Shown: positions 1 through 64,000 of the stretch, piece by piece
How positions within the stretch are numbered: the first letter of the stretch is position 1
Layout: every line of letters begins with the position of its first letter
NCBI GenBank assembly: GCA_015501075.1
Contig: JADNYJ010000116.1
Coordinates: forward strand, 1 to 64,000
Direction: 5' to 3'
Length of the DNA: 64,000 nucleotides
Origin: Gymnopilus junonius
Taxonomy: Eukaryota > Basidiomycota > Agaricomycetes > Agaricales > Galerinaceae
Program-made: the position numbers and the translations under genes
Notes under the pieces: generated by a model
Database searches by the model: none
The model's input: the letters and a program-made list of their open reading frames with translations, nothing else
Told to the model about the DNA's origin: nothing

Positions 1-79
1 GTGATAGATTCTGTCCTTTACATATAAACACCGTGTAGATAAGGAAGGATGCCGAACTTGAGATCTGAGAATTTGAGAT

Positions 80-930
80 TTTATACCATTTCGCATGATA
101 CAAGGACCCCTGAAAGTACTCTGAGATGCCGTTACCAGATCCGGATAGATTTTGGCAGAAAATTTTTGAATGCCATAGGGCTATCCGGATAGGAATTTCG
201 AGTTTCTGGCAAAAACCCAGAGGCGGGATTCCGGATAGATATCACCCTGGCGGGGGAGCCCCGAGGCGGATCCGGATGAAATTTTGGGTTACTGAGGGAT
301 CGAACTCAGAGACTTGTAGATGTACCCGACATTCTAACCTGTAAATCACAGCACTGTTGTGTTTACTTTCGCAAATGACTATACTGTATAGAATCCATTA
401 AATTTTCCGCTCTTCGAAGTTTTATGAGACGGTCCGATGCGACATTGACTCCCTTCTCGAATCTCTATCGCACAGCCCATATGGCCTAGATATCCGTCAA
501 CGACTGGAGGCTATTTAAAGAGCTGAAGGATAACGGAAAGAAAGTTTTAGAGGCATTGAAGGCCTTCAAACAAAAGGCGCCCGCAGAGGGTTATGACGAG
601 TAGGATGCTTCTGAGGTACGTGTATCAATTTTAACATTCCATAGCAGTATTCTACTATCCTACTAATGCTAGTACGAATAGCTAATGTACTTAGAAGTGG
701 CCCTAGTGCGATTTTTGCGATTTTTGACCGAAATTTTTTTAAAACTAGCAATTTTTGATAGGCCGTAGGTTGGGTCCGGATAGAAATTGACCAAGCCCAA
801 GGCCCGAGCCGCCATCCGGATAGAAATTTGGAAAAACTGTCCGGATAAAAACCGGGCGATTTTGGTCATTTTCGGATACGGCATTTCAGAGTACTTTCAG
901 GGGTCCTATGATACACGAGAAATGAGTACC
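80..930. mobile_element. Non-autonomous TIR element (MITE-like)
   Basis: The sequence at about 80-131 (core 101-122, reading toward the inside) recurs in reverse complement at about 879-930, giving terminal inverted repeats of roughly 45 bp with only a few mismatches. Sub-terminal copies of a TCCGGATAG motif occur near both ends (about 140-240 and 775-850). There is no coding capacity inside. This fits a short non-autonomous DNA element; its superfamily cannot be told and I did not identify a target-site duplication. It abuts the broken NAAA-like gene on its right. Confidence 0.55.
283..350 (-). other. tRNA-like T-arm / box B inside the TIR element
   Basis: On the minus strand there is a good T-arm (5-bp stem CTGAG/CTCAG around TTCGATC, about 291-308) matching a Pol III box B, preceded by a weak box A. 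The rest does not fold into a convincing cloverleaf. It may be a decayed tRNA or the head of a tRNA-derived SINE. Confidence 0.25.
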
Positions 931-1300
931 TTCGTTTCTTATCGGATATGTGCACAGCCAGCTCTTAATATTTCTTGCTTGAGGAACTTCGGCTTTGACA
1001 CCACTACTTATGCAGTCAGCGAACAGGTCCAAGAAGGTAAGTATTGTACGCCACAACGGTGTGTAAGGGGACCTCATTGTCCTTCGCGATTCCCCTGATT
1101 TTCTCTGTATATTCTTCTGATAAAATAGTCCTTAAGAGGTTCCTAGCAAGAAAGGAATGGGAAATATGTATAAGAGAGAATGTTGTCGTGGACATGAGCT
1201 TTGCAATCTCATCTTCGTAGTCGTTGCATATTTTAGAATAACTGGAGTGAGGTGGTTTCAAAAGATTCATTGGGTAAAGTCGTAAACCAAATTTTCATAG
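930..1300 (-). pseudogene. Acid ceramidase / NAAA-like hydrolase fragment, broken
   Basis: Minus-strand translation shows an N-terminal piece (PPHSSYSKICNDYEDEIAKL), a probable intron ending near 1140, then EEYTEKIRGIAKDNEVPL, which matches the pattern before the catalytic cysteine of the N-acylethanolamine acid amidase / acid ceramidase family (Ntn hydrolases that cleave fatty-acyl amides). The likely catalytic Cys follows in another frame (DLFADC, near 1015), so one base has been lost. The reading is cut off at about 930 where the TIR element begins, so at least the C-terminal half of the family is missing. Family assignment is by pattern memory and moderately sure; loss of function is clear if the assembly is right. 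Confidence 0.5.
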
Positions 1301-2011
1301 AAATTTGTCTGACCTTCGTTGCGCAGTAGTAAAGAAGACAGAGAACGTTGTAGTCTGGAAAAAGGGAGTAAAGAAGCTTTGCGGAAGGGCCATCATACCA
1401 GGGATGGTGTGCATGACTCGCCATAGTGCTGCGACGCCAATGCGACCCAAATACCTTTACTTAATGAAGCAAAAAGGTCAGTCAGAGTATTCTATAAAGA
1501 TATTTGGTTTTGTTCGGCTTTTAATCCAAGAAAGCGATGAGGGCGAGTAGGTACCCCATTTCAACCGTTCCGTCGGCCGGAATATACGGGTACAGCGGCC
1601 AGCCCGCTGGCCTTCGGAAGCTATTATTAGCTTGTTGATTTCTCGTACCATTTTCCCACGTTGGTCTTTTTGTGTATGGGTCCCTCGACAACGCCAACTC
1701 TTCAAGCTTTTTTGTTCTTCTACTGTCTGCCATGCTAGCATTAGCTATCTGTAACTGCGTTACGACTCTGCATTTAGTCATTCAAACCCGCAAACTGTAG
1801 TATGACTCGGACAAGAGGCACGTACGGCATGCCACATACACTCTGACTTGTTTTAGTGGGCCACTGCTTCGCATGGCAGGACAATGCTTTTCCTACTTCA
1901 CAAATAGTATTAGACCATCTATATATGATGATAGGTAAAATTTAAATATATGCCCTTCAGAATAAAATAGAACACACCTTGAACAGCAAATCCGATAGTA
2001 CCTTGGCACAG
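1301..2011. other. No recognisable gene
   Basis: Only short unsupported ORFs. The 5' part of the NAAA-like gene may once have extended here on the minus strand, but I could not find a matching exon. Confidence 0.4.
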
Positions 2012-2112
2012 ATATTAGATTATGTAAGCGGCGGAGGAATGCTGCTGATATAATCACACACCCAGCTCCAGATACTAATAATAAGTCAAATCTAAATATA
2101 GCTGCCTTTTGC
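2012..2112. repeat. Direct repeat, left copy (LTR-like fragment)
   Basis: About 100 bp resembling 3087-3182 at roughly 75 per cent by eye (shared blocks: tattaKattatRtaagYggYggagg and tctaaatataRctgcctt). The phrase TGTAAGCGGCGGAGGAATGC looks like the start of a retrotransposon LTR, but no internal coding region is present. Confidence 0.45.
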
Positions 2113-2517
2113 CACACACTGCTGGCACATGAGGCATTTGTTGAAGTTCATATTGCATTAACTGATGCTAACTGCAAAATATACTAACCATTGTAACCAT
2201 AAACCACAGTCTGGTTAGCAGTTAGTCCAAATTTTAGAATTTTTGTAACTGCTTACAACTGGTCTTAACCAGTTAGGACCAGTCATAAAATTCTGAAATT
2301 TTGCATGATTATACCCACATATTATAGCTTTTGAACGACCCAGAAAACGTAAAATTCGGTGGAGAATTAAGAAAGTTATAGCAATACTCGCAAAAATTGT
2401 TGAATCTGCTCTAATTTTATCATTTCTCAACCGTTTGTGATGTTCTTGAGCTCGTTTTGACCGTAAAAATTGTGATTCATTTAGTTTACACTATGAGACA
2501 ATTATTTATGCCAAAAA

Positions 2518-2889
2518 AACTGGTTATAACTGGTTGATAACTGGTTATAACTGGTTGATAACTGGTTATAACTGGTTGATAACTGGTTATAACTGGTTGA
2601 TAACTGGTTATAACTGGTTGATAACTGGTTATAACTGGTTGATAACTGGTTATAACTGGTTGATAACTGGTTATAACTGGTTGATAACTGGTTATAACTG
2701 GTTGATAACTGGTTATAACTGGTTGATAACTGGTTATAACTGGTTGATAACTGGTTATAACTGGTTGATAACTGGTTATAACTGGTTGATAACTGGTTAT
2801 AACTGGTTGATAACTGGTTATAACTGGTTGATAACTGGTTATAACTGGTTGATAACTGGTTATAACTGGTTGATAACTGGTTATAACTG
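2518..2889. repeat. 21-bp tandem array, ~17.7 copies
   Basis: Near-perfect head-to-tail repeats of a 21-bp unit made of two near-identical halves, ATAACTGGTT plus A or G, so the sub-period averages 10.5 bp. One plus-strand frame stays open because 21 is a multiple of three (a repeated ITGYNWL heptapeptide), but it has no ATG and sits in repeat DNA, so I do not call it a gene. Diverged AACTGGT/ACCAGTT motifs spread on both sides (2210-2290 and 2880-3050). Confidence 0.95.
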
Positions 2890-3086
2890 TAACCAGTTAA
2901 AACCAGTTATATAACTGCAAATAACTGCACAAGACTGATCAAGACCAGTTAGTTGCAGTCCGGTCCAGTTATTTAGACATTTCTAATTTTACCTAACTGG
3001 TCTCAGTCTCGGTTAGGGTCCTCGGGCACCCAAAAACTGGACCAGACCAGACTTTCAAACATTAATTCCAGCAGCCCTGTAACTTA

Positions 3087-3182
3087 TTATATTATATAAG
3101 TGGTGGAGGGATGCCGCTTATATCAGCGGATAAGATACAGCATTTAAAAATAATCTGAATCTAAATATAACTGCCTTGCACT
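3087..3182. repeat. Direct repeat, right copy (LTR-like fragment)
   Basis: Partner of 2012-2112. Together they bracket the tandem array, which suggests an old retroelement-derived or satellite segment. Confidence 0.45.
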
Positions 3183-3867
3183 AGGGCTCCATTCACAGCC
3201 ATCTTCCAAAAACATATTTCCATCAAACAAGCCCATTAGTATTTATACATACAAAACAAGTTTCACAGCAGTAAAATTTAACAACAAACAGAGAATACTG
3301 CCATGACAAGAACCAATGGTTTGTTGAAGAAAAAGAACATGGCAGAAGAATATGCCAGATAAAGCCAGACAAGCACGCCATTGGCTTGACTGCAGAGCTG
3401 GACCAAGCCGAACAAGCACACCATTGTCCTGATTGCAGACATGTTGAGATGCTGCGGGATCACAGAGCGTTACAAGAATGTCCTCTAAAAGAATGATGTT
3501 TTACTTATGTAAAAGCATCGTAATTTGACTGAATGGGAAAAAGAGAACGAGAAAAGAATGTACTATGCCATTCAGGCTGTATTCCACATTCATTATAATA
3601 AGAGACGAAATAATGGTAGGACCACCCAAACGGGGCAAAGGCAACATCAGAAGAATTCCATCCCCTTCACCTTTTAATACTTATACTTTCTAGTCACTTT
3701 TGACCACTTATCCTTTTGGTACTTACACTTCAGACTCACTTTTTATCACTTGCACTTTGTAGACCACATATTTTACCAACTATAGCCTTATCTTTCTGTT
3801 CTTTTATTACTTGTGTCACTTCGAGGGTCCCATAACGTTCTGCGGTGGGTAATAGCTGAAATCTACC
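3183..3867. other. No recognisable gene; CACTT-rich stretch
   Basis: Noncoding. Around 3690-3790 short CACTTT-type motifs recur; similar motifs occur at 6090-6230. They might be remnants of an element enclosing 3.7-6.2 kb, but I cannot show real terminal repeats. Confidence 0.3.
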
Positions 3868-3957
3868 AAGTCCACTCATATGCAGTACTCAAGACTCGAA
3901 CATGCATTCCAATCAAAAAAGACAGCGCTGCTTACCATTGAGCTACAACAGCTTATA
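3868..3957 (-). other. tRNA-like Pol III element (tRNA pseudogene or SINE head)
   Basis: On the minus strand a clean box A (TAGCTCAATGG) is followed about 45 bp later by a box B (TGTTCGAGTC), the order and spacing of a tRNA promoter. The anticodon and acceptor stems do not pair well, so this is not a convincing functional tRNA. A decayed tRNA or the 5' head of a tRNA-derived SINE is the better reading. Confidence 0.4.
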
Positions 3958-4218
3958 TTTAAGGCACACGTTGGTCACCTAAACCTGTGACCACTATCAT
4001 GAAGATCTAATCAGAATGGAAGGCTTGAAACTTCGACTCTCACCACCATCTTCACTCACCACCCCATGCTTGGCATGCCATGCCCGACCATCGAAGAACC
4101 CTCATCGGAGGTCATTGAGAGCTCCCAGCTCGAGGAAATAGAGGTGACATTGTGTTCACATTAAATACTTACTATTGCTAATGAACATTTTTTCAGTTGG
4201 CAATGCCTTCAACACCCC

Positions 4219-4422
4219 TCAAAACAGTGTGCTCTCGCTATGCTGAGACATGGGTTGAATAGGTGGCTCTGGAGTTTTGGGACGAAGGTCTTTGGGAATT
4301 GTATGCTTCATTTCATAGTGACGAGTAATTCTGCTCTGGCATGTTGACATCTTCTTGCAGCCAGGAAAAGGGCATGCAAAGGCCTTCGGTGCTGATGCTC
4401 TGGCAGTCTTTGGGCAGGCCAT
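4219..4422 (-). CDS. Small C2H2-type zinc-finger protein
   Basis: A 67-residue ORF starting at the ATG at 4422-4420. Residues about 16-38 contain one zinc-finger motif, C-x4-C-x12-H-x4-H (CPFPGC...HYEMKH), followed by a proline/serine-rich tail. The wide C-x4-C spacing is an allowed variant of the class. It lies about 200 bp from, and divergent to, the multi-exon gene starting at 4630, so the two could share a promoter. A longer ORF exists upstream in the same frame but lacks obvious coding character. It may be a transposon-associated DNA-binding protein; target unknown. Confidence 0.45.
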   Translation of the reverse strand: MACPKTARASAPKAFACPFPGCKKMSTCQSRITRHYEMKHTIPKDLRPKTPEPPIQPMSQHSESTLF

Positions 4423-4629
4423 TGTCGATGAAAGAGACAGAAAAGAAGAAGAAAGACAATGACATTTTCTATTATCAATAAAGACAGTAAAGGGGACTCG
4501 ATCATTGTGACTAGTGGCGATCATTGCAAAGGTGTTTGTTTGTACAAACATGAGTGGAGATAAATTTTCTTTCCTCTTCCTGCCACAGCTCACCTTCCAC
4601 AGTGCACTTTCCGCAGCTGGACGTCTTCC

Positions 4630-5987
4630 ATGGCGGCTTCCAAGACCGGTCAGGTGAATCAAGGGCATGGTGGTGGAGGTCGTGGTCATGGTCGTGGTGG
4701 AATATCAGGGCCTGCATCCTTCAAAGGAAAGAAATCTGTTGACATGATCGATAGTAAGCACAACAAAATTTTTATTGTTATGATGATGACTCACCTGTGA
4801 CCGCAGGCAAACCAATGGCTGAGCTCAAGCCCAAGGCTGCCGCGGCGACGGAGAGGTCAACACAGCCTCTGAGGAAAAAAGCTCTGTTATCTCGACTGAT
4901 AGTAAGCCCCACAATATCAAAGCCAAGACGTTCCAGTGAAGAAGTAGCTGCCGAATGCGAAGAGAAACAATGCCAAGCTGAGAAGGCAAAGGAGCGGCGA
5001 CCTCCCCAATTCAAGGATCATCGACCTGTTCAAGCAAGTCTTTCCCTGGCATGGCACTTTGCAGATAGCACCCAGGGAAAAAAATTATTCTTAAGAAGGT
5101 ACGTAAATCATTTTTAATTACTCATGATTTCTACTCATATACAATAGGCTGATGATGCTTTGACGACATGGCGCAACAAGATCGGCCAGATGACAATCAC
5201 CTACATGGAGAACAACCTCATCTGGGAATTACCTGATACGTCACCGGAATATATCAGTGCGTGGTGCCACTGGGCTCTCAACGGCGATTTCAAGTCTCAT
5301 CCTTTCTACTAAAAGGAGTATCTGGATCCTGGTGCTGAGGGCAATGAGGGCAATGAGAAGCCACTTAAACTGGTCTGTGGTGCTTGTTCTTCTATTTACT
5401 AAGCTGACAACATCTTTCTAGAACATATTTTGTCATAGTATCATTGCTTGCACGCTTGGATATCACCTCGGCCGCCTTCTTCCTATTCCCGCTCATCTGA
5501 AATCAGCCCAACTGCCATCTGGAGCGCTAATCATGGCCATTCAATCTGTGAGTGTGGTTGCTAAGCTTTTGGTGAGGGTTGACACTGATGACATGTTTTT
5601 CTAGGCTTATCGTGCAATCGCCCGCTGGAGCTCAGGCACCTACATCACACCTGGTCGCCCATTCTCTGATTTCTCGGGCAACAACTGGGGTGACAGCGAC
5701 AAGCGTAATCCATCAGATTTTCCTGCTATGCTTCCAAAATACACCGTCCAAGGGAAGAAGCCGACGAGGGAGATTGAGCACGTCATGCAAAAGCTGTCCC
5801 GGCAGCAGTGGAGGATATTTTAGCTGAAGCTCATCAGTTTGCCAACGCGAAGGGAAAGAAGAGGGCGAGGTCATCGTCAGGGGATAACACCACTTTGGAA
5901 GCTGCTATTGTCAAGCCAGAAGAGGAATCGGATTTCGAGATCGAGGACGATGCCGCAGACGCTACTGGGAGTACTAACGAAGGATAA
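4630..5987 (+). pseudogene. Multi-exon agaricomycete orphan gene, broken
   Basis: Starts with a glycine/histidine-rich N terminus (ATG 4630), then an intron with donor at 4754 and acceptor at 4806, a lysine-rich exon to about 5097, a short intron to 5149, and further exons with conserved-looking content (WRNKIGQMTITYMENNLIW; AYRAIARWSSGTYI; a C-terminal acidic tail ending at TAA 5985-5987). Two breaks are visible: a frame change at an eight-A run near 5080-5090 and an in-frame TAA at about 5311. The layout (charged N terminus, central helical region, W-rich block) is reminiscent of agaricomycete DUF6532 proteins, but I am unsure. Function unknown. Confidence 0.4.
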
Positions 5988-6192
5988 ATTGTCCCTGTGT
6001 AGTAGATCCCACCAAATGGCATTCATTTTTCTCGATCCTGATGTCACTTATGAGAAGTGTACCACCGTCTTTTGAAAAGCTGTCTTTAACCCTTTTAGGT
6101 CACTTTTAGCCTTGCAAAACCACCAAACCCCTTTCACAAGCAATCGAGATCTTCTTTTTGAAAGTGTCCAGTGGTTTCACACTTTCGCCCTT

Positions 6193-6225
6193 TTCAGCAC
6201 TTGTGAAAGTGTTGCAAGTGCTGAA
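6193..6225. repeat. Short perfect inverted repeat
   Basis: TTCAGCACTTG at 6193-6203 is matched by its reverse complement at 6215-6225 across an 11-nt loop, which itself has a CACTT-like core. It lies between the broken orphan gene and the orphan-family copy 1. Confidence 0.8.
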
Positions 6226-6239
6226 AGCATAGGTTGTAT

Positions 6240-7070
6240 TTCTTCTGATGAACTCAAGTTGGCAAAGCACCATAGGCGGCTTACACGAGACCTTGAGATG
6301 GGGAAGGGAGATGTTATCGAATTGACTGACTCAGATGCAGAAAGTCATTTACATTTTTTTTCAATTCATTGCTTCTGACTCTCAACAGAGTGAAGAATGC
6401 TTCTGTCATACAGTAACAAAGCAGAAAGACCGCTTTGTGCATGACATTCCATACCTAGAAGGTTTTCCGAGGATCCTTCAAGATTCGCTCGTGCCATCAG
6501 CATCTACTTGTCGTCCTCCTTTACCCACCCGAACCAACCGAAAGACCTTGAGCTCAAGCTCAAATGTTTTCCCGTCCTATGCAAACTCTGCTACTCCCGA
6601 TACATTGGCGTTATATGCAGGCTCCTCAACGCATGCCTCCTTCCACCTCTGCCACAACCTCTGTACCTGATCAGCCGGCCGACTTAATAGATAACAATGG
6701 CCATACCGATAACACCAAAGACTATTCAAAAGAGTGCCTGAAATTATTCGAATGGTTGAAGACTATCAGCACCAGCAGGATCGAGCAAGCTCTAATTCGA
6801 ACCCGGCTCTCGGCCAGGCCTCTTCATGCGACAGACGCAAGTTCCTCGAGAACTGCTAACCCCCATGGACCAATTTCTGAGGAATTTATTGCATATGGAT
6901 ATGTGCCTACCGAGTACCTCCGCTCGTTAACGGGTTTCTCGCCAGAGAAACGGAGGAAGGTTTTGAGAAAAATTCTTGAAGGACATTTAAATTCGGATGG
7001 AGAGGAAAATGGGAGAACATTTTCAGAGATGGATCTGGATGTCTTGGAGGACCAATTAGAGAAGCTTTAG
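6240..7070 (+). pseudogene. Orphan family A, copy 1 (degenerate)
   Basis: Shares three blocks with the genes at 21150 and 23134: an acidic D/S patch (ELTDSDAE, before an intron ending near 6389), the EGFPRILQDS...RPPLPTR motif at about 6460-6530, and the C-terminal LTGFSPEKRRKVLRKILEG...LDVLEDQLEKL at about 6930-7070, ending in TAG. The reading frame changes between about 6560 and 6660, and the conserved 5' exons of copy 2 are not visible upstream. I do not recognise any known domain; the C terminus is predicted helical and charged. Likely a decayed copy. Confidence 0.5.
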
Positions 7071-7358
7071 CTAAACTTGCCTTAGGGAGTAAACAGTCTT
7101 TGAAGTTCACATAAATGCAATCAGTTGTTGTTCATTGTGCATCTGTCAATACTCGACTCATTGAAATACCGTTGAATACTCAGTCTCTGCTGACCTAGTC
7201 ATACCTGGTTACTCTTTCGTCTTGCTGCCGTCTGGGCTTTGAACGACTTGTTACTTTTGGAAATAATTTAGCTGATGTTAGCAGGTACATCAACAAGGAT
7301 ATTTCATAACGCTCAAGTGAGTATTACAAGAATCAATTTGAGATAGGATTTTAATTTA

Positions 7359-9359
7359 TCAAACTCCCAGCACTTTCGCCACATTCTCGTGTCGAGGAAC
7401 CATCTTGAGTCGGAAGGGGACCGGAGATCGTCCTGAAAGGCCGACGTATGATTTCAGATCAATAGGTTCTCCGGGTACTTCTTCGAGTCTAAATGCCCAG
7501 AGCATGCGCGCAATAGCAAGCCAAACTTCGCGTTCTGCGAGCCACATGCCTGGACATATACGGCGACTGCCACGAAAGAGTTAGAATCGGCATATATCAG
7601 GAACCGGAAGGACATACCCAGCCCCAAACATCCAATGGTCTCTTTCCAATGGATTTGCTAAATTTGCGGATTGGGAGGATAGTGTCGAGTCGTCGATATA
7701 TCGATCAGGCTTGAGGGTTCTGAGTCAGAGAAGTATCGTTATACGAGCTGGAATGAGATGCTTACATTGAACCGGTGGGGATCAGGGTAGCGCTGTTCGT
7801 CGTGATGCATTGTATACTAAGGATGAAGTTAGTTAGACTATATGTTAGCCGACCGTACGGTTGCGTACCGTGTTAATTATAACGACAGTGTCCTTAGGAA
7901 TGAATTGACCGCGGTATGTAAAGTCTTGGGTATTTACATGAGGCGTTCCAAGCCAGAATGGGTTGTAACAACGCTCCACTTCCTGTGAATAAATTATCAG
8001 TCGACGAAAGAGATGCGGATTTGGTTATCGAAGACCTTGATGATGGCGTGGATGTAAGGCATATTTTTCTCGTCTTCAACTGTCGGGAGTCTATCTCGAC
8101 CGACCACACGATCCAATTCTTCATGAGCCCTCGCTTGAATTTCTGGGTAGGCAGGAATGAGTGCAGAGAACCACTGTACAACCGAGGATGTCTGTAATAG
8201 AGTATATCAGTAATCATCATTTGTTATGCAGTCTAGAATCGACGAGTACCGTATAAACACCAGCAATCATAAAAATAGAACAAAGCATAGCCATGTCCAT
8301 GTCATCGAGTCATTTTCCTGCCTTGACTCCAGCAAATTTTTAGCCAAACAATCTGGGACATTCTCCTGACGCTTTAGGCGCCCATCTACTTCGTGAAGCA
8401 TCTTGCCATAGGTTTCAATCAAATCAGACTGCAGTTTCTTTCCGCGAGATTTCATCTCAGATGGGAACTTCTGAAGGATGGGTATGAAATCGATGAGGTT
8501 TGATACTGGTCCGGTTGTATTCCTAACATTATTCGTGAGCAGTCTAAATACCAGAGATAATCCAAATACTGACATGAATTCATGCGCTAGTCGAACGGCT
8601 TCGCCAACAAAGGGATCCGCGACGTTCTCAATAGGCGGCGCCCCAAATGTAATCGCCAACATGTTGTTAAGTGGAAAACGAGCTGCGTGTTCTTGAATGT
8701 TGATCGGAAGTAAGCCACCCTTCCCCTGTCTGTAGAGATCTTTGACGAAAACAACGGCTTCATTATCCAGGACGTGACCATACTTTTCAACGGCGGGCTT
8801 GCTGAGCCACATCGTCCCAAGGCGACGATGCTTCTTCCTATATTTTTTGTCAAAAGACTGGGCATTTCGAAAAAAAAGTGGCGCACCAGCGGTCATTGTA
8901 TGGGGTTGTGGTAATACCTCGACCCGCAAACACCAGTTCCGATTTGACATACATTTTCTTTCTCGAAGAAAATATAGCACCATTGGCCACCATGAGGTCT
9001 TCACAACGTGAGGATCCGAAATAATGACAAAGAGTTGGTTTCCGAGCCACATGGAATACAAAGAACCATATTTTTTGGCCCAACGGTCTAGGATGAGCTC
9101 TGGCCATTCCGTCAAAAACGGAAAAGAACCTGGAATGGAACTGTAAATCGTAATGACTATACGAATTACTGAAAGGCGTACCAACTAAAGGGAGGCCTAT
9201 GGGTCCATGAGGGATTTGGTTGCCTTTGTCGTCAACTAAACGCTTCCTAGTGATCCCCACCAGGGCAATGTGGGCAGCAGTAATGAAGAGCACGGCGACG
9301 AAGGCGCCACCGATGAAGTTTGAAAACGTTCCACTCGAGATTGTCAGGAAGCTAGACAT
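7359..9359 (-). CDS. Cytochrome P450 monooxygenase (two apparent frameshifts)
   Basis: Microsomal haem-thiolate monooxygenase; substrate unknown. The ATG at 9359 begins an N-terminal membrane anchor, then the proline hinge (PHGPIGLPLVGTPF). After introns come the C-helix WKKHRRLG (exon starting near 8842), an I-helix region ending FMIAGVYT, the K-helix with ExxR (EVERCYNPFWLGTPH, about 7960-7980), the PERF-type segment, and the haem-binding FGAGRRICPGM at about 7545-7625, split by an intron before RRICPGM. The stop is at 7359. Length and domain order are complete. Two single-base losses break the frame: after DPHVVK (about 9003) and before LDDMDMAM (about 8309). The first lies in an AA run where AAA is expected. 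Either a young pseudogene or assembly errors. Confidence 0.85.
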
Positions 9360-12340
9360 GGGGAGAAGTGGTTAAATTCTACTGCAGCAGACACTCTCCT
9401 ATTTATTCTTTGGCGTTGCATCTCCTTCAATGCGCATAAAATTAAGGACCCGAGTGCTTGGAGAATTTTGATAAATTTTTATGGTCTACGGGACATCCGC
9501 GCTTTGCGTCTGTCAAGTTTGGCAAGCGGAGCGTCTGATTTTAGACCAGGTGACCGGTGGCCTTAGAAAACATGGCTGACAGTATAGCAAACGTGGGGTA
9601 GGCGTGGTCACGGTTTTTGATCCATCGGTATTGCATATTGAGTTGTACTAGTATCTTCTTTGGGTTAGTGGGTTAAGTATTGAATTCCACTATGATTGAT
9701 GAAGCACCAACGAGAAAGTTCAATCTTCATGGTTACACCGAATCCCCATTTCAATGGCTCGAATGGACAAATCCATCACTTGAGACCCAAAAAGGCTGAA
9801 TATACGAGACTTTGCGAGCCAGTGTGGACCGATACTGAGTGCTTTACAACGCTCTTCATAGCTCATGGAGCGCTTCAATAGTACGTCTTGTATGTATCAT
9901 CGCATCGTTTCATCTGTTCAATACTCCGGTGACAGGCGTATACAAAGTCAACTCGGTAAATCAGCGCATCATCTTTACCTTCTCTACCGTTTATAGGAAT
10001 CGGCCGAACTGTCAACCAGTTTGGACCAAGTTTGGACACAAAAGCAATCTTGAATCTCTCTGCCTCAGCGCTCTCTTCCGCGAACAATGCCAGTTAGAGC
10101 AGTACCAAGTAAATCAGAGGTATTCTGTTCAAAACTATCTGTCGAGAAGGAACCAACTGCATCCCGCAAACTTAATGGTCAATCGGTTCTCGAAGATTTA
10201 AATCGAGACCTAAAACCGCAATCATGATCACTCTCCGTAGAACACTTCGACCTTGGTTTCCGAAGCATGTCCAGTCATGTGCGGATTTCTGACCGCAGGA
10301 TAAAACGTGCGATGCTATGCAGGGGAACTCTGGCTTGCTCCTCAACTGTACCTCGCTAGTGTTCAATCATTATCAAGCACATTGCCGAAATGAGGCTCCA
10401 AAAGCCTATAACCTCGCTATTGTTTCTGTTTCTAGAAGAAAAATCTCGGACAGAGTGCCTGCTCGGAGCTAATGCCCACGTCAACCCAAACCTTTTCCAG
10501 TTCCAAAGCTATTGGGCTCAATTCATCGCCTTAATGACGTAATATTATCCATCCATGCCATGTATTGGCGCCACACGGCTTGATGATGTGGGCTAAGAAT
10601 AGGCAGGATTCCTTTTTTCGCTCGATAGACAAAACAGGTTTGCTATCGCTGACTATCCTCCTTTTTGTCTATTCTCTACCTAGTCACGGTGTACTGGAGT
10701 CCCAAGTTGAGTAAATCTTGAATAAGAGTTTAAAAGGGGATACCCGAAAGTGTGAATGACACGTTGCGTGATGTCTCTAGTCTTACCCGCGGGGTACTTT
10801 GATTTGCGTTGTGCATTTCCCGGCAGTCAAGGAGGTCAAAGAGAGGCCCCCGGGCGCAAGGCGCAATGCAACGGAACCGGAGTGGGAGTGTAGCATTGAG
10901 CGGTCACCAGTCCAGAAGAGGCATTCGAACTTTGGATCTCTAAGTTCCATTTGAGTCTATGCTGATCTGCATTCAAGGATGGCGAAATTCCGGAGCTTGA
11001 GCATTGAATGTTGAGCAACGATGGAGTCGCTCCCCAGGCTGTCATCTTCATCTTGATCTACTCGCATTCGTCGTTCGGCCGACAGCGGACAGTGTTGATC
11101 TTAGGCAGCTTAGCTATGTTTTGTGTCATCGAACATGTCAGCAATGGGGCATATCCTTGACATGGCAAGCATTTTAACTGTGAATTCCGATGGTCGGTTG
11201 TCGTGTCAGGAGGTCAGGAATGGGCGCCGCAGCCGATTCTGACTAAAATACTCCCTATTCACGTGAGCGTGCAGCGCCCTTGCAAACTGATGTTATGCAC
11301 CATGACATAACGGCTCTAGATGGTTTGCGTCGAGGACCTCAGTTGCATGTGGGCGCCTACTCCGGGGCGGAAGAGAAGAGTACTCTATGGAGCACCTCGA
11401 CAGGTTCAGCACGGAGCAGAGTAGAAAAAAGACGCTCTGGAAGACACACAATGAAGAGGCATGTAGGTGAGGCGGGGATAGATCATCAAATTAATAGACG
11501 GCTCAATGGTCCAGATTTCAGCTGTGAGTTATTGTAGTCAAAATAAACGCACCCAAATTGCATCCAAGTTTAAACGTTCAAAGTTTAGATGTTCAAAGTT
11601 TGAGCTTCCAAATTTAAGTTGCAACGTATCCAGGATGACTTCTCTTTTGATGGTTTCACTGCTCATGTGTATTCAGTTGCCGACACAACTTTGAACACGA
11701 ACTTGAAATAACGATGCATTGACTGTCCATGGCGATATCGATATCAGCATGAGCAAACTTGGTTCAGGATTCTCTGCTTTCCAACAGGATTGGACATGGT
11801 CACCCACTCACTAGAGATCACAAAATGAGGCCCTGGGAAGGATATGAACGCGGTGATGCCGGAGAAGAAGGAAAGTGTAACAGCAGGCTCAATGTTGTTG
11901 TCCCTGATTTCACGGAGTTTTAGAGAGGAGGCAATAAGGCTAGAAAATAATAATGCCAAATATCCGAAATATCGAAATCCCTTGCTCGCAGGTTGCTCTC
12001 GTCGTCGTCCTCCCAAGAGCTCCCAAGTAATCAACGTCCATCTTAGGGGCATATTTGGCGCCAATTACTTACTTGTAAGTTGTTTATATTCTTCTCCTGT
12101 ACAACCTTAGACCAAGTATACCTCTAGGAGCTATGTCAATGTCGTGATTTATGTGGGATAATTTTCGGTGGCAGTCACTGCCACAGTGCTTATGTCGGCG
12201 CCTATGAAAAAGTCAACCTACCTTCGCCGCTGACCTTATCCACGGCCGTTCCAAGGGAAGAGCACCTAACATCAAGGTACATCTTGCTTGATTTATTGGC
12301 TCTGGATCTGTTGCTAGTGCTTATTCATCTCTTAGCGATA
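9360..12340. other. 3-kb gene-poor stretch
   Basis: No ORF with convincing coding character or splice pattern. Short direct repeats of GTTCAAAGTTTAGA type occur at 11573-11615. A minus-strand ORF at 11744-12064 encodes two hydrophobic stretches but has no other support. Confidence 0.5.
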
Positions 12341-13880
12341 ATGTCTGCGACGATCGCAAAACCGGATCCAAAGATGACATTGCGATCTCAAGACGTTATG
12401 GATCTACGTCAGTCTGAACCTTCTGCAGCGATCATATCGGTGACGCCGCCCATCCTAACTGCGCGAGCGAGTGAAGATGCATTTGCATCAAGCAATGGCC
12501 GTCCTGAACAGTCAGGAGAGATTCCCCTTCAGCCTGTCCGACGTGCTAGTCAAACTGACTCTGGCCCCCCAATGCATTCCCAAGTGTCTGCTCCAAATGA
12601 TCCCGTCGGAACGCAGCCTACTTCTTCCCCAGTTGCCTCGCCGTACTCTTTTGGCCAACCGGCAAGTTATACCTACTCCGGGACTCCAAGTGGCCCCTCA
12701 TTTCCATACCAAAGAATGCTTCCAGGGACACCTCAAGTGTATGCCTCCCCGGCACCAATGTCCAACTATATTCCCAGCCCTGCACCCGCCACCGTAGCAA
12801 CGAGCGGTAGATCACCAAATACCCCATTCATTCCACCCCTCCCAGCTGCAACTTCACCTGCGTACCTACCTAGCAGTAGTCAGTCGGCGCCTCAATCCAC
12901 CCGCTCTCTTACGAATGCCTCTATGGCGACTGCTCAACCAGGTCTTCCTGCGGGATTTCAACCTTTCTCAACTCCAGCTTCGCAGCAACCAGTCATTCCT
13001 GGTGCTCCTACATCACAAACTACTCCTTTCACTGGCTATTTACCGGCGGTGATTCCCACCCGCAGGGCGACTGATGTCTTCATTGCAAATGACCCTTTCA
13101 AGGCGTCGTCTCATGGAAAGCGTGACTGGAGGGATGACAATGTTACCTTTGACGATATCCCAGTAGCTGGCGCGCCTGGCGGCGTTCAAGGTTCAACAAT
13201 GCCTGCGCCATCATCATATTACTCGACACCTCCTTCATTTCCCTATTATAGACCTTCTGGTCCGGTGATACCCAGCTGGCCCGCACCTCCACAGCAATAT
13301 CAGCCACCATCGTCCGTTTCCCGCCCAAGCCAGGGTGTTTACTATGGCACGGTCCCTGGTCAGCCTGCGAGACGACCAGATCTCACTCCAGCTTTCAGTC
13401 CAATTACCCCAAATTATGGCCAACGTCATGACGACCACCCCCCTGCACCGGATAGTCCGATTCCTGTGAACTCGGAACCATCAACACCTTCTAGTGAGCC
13501 CATGACACAGCCAATTGTTGCTCCAGTGGGCGAAAATCATGACCAAAGTAACGACGACCACTCATATGTACCTCAAAGCCCGATTCTTTTGGAACCGAAG
13601 CCAGCAACCCCTTCTGAACATTCTGATCCTCAAGTTTTGTCATTGTTGACCAACTCCCTCCTCCGCATGAGATTAACGTTGGACTTCCTTCATCGCATCC
13701 TCTCCTCCACCATCCCCCGTTATACCTCTTCCACCATCCCCCTACACTGGATATTACGACCCTTTGGACCCCTCAGTGGCTCCTTATGTACCTGCCCAAT
13801 CCGCTATGCTGTATCCAGAGTACTATGGCTATCAACCGCCCTTCCGTTTTCCTCCTAGGCATCGTTTTGGTCTAGAATGA
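12341..13880 (+). CDS. Proline-rich low-complexity protein (N-terminal half of locus?)
   Basis: The ATG at 12341 opens about 430 clean codons of Pro/Ser/Thr/Gln/Tyr-rich, disordered sequence (many PSYPYY-like patches). From about 13640 the sensible reading switches frame twice: first to FVIVDQLPPPHEINVGLP, then to YDPLDPSVAPYVPAQSAML, ending in a Tyr/Pro-rich tail and TGA at 13878-13880. That stop overlaps the ATG of the next gene (13877). Because the following gene also ends in a proline-rich tail, the two may be one protein whose join is hidden by frameshifts. No enzymatic domain is visible. Confidence 0.5.
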
Positions 13881-15825
13881 GTGACGTGCTAACTCCTCCA
13901 TTCTGGCGGCGTCGTCGACTGGCACATAAGCCACCTGTGCCCTACACCGTGTGGCAGTCTGGCATGTCAGAAGAGTCCGAAAAGACATTCACGCAGGCCA
14001 TTGGAATGTTCATTGTCGGCACGTTACCCAGTCAGATCTATCTGCACTTCCTCCTTCGACTGCCATCTCTCTATTTCTCAAGGGTCGCTCGGATATTCGA
14101 GGAAGCTGACTTGACATTACCCGAGATCAAGAAAATGGCGCTGGAGACGGCATCGCAGGGGAAGGCAAACTTCTTTGATTTTCAAGTCCTCGAATTGCAG
14201 AATGTACCGCCTGAATATGAACGTTTGAAGTCGACCTGGGAAGCATTCATTGATTCGGTCATGAGGGAATGGAAAACTTTCAACCTCATCTCAGTTCTCC
14301 TTTTATCGTCTGTATTCTTTTTGTTTCGTTTATTTGCGCCTTTCTGACTCCAAGATATCCCATTTCAGTGCCATTTTGACCATCCTCCAAATTCAAAGCG
14401 CTGCCAGCGACCCTATCACAAGATATACTGCACTTTTCTCCTTGATTTGTGCTTTGATAAGTCTCCTCTTCGGATGCATGTATATCATTCGCTTTGGAAG
14501 TATGAGGAAAACATACAAAGCTGCTGAATGGGCATTGGTAAGTTTCTGCCTGTTTGGATGGTCTTCAGCATTGTTTTCTCAATGTGAAACGTTTTCAGGA
14601 AGCAAAGAAAACAAAAACAATATGGTGGAATGTGTGGGTTCTACTCGCAATGCCGGCTATTTGGCTTACTTGGTACGTTGATAGTGATATTGGTTAGAAC
14701 GCTCATAAACTCCCAGCAAGGTCTATTGTCTTATACATCGCCTGCATCATGTCGTTTATCTGGAGAACGAGCCCTTTAGATGACGGTCCGACTTTCAATG
14801 TGACCAACAGAACCATCTTCGCTGTCCGTATCGCCATCTCAACAGTCCTGGGATTGGGTGTCATCTATGGATGGTTGATTCTGAGCACATTCCGCCGTTA
14901 TGGCACTGCCATGGACAAGACATGGAAGAAAAGAATCGACGGCTGGATTGAAGAAAAGGCGCAAATACAATCATCTACTCCGTATCCCTATTCGACTCCT
15001 TACTATGATCCAACATCCTACGCTCCTCAAAGCTACCCCAATCCATATCCTGGCAACGTGCAAACGCCCTGGCCACCACCACCTCAAGGGCTTTCTCCCT
15101 GGGCGGCTCCAACCCAAGCACCTCCTCCCTGGGGACCCCCGCCCCAAGCTCCAGTTCATCCTCCCGACAGCCCGGCTATGTTTCGACCAGCAACCGACAT
15201 CCCGCCACCGGAGCCATACGATTCCGAAGAGCCTTCAGAAGAGGATGGCCCGACAAGTAATGCTACCCAGTCAAATACGTTTTACAACAAGTTTTCGTCT
15301 GGTCCACAGCCTGGTGACAGCAGCAGTGGTTCGGGTGTGCCTGATCGACCTGGCTCTATCAGCGAAACCCCGCCTGTGCCTGCACCTCCTACACAAGTTC
15401 CACAACCGCCCCGTAATATAACGACAACGCTTGCACCAACGAGGACCCCGCTCGCTGTTCCTCCGCCTCCGACCTTACCGCCTATTCCTGGCACGCCTGC
15501 CAATCCCTATACCCAACCCAGCTCATTGAGAAATTCAGCTGAAATCAGGCATCTGAGCCCGGCACTTGGTTTGAATCTCCATGGGCAACCTGAGGAAGAG
15601 GAAGAGGATTCTCACGACTATCGTGTCCGTTTCCGGTCGCCTTTGCTTTCCGCTCAAACAAGCACCTACACGGATAGTGAAGCAGACGAAACTTCCCGTT
15701 TTGGCCCTATGTCTCCTGGTCTCGCCTCCTCCAGTGTTGCAAACCATGGTCCACCTGAGTCAGGCCCATCTGGTGTTAGCCGGGACACTGAATCTCCAAA
15801 TCCACACAAGAACGTGGATTCCTAG
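13877..15825 (+). CDS. Multi-TM protein with proline-rich C-terminal tail
   Basis: Begins MSDVLTPPFWRRRR, then a conserved-looking cytosolic region (TFTQAIGMFIVGTLPSQIYL; RIFEEADLTLPEIKKMALE) and about five hydrophobic segments. Introns run from 14309 to 14369, within 14539-14599, and from about 14671 to 14719 (acceptor AAG gives the frame TWSIVLYIACIMSF). The membrane part ends near codon 310 and is followed by about 250 residues of Pro/Ser/Thr-rich tail (PPPPQ patches, acidic DSEEPSEED). Similar proteins are widespread in Agaricomycetes without known function (memory, not checked). A distant relative with the same W-F...LI-LS entry to the first TM lies at 30602. Confidence 0.65.
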
Positions 15826-16659
15826 CTCGAGACTCGGATAGAGCTCAGTGTCGGTATGTTCGGAGCTCTGGGCTGACGATCGCCTTTGGAGGGCATTACC
15901 ACGTCAGTCTTTTCTGTATCTATAGGGCGTGTTTCATTTTGGTATTTTGGTTTGATTTGCCCATTATTAGGGCAGTCGTATGATTAAAAAAAAGCCTCGA
16001 AATGTCACAATATTTTCTCGGCGAAGTATCGCATATTGGCAATACTCTAGATGCAGCACAATGCAGCACATGGCCTGCTTTATGTACATGATGCACTCAG
16101 GTGTTCATGTCGAATGACAGGGAACTGCTTCCTTCTAAGGAAATGCTCTATGTTTTTACGCTCGTAATTTGACCTACTAGAGTAATGACAAACTACGCCT
16201 GATCATAAGGCGTGATCGATCCACATTTCTTCACCTTTAACCTCCGTGGTACTCTGTAGAAGCAGCAAGGATGCAGCTTCTCTCGCCTCTTAATATCTTT
16301 AGACAACGCCGGCTCCGAGCTGGCTATACGTGATCCGTGAGAGAAAAATATTATACAGAAGATGAAATCTTTCTCAACGGACCAGTCTTCGTGCTTTTGA
16401 CTTCGTATCACTGACTGCACTTGATTGTTCTTTGCTCGATTTTTATGCTTCTGGTTTACCCGGGAAGCCTTTTGCTTTCATTTCCAAACATTTCATGCCA
16501 GACAACTTGCCGGCTAATTATCGCTACACGAACTCTCGTCTTGACCGCGAAATAATTCCGACTCTATGCGACGTTTACCCCGCCTTGGGCCCTCAGGTGC
16601 ATAAAAGGCTTCTGTCAGAAATCATGATATTGTAGGACTTTGGCGTTCTCTTGACTACC
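15826..16659. promoter_or_regulatory. Intergenic, promoter of the mannanase gene
   Basis: No gene seen. A TATA-like GTGCATAAAAGG lies at about 16598-16609, some 55 bp before the GH5 start codon. Confidence 0.45.
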
Positions 16660-18590
16660 ATGAAACTAACTGCCAGCCTTCTTGCAGTGGCTCTTTCATG
16701 CCGTTCGACACTGGCAACAGTGCCCATCTACGGACAGTGTGGAGGAATTAACTACAGTGGAGACACCAGTATGTCGTACCCCAACTCTTTATAACCGTTA
16801 GAAACTCAATCTCTTGCCGTAGCTTGTGCTTCAGGTACTACGTGTCAAGTCCTGAACCCTTATTACTACCAATGCCTTCCCGGTACTGCGACAAGCACTG
16901 TTTCTAGTACCTCAACCCAGCCTACTACGACTACGACTACAACGACGTCATCGTCATCAACCACAACTGGAACTCCTGTACCGACCCCCACCGGTTTCGT
17001 CAAGACATCGGGAACAAAGTTTACTCTCAATGGGTCTACATACACTGTTGTTGGGTGAGCAAAGTTCTTGACCAAAAGGGTTTGGTCTCAAACTTTGGAC
17101 AGCGGGAACTCCTACTGGATGGGATTGATAGGACTCTCGACGGCCAACATGAACGCAGCATTTGCTGACATTGCAAAGGCTGGTGGAACTACGGTTCGTA
17201 CATGGTAAGCGTTGTGTTTCCATATTATTCCGGATGCCCTTGGGCTGAAGAATCGGAACAAAATTCTACAGGGGTTTCAATGAAGTGACGAGCCCCAACG
17301 GAAACTACTACCAAAGCTGGTCGGGAAGTACGCCTACCATCAACTACGGCGCCACTGGCTTGGAGAACTTCGGTATGCATCCCTTCTGCGACCAGTTAAA
17401 TAATGTTTCATAATGTCAAATTCAGATAATGTCGTCGCTGCAGCAAAGGCTAATGGAATTCGCCTGATTGTAGCCTTGTCAGTTTGGCGAATTTTATTCA
17501 AGGAAGTAATCCTGCTGACCTCTGCTTTAGAACGAACAACTGGTCGGATTATGGAGGCATGGACGTTTACGTGGAGCAGTTACTAAACTCACCAAACCAC
17601 GATTTGTTCTACACGGATGCCACTGTCATCGTCTGTCTCTGTTTGCCTTTCTCCTAAGCAGATTCTTAACATTTTATATCTGCTATAGGCGGCCTTCAAA
17701 AACTACGTCAAGGCTTTTGTAGGCCGATACCTCAACGAACCTACAATCCTGGCATGGGAGCTCGCCAATGAGCCCAGGTGCCGAGGAAGTACTGGGTACG
17801 TTTTAACCCTTTTTAAATAATTAAACGTTGTTTTGAACAGAATTCTTTGAATCCTTGACTATAGCACCTCCACTGGCACATGCACAACGACGACCGTCAC
17901 CAACTGGATATCCGAAATGTCTGCTTACATCAAGTCAATCGACTCCAACCACCTCGTCGCTGTCGGTGATGAGGGGTTCTTCAATGAGCCTACTGCTGCT
18001 ACATACCCATACCAGTGCGTCGAGGAATTATCTGGTACTCCTAGCATGGGCTCACGTGTGAATTTGTGATTGATAGAGGTTCTGAGGGTGTTGACTTCGT
18101 CGCAAACCTTGCGGTGTCCACCATTGACTTCGGTACTTTCCACGTAAGGGACCCTACACTAACAAACAATTTCATATCCCTGACAACCTCTTGCTCCCGC
18201 CACAGAGCTACCCCGACAGCTGGGGCTTGACCGGCCAAGAAGGCTCATGGGGCAGCCAATGGATCATCGACCACCAAACCGCCCAAGCCAACGCCAAGAA
18301 ACCCGTCATCATGGAAGAATTCGGTGTGACGAGCAACCAGTCGGCGGTGTACACTGCGTGGTGGAACACGGTTATCAGCTCCGGTTTGACTGGAGATCTT
18401 ATCTGGCAAGCTGGGTCGCATCTTTCCAGGTGGGTATTTTAAATCGCAGCCTCTGCTTCGCAGCGAGTTGATGAAATAACTTACTTCCTCCAGCGGTGAC
18501 ACGCCCAACGATGGCTATGCTATCTACCCTGACGGTCCTGTCTACCCAATCTTGACGTCTCATGCTGCGGCTTTGAAGTCTCGTGGGTGA
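16660..18590 (+). CDS. Secreted GH5 endo-beta-1,4-mannanase with CBM1
   Basis: Cleaves mannan backbones outside the cell. The ATG at 16660 gives a signal peptide of about 18 residues, then a family 1 cellulose-binding module ([12 protein letters not shown]..., four cysteines, split by an intron at about 16770-16821), a Thr/Ser linker, and a GH5 catalytic domain. The acid/base Glu is in ELANEPRC (about 17760-17778) and the nucleophile Glu in MEEFGV (about 18313-18330); aromatic substrate-binding residues such as WQAGS are present. About ten short introns, all GT-AG, keep the frame to TGA at 18588-18590. No break was seen. Its 3' third is duplicated at 24291-24991. Confidence 0.93.
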
Positions 18591-18647
18591 AGGTGAAGAT
18601 TGAATGACGAAAGGGAAAAGTAAAGCAGAGAATAAAACCTTATGAAT

Positions 18648-19495
18648 CTACATAGTGTCTGGTAACGGCGTATATAAACTGAGCGGTTCTTCAAACTCTT
18701 CTACAAGATTTTGATAAGGTTCGAGCGGGATTTTGCAGTTGTGTAGAGTAAAAAGCAGTCTTGAATACTGTTCTGTAGCTTCTTGAAGTCGAGCTGTGAC
18801 TGCCTCGAGTTTGTCTTGTCGGTACGAAAGATCCTCAGACAGTTCGTGTATCTGGAGGATTTGTACCCTTTCCTCAGCTGTAAAAACATCGAGTGCTGCA
18901 CGCGCAAGGTGAACTGCGGTCTGGGGATCGTATAAGTGGAGTGGCGGAGGTTGCACTGTTTGCATAAATGAGCCTTGTGGTTGATCGCTGACGTTTTGGC
19001 TTGAGCTTGCCTTGCTCTGCTTTGCACGTCGCAGAACCCTGAGTTCTTGCAAGCTACGGATGGCTTTTGTTTCCTGGGCTGCGATGCGCAATCTCTGCGT
19101 TCTGCACCTCGAAATTGTCCTCTCCAACAAATATTCGTCGGCGTCGAACCTGTCGACCTTTGAGTCGGTAAGGCTTGGTATCTGATTCGTTTCATAAGGG
19201 GAGCATCAGAAAGAAAATCAAGTTCTAAATAAACTTTGCATACAGAGAGTGCGTCAGATATATCAGAAAGAAATGGCGACTGGAGAATGTGTGAGGAAAA
19301 GACCGGTATGAGGTTCGGTGGACGTGTGGACTCGAATTCTGCCATATAGAATGAGGAGACTCAGAATCAGCAGAGAGTAACTAGTTGAAAGGCCGTTTGC
19401 GTATTCGGGGTTATTTTCGTCAAATTTTCGTGGAACTCTCTGGAGGTTCCGACAAGCACTGTATAGGCAGAGTCGTCGAAGGCCAGCCTGGGACG
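18648..19495 (-). CDS. Unknown helical / coiled-coil protein
   Basis: The last exon (ATG-containing frame from 19130, stop at 18648) encodes about 160 residues rich in Arg, Glu, Leu and Gln with helical periodicity, ending PLPDTM. Upstream exons look coding: FDDSAYTVLVGTSREFHENL at about 19385-19475 and ESTRPPNLIPVFSSHILQSP at about 19230-19340, separated by an intron near 19342-19386. The joins between these pieces need one frame change I could not resolve as an intron, so the start is uncertain. It converges on the mannanase gene with only 57 bp between stop codons. I do not recognise a family. Confidence 0.5.
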
Positions 19496-21149
19496 GTAGA
19501 CATTTTAGGCAGAGATACAGGGGTTTCGCATAACAATAGAGATGTGTACAAGCAAGTTCATATTGAACATTAAACATACATGTACTTATTACTTAATTGC
19601 GAGCGAAGCGAGCAATCATTCAGTAGGGTGCAGCCAGAGCACTTGCCCAGGACAAACAAGTACAAATTCTTGCCTCGCAAAGGGTGGCCGAAAAAACACT
19701 GTTGCCTCAATATCTTGATGAATTTGATGCCTGCTGCTTAGAGAACTTACATACATGTACATCTAAACCTCATGAATAGGACTCTTTAAAAAAAACGCGT
19801 TATTTCGACCTTGAAATTGACGTTTTCCATTGCTTACCTCTAGGAGAAGTGGCATAAGCCTCTTATTCTCGACTTTCTCGACTTGTTCTCGACAACCGTT
19901 CTTCCGAATGCTCTTGAAAACAGTTACTTTCATATCTATCCATAACGTTCATTTATATATTAAACTCATGAAATGATAATATCCCAAAAATTTGTGCCCA
20001 CCTATTCTGTGTGCGAAGCGAGCTGTGCCCCCGCAGGCTGGCGGATCCTTAGTATGTAACGTACTACGTTGTGGCAATCTCGTTTCTTGACTTTTACGTG
20101 ATACATCTTCCTTTCTCTTTCATCATTACCGCTTTTTCATTAAAATTTCCTCCCATCCAACTATATCGTTAATTGAACCTACTCAATAGCACATTGTCAG
20201 TCTCTAAAAAATCGCACCTCTGCACAAAACGACCTGCGCAGGAAGCCAAAATAAGGATCTGTCTTATTTTCCCGTTTTTCCAAACCCCACCTTCATGACC
20301 ACGTTTTAGCGTGTCCCCTCAACTATGAACATATCCAAACCTGAACCCTCCAAGTTGAAATGTGTCACATAGGTACGTAAATCGCTGCTTTCTCCGCTTT
20401 TTCTGATCTCATTTCAACTTGAGCCCTGAACCTCACCCAGAATGCGTGAATTGATACTCGCTTCTTCGGTTTACTTATGAAGTGGGCATTAAACTCGGAG
20501 GGCGGCGTTGCAAATTTATTGGAACCCGGAAAGCTCTGGCGGAAGACATGAAACATACAAAGGAAGACCACCCATCGACGCTAGTAAACGAAACGCCCGA
20601 GTCGGCTACTATGGGCGCTCGATAAACATAACCCAGCTTGGTATGCAAAGATCTATACAGTGGTGGAGATCATTTCCGTTTCCGTGCAAGTTTTAAGCCT
20701 TGGCTGACACCTCGCTCTCTTATTCAGAATTCTTCTCTTACAGGGTCATTGGGATGCACTTAAATGGTAGGCCGCCCATGTCTACTGTCAATCATTTCCC
20801 GACACCCCTTTCGAATCGAGTGACTGGCGTTTATTTTCGACGACGTCGGAGCAACGAGATCGATGCTAAGAAATGAATTTGGCATTTGAAAATTCGATGA
20901 TGATCCCTTTTGTATCTTCTGTGGAAAGAAAAACAAACTTGTGAGTCCTAGTGCAGAAAAGGTTAAATGTGTCTTGTTGACTTATCCCACGCCATAGTGC
21001 AGTCGCGGTATTTAAGCAGGCGTCGGTCATACCCCCAACCATATCTTCTTCACTCCAGATCCTTCTGTAGTCTAGACCCGCAAAACACCTTCCACTCGGC
21101 ATAAAATGGGTGCGCATTCCTTCTATTTAAATGCACCCACCATCCAACC
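19496..21149. other. Gene-poor, GCGAGCGAAGCGAGC motifs
   Basis: No gene seen. Short palindromic GAAGCGAGC motifs at about 19600-19616 and 20020-20032 resemble sequences near the Helitron end at 37.85 kb and may be element debris. Confidence 0.35.
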
Positions 21150-22403
21150 ATGTTCATCCTAGGCCGTCCCAGAAATCCGTATGGCACGAAACGAGGGGCT
21201 GAGCCTGTGAGTTTGGCAATTTAACCTTCAATCTTCATATATATTTACGGTGCATCCGTACTTTTCTTTCTAAAATTTAGATGGCTCGTGTGCTAGAATT
21301 GCTTGGCTTTCCACACCAGTCTTCTTCTGCCACGCAAGTTAGGGTAATAGTCGACTTGTCAGTTTCTAAGTCTATGCAATCTCACTCCTCTATATTTCTA
21401 CAGAACATTTTAAGAGCACTGGGGAGGCAGTACCTCGATGCAGAGGAACTCCCTTCACGTCAGGACGAGGCTATTGTAAAGATAATTGAAGAGGTGTGAA
21501 GCAACGTTGCTTTCTTGTAATAATCGTGCACTCATACCGGTTGTAGCTTCCCATAAGGCTCGCGCCTATATTAGTGAAAGCAGAAAAGGAGTTCATCAAA
21601 GAAGAAATATTTATGTACGCTGTTCGTGCCGTCTGCAGATATAACCACGTGTCGCGTCATCTCAAGAAGAAAGCACAAATGAAGAAAAAGCGATATCGCG
21701 GACGCGCTGGTCAACATGTTCGTCACAAGGAGGTCGTTATCGTTGATTCTAATTCAGACGAGTTGGTAAGCATCGAGGGCCGTATAATACTTTCATGATT
21801 AATTATTACATTTATTCTGAATGTTTGAATAGGATGAGGTAGAAATTATAGCCATTCCTCGATCGTTTCAGTGGTTTGAATATAACTGACACTCATTTTC
21901 TTAAGGGAGAAGGTCATCTTAGTAACCGGCCCACTGCTGGTGTATCATCCTGCATGAGAAACGCGCTGAGTTCTTCCCAAACTTTCCAGGTCCCAAATGA
22001 CCAGGGTTTTCCGCGTTTTATTCAGGAGCCACCATCGCCGCGCTGTCCTCTGCTTACTAGGGCCGCAGGGCTGGATAGCCGCTCCCATTCTTCCGGGAGC
22101 TCATTGGCGCCCAAATCTCAAGTTACCATTGGTACTGCTAATACTGACACCTACGATCCTGATTTATACAAAGAAGCGCCTGCAGTGGGCAAATTCTTGG
22201 AGGCTTGCACATCGTCTATAGGTCACATTTACACAAGTCTGACTGGTTTTGGATGTAGATCGGAGGAGGATCCTCGTAAGATTGTCAGGCTTTCGCCCGA
22301 GAAACGGAAAGAGGTGTTGAGGGAAATTCTTGAGGTGGGCGGGTGCCTGACAAAGTTAGATTTGGCAGTGTTGGAGGATCATTTTGATAAATTTTTGTTG
22401 TGA
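21150..22403 (+). CDS. Orphan family A, copy 2 (apparently intact)
   Basis: A consistent gene model: exons 21150-21206, 21281-21343, 21404-21493, 21547-21765 and 21906-22403, all with GT-AG introns and preserved frame (an optional 6-nt exon at 21833-21838 would add two residues). About 307 residues. Features in order: a Gln/Ser-poor N terminus, a helical segment (RALGRQYLDAEELPSRQDEA), a strongly basic patch (HLKKKAQMKKKRYRGR), an acidic patch (VIVDSNSDEL, possibly a SUMO-interaction-like motif by inspection only), a QGFPRFIQEP motif, a Ser-rich linker, and a conserved C terminus (LSPEKRKEVLREILE...LDLAVLEDHFDKFL). The basic stretch suggests nuclear or nucleic-acid contact (inference). Function unknown. 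Confidence 0.65.
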
Positions 22404-23133
22404 GAACTATTGCGCTATGGGAGTCGTTTTCGTGCTTTACTTTCAAGTTGAATGTACTTCATCTACATCATGGATTCATACTTCAATTGTTCTTGAAAAA
22501 AAGTTCTGTTTGGAATTGCTACGCGCACAATAATAATTCCCGTCTCTTATCGAGGAATCGGAGGCGAATCATAACTAAACTTCATGTCAAAACTTTGGAT
22601 ATCGTCGGAGGGAGTTATGATCTGGTTATGATGGAATGTCCTTGGGCCGGAATACTCCGTGTCAACCATAGTACTATCGCCTTCCAAAACAGTCTTGTGA
22701 TTTTTTCCTCAGACCCTCACCAACTCTTCATGTATCCATGTTCGTTATGCTATCTCTTCTCCTGGCATCAGTCATGACAACTTTATACCTTGCAGGGCTT
22801 TCTTCAGTCCCTCCAGGCTTCAACTTGAAACACAATTCGGCACTAAATTGGCGCTTCTTCCAATTTCAGCACGAGGTACATCCTTATGACTCAAGGTCGA
22901 CACCTGTTCAATGAAATGCCCCTCCTATTTATCGTCCACAGAAAAAGCTTATATTCCTGACATGCTGCAAATCAACCAATACCTTAAAATATGTCGTTCA
23001 ACTGGATTTACCGAAAGGACAATCAACGAAAAAGTCCCATTGTAACGTGATCTTTGCACACCATGGGACGGACGCGTCCTAGAGGTATTAAACAACCCTT
23101 CCACGCTCTCCCCTGGAGGTGCTCATCCTCAAA
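22404..23133. other. No recognisable gene
   Basis: Between two orphan-family copies; only unsupported ORFs. Confidence 0.4.
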
Positions 23134-24290
23134 ATGAGTGAGTATGCATTATTTTTCGTTAAGGTGAACATTTCTCTAAATCCTTGCGCTGATACATTCT
23201 TCTAGCCCTCAGTCACTTTGACCTCGATTGTAAAAGAGAACCCGTGAGTCTTCCAGTTGCACGTTCGTTCGCACATACTTATAACTCAAAAACGATTCTG
23301 TCATTTTATTTCCATTTTCTAATCTTTCTCAGTTTCATCAATTGACGCGAATACTGGGCCTGTCGATCAAGCATGTAGCCGCCCAACAACTCAAGGTAAA
23401 CTTCGAGTCATTCTTAATCTACAATATGGCGTAACTTACCTTTTCGCAATCGATGTGTTGAATAGAGTATTCTTAAAAAGTTGGCATCCCAAGAATTTGA
23501 CGATGATTTTACCCAGGGGAACAACCCGGGGCTATTAAGAGGATACGAGAGAAGGTACTCCCATTTTAGTTTCTCTTATTTCCTTATATATTGATTGCCC
23601 TCTGCAGCTCGTAGATCAACTTCCCCGTATCTTTTCTACTGAAGACAAAGATGAGCGAGAAAAGACTGTACTGCGCCATTCGCGCTGCATCCCGCTTTCA
23701 CTGTGAAAGGAGGCGGATAATTGGCAAGACAACCGGAATACGCAAGTTGGGAAGATGTGTTATCGGCAGCCCATCACAAGGGTTGGAGAAGATGAAAAGT
23801 CATGTTAACGAACTGCCTAGTTCAGATGCAGACCCAAAATCAAAGGATGGATGCCTGCAAATGGTAGTCTATCTACATTTTCTTACTTTGTTGATGTTGA
23901 CGCTCTCAGTAGGGAGAAAAACTCTTTTTCCTCTGAAGGAGAATGGGGAGAAGGTGAAGGATCCTAGTATTTCCTGCCTCGAAGGCTTTCCAAGGGTTCT
24001 CCACGACTCGTCCGAGCCATCAGCATTAGCTTGTCGCCCTCCCTTACCCATGCGGTCCGTAGGAGGCCAAATCTCGAGTCTAAACTTCAACCATCGACCC
24101 CTTCACTTTAATTCTACCTCGGCAGCATCCAATGCCAGCCCCTCTACACAACAGGCTTTTGTCTTCACTTCATCTCAGATGGCTAATTCAGTAGGCAGGT
24201 ATAACGACGTTGGTGATGCTAGGTTTCAATTCAGTCAAGTGCCTATCAATAGTCGAGTGATTGAAAGTGCGCAAAAAGCAAGCTCGAATT
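23134..24290 (+). pseudogene. Orphan family A, copy 3, 3' end replaced
   Basis: Short exons from ATG 23134 separated by GT-AG introns translate to HFDLDCKREP, FHQLTRILGLSIKHVAAQQL and a helical exon ending LLRGYERR. After the next acceptor (about 23607) the frame changes near 23650, then continues RLYCAIRAASRFHCERRR, equivalent to the basic region of copy 2. The family motif EGFPRVLHDS...RPPLPMR is at about 23980-24055. At 24291 the sequence jumps into the mannanase coding region, so the family's conserved C terminus is missing. Broken copy. Confidence 0.5.
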
Positions 24291-24991
24291 CAACTGGATA
24301 TCCGAAATCTCTGCTTACATCAAATCAATCGACTCCAACCACCTCGTTGCTGTCGGTGATGAGGGATTCTTCAATGAGCCCACTGCTGCTACATACCCAT
24401 ACCAGTGCGTCGAGGAATTGTCTCATGTTTTTAGCCTGAGCTCACATCTGGTATTTGGAATGATAGAGGTTCTGAGGGTGTTGACTTCGTCGCAAACCTT
24501 GCGGTGTCCCCATTGACTTCGGTACTTTCCACGTAAGATTTCCTCCACACAAATGAACAGCATTATAAACCTGACGACCTTTTTCTCTCGCCACAGAGCT
24601 ACCCCGACAGCTTAGGTTTGACTGGCCAAGAAGGCTCATGGGGCAGCCAATGGATCATCGACCACCAAACCGCCCAAGCCAATGCCAAGAAACCTGTTAT
24701 TATGGAAGAATTCGGTGTGACGAGCAACCAGTCGGCGGTGTACACTGCGTGGTGGAACACGGTTATCAGCTCTGGTTTGACTGGAAATCTTATCTGGCAA
24801 GCTGGGTCGCATCTTTCCAGGTAGGCATTGTCTTGGTCTATTGCAGCTGCGACCGCGGAGCTGGCTGACTATACATCTCGGTTGCTGTTCATAGTGGCGA
24901 TACACCCAACGATGGCTACGCTATCTACCCCGACGGTCCAGTATACCCAATCCTGACGTCTCATGCTGCAGCTTTGAAGGCTCGCGGGTGA
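24291..24991 (+). pseudogene. Truncated 3' duplicate of the GH5 mannanase
   Basis: Collinear with about 17895-18590 of the intact gene, including its introns, at roughly 90 per cent identity by eye, through the nucleophile MEEFGV and to a TGA at 24989-24991. It lacks the signal peptide, CBM1, linker and the acid/base Glu exon. A one-base loss (GTGTCCCC where the parent has GTGTCCACC, about 24508) also breaks the frame. It cannot make an active enzyme. Retained introns show a DNA-level duplication, not retroposition. Confidence 0.88.
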
Positions 24992-25618
24992 AGATGCCTA
25001 GGAAAATATGTATTGAGGGATGGATTGATTGTAAGAGGGTATGCACTCGGGTAGTCCAAAAATTGAGCACTGTTGAAGTATTGGAAAAAAAAAACATGAT
25101 GACGTGTAGTGACAAATGGAATATGTACACGAAAGCAAAGCAAAGAAAGCATTGCAGCGGGTATTAAGCATGATGATTTTGATGGTAATTTTGATAGTGA
25201 TAGTGATGGTAAAGGATAGGGAATGATGGCAAGAAAGCAAAAGCAAAGCAGGGTGAAGAGCTTTTATGATACAGTGAGTCGAACGAAAAAATATTGGAAC
25301 ACAGGTTAGTAGGTGAGGTGAATGGACCTGCTGCAGGATTTGAGCATGAGCCATACGCTTCGCAGACCAGATTGTTAGGACCTCTTCTATCGACAGCGAC
25401 GAAATGGGACACGTCACTCGTGCGGCCTCCTGAGTAAAGCACACAGAAGGCGGTGAAAGGGTCCGAGGCGAAGGGCCATCCACAAACGAAGGCGGCATCT
25501 GAATGCAGAGGGATAGTCAGAAGGAGCGTGGTCTTCATCCAAGCCAGACTGACCCAAAGACAAATCCGAAAGGGTATAAGTGTCGAGGTTGACGTTGAGG
25601 TGACCACAGGCGATTGTC
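24992..25618. other. Intergenic
   Basis: Convergent 3' flanks. A minus-strand open frame (24998-25607) has a low-complexity His/Tyr/Asn tail from an AT-rich simple repeat near 25170-25210 and no coding support. Confidence 0.4.
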
Positions 25619-26915
25619 CTATAAAATTTCTATGATTTCCACAAGATCGTCGTCGTCGTCGTGGATTTCAGGTTTGAATGAATCAGACCATACCGGGACT
25701 TTACTAGCCCACTCAATGACAAGACCGTCATCCCTGATTCAAAGCGATCCTCCTCGATCAGATGTTCCCTTGTTGAAAAAGAAAAACAGAGACAGACCTA
25801 GAAAACACCTTCGTCTTCTGCAACCCTAGCCTAGCCAATTCTTTATTCTTCTCCAGGAAGAACGCCCGTCTACTCTCTCTGAAATTCGGATTAGACTTTT
25901 TACATCGCTCAGGGAACGGATAAAAGTTGCATGATTCGGTGATGAGCTTTCGTTCGGGCGGGGGAGGGGGCGAAAGTCGTTCTTGCTTCACGGGAGGTTG
26001 GGAAGAATGCTTTTGCGAAAACGTGGAAGGTGGAAGAAGGGTATTAAATTGTGCTTCCTCTTTTTTGACCATGATAGGGACTTCCAGCGGAATTGAAGTA
26101 CTGACTTCCAGCTTGATAGGCTGTACTCCTTCCTTCTTGACAAGGATAGGAACAGCGGACGGAACAGAAATTTGGGCTGGGTCCGCCTTTACCAGCGGAG
26201 GCGGCGGATTTCTTGAAGCTGCTGGTGGCTCTGCAAGGGATGGTGATGGTACGGATGACTTTTGTTCAGGTGAAGGCGGTCTTCCAGGCCCGCTTTCGGG
26301 AGCATGCTCTTGATGCCCTGAATGTTGTTGTTCTAATTTTCGACGTTTGAAACGAGGAGAAGTTGGCGTAAAACTTGGAAGTGGAGACCTTGGTCTCTGA
26401 ATTGCTTGATCATTAATTTGCGGCTGTCGATGACGAGGGCCTGTTGGCACAGAGATCATAGAAGAAGGGCCTACTGGAGGTGCGCGGCTCGTATTACCGT
26501 GCGTCGGTCGCTTGGCAGAATCATTTCCTGTCAAATGGGAATCTAAGGGAGGTCGACTGGTCCATCCAGAACCCCGAGGTCCAGAAGGAGGAGAAAATTT
26601 GTCTTCGGCACGTCTTTCTCTCCAGTTCGCGGGGGCACCACCGCGTCCTCTCCACGAAGAATAGCCCTGGAAGTGTTGTTGCGTAACTTGACCCCGTTGG
26701 CTCACATGTGCTCCCATACCACGAAATCCACGACCACGAAGCCCGCCTCTGGAATAGGCATTACTGCTCTGGATCACAGGAGGTGCAGTAGATTTAATAG
26801 TTGGTGGCAGTTTCCGCCCTCTCTTGTTGATCGCCTCATTTGGCTGAGAGTCCTCTGGGTGGATTGGGGGTGCCAGCGACGATGGGGTTGCGGTTCCATA
26901 TTCGCGCCTCAGCAT
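25619..26915 (-). CDS. RGG/proline-rich nuclear-type protein
   Basis: ATG at 26915; one long exon of about 370 codons, then a 64-bp intron (25797 down to 25734, GT-AG) and a last exon ending at TAG 25621-25619. Residues about 55-110 contain RGG-type repeats (GGLRGRGFRGMG, WRGRGG), typical of RNA-binding proteins. The middle is Pro/Ser-rich and disordered, with a basic cluster FKRRKLEQQ that could be a nuclear localisation signal. The C terminus is the most gene-like part: RRAFFLEKNKELARLGLQKT followed by DDGLVIEWASKVPVWSD and an acidic Asp run. I do not know the family; a role in RNA handling is inference from the RGG repeats. Confidence 0.75.
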
Positions 26916-29050
26916 CGTAATGAAATCTCGTTACAATATGGCTCCTACAACATTGGGTATCAATCGAGACAAAGATTTAGACGCGCAGAAAGCACCTTCA
27001 GCGGCGATGATGTGGTTGGTGGTTGAGTTGTAAATGCGATTTTCTCAGTTTCGGCCGGTAACAATCGGCCCGACACTCCGGTGCTAGAATTGCTGAAGGA
27101 TTCAGGATTTAGGAAGTACATAATCAGAGACTCAGAGTGATGTTTCCTAGAATTGTTTTATTACTCTAAAAACTCTGCCGAAACTTTTCATTGCCTCACC
27201 TCTCGAGTCTCAAATCTCGACGCGTCAACGTCAAACGGCACGCGCGACAGAGTCACGTGAATACCGAAATCGGTCACGTCTCATCACGCCGGGATTTTCA
27301 TTTTCCGAATTTCGACTCGTCACTTTGTCAACGCCAACTTGAACAACAGCAGCCTGCATCAACTTCTCCGCTTTTTTCTGGTTGCTCTACTATGCCCATC
27401 AGGTATTCATATTCAGTCGATTTCTTGTTCTTGGGTCGGTCTTCTGCAATGCCTTTAGCTAAATCACGTCAGCGAATCTTGTGGGCAAAGTGCACTACTT
27501 TCAGGGCTAGATCTTGAAGTCCATCGATGATCTCTGCACCCAAGATTTTTGCACTTGACCACAGCCTTAGGACGCACCAAAGGGCTCTTGGTTCGGTTTT
27601 TCTATTTCGTTAAAAGGACTTATACCGAGAACTGGTTTGCTCTTCGTCTCGAACCAAAAATCTAGAAAACCCGTTCACTTTGGCAGGGCACCGCCCAGCA
27701 CTGCCCTACTTATTGTCTTAGGATGTCATGCGGACCAAAGTTCAGAAAACAAGAGCCTCATGTCTGAGCACCGCAGCAGAGGAAGCCTTTCTTGGGTGAG
27801 GTATCTCTCAGGCTCAGCTTTTCTGACAGTTCTTGACAGACAAGGCTAGCACTTTTTAGGGACTTTTTTCGCAAGGATACCCTCATGACCGGCCTTGAGG
27901 CTGTCTCCCTTCCGATTATCACATTAGACAAGAGACCCACAAGATTGTGAAAAAACGGTTCAATATCGAGGAAATCTGGTCCGTATTGAGGTCGAAAAAG
28001 CAGTGCTTTGGCTGACATTTTCGGATTTCACAGTCAACTGACGAAAACCTGCTCAAAAGCGGTGGTCCTTATTCTCAGGAATGATGTGATTGGCATGTCA
28101 ACGGGTGTACTATGTACGTCTTTTAATAGCTTCCATCTCCGGGCAGTATATATCCCCTGCTGGCATTTTCATATCGCGTTTCCCCCTCTTCACAAGTCCG
28201 CAAAACGCTGACCTTTTACCGCCCAACACTGTTTCCCCTTCCCTTCACCTTGCAGATGCCGCCTCTGGCGACCTCGCCGTTCGTATTGACATTCCCATGA
28301 TGTTTTCCCGGTAGTTCAATGGTATCGATTTGGCTGGCAAAGTGGTTTGACGGTTGGCGTGAGTGTTGGCATGAGTGTTGTCCCCCTTCGACCTTGAGTC
28401 GCATTGTCGAGCGGTAAGATTTGAGTGGTCATTTTTCTGCACCTGCGAGGGCGTCGTCCTGCACACTTTACGACTGCTCTGTTCGAAACCAAGGCTTTTT
28501 GGGTGAGTCTATTATCCTCTGCTCATCTGTCTTATAAGAAATGATTTTTTCTTGAGCAGAGAATATATTAACACTTGCCGATGCCTGTCTGAGTCCCCCG
28601 ACAGTTCAGTGAAACTCGTCGACGATGTAGCTAGCCACCGGATAATCCGCGGGATGAAAACGTCTCACGTGTAGCGGGTCTGACCAAGCTGGTTTTAGTT
28701 CATCTCGATTATCATCCATTTTTATCTGACAGAGTTTTGGGCAAAATCTTTTAGAAATCTCAATAGCGCACCGCCTTATCTCGTTAACCCCCCCTTTACG
28801 AAATGGTTAACTCTCGTTTTTGGCAAGCCCGCACATTGGCAGATTTTAAAAAACATTATTTTTGAAGTAGCGTCCCCCCCGACAATTGAGAAACGTTCGG
28901 CGCGATGGAATTTAGTCCACCCTCTCTCTCATTCACCACCACCTTTCTCTCCCGCACGTCGCTTGCTCTTCGCTTCCTTTCCCGCCCTCCGCTTTCTTGC
29001 CTCTCTATTTTCGATTCTAGAAATGAATTGCATTACAATCCCTAACGCAG
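26916..29050. other. 2-kb gene-poor stretch
   Basis: Upstream of the RGG gene (minus) and the gene at 29 kb (plus). A tRNA-like box A (TAGTTCAATGGTA) occurs at about 28313-28325 without a matching box B at the right distance. 28920-29010 is a pyrimidine-rich tract such as precedes many fungal start sites. Confidence 0.4.
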
Positions 29051-29795
29051 TCCGGGCCTTTGGAGGTGGATTCTAAGTATAAACTTGAAAAGGTTGAGGC
29101 TTACGTTTCATTGGGAAAGGTGAACAAGAGCAATACACATCCTTCTCGCGTCTGGGATCCTGAAATGCCCTCAAATGTAAGACGAACTCGTTTCCTGGCG
29201 TACTACTTCAATTCATTGACCAAATTGCGGTTCTTCAAGACTTCAACGGCTGCTGTTCATGCGCCTCTCTCCGAGATCAGAGTTTGGCTTGGAGCCTCGG
29301 TACATCAGTAAGTGGCGAGCTGCGTCGAAAACCGCATTCCAACTGAAGAATAGGACCAAAATCAGACTCCGTGGCGTGGCGCCTCCGACGCCGCTGAACA
29401 CTTCGAGCACCAGTGCTGACCTTTCGCCCACAATCAGCATTTCATCGGCCAGTTCTGCAGGTTCGTCGATAAGGCCTTAGCAATCTACACCCACGCTACA
29501 TCGTTTTCTAGGGCAGCGTGGTTCTTCATCTGAAGATCCTTATAGTGCAACCTTACGACGCCGCAACACCCTAGATGTTCAGTCGAGCAATGCGTCATTC
29601 ACTTACCAGGGAGAAAGGGCGAACATCGTAACCCGGCCAATGCTGATTTTCGGAGAGAATATGGAGGCGCTGCAGAACCAGAGTGTCTCCCCTTCTTCTC
29701 TCGTTGATGAGGACCCATTTTGGCCTCATAGCAGACCATTACGATTTCTTTTCACTTCCACATTTTATATTTTGGAGGCCGTATGCAGGCCATAG
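29051..29795 (+). CDS. Unknown protein, partial model
   Basis: A frame-consistent chain: an exon after a good acceptor (CTAAC branch then CAG at 29050) reading SGPLEVDSKYKLEKVEAYVSLGK; a GT-AG intron at 29309-29354 with branch CTGAA; an exon of Thr/Ser-rich sequence; an intron ending in TTTTCTAG at 29512; and a last exon reading TLRRRNTLDVQSSNASF to TAG 29793-29795. The initiating ATG was not found; a first exon upstream of 29030 is implied. A hydrophobic stretch lies at the very C terminus. No known domain recognised. Confidence 0.4.
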
Positions 29796-30571
29796 AAGCA
29801 CTTCTTTCGCATTTTTCATTATCTTCGTTCAGTTCCTCATCATTCTGCACACAATTCACTATATACCCAGCATACACCTCGCATACATGTAAATTAATAT
29901 TACTCACAGTAGATTTCTTATTAGGGATCTGAGTAATGAAATACAAACATAATTACAAGCCAACGTTGCCATGGATGATGAAGTCACAATATCGAGAAAG
30001 AGGTCAGACAAAAGAGCACATTGGTACCACTTGCAGTGGATGCTGGTCGTTCCTGTAACGGAACCTCATCGATTACCTAACTACCTACTGCCAGAGGAGG
30101 TAGAAGCACTGCCATGTATAATGTGGAAAATGTGAAAGGTCAACTGGGTCGCGATGCTTCCTCATGCATCCATTGCCCGGTCCTTGGTGCCTGGGCGCTT
30201 GCTGGATTAAAGGCACTTCCTCTATCTCTAGAATGAGCTCTCACTATGATACCATTCAGAGATCAGGAAGACAAGAAGGACAGAAACAAGAGTTTCCTAG
30301 GTTTCGATGTCTCTTGACATTGACAGGCTTTGTGATATCGAGGCAATGCTTTACAAGCGCGTGACGGCTTCGAAGAACAAGCCATTTTATTTTAGGACCT
30401 TCATGGTTGCTCGCAGGTGTTTGACGCTGTGGGTCGAGCAAATACATTATATACAGATCGTTTCCTGTGTCTCCTCCTCAGATTTCCGTCTAAGCGTAAA
30501 CCTCACCTCAAACTTGACAAAGACACCCACCACTCAATTTCCAGTTTTCATAACCAACGACAGATTCTCCA
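29796..30571. other. No recognisable gene
   Basis: AT-rich flank, no supported ORF. Confidence 0.4.
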
Positions 30572-30601
30572 ATGAACATACTCTGGGCCGGGGTTATCAA
30601 C

Positions 30602-31657
30602 ATGTTTTCCCTAGCTTACAATATGTCGGCAAGTTTGTTGGTTTATCTTTTTTGTGAGCGTGCCATGCCAGCCACAGGCAACCTCATAAAGAAGCGAGAT
30701 CCATCTTCCGATATACGTGCCCTTGTAGTCTATATTGTCTACCTCCACCAGCCAGCAAAATCGAGGGCCCTTTTCGCCCATTTTTTCGATGGTGCAAATA
30801 CCTCTCATGAAAAAATCGTGCAGATGGGACTTCCACATTTTAGAAACTCGTGGTCCGCAGATGAGGCCACTGAGAGTAAAGAGTTCATAACTAAATGGGA
30901 GGGGTTCACTGAGGAATTAACCAAAGGGTGGGAGCACAATTTGAAATTGATTGGAATAGCGCTATCGTAAGTAACTAATATACTTCGAAAATACTTGTCT
31001 CACTGGAAAGATAGCGTTTGCACAGGGCTTCTGCAGATTTTTGGTCTGGATTTGGGAAATCTTCTGCACACCGTGTTGTCCCTTTTTTTATTCGTGGCCA
31101 GTTTTCTTTTTCAAGGGATGTTGGCAGAGCATTTCAGAGGGCACATGAGGAACGTTCGTAGGGCTGCGACATGGCGAACGGTACACTTTACTGTTGATTT
31201 TTCAAGCATAGAAAGCTGATCTTCTGAAACCAGTTACTATCCCCGGATATTCGCCTTGGAGTACTTTGGAATGATTGGGTCATGGTAAGCCTTCCTGACG
31301 TTTACGCGGTCTGGTGAGTAGTATTTCACTGCGTCGGAGACATTTCAATTGTAAACAACTTATTACAGGGGAGGAGTCTCCTTGTTCCTCCAGTTCGCTT
31401 TGTTGGCCACTACAGCAAGGAAAGGAGAACCAATTTCGAGCCCCGTGAATCCAGAAGTTTACAAAGTCTTCCTCTGCGTCTTCGTTCTATCTGGACTGTG
31501 GGCTTATTGGAGGACCTGGATGACATTGATGATAAGCAAGTGTGAGCTGGATAATAAATGGGACGAATGCAATACGCAACAAGTTGGAAACAATCCAGAA
31601 GGAAAAACCAGCCAATTTCAACTTAACCACAACATCCTCACGTTCCACTCAAGCTAA
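30602..31657 (+). CDS. Multi-TM protein, distant relative of the 13.9-kb gene
   Basis: Begins near MFSLAYNMSA (alternative start at 30572). A cytosolic segment (HPFRNSW-like region, then WEGFTEELTKGWEHNLKLIGIALS) leads into the first TM, the same pattern as WEAFIDSVMREWKTFNLISVLLLS at 14.27 kb. Introns: donor at 30968, acceptor GATAG at about 31015; donor at 31180; and one ending at 31371. Further TM segments are LLHTVLSLFLFVASFLF, GGVSLFLQFALL and VYKVFLCVFVLSGLWAY. The join near 31230 needs a one-base adjustment to keep YYPRIFALEYFGMIGSW in frame. Function unknown; the shared entry motif suggests a common agaricomycete membrane family (inference). Confidence 0.5.
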
Positions 31658-31921
31658 ATGCCTGCCATAGACTAGGGCATGATAATCAACACAGTGATCA
31701 TTATATCCTCTTGTCATTTTTTTTTCCAAATTTTCTTCCCAGTTAGTACATGATTATCAGAACAGGACTTTATCAGCGGAACTTTACTAGTATACCATTT
31801 CCGAATTCTGCTTCCTGGGTAAACATGGAGTGGAATAATAGCATCAGAGGACTTGCAACACAGTCAGATAATAAACAGTAGCAGTAGCAGTTGAGTAGCA
31901 GTGAAATGGAGCGATCTATAA

Positions 31922-34900
31922 TCTATAATATAATGAGAGCTCGATGACTAATAGCTGACTAATAGTACGTAAGCATTCCGCGCGACGACCGAAGCGAGGA
32001 GTTCTCAGGCTGGGCTTCCGAAGACCTCTGAACCAAACAAGCCCCACCAGCGCGAAAAATCCTCCCATGTCACGTCAATGGCGCGTCTTCGCGTCCCATT
32101 TTAGCTTCAAGAATCTCCCTCACACGCGTTTTCACGCGTCTTTGCCCATTTTTGGTGTTGAGACCCCACTATCTGCATTGGGTGAACTATTCTTGAGTTT
32201 TGGGTGGTTTTCCAACTGTTTTTCAAGGTGTTTTTGACTTTTTATGCTGTTTTTGGCCTTTCTGACCTCAGAAAAAAGCCTTTTTGTCCCCTTTTAGTAG
32301 GCACACTGGGCATAAATCATATCTACTGTTTTGCTAATACTTCTTTATAGGATTTTAGACTCCTTTTCTACTTGGATTGCCTTCTTCTGGCTTTGGTTCT
32401 CTCTTTGGCTTTGGTGGCTCCTCCTGAATTTTTTGATTGGGAATTGCCCAGTCTCTGAATCTGACTGTTACTATTGCACAAGGTCTTTGGAATAATTTGG
32501 TGATTAAGGTGAAGCCCAGTAAAGTCCTACCTCCCTGGCTTCTCTTTATGAGTGTTTGCCAATTGCTAAAGACCTTTGGTCTGGACCTCTTTCTGGGCAC
32601 AGTTTACAGGGAGATTGGCTGGCATTTGCCTCCCTTCTTTTTTAAAGAAGTTGCTCCATTATCAACTGTAGCTGTTTGCACTGAATTCCTATTTTCTTTT
32701 CATTCATTGGGTAGCACAATACCACCAGAATTGCAGCTTGGCATATTCCTGGCTTGGTTCTTTTTGCAGATATGTGAGTTTGATGTCTTTATAGCAATGG
32801 TAACAATTATTCTGAACTGATGTTCTTAGGCCTGAGGCTCCTCCAAACACTCCACAGTGGGAACATATTGCTATTCAGCAACTCAAGCATGCTGCATGTA
32901 CTTTGGATAGTCTGCATGTCCATCAGGTAGCCCATGCTGCTGTGAGGAATATTCCTCCTTTGCATTTTAATGTTCCCCAAGGTCCTCCTGCTGCTCCCCA
33001 AAACCCTCAAGATCCCTTTGGTCCTGTAAATGTCCCAGCAGTATTCAATGGTGTGCAATACAATCATCTCCCCCCTGCGCTGGCCCAACAAATGGCTGCA
33101 ATTCCTGCGATGCCAGCACCACTGCAAAGGCATCGTAGATGAAACCCTGCTCCATTTCCTGTAAGCCTTTCTATTTGAGCTTATTTACTATATTCTTATT
33201 TTTACTTTTCATTAGATGCTTCCTCCAGTTAATGCTGCTCCTCCGATTAATGCTGCTGCTGCTGCTCTGTTTCCTGTAAGTATTTGGTTGGCTTTAATAA
33301 GATATTCTGAGTCTCATTTTAACTTTAATTTTAGGTGATTCCTCCTCCAGTCAATGTCCCTGCCCCTGCCCCCAATCCTGCTCCTGCTCCTGCTCCACCT
33401 GCACCCCTTCCTCCAGCTCGCCAGCCCTTTGATATTTCATGGCCAGTTCACAACCTGGGACCCATGAATTTGATTTGTGCTCATTGTGGTGCTTTGCATT
33501 GGAAGGCTGAACGTCTAATGTCTTCTACTCAAAACAACCATAAGTTTGGAAAATGCTGCCTTCAGGGAAAGATTGAACTTCCACCACTCCATAATCCACT
33601 GCCAGAACTTGATCTACTCTTCAAAGGTCAGGATCCACGCTCAAAGGAGTTCCAGGACCATATCCGACAATACAATAATGCACTTGCCATGACTTCCACA
33701 GGTTGCCAAGTAGATAATAGGCTTAATCAACAAGGGGTGGTCCTTGGCTTTTCAAGCTCCATGGGAAACTTTCACATCATTCCGGTTCACTCATTGCCAA
33801 TGTTGGAATAAAACCCACATATTCCCAGTTATACATCTACGATCCAGAGGATGCTCTTAATTTTCGTATGAATCATGCTGCAAACCACAACCTCAGTCGT
33901 GGTGTTATGAACAAGCTTCAGGATGTCCTTCATCGAAATCATCCCGGAGTTCAGAAATACAAGCAGGCTTTTGAAATGACTCGGGATCTGGATCAATGTA
34001 AAATTGCCCTTCACTTTGACAAAGACTGTGACCGGCGCCGTTACAATCTTCCAACAGCAGCCTCCAATGAAATTGCTGTCATTGTTCCTGGAGATGGAGA
34101 GACCACAGGCTATCGAGACATTGTTCTTCACCGCCGAGATGCTCCTTTGGAAAATATCAATGAATGTAATCCTTGGTATCATGCTCTGCATTACATTTTG
34201 CTATTTGCTACTGGGCAACTTGGATGGCATCCCAACATACCCTATAATATGCCAGAGAATGATGCAGCAGCTCCAGAGAATCCTAATGAAGCTCCAGCTG
34301 ATCAGGATGGGTCAAAGCATAACCGTGTTTCAATGACGGAGTACTTTCGCTATTGGATTCACAAACGCCTTACTCAGACTTTGCATCTTTTCCATGGTCG
34401 AAAGCTCTTCCAAGAATATTTGGTGGACTGTTGGGCTCTTGCAGAACAGCTAAGGCTAAACTGGGTGTTTTTCAATCAGAAGACACTGAGGACAGAGACA
34501 GCCAATGGATTAACTGATGCAGTGGCTGCCAGATGAAAATGCAACTGGAGAAAACATCGGCCAGCATGTTATTCTTCCTTCATCCTTCCAGGGAAGTGCT
34601 CGGAACATGATTCAAAACTGTCAGGATGCTTTGGCTATCAATTGTTACTTTCAAGGTGCAGACCTTTTCATCACTGTCACCGCTGATCCCAACTGGCCAG
34701 AAATCAAGGCAGAACTGGAGCCTGGCCAGACATCTTCTGATCGTCCTGATTTAGTGGTCCGTGTTTTCCATGCAAAAGTACAACAGATTCTGAAGGATCT
34801 CTGTACCAATGGCATCATGGGAAAGGTCATCGGGCATGTTTATACCATTGAATTCCAGAATGAGGACTTCCTCATATGCACCTCATTATCTTCTGCACCA

Positions 34901-37900
34901 TGACCATAACTACGCACTCCAGAGGACATCGATAGCCTGATTTCTGCAGAGTTCCCTGATGAGGCTACAGAGCCTGAGCTGTTTAACTTGGTCAGGAAAC
35001 ATATGGTCCATACTCCCTGTGAAGGAAACAAGAAAGCGCCATGCCAAGTGGATGAAAAGTGCTCCAAGGGCTTCCCCAAGCAGTTTCATGAAGAGAACTA
35101 CTATTGGAAGGACTCCTATGCAACTTACAGACGACGGGATACTGGAATCAAGGTTCATATTGGAAGTGCTGAAAATGGCCATGACGTGGACAATAGATCA
35201 GTGGTGCCTTACTCCAGATATCTTCTATGGAAGTATCGCTGCCATATCAATTTGAATGCATTTTCTCTATCAAGTCAATCAAATACATCTACAAATATGT
35301 CTACAAAGGTCATGATCGCACTACACTGGAGTTTGGATGCTGTGAAGACGAAGTCAAAATGTACCTTGATTCATGCTATGTTTCATCATGTGAAGCTGTC
35401 TGGCATATCTTCCAGTATTGGATGCATGAAGAGCAGCCGACTGTTTATCGTCTTCAAGTCCACCTTCCTAATGAGCAGCTTCTCACATGGGATGAGGATG
35501 AAACTCCAAATCTCCAGGAAGTCCTTGACAATAATGCTGAGAAGGACACCATGCTCACAGGATACTTTGCTGCAAATGAGAAATATCCAGAGGAGGCACA
35601 AGGTCTGCTTTATCAGGACTTCCCATCCAAGTTTGTCTGGAAAAAGACTGCCAGAGTATGGGTCCCTCGACAAAGAGGCTTTGCAATTGGGCAGATGTAT
35701 TATGCTCACCCAACCTCTGGTGAACGCTTCTATCTTCGGACTCTTCTTTCCTGTGTCAAAGGTGCAAAATCATTTGCAGAACTGCGTACTGTTCCTGGAG
35801 AAGTAAATCCATGTCCTACATTTCATGAGGCATGTCTCAAACATGGATTGCTGGAGGATGATAGTGAATGGAAACTTTGCTTAGAGGAAGCTGGAGATAT
35901 GGCAAGTGGACGCCAATTGCGCAGCTTATTTGCTACCATTCTCCGGGAATGTGCTCCTTCTGATCCCTTGGCCCTCTGGATGCAATTTCGAATCAAAATA
36001 TGTGATGACCTACGATATGCTCTCCACAATGGCAACATCCACCGTGACCCAACAGAAGAGATCATATTTGATTATGGTCTTTATCTCATTGACAATCTTC
36101 TTCGACAAGCAAACAAATCCTTGAGCGACTGGCCTATGATGCCTCAACCACAACAGGACTGGCATGCTGTTTTGGGAAACCGTCTTATTCGTGACCAGAG
36201 AGATTATAACCTGGAGGAGCAGGCCCAAATTGCAAATGAACACCTTCCCAACCTCAATGCAGAGCAACGAACAGCCTTTGATGAAATCATGCATGCAGTA
36301 TCTGAGCAGACTGGACAAACATTTTTCCTCCATGGCCCAGGAGGAACAGGCAAGACATATGTCTACAACACTCTCTGCTACCATCTCCGTGGTCAAGGAA
36401 AGATCGTTCTTTGTGTTGCATCCTCTGGAATTGCAGCAATTTTGCTTATCGGTGGCCGGACTGCTCATTCGACTTTCAAGATCCCTATTATAATTCATGA
36501 GGGCAGTATGTGTGGAATCAAGAAGAACTCTGATCTTGCAGAGCTTATCTGTCAAACAGACCTGATTATCTGGGATGAGGCCCCAATGCAACATCATCAT
36601 ATTCATGAAGCTGTAGACCGTACTTTCCAAGACATTTGGAATAGTGACAAGCCATTTGGAGGACTTACGGTTGTTTTTGGAGGAGACTTCAAGCAAATTC
36701 TACCTGTTATTGTCAAAGGCTCCCGTGCTCAAATTGTAGGGGCATGTATGCAGTGTTCTCCTCTGTGGCATTCGACAAAGGTTCTTCGCCTAAAACAGAA
36801 CATGCGTCTCAACACAAACATTCAGGAAGAAAGAGAGTTTGCACAGTGGCAGTTGGAATTGGGCCATGGCATGCACACTGATGCTGACAACAATTTCACC
36901 CTTCGCAATCATTTCAAATGTCCAGAGAATACTCTTCCTTCTTTGATTTCTACCATTTATCCTGGCATCAATTGACATCCTATTCCTCCGGATCAGTATT
37001 TTGCAGAACATACCATCCTTGCAAGTCGCAATGATGATGTTGATGATATTAATTTCACCATTCTCTCCCAGTTTCCTGGCGAAGAAAAGACCTTCTATAG
37101 TGCAGACTCTATCAAAGACAATGACGGCCATGGTGCAGAAGGTATTCTCATGTATCCTGTGGAGTACCTCAATGCGATCAACTGCTCTGGTCTTCCACTC
37201 CACAAACTTCGACTCAAGCCTGGCTGTCCTGTTATGATACTCCGCAATCTCAACCCTGGACAAGGTGTCTGCAATGGATCTCGAGGGATTCTGACAAGAG
37301 CAGGCACATGTGTATTGGAGGTTCACCTGCTAACTGGGGAGCATGCAGGAGAGTCAGTCTTTATACCACGGATTGGCCTTGAACCCACTGATACTCAAGT
37401 ACCTTTTAAATTTTGCCGACGACAATTCCCTGTGCGCCTGTGCTTTGCAATGACAATCAACAAGGCTCAAGGACAATCAGTCACACATGTTGGACTCAAC
37501 CTTAGGGCTGCAGTCTTTACACATGGCCAACTTTATGTTGCAATTTCAAGAGTAACCTCTGTTCGCAATATTAAGGCAATATGGGATGATAAGAACATTG
37601 CACTGATCACTAAAAATATTGTATACCCTGAAGTATTAATCCATTAACAAATTTTATCATAAAATATTGTATACCCTGTAGCATTAATCTGTTAATAAAT
37701 TTTATCATACATGTCATATATTTACACTTCTTATTCTGTCAACTTAGCCCAATTGTATATTAAATACACTTTTTTTTTGTGAGTAGTAGCAAGGTGTACA
37801 TAACGAGCAAGCACAATGGAGGCGCATTAGCGCCGACTAAAGTACGGAGGAGCGAAGCGACGACTAAGGGGGTCCAGGGGCACAGCCCCGGCAAGCTGTC

Positions 37901-37945
37901 GAACCGGAGTGGAGCAGGTAGGGGAGCGACGGGTCGTAAAGCTTG
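31922..37945 (+). mobile_element. Helitron (rolling-circle transposon), decayed
   Basis: Contains a RepHel protein (next entry). The 5' end is proposed at TCTATAATATAATGAG (31922), preceded by A as expected for insertion between A and T. The 3' region has GC-rich hairpins (GGCGC/GCGCC at about 37821-37834; GGGGC/GCCCC at about 37874-37887; CGAC/GTCG at 37927-37936) and a possible terminus CTTG|T at 37942-37945. The usual CTRR terminus is not met exactly, so both ends are provisional. The last proposed base is about 100 bp from the cwc27 start codon. Confidence 0.6.
32829..37647 (+). pseudogene. Helitron RepHel (HUH Rep + PIF1-type helicase), broken
   Basis: Proline-rich N terminus in several exons (32829-33420), then a Helitron-type zinc-finger-like block (LICAHCGALHW), the helitron-like N domain (LPSSFQGSARNMIQ...ADLFITVTADPNWPEI at about 34578-34700), the HUH motif as PHMHLIIF in a shifted frame (about 34870), the catalytic tyrosine region KYIYKYVYKGHD (about 35280-35315), and a PIF1-like SF1B helicase: Walker A GPGGTGKTY (36337), Walker B IIWDEAPM (36565), GGDFKQILPVI, QNMRL, and motif VI ISRVTS (37547). 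Breaks: frame changes near 33790, 34510, 34862 and 35250, a TGA at about 36973, and an earlier TGA near 33140. It once replicated the element by rolling circle; this copy cannot encode an intact protein as assembled. Confidence 0.85.
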
Positions 37946-38048
37946 TAAGTTTGCGATGGAGTGAAATACTTATGTAATCTAAGTAAATTATTTATTCGTT
38001 TCTGAATTTTGGAAGTGACGACTACCACGAAGTTTGCCATACACTTGA

Positions 38049-40180
38049 ATGGCTCTTCCAACTAAGGGCCGGGTTATAATAGAAACTACAGTTGGGGAAG
38101 TTGATATTGAACTATGGTCAAAGGTGAGGCCCTCGTTTTCACATTTTTGTCATATAACTAATATGTATGTTCGTCAGGAAACACCAAAGACATGTCGAAA
38201 TTTCCTTGCACTGGCTATGGAGGGTTTGTGAGTTCCTTTGAAAATTCGGAGTACATTTTCTATAACCTGCTTTAGGTTATTATGATGGCGTAATTTTCCA
38301 TCGGTGCGTTGGACATCGCAGCACTTCGGAATAACTGTTTGATGTATTGGCCGTTGACAGTGTTGTCCCAGGATTTCTTGTGCAGACGGGCGATAAGACG
38401 GGTACGGGTGGTGGAGGGGAGTCGTTCTACGGAGGTGAGTAATGTAATGGGTAATTTGTCGGTCAAGAAATTGATTTATCTTTCAGAGCCTTTCGAGGAT
38501 GAAATTCATCCACGGCTGCGATTCGCCCATCGAGGACTAGTGGGCATGGCGAACAACGGTACAAAGAACTCGAATGATTCCCAATTCTTTATCACTTTGG
38601 GTGTGTTCTCCGGAACCCTCGTTATTTTGGACTGCGTGGGCTAACTCCAGAGCGGGACAGACAGGGCAGACGAACTCCATGGCAAGCATACCTTGTTTGG
38701 ACGCGTTGTGGGAGATACTGTCTACAGTAGGTTCCTATAATTTTTGTCAGACGACTACCTGTCTAACCCCATCGTTCTGACAGATGTGCTGAAAATCGGC
38801 GAAATGGGTATACTAACCAACATTCTTGCCAAATCATGAATCTTACACGTTTTCTTTGCAGAACTCGATTCTGAAGGAAGACCGATATAGTGAGCTACTC
38901 ACAGGTACCCTTTTTTACCCTTGTATCTCACTACCCATTCTAGCCCTCCAAAAATCAAATCGATCCGTATTATCGACAACCCTTTCCCTGACATCGTGCC
39001 ACGTATCACGGCTGCAGAGAAGCGAGCTCAGCAAAAAGCTCGCGAACAGGCCCAGCGAGAACGAGAAGAAGAGCAGCGAAGGAAGGGTGCCAAGAAGTGA
39101 ATTTTATTTCCTTATATATATGGTTACGTTTTCTTATCATCACACTTGCAGGAACGTAAAATTGCTGAGTTTCGGGGGCGACGAAGAGGCAGCAGAAGGT
39201 GACGAAAGGACTTTCCAGAAAAAGCCAATATACAGGCCTGAGTGTGGGTTCTTGCCTACCTTTTATTGACTCACTTTGCTGACCGACCCTTAGTATTGGA
39301 CAAACCTGATAAAGTCCTAGCTATCCCCGATTTCGTTTCACAACCAAGTTCCAGTAGTCGACCCAAGGCTTCAGCGTCATTAGAAGTCCCACAAGAGTCA
39401 AAGGCAAGTCGATTGCTCGTGAATGGACGTACCACTTCATGAATCAACTCTTTTAGGTTGAAAAACCTTCTAAGAAGTCTCAAAGCAAGAAAGATGACGA
39501 TATCACAAAGATCCGGGAGAAACATGCGAAAGAGCAATCTGCGTCAGAGTGAACCGTTTCTAGACTCACCCCATGTACTTTTGCCTAATCTCACCTTACT
39601 ATTTCCTAGGTCAGCACGCAAGGCTGAGATCGAAAAGATGGAGGCTGAGATCCGCAAGCTTCAGAAACGAGGCATCGACAGCGACGAGGAAGAAGCAGCC
39701 AAGAAAAAACCCAAGAAATCGTATCTGAACGAGGAGCTAGCAAAGTATGCTAAAGGCAGAGGATTACACAAGAAAGGCAAGAAGCGAGATGAAGGTGACG
39801 TGCTCGCGGCGCTGAGCAGCTTCAGGGGCAAACTCCAGAGCTCAATGGCTGTGGGCGACGAGCCTGAGGAGGCTGGAGGTGCCTCTGCTGCTGTTGCCAC
39901 TGCCAGTGTCGCTGCTGATGAAGGCAAGGGGCTAGGAGGAGGAGGCGGTGGCGCAGAGGAAGAAGGCATGGAAGTGGACGATGATACAGGATTCCTTGGC
40001 CACTCACTGCACTTCGCGAAAGACAACACGGAGGAGACGATCAAGGCGGAAAGGGACTACGAGGTTATTGACCCTCGCCAGCGGGGAGCGAAAGCCCGAG
40101 AGGAGGACAGAGAGAGAAGGAAGGCTGCACTGAAAGCCAAGGGAGGTGGGGTTAGAGATGGGCGGTACAGGAGACAATGA
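38049..40180 (+). CDS. cwc27: CWC27-type spliceosomal cyclophilin
   Basis: Peptidyl-prolyl isomerase-like subunit of the activated (Bact) spliceosome. ATG at 38049; about eleven short introns keep one frame to TGA/TAA-terminated end at 40180. The cyclophilin domain covers roughly residues 1-175 (RVIIETTVGEVDIELW, FHRVVPGFLVQTGD, GMANNGTKNSNDSQFFITL, HGKHTLFGRV). The usual catalytic Arg is kept in FHRV; CWC27 enzymes are generally weak or inactive. The rest is a long charged, Lys/Glu-rich coiled tail ending RQRGAKAREEDRERRKAALK, typical of the family. One intron, starting at 39405, uses a GC donor (AAG|GCAAGT). The Helitron ends about 100 bp upstream and may supply or disturb the promoter. Confidence 0.92.
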
Positions 40181-41431
40181 GGGAGGAGGGGATCGTTTAA
40201 ATACCCCCTTCTCTTTTTGTGGGCTTGTGATATTGGTGTGCCCATTTGTATTACTCAGGTCGTCGAGTCACCTTATCAGATGAAGGAGGACGTGTAAGAA
40301 CGTGTATACTTATTGTGTTTCGGAGATGCTTGTACGTTATTGTCATCGCAGCCGCTACGCCCAGGGCTGCCAGCGTCCACAGCACTGAATTGACCTGCTG
40401 TTCCCCTCGTGAATATCTCCTTTCTTTCCCTTCTACCCCTCAACGCATCGCCCTCAATCGATATCGGATCGGAAAGAATATCGTAAAAATAAAAATAATG
40501 ACTCATACTGTAACTAGAGTCGTCCAAGAACGTATACGAATATAAGTACACGGGAACTCTGCCACATTTTTTTTTCATCAAATGATACCCGCTCGCCGAC
40601 ACACGTCTTGAGTCACTGCAACGCCCACAATAGTGCCCACAGCCACCCCAGTCGCAGCTTTCTTCCATTCATCACGTTGTATGTTCATTATTAGCCGCCA
40701 ATGGACACGAGGTCAAAGAGGACAATTGGATGCAAGCAGTATTTTTGCATTGTCGGAAAAAAAAAGGAAGAATAGACAAAAAGCGAACCAAATAGATAGA
40801 CAAAACGAGCGTCGGGATGAGGTACTATGAAATGGGATTTATCATTGGTGTCGGAGAAAAGAAGCAAGAAAAGTAGGAGTAGAAGAAAGAAACCAATACA
40901 GGAAGAAGGGTGTGCAAGAGAAAAGGGTAAATAGAGATTATGCGTGATGCTTAAGCTGGGAAGGATGTGTGTATTGATCGTCGAGGTGGATCAGAGTGAG
41001 CCGTCAAGCTGCTTCGAGAGAGGAAGAAAGAATTAGGCTGACGTCCAGAGCTAAACGACACCATCGTATTTCGTGAAGGGGCGCAGATTCTATTTAGATT
41101 ATCATGCTTGTTGTTGGAGCTGGGTAAGACATTGCGGAGTGGGTAGTCTTTTAGGATGCCTGGCAGGGATGAAAGGGCGAGTAGGTGGCAAAGGAGTGTA
41201 CTGTAGGAAGAACAAGGGCAAGGGTTATGACGTAGTAAACTCAAGACGCAGGCGTACAATTTGGTAAAACATTATGTAAATCGTGGAGAATGAGAGGCGA
41301 GTATGGTGTGTAGGTAGGTAGTCCAAGTTGGAAGAAGGGTCGCTGAAAGGAGGTGCAAAAACCCAAAAGAATTAATTTCCAACCGTCATGACAGGGAAAG
41401 CGAGGAAGTGCAGGGTTGGACTGAAATGACG
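40181..41431. other. Convergent intergenic region of cwc27 and ubc6
   Basis: Contains the 3' flanks of both genes and a small open frame at 40578-40688 (listed separately). An A-rich run lies near 40757. Confidence 0.5.
40578..40688 (-). CDS. Possible 36-aa ORF with a glycine-zipper-like segment
   Basis: ATG at 40688 to TGA at 40578. The peptide starts MNIQRDEWKKAATG and has a small-residue hydrophobic run (GVAVGTIVGVAV) like a glycine-zipper membrane helix, then a basic CRR end. Coding-like composition is the only evidence. It could also be the last exon of a minus-strand gene whose other exons I cannot see. Confidence 0.25.
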   Translation of the reverse strand: MNIQRDEWKKAATGVAVGTIVGVAVTQDVCRRAGII

Positions 41432-42854
41432 TCAAGTCCTCGTAGTGAATCTCGACAGCATGACCGCAAGGGCAATGAAGGCACACAGTCGCCATTTCTC
41501 GTAGATGAAATGTCGCCACGCTGCCATCCATCCTGGTGCAGGGGCTGCAGCTGCTCGGTTAGGATCGTTAGGCTTGGCGACAGAGTTTGGTTGTGGTTGG
41601 GTTGATGGTCGTGTTTCAGCTTCTTCGGAAGGATCATTAGACAAGATGTAGGGGGTGGGCATGGTAGGAGACGTACCGGTATGCGAGGACGCAACTGATG
41701 CGAAGGACGAAGATGACGATGACACTGAAACGGGTGGAGGGTTCACGAAGTTTACAATTGGTGGATTGTCCGGTTTTCCTCGTTCCTTCTCGCCCATGTT
41801 CGGTAAGTCACGCAGGGCTGGCGTGCAGTACTTCACAAGGCCCGTCAGTTATTTGCAATATAGTTTATCAGAGCACATGAACTCACTTCAGGGAAAGCAT
41901 CCTTGAACCGCTGTTGCGTTATGTTCCAGCTGTGACTCCGAGCTGCGAAAGCACGTTTGTGCGAGTCGGACGATGTGACAGAACCTGTCGTCATTTCTTC
42001 CGAAAGCATGAATGAGAGAAGACCTGTGAGACTATAAGAATAGATGTCAGCATCATGGAAAGTTGACGGCGGTTGACAAGAAATTGTTGGAGAGCGGAGG
42101 CGGTCTCCATTTCCAATCTTTTGCCATTGCTGGCGGGGAAGGAAAAGACAGGCGGTAAAAGTTTGATTATGACTAAGGTGACTCACATAGTAGCTACGCT
42201 CCATGCAGGGTTCCACTTAATGTGATGTGTCAATCAAAAGTTTAATGGCAATTGTGACGAAGGCAACTCACACTGCCAGGGTGAAAGTCTGACATGGAGA
42301 AACAAATTTTCCTGTCTGGTTGGAATCGACCTGATGGCGTGAGCATCTAGAGTGCGGCATCGTCAGTCAAGAAGTAAGAGCCTAGAACAATAATAACTCG
42401 AAATCGCACCTTGATGCCAGGGGGTTTAAAGGGGTATTCTGACGGGAACAAGAGGACGCCATGGTACTCTCCTCCAGCGAAAGGCGAGTCTGGGGGTCCG
42501 CGCTGTAACAGAGAACTTGCATTGAGAAACACAGGTTTCCACACAGCCATGAATGCATACGATAAGGTAATTCCCTGCATAATAAGTGGTTCATATGAGT
42601 ATCTCCAAGCATGTATACAACACACTACGACCACGTACAAGTTAAGATGTTCTTCTCATCGGGCGCTGCCCAGACAAACGGCGGAGGCTCCTTCTGCATG
42701 GCAACATATTCCTTCGAGAGCTAGATAGCAGCGATCATAGGGTAAGAAGAGGATGTCAGTGAGCACAATGTTGTATATAGGCTCATCGCCGTGCTGGACG
42801 GCGGCGAGGTGGGTCCCGACGACGTACACGTTTCTGAGCGGCCTTGCTTGCCAT
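41432..42854 (-). CDS. ubc6: ER-anchored ubiquitin-conjugating enzyme E2 (Ubc6 / UBE2J type)
   Basis: Works in ER-associated degradation, passing ubiquitin to misfolded substrates at the ER surface. ATG at 42854 gives MASKAAQKR, intron (donor GTACGTCG, acceptor CTATCTAG at about 42735), then [20 protein letters not shown]. Next come [28 protein letters not shown] and, after an intron, [20 protein letters not shown] with the catalytic Cys (about 42282). As in other Ubc6 proteins the usual HPN triad is absent and TPSGRF stands in its place. [15 protein letters not shown] and the Ser/Pro-rich linker follow, and the C terminus has one TM anchor ([14 protein letters not shown]) before TAG at 41432. 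Looks intact. Confidence 0.93.
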
Positions 42855-43315
42855 TATAAAGTTGGTGGTGGAGAGGAGGGAACAGGATGAATCACACACA
42901 CAAACAAACGTGACGATGGTGTGCGTTGTGACGGGCATCTGTCACACCGGCCTTTCATTCTCCTTCCGTCACTACGCAGTGTGCTATGCAACAGATGGGA
43001 ACGAGCGACTGAAGTGCCTTGATTGGATGAATCTTATTGTTATTTGTGAGTTTCTTTGGATTTGGTACTCCTTGAATGGTAATTCCTGTGTTTTTGTCAA
43101 GCGGGAAATTTTTCTCAGAAGTAAACCATTACGGCTTCAGTCCAGAGGCTTTGCATGCAGCAGATGTTGCTCGCCAACGCTGCCATACACGCCATCCTAA
43201 ACTAACACTTGACATATCAGAAACCTCGGGAGAAAATGAAGGTCTGCGACTGTAGGAACCTTACCTGGCAGTTACGCAGTACGTCTTAGAATTTATCTGA
43301 TACATTTATATATCC
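42855..43315. other. Intergenic
   Basis: Promoter side of ubc6 and 3' flank of the thymidylate kinase gene; no gene seen. Confidence 0.4.
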
Positions 43316-44125
43316 CTATGGCACCCACAGCTTCTTTACAGGACCCTCGATATCTACTTTAACGAGGGGTTCAACACACATCCATACATTTTTTTCGACG
43401 TCATTTATATCTCTTCCTGCATCGATGGTTATCCATTTGGTAGCTCCCTTGCCCGACTTCTGATCCTCGACCATTTCTTCGCCGATGCGATGGAAAGACT
43501 GGCGCACTCTCGATTGCATCTCTTCCTTTTCATATCTCTCCTCCCCATAACCACCCCTTTCCTTCGCCTTCTCTGGCGTAATATCGAAGAATAATACGAG
43601 ATCTGGTGCAGGAAGACCAACGTCGGGATTTCTGCACCACTCAAAGGGGATGAGCGGTTCACCGGAAGAGTTGACTTTCGACGCCGAAAAAGCTATTCCC
43701 GAGAACGCATACCGATCGCAAATGACAGTCGTGCCTGCCGTCAATAGTTTTTCAATCGTAGTCCTATAGTCAAAATGAGCCAAAGGCGTAAGAATGAGGA
43801 AAGAGTGCGGTAATTACGCTAGCTCCCAACGATTGGCAGAGAAGAGTAAATGGACGGCATGATCATCCAGATCGGAGGCCGACCTTAAATACGAGTCAAT
43901 CATTTTTCCAATTGGAGTCGTTCTGTCTATCCGTTAATTCAGGGATTAGCGGTCCTTGGGTTGGAAATGTAAATGGATTGCAAGTTACATACCAGGAAAC
44001 TTGGCCAGTTTGGTCTCAATACCGCTTTGCTCTAAGCGGTATACCAGTCTAGAGGTTTGAGTGGTCTTTCCAGACCGGTCAAGTCCTTCAATGACGATGA
44101 ATGGCGCTCGACCCGCCCTTGACAT
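43316..44125 (-). CDS. Thymidylate kinase (dTMP kinase)
   Basis: Phosphorylates dTMP to dTDP with ATP, essential for DNA synthesis (yeast CDC8). ATG at 44125; exon 1 carries the P-loop IEGLDRSGKTTQ, with the substrate-specific Asp-Arg following Leu. Introns separate the LID-proximal exon SYLRSASDLDDHAVHLLFSANRWE, and the main exon starts with the nucleotide-monophosphate-binding DRYAFSGIAFSA motif (about 43700). ERYEKEEMQSRVRQSFHRI forms the LID-like region. The stop is at 43316. About 230 residues, normal for eukaryotic dTMP kinases. Appears intact. Confidence 0.92.
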
Positions 44126-44963
44126 GACAGTATTCCAGAATTATTGACACTTTTTATGGTATAGTGAAGCCGGTCTAAATTATCAGACCAGAGCGAAAGG
44201 ACCAAGTTAGTTTTAGCCTCAAGCCTACGTGAGGGGAGGAAGCAAGACGCGTCTTTTGCGTCTAAAAATAGATACACAAGCAAGAAGCTAACCGGCCCGC
44301 ATACAGCAAATTGCCGATCGACTGGCCTTAGGCGAGTTCCGTCCTGTTTCCGTTGCGTTCGCCCCACCATCGCCCTTCGAAGTCAACTTGTTATGGTCCC
44401 AAATATGGAGGAATGGCAGACCAGTATTCTTTCTCTTATCATAAATTTTCAATGAAAGTTTGAAATGGTTTAACAGTCGCCAGATCAAGCAAGTGGCGCA
44501 TCTAATTACTGAAGTTGCTCCTCCGATTGGAACCCACAGTGCCCGTCGAAGTCCATGCCGCACATGAAATCTCCTATGACCCAGGCCTACGACGAGGAAC
44601 GGCACAGGTTGAAATACACATGAAAAAATCAGGCACTATAGGGTACCAAGAGCACGCGTATCCAATGCCCATCGGAGCATTGATGCACTCATGACCTGCA
44701 TAAATCCGAAAGCAGGCCGAAAACGACACTGAATTCCTCCTAACTGCCCTCCTTTTCTGACTTGGTCGTCGGAGCTATTTTTATCAGCCCCGTCTATATG
44801 AGCTCGGGGTCCAATAACGTTAGCCTTGGTCTGCATTGAAAATTCCTCGCTTCGCCTAGGACTTCTTTCGCTTCCGAAGTAGCCTTCTTCTTGCCCTCGT
44901 TCCCCAACACGCGACGAGCCACGTCCTTTTCTCGATACCTTACATCGAACACGGGCCTTCAAA
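44126..44963. promoter_or_regulatory. Divergent intergenic region, dTMP kinase / MFS permease
   Basis: No gene seen; should hold both promoters. No clear TATA box found. Confidence 0.35.
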
Positions 44964-47160
44964 ATGACCAAGGCACCTCCCTCTGAGAGTAGTCTAGAGA
45001 AAAATGTCGAGTTGAAGATGGTGGAACGCGTCGATCATCCGAAGGACGAGCACCTAGAGAGGTCCGAGAGATTGGCAGTCCGGAAATTGGACTTGACGGT
45101 TCTGCCTATCCTGACGATATTTTATCTGCTCTCCTTCCTGGTAAGTCCAATTGCAACGCTCAACCATCCTCGCTTTAGCTGATGTGGCCGTAGGATCGTG
45201 CCAACATAGGTCGGTTTACTTTGTGGGGCAATATAGAACGAATTGAGTATTGACACTCCTGGTTCTTCTTTCTTTTCAGGAAATGCTCGCGTTGCTGGTT
45301 TGCAGAAGGAGCTGGGCCTCACCGACAACCAGTACGAGATTTGCGTGACGGTCCTCTTTGTGTTCGTCGCATTTCCTCTTGTTCGAGTCGATGCTCATCG
45401 TCTATCTTTACCTCCGCAGCCCATATATTGTCGCTGAACTACCCTCAAATTTGCTGTTGAAACGAATAGGGCCGAGGGTGGTAATGCCTACGCTGCTGAC
45501 GATCTGGGGAATAATGGTGACCCTGCAAGGTGAGTCATCTAACGAACCTATTACAAATAATCCTGGTGATTCTAAAGTTGTGGTGAAGGCCTTGTGACCT
45601 CTTTTGCTGGTCTGGTTGTCGTACGAACACTCTTAGGTCTCGTCGAAGGACCGATGTTCCCGGGCATTGCGCTCTATTTGTCAACTTTCTACACGAGGAA
45701 GGAGTTGGGACTTAGGTTGAAGGAGTCTTATTAATCCATTCCACGCAATATTCAATACGTTATGTTTTACAGGATTGCACTGTTCTTCTCCGCTGCTTCT
45801 GTAAGCTGATCATTTCCCTGAATATCTGGTTTTCGTCTGAACGATAATGTCAGCTTTCTGGGGCCTTCTCTGGCTTACTTGCTGCTGCAATCGGGAAGAT
45901 GCACGGCGTCGGTGGTCGGCCTGGCTGGGCTTGGATTTTCATCCTGGTAGTCGCTCGTTTCATTCCCGCTTATGACACCGTCGCTGAGATTCAAAATGCT
46001 TAGGAAGGCTTGTTTACTGTCTTAATAGGCATCCTCGGATTTTTCGTCCTTCCATCTACTCCTCGTGATTCCAAATTCCTTACCGATGAACAGAAAGAGT
46101 AGGATTCGGCCATTACCCAATACATGGAACCTGCATACTTATTTTCGCCGTCAGATTGATCATGGAACGACTGGAGCGCGACAGGCCCTACATGAAGCCT
46201 GTTGACGTCTTCAGCTTCAAGGAGGTTTTCCGATCCTCACTTCACCTCACGTCATTATAGTCTTCGTCATATTTTTCATGATTGGAACGACACTTTATGG
46301 ACTCGCACTTTATCTTCCTTCGATTGTGTCTCAACTAGGATTCAGCCCCACAAAAACTCAACTTCTCAGCGTCGGTCCCTTTGCTGCTGGATTCTTTGGT
46401 GCGTCAGGTCCTTTTATAATTCAAAATTACCTTAAGTTTTATTAGTCTCTCTAATTGCCGCCTTCTGGTCTGACCACTATCAATCAAGAGGCATACCAGC
46501 AGCGTTACTCTCTCTGCTCGCTATTGCAGGTTTTCTGTGTATCTTCGTACGTTTTACGCGACAGTTATTCTTTTCTCTTTGCTAGCTTACTGATAACCAC
46601 TGCAATTATCGACAGGTGCAAAAGACAAGTATACCTTATATGGCGCTCTGTAATCTGATGATCCCGGGTATATACGCACCTGTACCGGTCATTACAGCGT
46701 GGATGGCTAATAATTCTGAGCCACATTATCGCAGGGCTACCAGTGTAGCCTTCGGTTTCATTGCGACCAACTCTGTCAGTACTAGTGATTCGCACCCCTT
46801 ATTCTGCTTGACGCAGTTTATTTTATTCAGGGTGGCATTCTCAGTACATGGAGATATCCTACAAAAGAAGGACCAAGATTCAGAAATACGACGATCATGA
46901 ATCTTACTTTGTCAGTATTTTCAGCGTCGTTTTGAAGTCAGGCAGACTGATTGTTTCCTTTGTTTAGCACCATCATTGTGGTCGTATTTTCTCTTGGAAA
47001 CATGGCATATTTATCATGGAGAAATAAAGCAAAAAGCCTACCTGGCAGACGTGAAGAGATATTAAGGAAATATGAGGAAGAGCAGGACGGAGATGAGGAT
47101 GGCTTGAAAGCTTGGATGGATCTGGGCGACCAGCATCCTGATTTTAAATATACTTTATAG
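44964..47160 (+). CDS. MFS permease of the anion:cation symporter (Dal5/Tna1) family
   Basis: Plasma-membrane transporter related to yeast allantoate/nicotinate permeases; substrate unknown. ATG at 44964; N-terminal cytosolic segment, TM1 (LTVLPILTIFYLLSFL), DRANIGNARVAGLQKELGL, the TM2-4 signature VPYIVAELPSNLLLKRIGPR, TLLGLVEGPMFPGIALYLSTFY, and a central loop with DEQKE. The second half carries GTTLYGLALYLPSIVSQLGFSPTKTQLLSVGPF, WMANNSEPHYRRATSVAFGF and a final TM before TAG at 47160. About a dozen 45-60 bp introns. At about 46233-46245 (CCTCACTTCACCTCAC) the frame breaks before HVIIVFVIFFMIG: either a single-base loss or a small duplication. Otherwise complete. Confidence 0.85.
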
Positions 47161-48307
47161 CCCACGTCTGCGTATGTTAATGATTTACGAAATTTATTAA
47201 ATACTTGTGAAGAAACTAATCCTGAAGTACCTTTATATGTCTAGTTTCTCGGGCCCCGACTTATGAACGTTTCCGGACTTGCCGACACACGTTTTGCGCT
47301 GGACCGTTTTAGTCGACTAGTTATTGCAACTGCTTGGGTGAATAGCTGCTATCCTTGTAACCACGCTTATGAGGTGGTCAATTAATCACTTGCATGCATA
47401 CATAGGTACTAGTACATAGGTAGGTAAGTAACCGGTGAGGTCCTAATAAAGGAACGACCAGCCCATGGGTTTATTTGAAGACTTGTGATCACAGCCCACG
47501 GGGATGCCCGACTCGAATTTCTGGTACCGGTCTCATGTTCTAAAAGAATGGTTTGGATAATTATATCTCTTGATCAAGACTCTTTTCGAGTTCTGATATC
47601 CATTCGCCACCCCAAAGTCTATCTCAGGCAGCCACCCTAGCAAGAAACATTCACCGCTAATGGCACACCAAATATTAAAAATCACTTTTGAATTCTGAAC
47701 TTCAACCTTTTCCCGAACAAATTAATTTTATTAAATTGGTCTGCAGGTATTCGCAAATTTTCGTAGCATTTAGATGGATATTGATGAGCAAAAGACGTAG
47801 AATATATTGGCACATATGTTGCAAAAAGAATTGAGAAAAATTGAGTTGAATCAGTTGAAATAAATGCGTGTCAAAAGTGTGCCATTGGCGGGTGGTGTGC
47901 CATTAGCCGGGGGATGACTGTATTAGAGAGAATTTGCTGCGACCGTAGAACTCCTTACTTTCCTTAGTTGCGTGGCGCGAACTACGGTAGAGTAAAAGCA
48001 CCGTGAAACTTGCAATACCTACCATTCAACTGTTAACCGTACTTATGACAGATCCCGTTTTCTCTAAGAAATTGCCGCTCGTATCTCCGTTCAAGATCTC
48101 GCCTCAACGCACGCCTGGGCCGTACGGTTCCTTGTCTTGACGAACCTGGTGAGAATCGCAGAAATTCCATTACGTTTTATTTTCTGATGAGATTTCCATT
48201 AGGAGTCTGCAGAGATCCGTACCAGCAATGAAAAAGAGGATAAAAGCGAGCTTTTCAGAGGCTGAGTTCTACAGCGCAATATCCTCCTCACGAAAGACTC
48301 TTCCAAG
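47161..48307. promoter_or_regulatory. Intergenic; promoter of secreted Cys-rich gene 1
   Basis: No gene seen. A TATA-like GATAAAAG at about 48239-48246 sits 60-70 bp before the next ATG. Confidence 0.4.
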
Positions 48308-48769
48308 ATGAAGTTCTCGATCTTATCTTTTGTTACTACTTTGGCTTTCGTCTCGCAGGCACTTGCCACGCCTGCTCCCCAGGGATCTACCACCGTTTAT
48401 CACTGTACGTGTTTATCTTTTAAACTTGTCGTCGTATCAAGTTCTGACTGCCACTGGTATCACAGGCAATGGACCATCGGTATGTCTACAATTTCAAATA
48501 TTCATAGATGTCGATTGACTTCTTGAACTCGTCACCTTCATCTAGGGAGAGACTTGTAAGCGACACGTTTCTCTTGTGGTTTCTAATGTTGATGAACACA
48601 TGTCACTTAATTTCTAGGCCCTACTGGATATCGCTGCTGCGGTCCCCTCCTAGTTGGAGTCGGCGGAACGTAAGTCGAACATTTAGTTGGGGGATTTATT
48701 TTTTTGCTGAATACGAATTATTTTGGTAGCTGTTACCTTGGAACCACCGGCATTTGCCCTGACTTGTAG
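48308..48769 (+). CDS. Small secreted cysteine-rich protein 1 (C-C-CC-C-C)
   Basis: Five exons: 48308-48404, 48466-48479 (14 nt), 48546-48555 (10 nt), 48618-48669, 48730-48769; all GT-AG and in frame, 70 residues. Residues 1-20 are a signal peptide (MKFSILSFVTTLAFVSQALA), followed by a short TPAPQ segment and a mature core with exactly six cysteines in the order C-x7-C-x5-CC-x10-C-x7-C. The core motif is CCGPLLVGVGGTC. Introns split the codons of Cys1 and Cys2 (phase 1). The pattern fits an inhibitor-cystine-knot (knottin) framework, but disulphide pairing is inferred, not known. First of a seven-member cluster. Role unknown; could be effector, antimicrobial, signal or structural. Confidence 0.88.
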
Positions 48770-49471
48770 TTCACTTTCGGTTAATTAGCCTTCATTGGTC
48801 CCTAGTCGATCACGCATCCGTCAGGACTGGCCCCACCAAGTCAATAATCAGAGCCCGCTGTTTGATGACAGTTATCTTGGAAAAGTGTGCCTCTCCGAAA
48901 TAAGTTTATATCTGAGTCGTGCTGGCCTGATCAGACAGCGCTCTGCTCGTCCCAAATGTGTTCATGAAAAAACCGGAACACGCCTCGGGCCTATCGATGC
49001 AGCGCGTGCTCATTGCTGCTGCGGTCTCTCCAAGAGGAATGCGAGTATAAATTGGTCGGTGGCCCAATCAATCCCGCCCGCTGTAATTGAGGCGGTTCAG
49101 AACGCCTCAAAGTGGACAGATCGACTGCGCATCTGAGACCGTCCTTATGTACCTGACATCCAAGGTCAATTTTGTACAGAAATTGGGCGCCCTCATTCAG
49201 ATTTGTAAGTGTCACGAGTGTTTTATTCGCCAAACCTGAGACGAATAAGAACCTGAGCGCGCTCCCCTGCATTTTTCCGTGGATCGTTCGGAGGCTGCGT
49301 GGGTCCATACATAGATGTAACCGTTACTAGAATTCAACAGGACAATTAGCTATCCGTATGACAGTGACAGAACTTAGCTTGAAGGAATGATCATGAAGCC
49401 CAACATATATATGAAGGACGAGTGAAGGAATTAACAGGTTAGAAATCTCCTCTGTTCATCACTTAAACGTC
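48770..49471. other. Intergenic between Cys-rich genes 1 and 2
   Basis: No gene. TATA-like CATATATATG at about 49403-49412 precedes gene 2. Confidence 0.4.
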
Positions 49472-49927
49472 ATGAAGTTCCAAATCCTTTCTTTCGTCGT
49501 ATCCCTTGCACTGTTTTCTCAAGTGTTTGCAACACCCACCCCACAAACAACTGATCCTCTTGCCTGTATGTTCTTGAAGTTCATCGTTGGGGTTGACGTT
49601 GACGCAGATCGTAGGTGGCGGCCCTGATGTAAGTTACGCATGAAGCTTTTGCTAGGATTGTTTTTTTATGGCCGTTATCCGTTTGATGGCGATAGAATAT
49701 ACCATGTAAGCTGCAGTTTTGTGTCGTCAAGAATATTCTCTCCGATTGAGTGACTATGGTATTGCAGGTCCTTCTGGATATCGATGCTGCCTTGGACCTT
49801 TTAGTCCATTCGAACAACGTTTGGGAGAGTACGTCATTCAGTATAATTTATCTGGTTTGAAGGCGGTCTGATGATAAGAACGTTTAAAAGGTGCCAGCCC
49901 GGGCTGCGTGGCGTGTGCCCTACATAG
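49472..49927 (+). CDS. Small secreted cysteine-rich protein 2 (longer loop)
   Basis: Exons 49472-49565, 49615-49628 (14 nt), 49696-49705 (10 nt), 49768-49828 and 49891-49927; GT-AG throughout, 71 residues. Signal peptide MKFQILSFVVSLALFSQVFA, then TPTPQ, then six cysteines spaced C-x7-C-x5-CC-x13-C-x7-C. It keeps CPSGYRCC but lacks the GVGGTC motif: the loop before Cys5 is three residues longer and charged (FEQRLGE). Same intron phases as gene 1 (1, 0, 1, 2). Same orientation as gene 1 and 700 bp downstream, so a local tandem duplication followed by divergence is likely. Confidence 0.85.
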
Positions 49928-50496
49928 GCATACGACTGAATCAATCTCACCTTTAGCGTCTTGGGGGTCTTGGTACACTTGCATAATTATCGCTACAAGA
50001 GAGCACCTGCTAGTACTTGAGAGCCGAAGATACCAATGACCAGTTGTTGAACTTGAAAATTTCTTTGATCGTCTCGTCCAAGTTAGGCTCAGATATCCCA
50101 GCATTGTTGCTTGTACCAATCGAATTATTGTAGTTAATAAACCCAGGAATGAACTAATGCAGGATATAGAGCCCAAGGCAGAAGAAAGCAGCAACCCGTT
50201 AAGAGAGATGGTTGAAACTTTCTAAAAATAGCTCTGCCTGACCAAAGGTTCGATTGACATATGTTGGAAATTCATAGAGAGCTCTCTATGGCCATGCGAA
50301 AATCTAGAATTGACAGTAAAAGAGGTTGAAGTGGTGACGTGGTTTGGACGTGGAGGGGCAGAGGAATTATTTTAAGTTTGAAAGAAAGCCACCGTTCTAA
50401 AGATAACAACAGCAAATAGAGCGTTGTCGTCATTTCGGGAAGCGTGTCTGGCGGCTTAGAACGCTCTTGAACCTGAACCACGACTTGCGGGCCACC
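49928..50496. promoter_or_regulatory. Intergenic; promoter of the anoctamin gene
   Basis: No gene seen. The following start has a strong Kozak context (GCCACCATGC). Confidence 0.35.
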
Positions 50497-53176
50497 ATGC
50501 CAGAAACCCGTCCTCCCGATGTCGACATAGTTATTACCTTCAGAGCGACGAAGCCAACATCGCTATCGAAGCATCAGACACGGGAGGATGCAAGAAAGGC
50601 GGCACAGCAGTACAAAACGCTCATCGAGACACTCACTTACGCGGGTCTGAAAGCCGTCGGGAGGAGAGGAGAGTCTCTCGGGCATCTTCTGGTGTTCGTG
50701 ACCTGTCCGCCTAAGCTAGTAGAGGAGCTGGTTAGACGTGAACGGTGAGCAAAAAGCCGATTTTTTTCTGGCAGTATTGTGATATTTTTCTTGCTCCAGG
50801 CATTCAGACTTCATCTCAGGTTACCTGTGGCACCAGCAGCCAATGTAATTGCTCTATCGCCTGCAGAGCGCATCCGTTTAGTCTACACCTACATTACGTC
50901 AACCCCGTCTGACGGTGGCTTGGGTATCTCCCCCGAGGCTCCTGAATGGGACCTTGTCGAATCTATCTTCACCTTACACGATCGCGAATTCAACGAAGTG
51001 TGGGTTAGAGCTTGGAAGCCACGTAATATTGCTTCCGTTCAGCTAGAACGCATCAAGGACCAATTCGGCGATGCTCTGGCCTTCTACTTTGCTTTCCTCG
51101 CCTCCTACACAAAATTCCTTGCCTTTCCAGCATTCTAGGTCTCATTGGACATTTCTTATTACCTCCATATTCACCTGTATATTCTGTCTTGGTTTCGGTC
51201 TGGTCCATTGTGTTCGTGGAATGGTGGCGCGTTCATGAACGAATTTTGTCGCTACGTTTTGGTACTCGAGGGTCCTTTAAGGTCGAGAAGCACAGGGCAC
51301 AGTGGAAGAAAGGCTTGTCTTGGTGGCAGAGAGAACTACGTGTTCTCGCAAGCGTTCCAATTATCCTTCTCTTTGCGGGTATCTTGTCGACCATCCTGAC
51401 TGGCATCTTTATCTTTGAAGCATTCGTTACGCAACTGTATCAAGGCCCTGGAAAGCATCTAATCGTCAGTCCTTTCCCTTTTTTTGTTTATTTTTGTATT
51501 TCATACTATTCATACGCGCAGACTTTTTCTCCGACCTTAATATTTGTCGTACTTGTACCCAGAGTGCTTGCGCTTTACCAAGCCATCGCAGTCAGACTTA
51601 CAAACTGGGAGAACCATTCGCACAAATCGACGCATACCGCCTCCCTTACTCTCAAAACATTTGCCCTAAGTGCGGTTGTCGCATACTTGGGTCTTGCTCT
51701 TTCCGCCTTTGTTTATGTACCTTTTGGAGAGGGCGTAATGCGCTGGGTCCAAGCTTGGCTTTTCAATGGCGTGCCCACGACAACTCATACCGGCATCTCA
51801 GCGGCGATTAGGGATATGCTCAACGGGACCATTTCTGCTGCCAAAGATTCATCCATAGTCGTTGATTCCGTGACAGGCGCGTCTCCGAAACTTGGACACG
51901 TGGCCATGTGGGATATCGATCCAAGTAACGCACGGCTGAAGTTAAACCCAGGAAGGCTGAGGGAACAAATGTTCGCGTATACGGTTACCGCACAAGTCGT
52001 CAACACCTTCACTGAGGTTGCACTGCCGTTTTTGCTTCGCAGAATATCTGCTTTCCGAAAAGATAGAGCTGCTCTCAACAAACCAAAACCCATTGTTGCA
52101 CCTTCTTCTGGTGCCTCCGCCACGGGATCTACCACTGGTACTAGCTCCGCTGTTGATGGGCAGACCGCGTCTTCTCCGACGTTAAAGAAACGTGTGGTCT
52201 TTGAAGATGAGAAGGAGCGCGGAGGTCTTGCCGAACGCGCGTTTCTGGACAAGGTCAGAGAGGAAGCAGCGCTACCTGACTATGATTTATTTGTAGATTA
52301 TAATGAAATGGTGGTTCAATTTGGATATGTTGCTTTGTGGTCCGCGATGTGGCCTTTAGCTGGAAGTGAGTATCACCATGATTTTTTCTTCATTATTTGT
52401 TTGGCCTATTTTCTTCCTGATTTCTGATTCTTGTCTCGTTTCTAGCAATGGCATTTCTCAATAATCTGTTGGAATTGCGTTCGGACGCGTTCAAGATCAC
52501 TATCAATAATCGGCGGCCAATACCCTGTCGGACGGACACGATTGGACCGTGGCTGGATACGCTCACATTTCTCACCTGGCTAGGTGCCTTGACAAACTCA
52601 GCGCTTGTCTATCTGTTTTCACCTCAATTGCTCCCTTCCTCTTCCAAATCCAACTTTGCAGGAAGTACACTCCTTAAGAATGTCTCTGAACTACTCAATG
52701 AGAGCACCGCCGCTATTCAAGAACATTTCGTCTCAGCGTCTGGCGGCCGTTCTGAAACTCCTTCATCCCCTGCCACCTCAGCTTGGGGCGTGGATGGCTC
52801 ATCGTCTCCATCAGCGTTATGGGCTACACGCGAGCTTCTCCTCAAAGCAGCTTTGGTCGCCCTGATCGCATCACACGGGTTTATCCTCGTGCGTCTCTTC
52901 ATCCGGCATATCGTTGAGAAGGTCTTCTGGCGGGGCAGTGGCGAGGTTGCAGAGAGGGAGAGAGAAGATCGGGAGGTCAAGGTGCAGTTCTTGAAGGGCG
53001 CTGGACCAGGTGGATCTAGTGGACTCAGACTGGTCGGCGAAGTGAGGATTGAGAGGAATATTGATGACCCAGATGGGGCGATTAGTGGTGAAAGCGAGGC
53101 GAAGGGGGATGAGATGGCGTTCTGGGACCATGATGAAGGCATTGATGAGATTCAGAGATTATCGAAGGAGGCGTGA
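50497..53176 (+). CDS. TMEM16 / anoctamin-family membrane protein (Ist2-like)
   Basis: Calcium-dependent lipid scramblase / ion-channel family; the yeast member Ist2 tethers ER to plasma membrane. ATG at 50497; N-terminal cytosolic domain (PDVDIVITFRATKP, RLVYTYITSTP), then the transmembrane region: ALAFYFAFLASYTKFLAFPAF, LIGHFLLPPYSPVYSVLV with EWWRVHER, TM pairs ending NWENHSH, the re-entrant/TM core, and the anoctamin signature YNEMVVQFGYVALWSAMWPLA followed by LNNLLELRSDAFKI. Calcium ligands are plausible but not mapped. Stop at 53176. At about 51134-51137 the frame is broken: GCATTCTAGG where GCATTCCTAGG would continue into LGLIGHF, i.e. one C missing from a CC run. Confidence 0.88.
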
Positions 53177-53681
53177 AGCTGCTTTGAGGTAAGTTGTATT
53201 TGATTCCATCTTGAATCTTGGGTCGACCGATTGATTTAAACATCTTTGCCCTCTGCAGATGCAGAGTAGTGAAGACTTGAAACACACTTGATGATTATTG
53301 ATGTTAGACGTTTTTTATTATGCATTTGTACGCACATACGAGAAGCATAGCGAGTTGTTCTTTCTCCCTCTTGTTTTTCTCTGTAATTCACGACCGTAGT
53401 AGAGTAGTATATCTGATCCCTATCATACATGTTTCCAGCAATCGAGTTGTACTGTCTTAGTGATAATAAATAACTCTCTATGCTTATGTATGTTTCTTTA
53501 GCTTTTGCACTGCCGCCAGTGGCCACTGGTCCTCTTGGAGGCCATTTGTGTTGCACAGCACAATCCGGTTTCCGCGGAGCCCCTATCCGGGATGATTAGA
53601 TAAGAGCTGTTATCGTACAAAAACGGTACAGGGGTTTTGACCCGTACCATCACTTGCTCAAACCTCGCCTGCAACCTAACT
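53177..53681. other. Intergenic
   Basis: No gene seen. Confidence 0.4.
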
Positions 53682-54469
53682 ATGGCTTCATACCATGTCG
53701 ACGAAAGGTGAAAAGATTAAATATATCGTGTTTGTTCCTCTTACTGGACGCTTGTATTCTGATAGCTGCATCTTCTGCTTGATCGTACAAGGTAAGCGCG
53801 AGCCCTTAATGTTCCGGTGAATGACTTTTCTGACAAGGAACTAATGACAGGCAAGATTCCGAGCTTCAAAGTCTTTGAAACAGAGAAAAGGTGGGAATTT
53901 ATTTGTACAGCTCTCTGTGCTGGATCTAAAATAAATCCCTAGCCTGGCGTTTCTTGACATTAATCCTGTATCCGAGGGTCACACTCTGGTCATCTCAAAG
54001 TGTCGGTTTGGGCTAATTTTTCTCTTTTGAAATGCAGTGCGCTTGAACTACCGTCCCTTGTAGATCACGGAGAGAAGATTTTAGATCTTCCAGATGAATA
54101 TCTAGCTGATATCGGCCCCATCTTGAAGAAAGTGGCCAAAGCTATTGGCGCTGAACAATTCAACGTCATCCAGGTGAGGAGTTTGGTGTATACCCTTTCC
54201 CTCAGTGATCCTGAATGAAAATTTGCTATAGAATAATGGGAAGATGGCTATGCAGGTAAGTATTCTGGCTTCCAGAGTGCTTGATTGTGATTTAAACCCT
54301 ACATAATCAGCACGTCGACCATGTTCATTTCCACATTGTTCCCAAGCCTAGCCCGACTGAAGGACTGGTTATCAATGAGGAAGTGAATTGGCCTGTCAAG
54401 AAGGTCACAAAAGAGGAGTTGGCAAAGACGGCAGAGAGGCTAATCAGCGCCCTGAACGAAGCTCACTAA
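53682..54469 (+). CDS. HIT-family (histidine triad) nucleotide hydrolase, HINT-like
   Basis: Small nucleotide-binding hydrolase (adenosine phosphoramidase or related). ATG at 53682 (MASYHVDE), then exons CIFCLIVQ with the zinc-type CxxC found in many HINT proteins, GKIPSFKVFETEK, LAFLDINPVSEGHTLVI, and KYHGEKILDLPDEYLADIGP. One intron uses the donor after TCAAAGT (54002) and acceptor CTTGTAG (54063), which restores the family's SKYHGEK. NVIQ, NNGKMAMQ and the histidine triad HVDHVHFHIVPK (about 54311-54346) follow; the middle-His nucleophile is present. TAA at 54467-54469. Complete. Confidence 0.9.
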
Positions 54470-54758
54470 ATATTGTGCAGGTTGCCTCCAATCCAATAAA
54501 CTCTTCATTTTTGCTACGATTCATTCTTCCGGTTTGTATTTCGAGTCTATAATTTTCAAATGAGATAATTTCGTACAGGTTGACTCATTCAAAGATTGGA
54601 AACCATCGCTATCACGACATATTCACAATACACTAGTAAGCAGGATATCAAGACACTTCGGAACGTAAAGGCTTTACGTGCTATGCTTATTACTCAGGGA
54701 AAATATCTGTCCTTCAATTTCCACCTGCATGTTCGGGCGCTGAAATACGTACTGTGCT

Positions 54759-55193
54759 TCAGAGAGGACAAATGCCGACGGCTCCTGGAAAGCAACTGTG
54801 GATCGTCAGTAACACGAGAAAAACGAAGAAAATACAGCACATACGTGCCACCGACGCCTTCAACAATCGGTCCACAGCAACGATATCCTCCAGGGCCTTT
54901 TGATAATGTCATTGGCACTTCAAGTTATCTTGATCAATATTGAAAGATGGACTTACAGGACAAATTCTACAACGTGGGGTTGGACATTCTTCAATAACAA
55001 TTAAAAATATAGTCAAATTATACAGACGTATGGTCCACCGCCTGAGAAATAAGTTTGAGACATAGCTTTACCCACAAGATTAGAGTATGCACATACAATG
55101 CAAAACACAAGTTGCTTCTTGAGTGGAGGCAGGTCCAATGACTTGGGACACGAACCCAACAGAAGTAAAGAGAATAGCAAAAGAGAGCTTCAT
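54759..55193 (-). CDS. Small secreted cysteine-rich protein 3
   Basis: ATG at 55193, TGA ending at 54759; five exons with the same layout as gene 1 (14-nt exon 2, 10-nt exon 3). Signal peptide MKLSFAILFTSVGFVSQVIG, then a core spaced C-x7-C-x5-CC-x10-C-x7-C with CPGGYRCC and GPIVEGVGGTC. An additional cysteine lies four residues before Cys1, giving seven in total, so one may be free or pair between molecules. TATA-like sequence (TATAAAG on the minus strand) lies near 55267. Opposite orientation to genes 1 and 2. Confidence 0.85.
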
Positions 55194-55727
55194 AATTGGT
55201 AAAATTGAGGCGAGGGACTTTGCAGTAGAACTGTGTCTGCAGGAACAGCCACCGAGACTGCAGACTTTATACACAGGGCCTTGGTCCTGTTCTAAAAATA
55301 GGCGTGCTCCTTCTTTAAATCTCTAGAGTCTCCGTCGACGACTCTATCCTTGCTGGTGGGAATGGATATTAATTTCATATCTTAGGACAAAATATGTGTG
55401 CAGTGCCAAGTGAATAAATTGTATTGTTATGAAGGAGTACTCTTCCGCAAGCAATATTTTATGGACACTAGTGGACCGTAACGGTGGGCGCTTCAGCTAA
55501 CACAATTGAAATTTGAGTATGTCTGAACATTAAAAGTCTTGGCGACATTCCATTCAAATAATCAGAATGTACTACCAGCTATTAGTTAAATGTATCTCCG
55601 TTATGTAGAAGTAAATACTACGACTCATGCCCGAAACTTGGTGTATAGACTATGTAAATGTATATACCTCCATTTGCGCTGCGACTCCACCAATCTCGGC
55701 TCTCGTTTTGGCGGGTCTTAAGGGTTT
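55194..55727. other. Intergenic between Cys-rich genes 3 and 4
   Basis: AT-rich; promoter of gene 3 at its left side. No gene seen. Confidence 0.4.
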
Positions 55728-56168
55728 TTACAGAGGGCAGATGCCGGTCTCCCCTTCGTAGCAACTAACGAGCATGTCAGGTGAGCTATTTTCCAGTTAC
55801 CACATTGGTAAAAATTGCACATACGTTCCTCCAAACGTGACGGAAAGAGGTCCACAGCAACGCCAGCCTTTAGGACCTGGAAAATCAAATGGTCAGCCGA
55901 ATTAATCCTGAGGCTTTGCAAGTCAATATTACAATTCTGTTCCTAATCACAAGGGATTCATCTCGGTCAATTTTTACGTCAAGGGACCAGCGCTCATATA
56001 CGTACGAGTTCACCGCCACCTAGAAACCAGATTAAGCTGGAAGCCAGTCAAGGAGGAGAAATAGTACTCACAATGGAAGACTGTGCCTGATTCCTGAGGC
56101 ATTGGAGTAGCGAAAACTTGCAGAGCAAAAGCAAAGGAGGCAATAAGCGTGAAGACAGAAAACTTCAT
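55728..56168 (-). CDS. Small secreted cysteine-rich protein 4 (4-nt microexon)
   Basis: ATG at 56168, TAA ending at 55728. Signal peptide MKFSVFTLIASFAFALQVFA, then TPMPQ and six cysteines spaced C-x5-C-x5-CC-x10-C-x7-C (CPKGWRCC, GGTC). The third exon is only AATT (55933-55936), flanked by AG and GTAATATTG; it is needed to rebuild the Cys2 codon (T|GT) and keep frame. Intron phases 1, 0, 1, 2 as in its paralogues. TATA-like TTTATATACTC lies at about 56240. Confidence 0.83.
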
Positions 56169-56948
56169 TTTGGATTTGTGATTTGATTAGAATTGATGTG
56201 TTTGTGAGGATGAAGCAACTTGGCTGTACTCTGCACCTTTATATACTCTGGCATTATTCTGTGAGGCATTTTCTTTCAGGCACTCATGACCTTAGCCTGG
56301 GCCAACTCGGGCAAGTGCCGGTAAACAGCTGGTATAGATCGATGGTGGATCTCGGTCCAACGGAAAATTTTGTGGGTAAGCCACGAGATGTATCTGAAAG
56401 CGGCGAACTCTCCAGACTGGTAGGTTCAAGGCAGAATACGAACCATCTCTGGCTCTGTTCTAGTTCCTTTTTGTAAGGTCGAGATGAACCCTCCCGAGTA
56501 TTGCAAATCGTGCTAACTTGTAAATAACGTATGCGTCTGACAATTTTCTTCCTGATCCCGCTGACATCCTGACAAAGCGGAAGAATTCTACGGAACAAAG
56601 GCGCCTTGACGTTCTAGAGAATGGTGACGACATCGGCTACGCGCGGTGTCAGAATACATCCGAATTTGAATATCATTTCAAAGCACTTGGGAGTGGGTGC
56701 GAGCAGCGTGTAAAAGTATCGTAAGAATCTTTGTTACATCCGTGCCGAATTGCGTGTATCCCTCAGCCGCCAGTTGAAATGAAAGATAGAAATCAAGCGA
56801 TATAATAATACGATAGACAAAGGATCAATGTTCATATGCTTCAAAAATTCAGATCAGATAAATGGAACCAGAAATAATATGTAAGTTCACACAGCTAAAC
56901 AAATGCCGCCTAATCTGATGAAAGGAACCTATCTCATTAGGTCTGAAT
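56169..56948. other. Intergenic between Cys-rich genes 4 and 5
   Basis: No gene seen. Confidence 0.4.
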
Positions 56949-57391
56949 TTAAAGGGGGCAAGCACCTCCAATGGGATGGCATCTTGGAAGTCATTCACTC
57001 TCAAAAATCCATCGTCAACGTCGGAGGGACACTTACATGCCACCAAGGGTCGCCGAAATTGGCCCACAGCATTCAAATCCGACTGGGCCTTTAAGTAGGA
57101 CAAGAGTCAGAATGCAACTCTGGGAGCACATAGAAATTATGACGCACATAGTTGAGGATTCTAATCAAGGGAACCAGACTCAGTGCAAGACAAGATTAAG
57201 AAGGGTGAATGCTTTACTACATACCAAAATACCATCGCCTGGAAGATAAGAGCATTTATCAAAAATTGCTTTCAATTTAAATTTGAGCAAATCTCACAAT
57301 GAATAATTCCGGAGGAACCCTGAGGAGCTGGCGTAGCCAAAGTAGCAACCGAAACCGCAATGGTAATAACAAGAGAGATCCAGGACTTCAT
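56949..57391 (-). CDS. Small secreted cysteine-rich protein 5
   Basis: ATG at 57391, TAA ending at 56949. Signal peptide MKSWISLVITIAVSVATLA, TPAPQ, then six cysteines spaced C-x8-C-x5-CC-x10-C-x6-C (CPVGFECC, GPISATLGGIC). Exon 2 is 14 nt, exon 3 is 13 nt (AATCCTCAACTAT). The last intron was chosen with the acceptor TTCCAAG near 56983, which gives the fifth and sixth cysteines and ends CPL; a more distal acceptor would lose both. Same family and intron phases as its neighbours. Confidence 0.8.
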
Positions 57392-57919
57392 AGTTTGTTT
57401 AGTTCCGCGACAACGCAATGGTATGTAAAGTAAGCGTATTGGAGACAGATGCCCGTCACCGTTTGGGGCTTTATACGACGCAGGCGGGATACCGAGCGCG
57501 ATTTTTAATTGAGTACTTAGATCGGTACCATCGTCTCCCCAACGTTTACCTGTCAGGACAGGTGATCAGGTATTTGAATGTCAACTGCTGACGTCGTGGA
57601 AATGATTCGGTAGCTTTCTCGCCTCAATAGCACGTTTATCATGCAAAGGAAGGTGTCGAATTCGCCTTTCAAACGACCTAGTTTCGCTGTTTTATGTAGC
57701 CCAGATGTGCAGCAAATATAACAGAGTCTTTTCAGCGGACCTGGCATGCATTCACCTGGCATGACTAGACGCAAGGATTTTCGTTGACAGTTTGAAGATC
57801 ATTAACACCTGACTATCGCCACTACGCAATTTGGATCAGCGCCCGTACCAATATCAGAATGACGTACATCTCGATTTCAATCCGTCTGTCAGGAGAATAG
57901 ACCTGGATTGCTGTAGGGT
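57392..57919. other. Intergenic between Cys-rich gene 5 and the broken copy
   Basis: No gene seen. TATA-like CTTTATAC at about 57469 on the gene 5 side. Confidence 0.35.
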
Positions 57920-58340
57920 TGGGAGGGAATGTGGCTCCTTAATCCACGGGCCGATCATAAAAGGTCGGGTTAGGTGGGATATATGTGTATTCAAGGGGCG
58001 GCTTCTGAGTCTGGGTTGATCAAGAATAGACACTCACGTTTTGCCTATGCCCGCGATGATGGGACCACAGCATTAGACCCCAGTCGGGCCTGGGTATTTC
58101 ACTTTCATTAGAAGTCTTCTTCGTGCCTATTTCAAAGAGAACGTGAACTTTGGACTCCGTTTCAGAATGGAAATATTTCATTACCGTCAGGCGCGAACTA
58201 GAAACAAAGCACTTACCATCAGCAAATTGCCTGGGACTCGCTTCAGCCATCTTATTACGCTGCTAAATGATCAGAACACTCGCAATGAGTGACGCTGGTG
58301 GAGCTTTGAGAAGCTGGCGAGGCCATGACCATGTCAAATT
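57920..58340 (-). pseudogene. Broken member of the secreted Cys-rich family
   Basis: Minus strand. About 58284-58337 matches the pro-segment through the Cys1 half codon (ASPASQSSTSVTH then T|), but its donor is GCGAGT instead of GTGAGT and the signal-peptide part is gone. About 58037-58090 matches the CC exon (CPTGV then stop, then CCGPIIAGIGKT), with TAA exactly where the residue before CC should be. A GTGAGT donor after the Thr half codon is still present. Clearly decayed; no product expected. Confidence 0.7.
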
Positions 58341-59067
58341 TGGGTCGCACTTACCATTGTTCACGGAGGTTCTAGTCGGGAAATGGGGATAAAAGTCGGA
58401 AATGCCATGGTAAAGAATTTACACCAGTAGGATATCTTCCTGACGTAGGATGACAGATCAATACGTGTGAATACCAGCAATCCCAGATTCGGTTTCGTCC
58501 ATTTTAATTGAAGTACGTTATGGGCTTTAACTGGCAAAGATCAAATGGTACAGACAATTGGACACCTGATTCAATTTCAAAGTACTGCGGCCCGAAGGAG
58601 CGTTTCAAGTCATTGGAATCATCAGGATGGTCAGCAGTTCGACAGCGCGGAAATGTCTAGGTGGAAGATATTGTCAGTTGGCGAAGGGCGTTCTAACAGA
58701 AAGGCACACGTACCAGGTCAGCTCTCGGATTCCCGAAGACGAGGCTAGGAAGACCCACCTCGGGCCCGCAAGTCAAGGGCGAAATGTGGAAATCGGAGCA
58801 TGTCCAGAACGGAAAGTCTTTTAAGTTCCTGCAGCCTGAAGAATGAGCCGGCATCGACAATCAAAGCGACGGAGTAAACAACTAGGGTGAAGACGATGTA
58901 TTGAAGCGAAATAAAAAGGACACGGAAGAGCATGAGGTCTCGCAGCGAACGCGGAAGCACATCAAGGTGACGTGTTAATAAAGAGAAGGAATTGGGGTAA
59001 AAGATACACGCAATGAGAACAGCCCTTTCAAAATAATATGCATCTATTAATGTGGGTTCGCTTGGAC
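58341..59067. other. Intergenic; possible kinesin 3' region
   Basis: A minus-strand open frame (58745-59071) has hydrophobic stretches but overlaps the kinesin stop codon and lacks support. Confidence 0.35.
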
Positions 59068-61530
59068 TCAAGACACCCGAGTCTGCTTCTTCGCAGTTCC
59101 AATTGTCGTATTGTTCACCTTGATAGACGTTAGCACCAACTGCCTTGGTTAAACGAGGTCAATACTTACCTTGGTGGCGAAGCGCAGGGAGGTCAATGAT
59201 TCTTGAAGGTGTGCAGCCAGAGGCGACAGGTTAAGGACCATCAACGTCTTGGAATTTCCGCTGAGAGAATTTTGCAATAGATATGTGAGCTAGAAGGAAC
59301 AGTCAGCCACCCGTCTTTCAACAATGCAACAGAGAAAAAGTACCTTTGAATTACGATATGGAATATGTTTGTCACCTCCCTTTTCTCCCTTTTCGCCAAG
59401 AGCAGCAATAACATCGCCAAGAGCACTCAAGCTCTTATTAATACTCTGCGTCTCCTTCACTCTCTCCTTGTCCGCTCCATTCGCAAAGCTCACATTCAAC
59501 CTTTCACTTCCTGCAAGGTCGACGAGGTTTAAGCTTCCTTCACACTTCTCGCCCGTCCCAGGACAGTCATCAATGCCCACATTCACGCCACTGATCCTGA
59601 GGGTGAATACAGAGTGTGAGCGGGATGAACGTTCATTCATTAGTGTCGCCGCCATGCTCCGACGCGATTGGGCAATGGCGAGCAAGGAGCGGACCTGAGA
59701 CGGAGAGGAAAGTTGGACGACTTCGACGTCAGTGACGCGGGTGGACCCTGTCTTGGGGTCATGCTTGATTTCATGTTTCTTCTTATCGAATTCGCCTTTT
59801 CCCAGAAGGTCATTGACGGTCTCATTGTACTGCAACTGAGGTTAGCGAAAGCCATGTATTGATAGCGTTGAGTCAAGACCTACAATCTCAAGGAATTGCC
59901 CTTCCATCTTATACTCCCATCCTCGAGTTTTCATGTCTTCTGCAACGCGGAACATTTGCTCAACTGCACGAGGTATCATTCCTGAGCTTGACTCCGACTA
60001 GGAACATGATCAGCTCCATTGAACAAAGCAACGTGAGGAAAAGGTACTCACAGCACCACCCTCCATCGTAAATGACTTCCCAGAGCCGGTTTGACCATAG
60101 GCAAAAATGCAGACGTTGTACCCGTCGACACAGCTTTGCGCCAATTGAGAGATTTCTTCAAAGACCTCAGCCTGGGTAGAATCTGGCTCGAAGACCTTCA
60201 AAAGAAAGGGTCAGCAGCATTGACCTGGGATAAATGTAAGCATTTACCCTATCAAAGGCAAAATTATAGATTTCTTTCCGCTCCTGACCCGTTGCGCTAG
60301 ACGAAGAAGAGGAGACGACAATCTCTTTGTGATCACGCTGATCAGGGTAAGACAGACTCGCTTGTAGTTCTTCTTTGGCTTTGTCGAAATCAATGCTGCC
60401 TCCGCTAGCACTGCTCGTTGAAGAGCCAGGAGATGATAATGAGCCAGCGTAGGTGGTAAGGTCCGAGGGTAGAACGGGTCGAACGCGGCAGAAAACACGA
60501 ATGTTGCCTTTTAGTTCTTGAACCATGTTGTGGAGTTTTCGACGGACGAGTTCACTCTCCATGGCTTCCTTCTTCATATCGTCAACCTGCTTTTGGGCGG
60601 TTTCTAACTTGAGGGTCAGCTCCGAAACTGTCCGGGCGTAAACGTCGATTTGAGACTGCAAAGCTGTCGACTGTGCCTCAGAGCGTTGTTCTGTGTCGTG
60701 ATTGTAAGATGGGCGGTGGATTGGTGCGTGATGGTGTTCTTCAGCGACGACACAGTTTCTCTCTCCCTCTCGAGGTCAGCTCTACAAATCCGTAAATCCT
60801 CGTTGACTTCCCGAAGTTCTCGATCTCGTTTCTTGACGTCCATTTCCAGATCCATAACCTCCATGCTGTGCTTCTTCTTGAGGTTCTCGATCTCGTCGGA
60901 AGCATGGACCAGCTCGCGGCGTTGATTGAGCTCCTGGGATTTCGCTGTGGCAAGTTCGCGAGAGAGGGCAAGATGGTTGGCTTGTAGTTCGGCAACTTTG
61001 CTACGTTCAGCCTCCATATCGGCTGCTAAACGAGCGGCGTCAGCAGCGCGGGCTTCTTCGATAGATGTAAGTTGGGTTTGGAGCTCCTGGAAACGTTTGT
61101 CGTCTGAAGGGCGGCCACCTGTTGACCTCACGGGACCAGAACCCGAAACGACTCTGCCAGCAGTAGTCCTAGATGGCGCTGTAGGTCTCGATAAGGGCTT
61201 TGAGCTGACAGGAGGTGCGCTTGTCCCTCTTGTGGATCTCGTCAATGCTGGAGCCTTTGGTTTGGTCAATGGCTTTGGTAAGGCCACTCCTGTTGCACCG
61301 CGAGATGTATTCAAGTTCGTAGCTGTCCTGGAAGGTTGAAGAGGTCTATTTGGTCTAGTAGCACCTATAGCTGGCAATTTTCGCGGCTGATCCACAGCTT
61401 CTTCGTCCTCCTCAATGATAGCCTTTCGTTTGAGACTGTTGTTGGTCGCCCGTACAGGTAAAGATGGGTCAGCGTCCGCCATGAGGTTCCTATCTGGAGA
61501 TGCGCTCCTCAACCGTGGTAGCCTGGACAT
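59068..61530 (-). CDS. Kinesin-14 (Kar3/KlpA/HSET type, C-terminal motor)
   Basis: Minus-end-directed spindle motor that cross-links and slides microtubules. ATG at 61530; a basic, Pro/Ser-rich microtubule-binding tail (to about residue 165), a long coiled coil ([19 protein letters not shown] ... [15 protein letters not shown]), the neck [14 protein letters not shown] and the motor: P-loop [16 protein letters not shown], switch [12 protein letters not shown], switch [35 protein letters not shown] and VNNT near the end. The motor at the C terminus defines kinesin-14. TGA ends at 59068. At about 60680 the frame breaks: CTGAGGCACAG where CTGGAGGCACAG would continue [10 protein letters not shown]; one G missing from a GG run. 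In an essential motor this suggests an assembly error. Confidence 0.92.
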
Positions 61531-62034
61531 AGTGAGCTCGTCGTTGATACGTCGTGGTCGTTGATGTTGAACCTTCGTTGACGAACCCAACAATGGCGAC
61601 GCGCTGATCACGTGACGGCGTCTCTGGAACGTGGCCAGTTACAATATTACATAAGTGATACATTTTTCGACTCACTCTGTCGCTCGTCCTCCATCACATC
61701 TTTGGTCTTGACATTTGAAAGTTTGAAGCTTTACATCTTGGAACTTGAAAATTATCAGCTGCAGATTAAAAACCATTCGAAACTACCACAACAGGTTAAA
61801 AGGAATTATCTTGTATTCGTTCAGCCTTCAGTATCCTTCTCAAACTTTCCATGCTTGAAGTTGTTCGCCTAATCATTCCTACCGAACCCGTGGGCGTTTA
61901 CGCCACTTACTCCGCCTTCATCTCAAACCGAAGGCGCTGCTCATCGTGAATGTGACTTACGTTCTTGGTCCGGTCATTGCACTATTTCTTCAGCGTCGCT
62001 TCACTCATTGATATCCGAGACAGTCCACGCGTAT
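61531..62034. other. Intergenic upstream of kinesin-14
   Basis: No gene seen. Confidence 0.4.
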
Positions 62035-62125
62035 TCTTTGGCGCAATCCGGATTTGAACCCTTAAGTTTCTTGGCAAGAAACCAGGATAACTTCCAGAAC
62101 TGGCTGTTTACCCACCAGGTGCGCG
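62035..62125 (-). other. tRNA-like sequence (possible decayed tRNA-Gly)
   Basis: On the minus strand GTTTC-TTGCCAA-GAAAC forms a perfect anticodon arm with anticodon GCC (Gly), followed by a box-B-like GGGTTCAAATCC. Ends GCGCA and TGCGC could pair as part of an acceptor stem. However the segment between acceptor and anticodon stems is about 16 nt too long and the T stem pairs poorly. Best read as a decayed tRNA or a tRNA-derived repeat. Confidence 0.35.
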
Positions 62126-62407
62126 CTTCGCGGAAGTGTCCATTACAATAGCTGACAAGTGACTATGATTTGATTCTTCATCGTAGTCCACGTTACACCC
62201 ACGTCATTTGTCGAAGCTTCCTATCAACGAAAGGACTAGCCTTGGCTCGGAAATTCCTCTGTTTTTGTGCTGGGAAGGATTCTCTGGTCCATTCGCACAG
62301 CGGATGAATGAAAGCCGGTAGATGCTTGGCAATTATGACCCTTGAATAACGGAATCTAGCTGGAGGTTTAAATACCAGAGCTCCAAGTTATCGCAAGGCA
62401 GCACAAA
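62126..62407. promoter_or_regulatory. Promoter of secreted Cys-rich gene 7
   Basis: TATA-like TTTAAATACC at about 62367-62376, 32-40 bp before the start codon. Confidence 0.35.
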
Positions 62408-62852
62408 ATGGCCAAGTTCTACATCTTATCTGCCATTTTGCTTCTCGTAGCCCATGGCCTTGCCGTCCCCACTCCTGAGGACGACATTGTATATCATTGT
62501 GAGTCACGTTGCGGAGTTGATTAGAATGGCAATTAATTGTATTCCTTTAATTGAAGGTGCAAACGGCGTTGTGAGTCAATTTACTTGAACAATATCATCA
62601 TAGACATTTCCCCGTGCTGATTTTGATGTCCTAAATTTAGGATACGTGTAAGCACTTTCTCTGGCTGACATGCGTTCTGATATTTAATTCCTTTCATCAG
62701 GTCCTAGCTCGGAGTGGACATGCTGCGGACCCATTCTTCAGGGTGTCGGCGGAACGTGAGCAGCACTAACCCTCCGATTTCAATTGTTGAATCTGAATGT
62801 TGCTGCGAATAGATGCATGAAGCTCAAACCTGGCGAGGTCTGTGCGCTCTGA
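62408..62852 (+). CDS. Small secreted cysteine-rich protein 7
   Basis: ATG at 62408, TGA at 62850-62852; five exons with a 14-nt exon 2 (GTGCAAACGGCGTT) and a 7-nt exon 3 (GATACGT). Signal peptide MAKFYILSAILLLVAHGLA, then VPTPEDD (an acidic pro-like stretch replacing TPAPQ) and six cysteines spaced C-x6-C-x6-CC-x10-C-x8-C, with CCGPILQGVGGTC. Intron phases match the other five. It lies beyond the kinesin gene, 4.5 kb from the nearest relative. Confidence 0.87.
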
Positions 62853-64000
62853 AAGCGCTTGATCCGGCGACTGGGAATGTCTTGTCGGCGCGAAGGTGGC
62901 GGATTTACCAGTCAGCATTTGTGTCGGAGGGATGTACGGCCGGAGTAAACTTTGATTTTGAATATTCAATATGCCCATACGGTTTGAGTGAATGGTGGTG
63001 GTGCTTTTCACATCACGGCGACTTGAATCATGATGCATTCATTGTTCTTTGCCGTTTCAGGTTTCGCAGGGCTGTAAGCCCGCAGCAATGAATTTGAGTG
63101 GGGTCATTAGAATGTTGCGCTCAGAGGGCAACGGCTTACAATATTGACCGCTTTCTACGCATTTCAATGGAGCTGGACCCTATTGGGTCTGCGAACTGGG
63201 TGCTGAACAATGAGAATTCAATTCTCCTCACGTGGGACTGGATGGCATACTCCGTGCAAGCTGATTATTTCATGTTCGTAATCAGTGGTGAAACGACCAT
63301 GTCGGGTTATAGGGTCAAGTGGAATTACTTTCTTTTGCCTACGTGGAAATCCTCCAGAATTTCTGATATATCGCTAACCGCTTAACAAAGTTCCGCACGT
63401 TTGGCTCCTCTGATCGCGTTGGACATCCAAGTGCGAACGTGCCCCTCGGGTCCAACTTTCTGATCACATGGACTCTACTACTACCTGCCAACTTTGAACT
63501 GTTTGGCGAGCCTCTGGGATCTACTAATTAGTACCTTCTCTGTATCTGGCACCCACGCGTATGCCTCTGATAGGGCACCCACGTGGATGATTTATTCCCG
63601 TTTTCCAAATATGGCTCGTTTCCTAATTCCGTCGCATGCCAAGCACTTACCGCCGGCAGATAGATAGAAATTAGACGCTGGCTCCTCCTGCCATTTGACT
63701 CAAGGGTTAGAATTCCAGTTACATACTGGGTATATACATTGGAGAGAGAATTTGAGCATTACGATCACCTGGCAGTACATGTGACTCGGAATTCTCTAAT
63801 GGACGAGATTTCTATCGGATATCCTCAGGGTAAGGGCTCGGTGGGTCAACAGGTGTCAGCGCGAAACAACTTTATGTAACCATTGAATCGGCTTCGTCTT
63901 CGGAGAATTGTCAAAAAGCTCGTGATGTCCCGTGGGTATAAAGCGCCTGAAGAACGGGTATAACAATATCATGCACTCCGAGTCCACTCTCGACAAGTTG
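62853..64000. promoter_or_regulatory. Right edge; possible promoter of an out-of-window gene
   Basis: No gene seen. A TATA-like GGGTATAAAGCGCC at about 63934-63947, about 55 bp from the window end, resembles the promoters of the Cys-rich genes, so another transcript may start just outside. Confidence 0.3.

What the first reader, a model, noticed from the sequence alone, without database searches (positions are those of the whole stretch)
48308..62852. Cluster of knottin-like secreted six-cysteine proteins
Seen: six intact genes and one broken one, each with a signal peptide, a short TPxPQ-like segment and a core C-x5..8-C-x5..6-CC-x10..13-C-x6..8-C, mostly with CCGPxxxGVGGTC. Established: C-C-CC-C-C is the cysteine order of inhibitor-cystine-knot peptides in animals, plants and fungi. 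Inference: this is a locally expanded, fast-evolving secreted family in a mushroom, possibly for interaction, defence or development. I do not recognise it as a named family.
Basis: partly seen in the sequence, partly recalled or inferred. Interest (0 to 1): 0.85.

Follow-up and report, generated by a model that had tools for sequence, protein, structure and literature searches.

The report
Mushroom cluster of six-cysteine secreted peptides
A mushroom carries a cluster of six small secreted proteins, each braced by six cysteines and each pieced together from five exons, two of them so tiny that gene finders often miss them; they belong to an unnamed family of gilled mushrooms whose fold and job still have to be measured.

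Summary
The window is contig C20 of a 58-Mb assembly; KN1 equals a Gymnopilus junonius protein. I spliced six intact genes, KN1-KN6; a seventh copy has a stop in both haplotypes. All six have five exons, intron phases 1-0-1-2 and two micro-exons of 14 and 7-13 nt. Homologues sit in 26 named Agaricales species and Conidiobolus coronatus; 48 of 72 sequences keep the full core. No Pfam family scored below E 0.004. The cluster is not young: KN2, KN3, KN5 and KN6 group with other genera. 'Knottin' is unproven: two AlphaFold models put strands at Cys I, III/IV and V, like the hairpin of granulin half-modules, not at II, V and VI as in a solved fungal knottin. Against granulin: half-modules end in CC, which this family lacks; no fold search was significant; the sequence link is at chance level. 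Pairing was not seen. The function, a secreted binding scaffold in biotic interactions, is inferred. KN3-KN5 were not among the public proteins found; KN2 is mis-modelled there.

The parts
48308..48769 (+). KN1, 70 aa, exons 48308-48404, 48466-48479, 48546-48555, 48618-48669, 48730-48769
   Evidence: spliced; identical to public protein P0001 (CPB84DRAFT_1850979, Gymnopilus junonius)
49472..49927 (+). KN2, 71 aa, exons 49472-49565, 49615-49628, 49696-49705, 49768-49828, 49891-49927; loop 3 of 13
   Evidence: spliced; the public model P0021 (CPB84DRAFT_1790121, partial) departs from it at exon 4
54759..55193 (-). KN3, 69 aa, exons 55193-55097, 55041-55028, 54966-54957, 54896-54845, 54795-54759; a seventh cysteine before the core
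   Evidence: spliced; core 92% identical to Galerina P0003; not among the rows
55728..56168 (-). KN4, 69 aa, exons 56168-56072, 56019-56006, 55942-55933, 55876-55825, 55764-55728
   Evidence: spliced; not among the rows
56949..57391 (-). KN5, 68 aa, exons 57391-57298, 57238-57225, 57160-57148, 57088-57037, 56982-56949
   Evidence: last exon set; not among the rows
58037..58324 (-). broken copy: exon 4 remnant 58090-58037 with an internal stop; remnant like the end of exon 1 at about 58324-58284 (by eye)
   Evidence: same stop in haplotig C586
62408..62852 (+). KN6, 68 aa, exons 62408-62498, 62557-62570, 62641-62647, 62701-62755, 62813-62852; separate type with loops 6-6-10-8
   Evidence: spliced; identical to public protein P0008 (CPB84DRAFT_1850984); clade 100/99

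Best explanation
An old, unnamed Agaricales family of secreted six-cysteine miniproteins. Shown by sequence: a signal-peptide-like leader (by eye), a TPxPQ-like stretch in some members, then a core of about 40 residues whose usual frame is H-C ... CPxG[YW]RCCGP ... GGTC ... GxCPL. Predicted: three short strands at Cys I, Cys III/IV and Cys V, so that the main hairpin joins Cys III/IV to Cys V as in granulin half-modules; the disulphides may be I-III, II-V, IV-VI or I-IV, II-V, III-VI. Inferred: the frame is a protease-resistant scaffold that shows loop 1 (coded by the two micro-exons) and loop 3 as variable binding faces; the peptides are released outside the hypha and act by binding a protein or surface of another organism (competitor, prey, grazer or host) rather than by breaking membranes, since the cores are near neutral. 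Separate paralogues (KN6 type against KN1-KN5) would serve different partners.
For: Six genes with one exon plan. Homologues in 27 named species, 26 of them Agaricales. Of 72 sequences (68 proteins and KN2-KN5) 48 match the full core; loop 2 is 5 in 45 of 48 and loop 4 is 7 in 43 of 48, while loop 1 runs 5-16 (3 in P0013, where an extra cysteine upsets the pattern) and loop 3 7-16. Two or more members on contigs of one and the same length in 12 species. Model strands 31-33, 45-48, 57-61 for P0001 (mean pLDDT 79.0) and 25-27, 38-45, 49-54 for P0039 (71.5), that is Cys I, III/IV, V. Two zebrafish half-granulin peptides have one main hairpin, residues 13-23, with a Cys13-Cys23 contact (PMC7463432 section 3.2), which I read as Cys III and V. 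Net charge of 49 cores: mean -0.43, range -3 to +5; the six here 0 to -2. Variable copy number, one broken copy and an outlier in Conidiobolus fit an interaction gene.
Confidence: 0.4

Rival explanations
1. True knottins: inhibitor-cystine-knot peptides with pairing I-IV, II-V, III-VI, convergent with rust effector MLP124266/AvrP4 and Avr9, working as stable inhibitors or effectors.
For: Cysteine order C-C-CC-C-C, the usual order of ICK conotoxins (PMC11035057). Fungal knottins are known or proposed (PMC6889267, PMC9632046, passages).
Against: Those rows are not significant (E 4.0 and 8.7). Strands in both models lie at Cys I, III/IV, V; in MLP124266 they lie at Cys II, V and VI. The loop between Cys IV and V is 7-16 here against 2 in MLP124266, which also lacks the CC pair.
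Confidence: 0.3
2. Endogenous signals or development factors of the mushroom, perceived by the fungus itself.
For: KN6 type is kept between Gymnopilus, Galerina, Pholiota and Crucibulum (clade 100/99); near-neutral charge.
Against: Copy number differs between the species found; a broken copy; an outlier outside the Agaricales. No receptor or expression evidence.
Confidence: 0.2
3. Cationic antimicrobial peptides that break membranes.
For: Small, disulphide-rich and secreted; defensin and tachystatin among weak matches.
Against: 49 cores have mean net charge -0.43 and the six here 0 to -2.
Confidence: 0.1

Closest known systems
Granulin half-modules (paragranulin, truncated granulins; PMC7463432)
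   Same: Six cysteines; CPxGYxCC stretch as in human granulin A (printed); main hairpin from the CC pair to the next cysteine.
   Different: Granulin A ends its half in a second CC pair; here Cys V and VI are apart, mostly by 7 residues. No significant sequence or fold match; fungal; pairing unknown.
Mini-granulin conotoxins TxVIIB and H-Vc7.2 (PMC11035057)
   Same: Framework VI/VII, C-C-CC-C-C, with a fold that is not the classic ICK.
   Different: Loops of 2-4 residues and a C-terminal hairpin in TxVIIB; longer loops and another predicted hairpin here.
Fungal knottins MLP124266/AvrP4 and Avr9 (PMC6889267, PMC9632046)
   Same: Small secreted fungal proteins with three disulphides and, for MLP124266, a multigene family.
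   Different: Strand places, CC pair and IV-V loop differ for MLP124266; neither is among the PDB rows.
FGB1 beta-glucan lectin of Piriformospora indica (PMC5095285)
   Same: Small secreted cysteine-rich protein of a basidiomycete.
   Different: 104-residue precursor and four disulphides by that paper (passages); its letters were not compared.

Membership tests
Inhibitor cystine knot (knottin) | C-C-CC-C-C order | tested here: met
   six of six genes; 48 of 72 sequences
Inhibitor cystine knot (knottin) | pairing I-IV, II-V, III-VI | not testable with these tools
   no coordinates are returned; AlphaFold got this pairing wrong for TxVIIB (PMC11035057)
Inhibitor cystine knot (knottin) | sheet strands at Cys II, V and VI (as in MLP124266) | tested here: inconclusive
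   two models of moderate confidence place strands at Cys I, III/IV, V: leans against
Granulin half-module | main hairpin from Cys III to Cys V | tested here: inconclusive
   predicted in both models: leans for; no significant fold match
Granulin half-module | second CC pair at Cys V-VI, as in the granulin A fragment | tested here: not met
   Cys V and VI are apart in all 48 cores, by 7 residues in 43
Mini-granulin fold | hairpin with two connected parallel disulphides | not testable with these tools
   no coordinates
Granulin domain (Pfam) | profile match and twelve cysteines | tested here: not met
   no Granulin match in 42 members or 9 cores, with HMMER's filters on; six cysteines
Granulin by descent | profile similarity beyond cysteine spacing | tested here: inconclusive
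   E 0.018 with A7, 3.4 with A10; shuffled controls 0.1 and 1.2 to other proteins; 1 of 200 and 0 of 200 local shuffles reach the real score against granulin A, a target chosen afterwards
WAP | eight-cysteine four-disulphide core | tested here: not met
   six cysteines; 1 of 42 members at E 0.026 and 1 of 9 cores at 0.031, under the cut-off

The most novel reading that the evidence does not exclude
A natural fungal counterpart of the granulin half-module: a III-V hairpin on a knottin-type cysteine order, used by mushrooms as a secreted binding scaffold, carried on a shared micro-exon gene plan that hides it from annotation, and passed to (or shared with) the distant fungus Conidiobolus.
Probability: 0.22. 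Interest if true: 0.68.

Novelty: new variant of a known kind. Interest (0 to 1): 0.5.

Why it matters
Small secreted cysteine-rich proteins are a poorly understood part of fungal secretomes. This family is spread through the Agaricales, matches no Pfam entry in my scans, and is poorly annotated because two of its five exons have 7-14 bases. It is a clean test case for the question which fold the C-C-CC-C-C order gives, since more than one is known for it.

Tried and rejected
Rejected: a 142-base last intron for KN5, replaced by a 54-base one. Rejected as proof: the granulin sequence match, after controls. Rejected: real frameshifts in the KN1 and KN2 alleles of haplotig C586, because 42 of 46 indels over the aligned stretch are not multiples of three, one in an anoctamin stretch with 0 substitutions in 800 bases and one in a kinesin stretch with 9 in 546. 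Rejected: a shared upstream motif; no 7- to 9-mer of at least three letters is in five or more of six upstream regions. I lowered the novel case from 0.30 to 0.22 and the main confidence from 0.45 to 0.40 for this.

Led nowhere: viral contigs and genome contigs with P0050 (10 and 85 pattern matches, no relative); tRNA scan of the window and Rfam scan of 40000-64000 (none). Papers: the string GYRCCGP (0 papers); granulin with mushroom and fungal (unrelated by its abstract); knottin with mushroom (41 papers, 15 listed, none on this family by title); further listings, most of them partly shown. I therefore claim only that I did not find the family in print.

Not done: expression, synteny in other species, coordinates of the models.

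Full report
What is there. The window is bases 1-64000 of contig C20 (131748 bases) in a 58.0-Mb, 898-contig assembly. KN1 is identical to CPB84DRAFT_1850979 of Gymnopilus junonius, a protein listed on a contig of 131748 bases, so the source is that mushroom. I spliced six intact genes by hand and by script. Each has five exons: leader; a 14-base exon; a 7-, 10- or 13-base exon; the exon of the CC pair; and the last exon. The intron phases are 1-0-1-2 in all six, with introns of 49-70 bases once the last intron of KN5 is set to 54. A seventh copy keeps an exon 4 with an internal stop in both haplotypes. Four of six have TATAWA 66-84 bases before the ATG; 5.5% of 5000 random windows hold it.

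Only one cluster was found. Five protein queries of the own genome hit only this stretch and contig C586; the tool calls such counts lower bounds. C586 (17862 bases) is 98.1-98.3% identical over two pieces of window 43753-61894, so I take it as the other haplotype; it ends before KN6, and one search shows no second KN6.

Alleles. KN3 differs by 2 silent base changes, KN4 by 4 silent and 3 replacing (two residues), KN5 by 1 silent and 3 replacing. KN1 and KN2 are frame-broken in C586, but 42 of 46 indels over the aligned stretch are not multiples of three and two of them hit anoctamin and kinesin stretches, so errors of the haplotig are the simpler reading. KN1-KN5 exons carry 21 differences in 1050 aligned bases, their introns 28 in 1170, six stretches of the anoctamin and kinesin genes 9 in 3539, all 9 in one of the six. 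This hints at more allelic variety in the KN genes than in their neighbours, but exon and intron rates are alike, so it does not show selection for change.

The family. Three profile searches gave 27, 65 and 46 rows. The named sources are 27 species: 26 Agaricales (order by general knowledge) and Conidiobolus coronatus. Of 72 sequences in hand, 48 match the full six-cysteine pattern and 24 do not. Eleven of the 24 break exactly at exon borders of the window genes (my reading): P0012, P0020 and P0022 lack both micro-exons in frame (24 bases); P0014, P0024, P0032, P0059, P0064, P0066, P0067 and P0068 stop or run on after GG[TML], the place of intron 4; and P0024, P0066, P0067 and P0068 read GP for CP, the place of intron 3. 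P0071, outside the 72, does both. The other 13 fail for other or unclear reasons, P0029 because of one extra cysteine. So the exon plan looks shared, and it is what hides the family. For G. junonius itself the protein collection gave KN1, KN6 and a wrong KN2 (P0021); KN3-KN5 did not appear.

Age. In a tree of 51 rows and 70 columns, with 23 of 48 inner branches open, the KN6 type forms a clade of five rows (100/99); KN2 joins Flammula and Psilocybe (96/92); KN3 joins Galerina_144433 (94/59, core 92% and leader 54% identical); KN5 joins Galerina_254598 (83/82). KN1 and KN4 are unplaced. So at least some duplicates predate the genus. Members share a contig length in 12 species: G. junonius, G. 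dilepis, Galerina, Agrocybe, two Pholiota, Hypholoma, Flammula, Crepidotus, Phlegmacium, Laccaria and Collybiopsis luxurians (equal length taken as same contig). Conidiobolus groups with two JGI proteins of unknown host (94/89), which have like leaders; that speaks mildly against contamination, but transfer is not shown.

Fold. Pfam: of 6, 42 and 9 sequences none matched a family below E 0.004, and Granulin, CBM1 and hydrophobin are not among the families listed (best Nodulin_late 0.0042 in 1 of 42). AlphaFold models of P0001 (15 rows, pLDDT 79.0, pTM 0.48) and P0039 (42 rows, pLDDT 71.5, pTM 0.45) agree on strands at Cys I, III/IV and V. The solved rust knottin MLP124266 has strands at Cys II, V and VI (passages of PMC6889267). 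Two zebrafish half-granulin peptides have one main hairpin, residues 13-23, bridging Cys13 and Cys23 (sections 3.2 and 4 and passages of PMC7463432); I read these as Cys III and V, from the granulin-4 chain, where the first four cysteines are 1, 7, 13 and 14. The prediction thus leans to a granulin-like hairpin.

Against that. Granulin A has a second CC pair (residues 26-27) and this family does not. TxVIIB, which shares the order C-C-CC-C-C and is called a mini-granulin, has its hairpin at the C terminus (PMC11035057 section on NMR). Foldseek's best rows are not significant and the first is a cystine-knot peptide; VIA-align found nothing. By sequence, core profile A7 found granulin A first (E 0.018) and granulin-4 second (4.3) and nothing else, yet profile A10 put beta-defensin first (0.24) and granulin A at 3.4, the full-length profiles put sodium-channel chains first, and shuffled controls reached 0.1 and 1.2 with unrelated chains. 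In a local test 1 of 200 within-loop and 0 of 200 across-loop shuffles reached the real score against the granulin A fragment, but that target was picked after seeing it. I call the granulin link a lead. PMC11035057 (abstract, passages, NMR section and part of the discussion) shows that this cysteine order can give a mini-granulin fold with ICK pairing and that AlphaFold got that pairing wrong, so pairing must be measured.

Function. Nothing here tests function. Cores are near neutral, which speaks against a membrane-breaking peptide. The fixed frame with variable loops 1 and 3, the variable copy number, the broken copy and the lone outlier fit a secreted binding scaffold used towards other organisms; the well-kept KN6 type could instead serve the mushroom itself.

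Surroundings. Between KN2 and KN3 lie an anoctamin gene (Pfam) and a small gene that looks HIT-like by eye (not tested); between the broken copy and KN6 lies a kinesin; a thymidylate kinase lies upstream. None points to a shared pathway.

Noticed in passing
P0017 (Conidiobolus coronatus CONCODRAFT_12161), P0050, P0051: A family member in a fungus far from the Agaricales groups with two JGI proteins of unknown host (94/89) and shares their leader style: possible transfer between distant fungi.
   Followed up: partly
window 43753-61894 against contig C586: Alternative haplotype at 98.1-98.3% identity with many frame-breaking indels, two of them in anoctamin and kinesin stretches: likely assembly errors.
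   Followed up: yes
window 54759-55193 and P0003, P0020, P0029: Some members carry an odd extra cysteine, which could allow dimers.
   Followed up: no
P0019, P0036 (Hebeloma cylindrosporum): Core followed by a C-terminal extension with two more cysteines.
   Followed up: no
public model P0021 against window 49472-49927: The public gene model of KN2 leaves the frame at exon 4; KN3-KN5 were not among the proteins found.
   Followed up: yes
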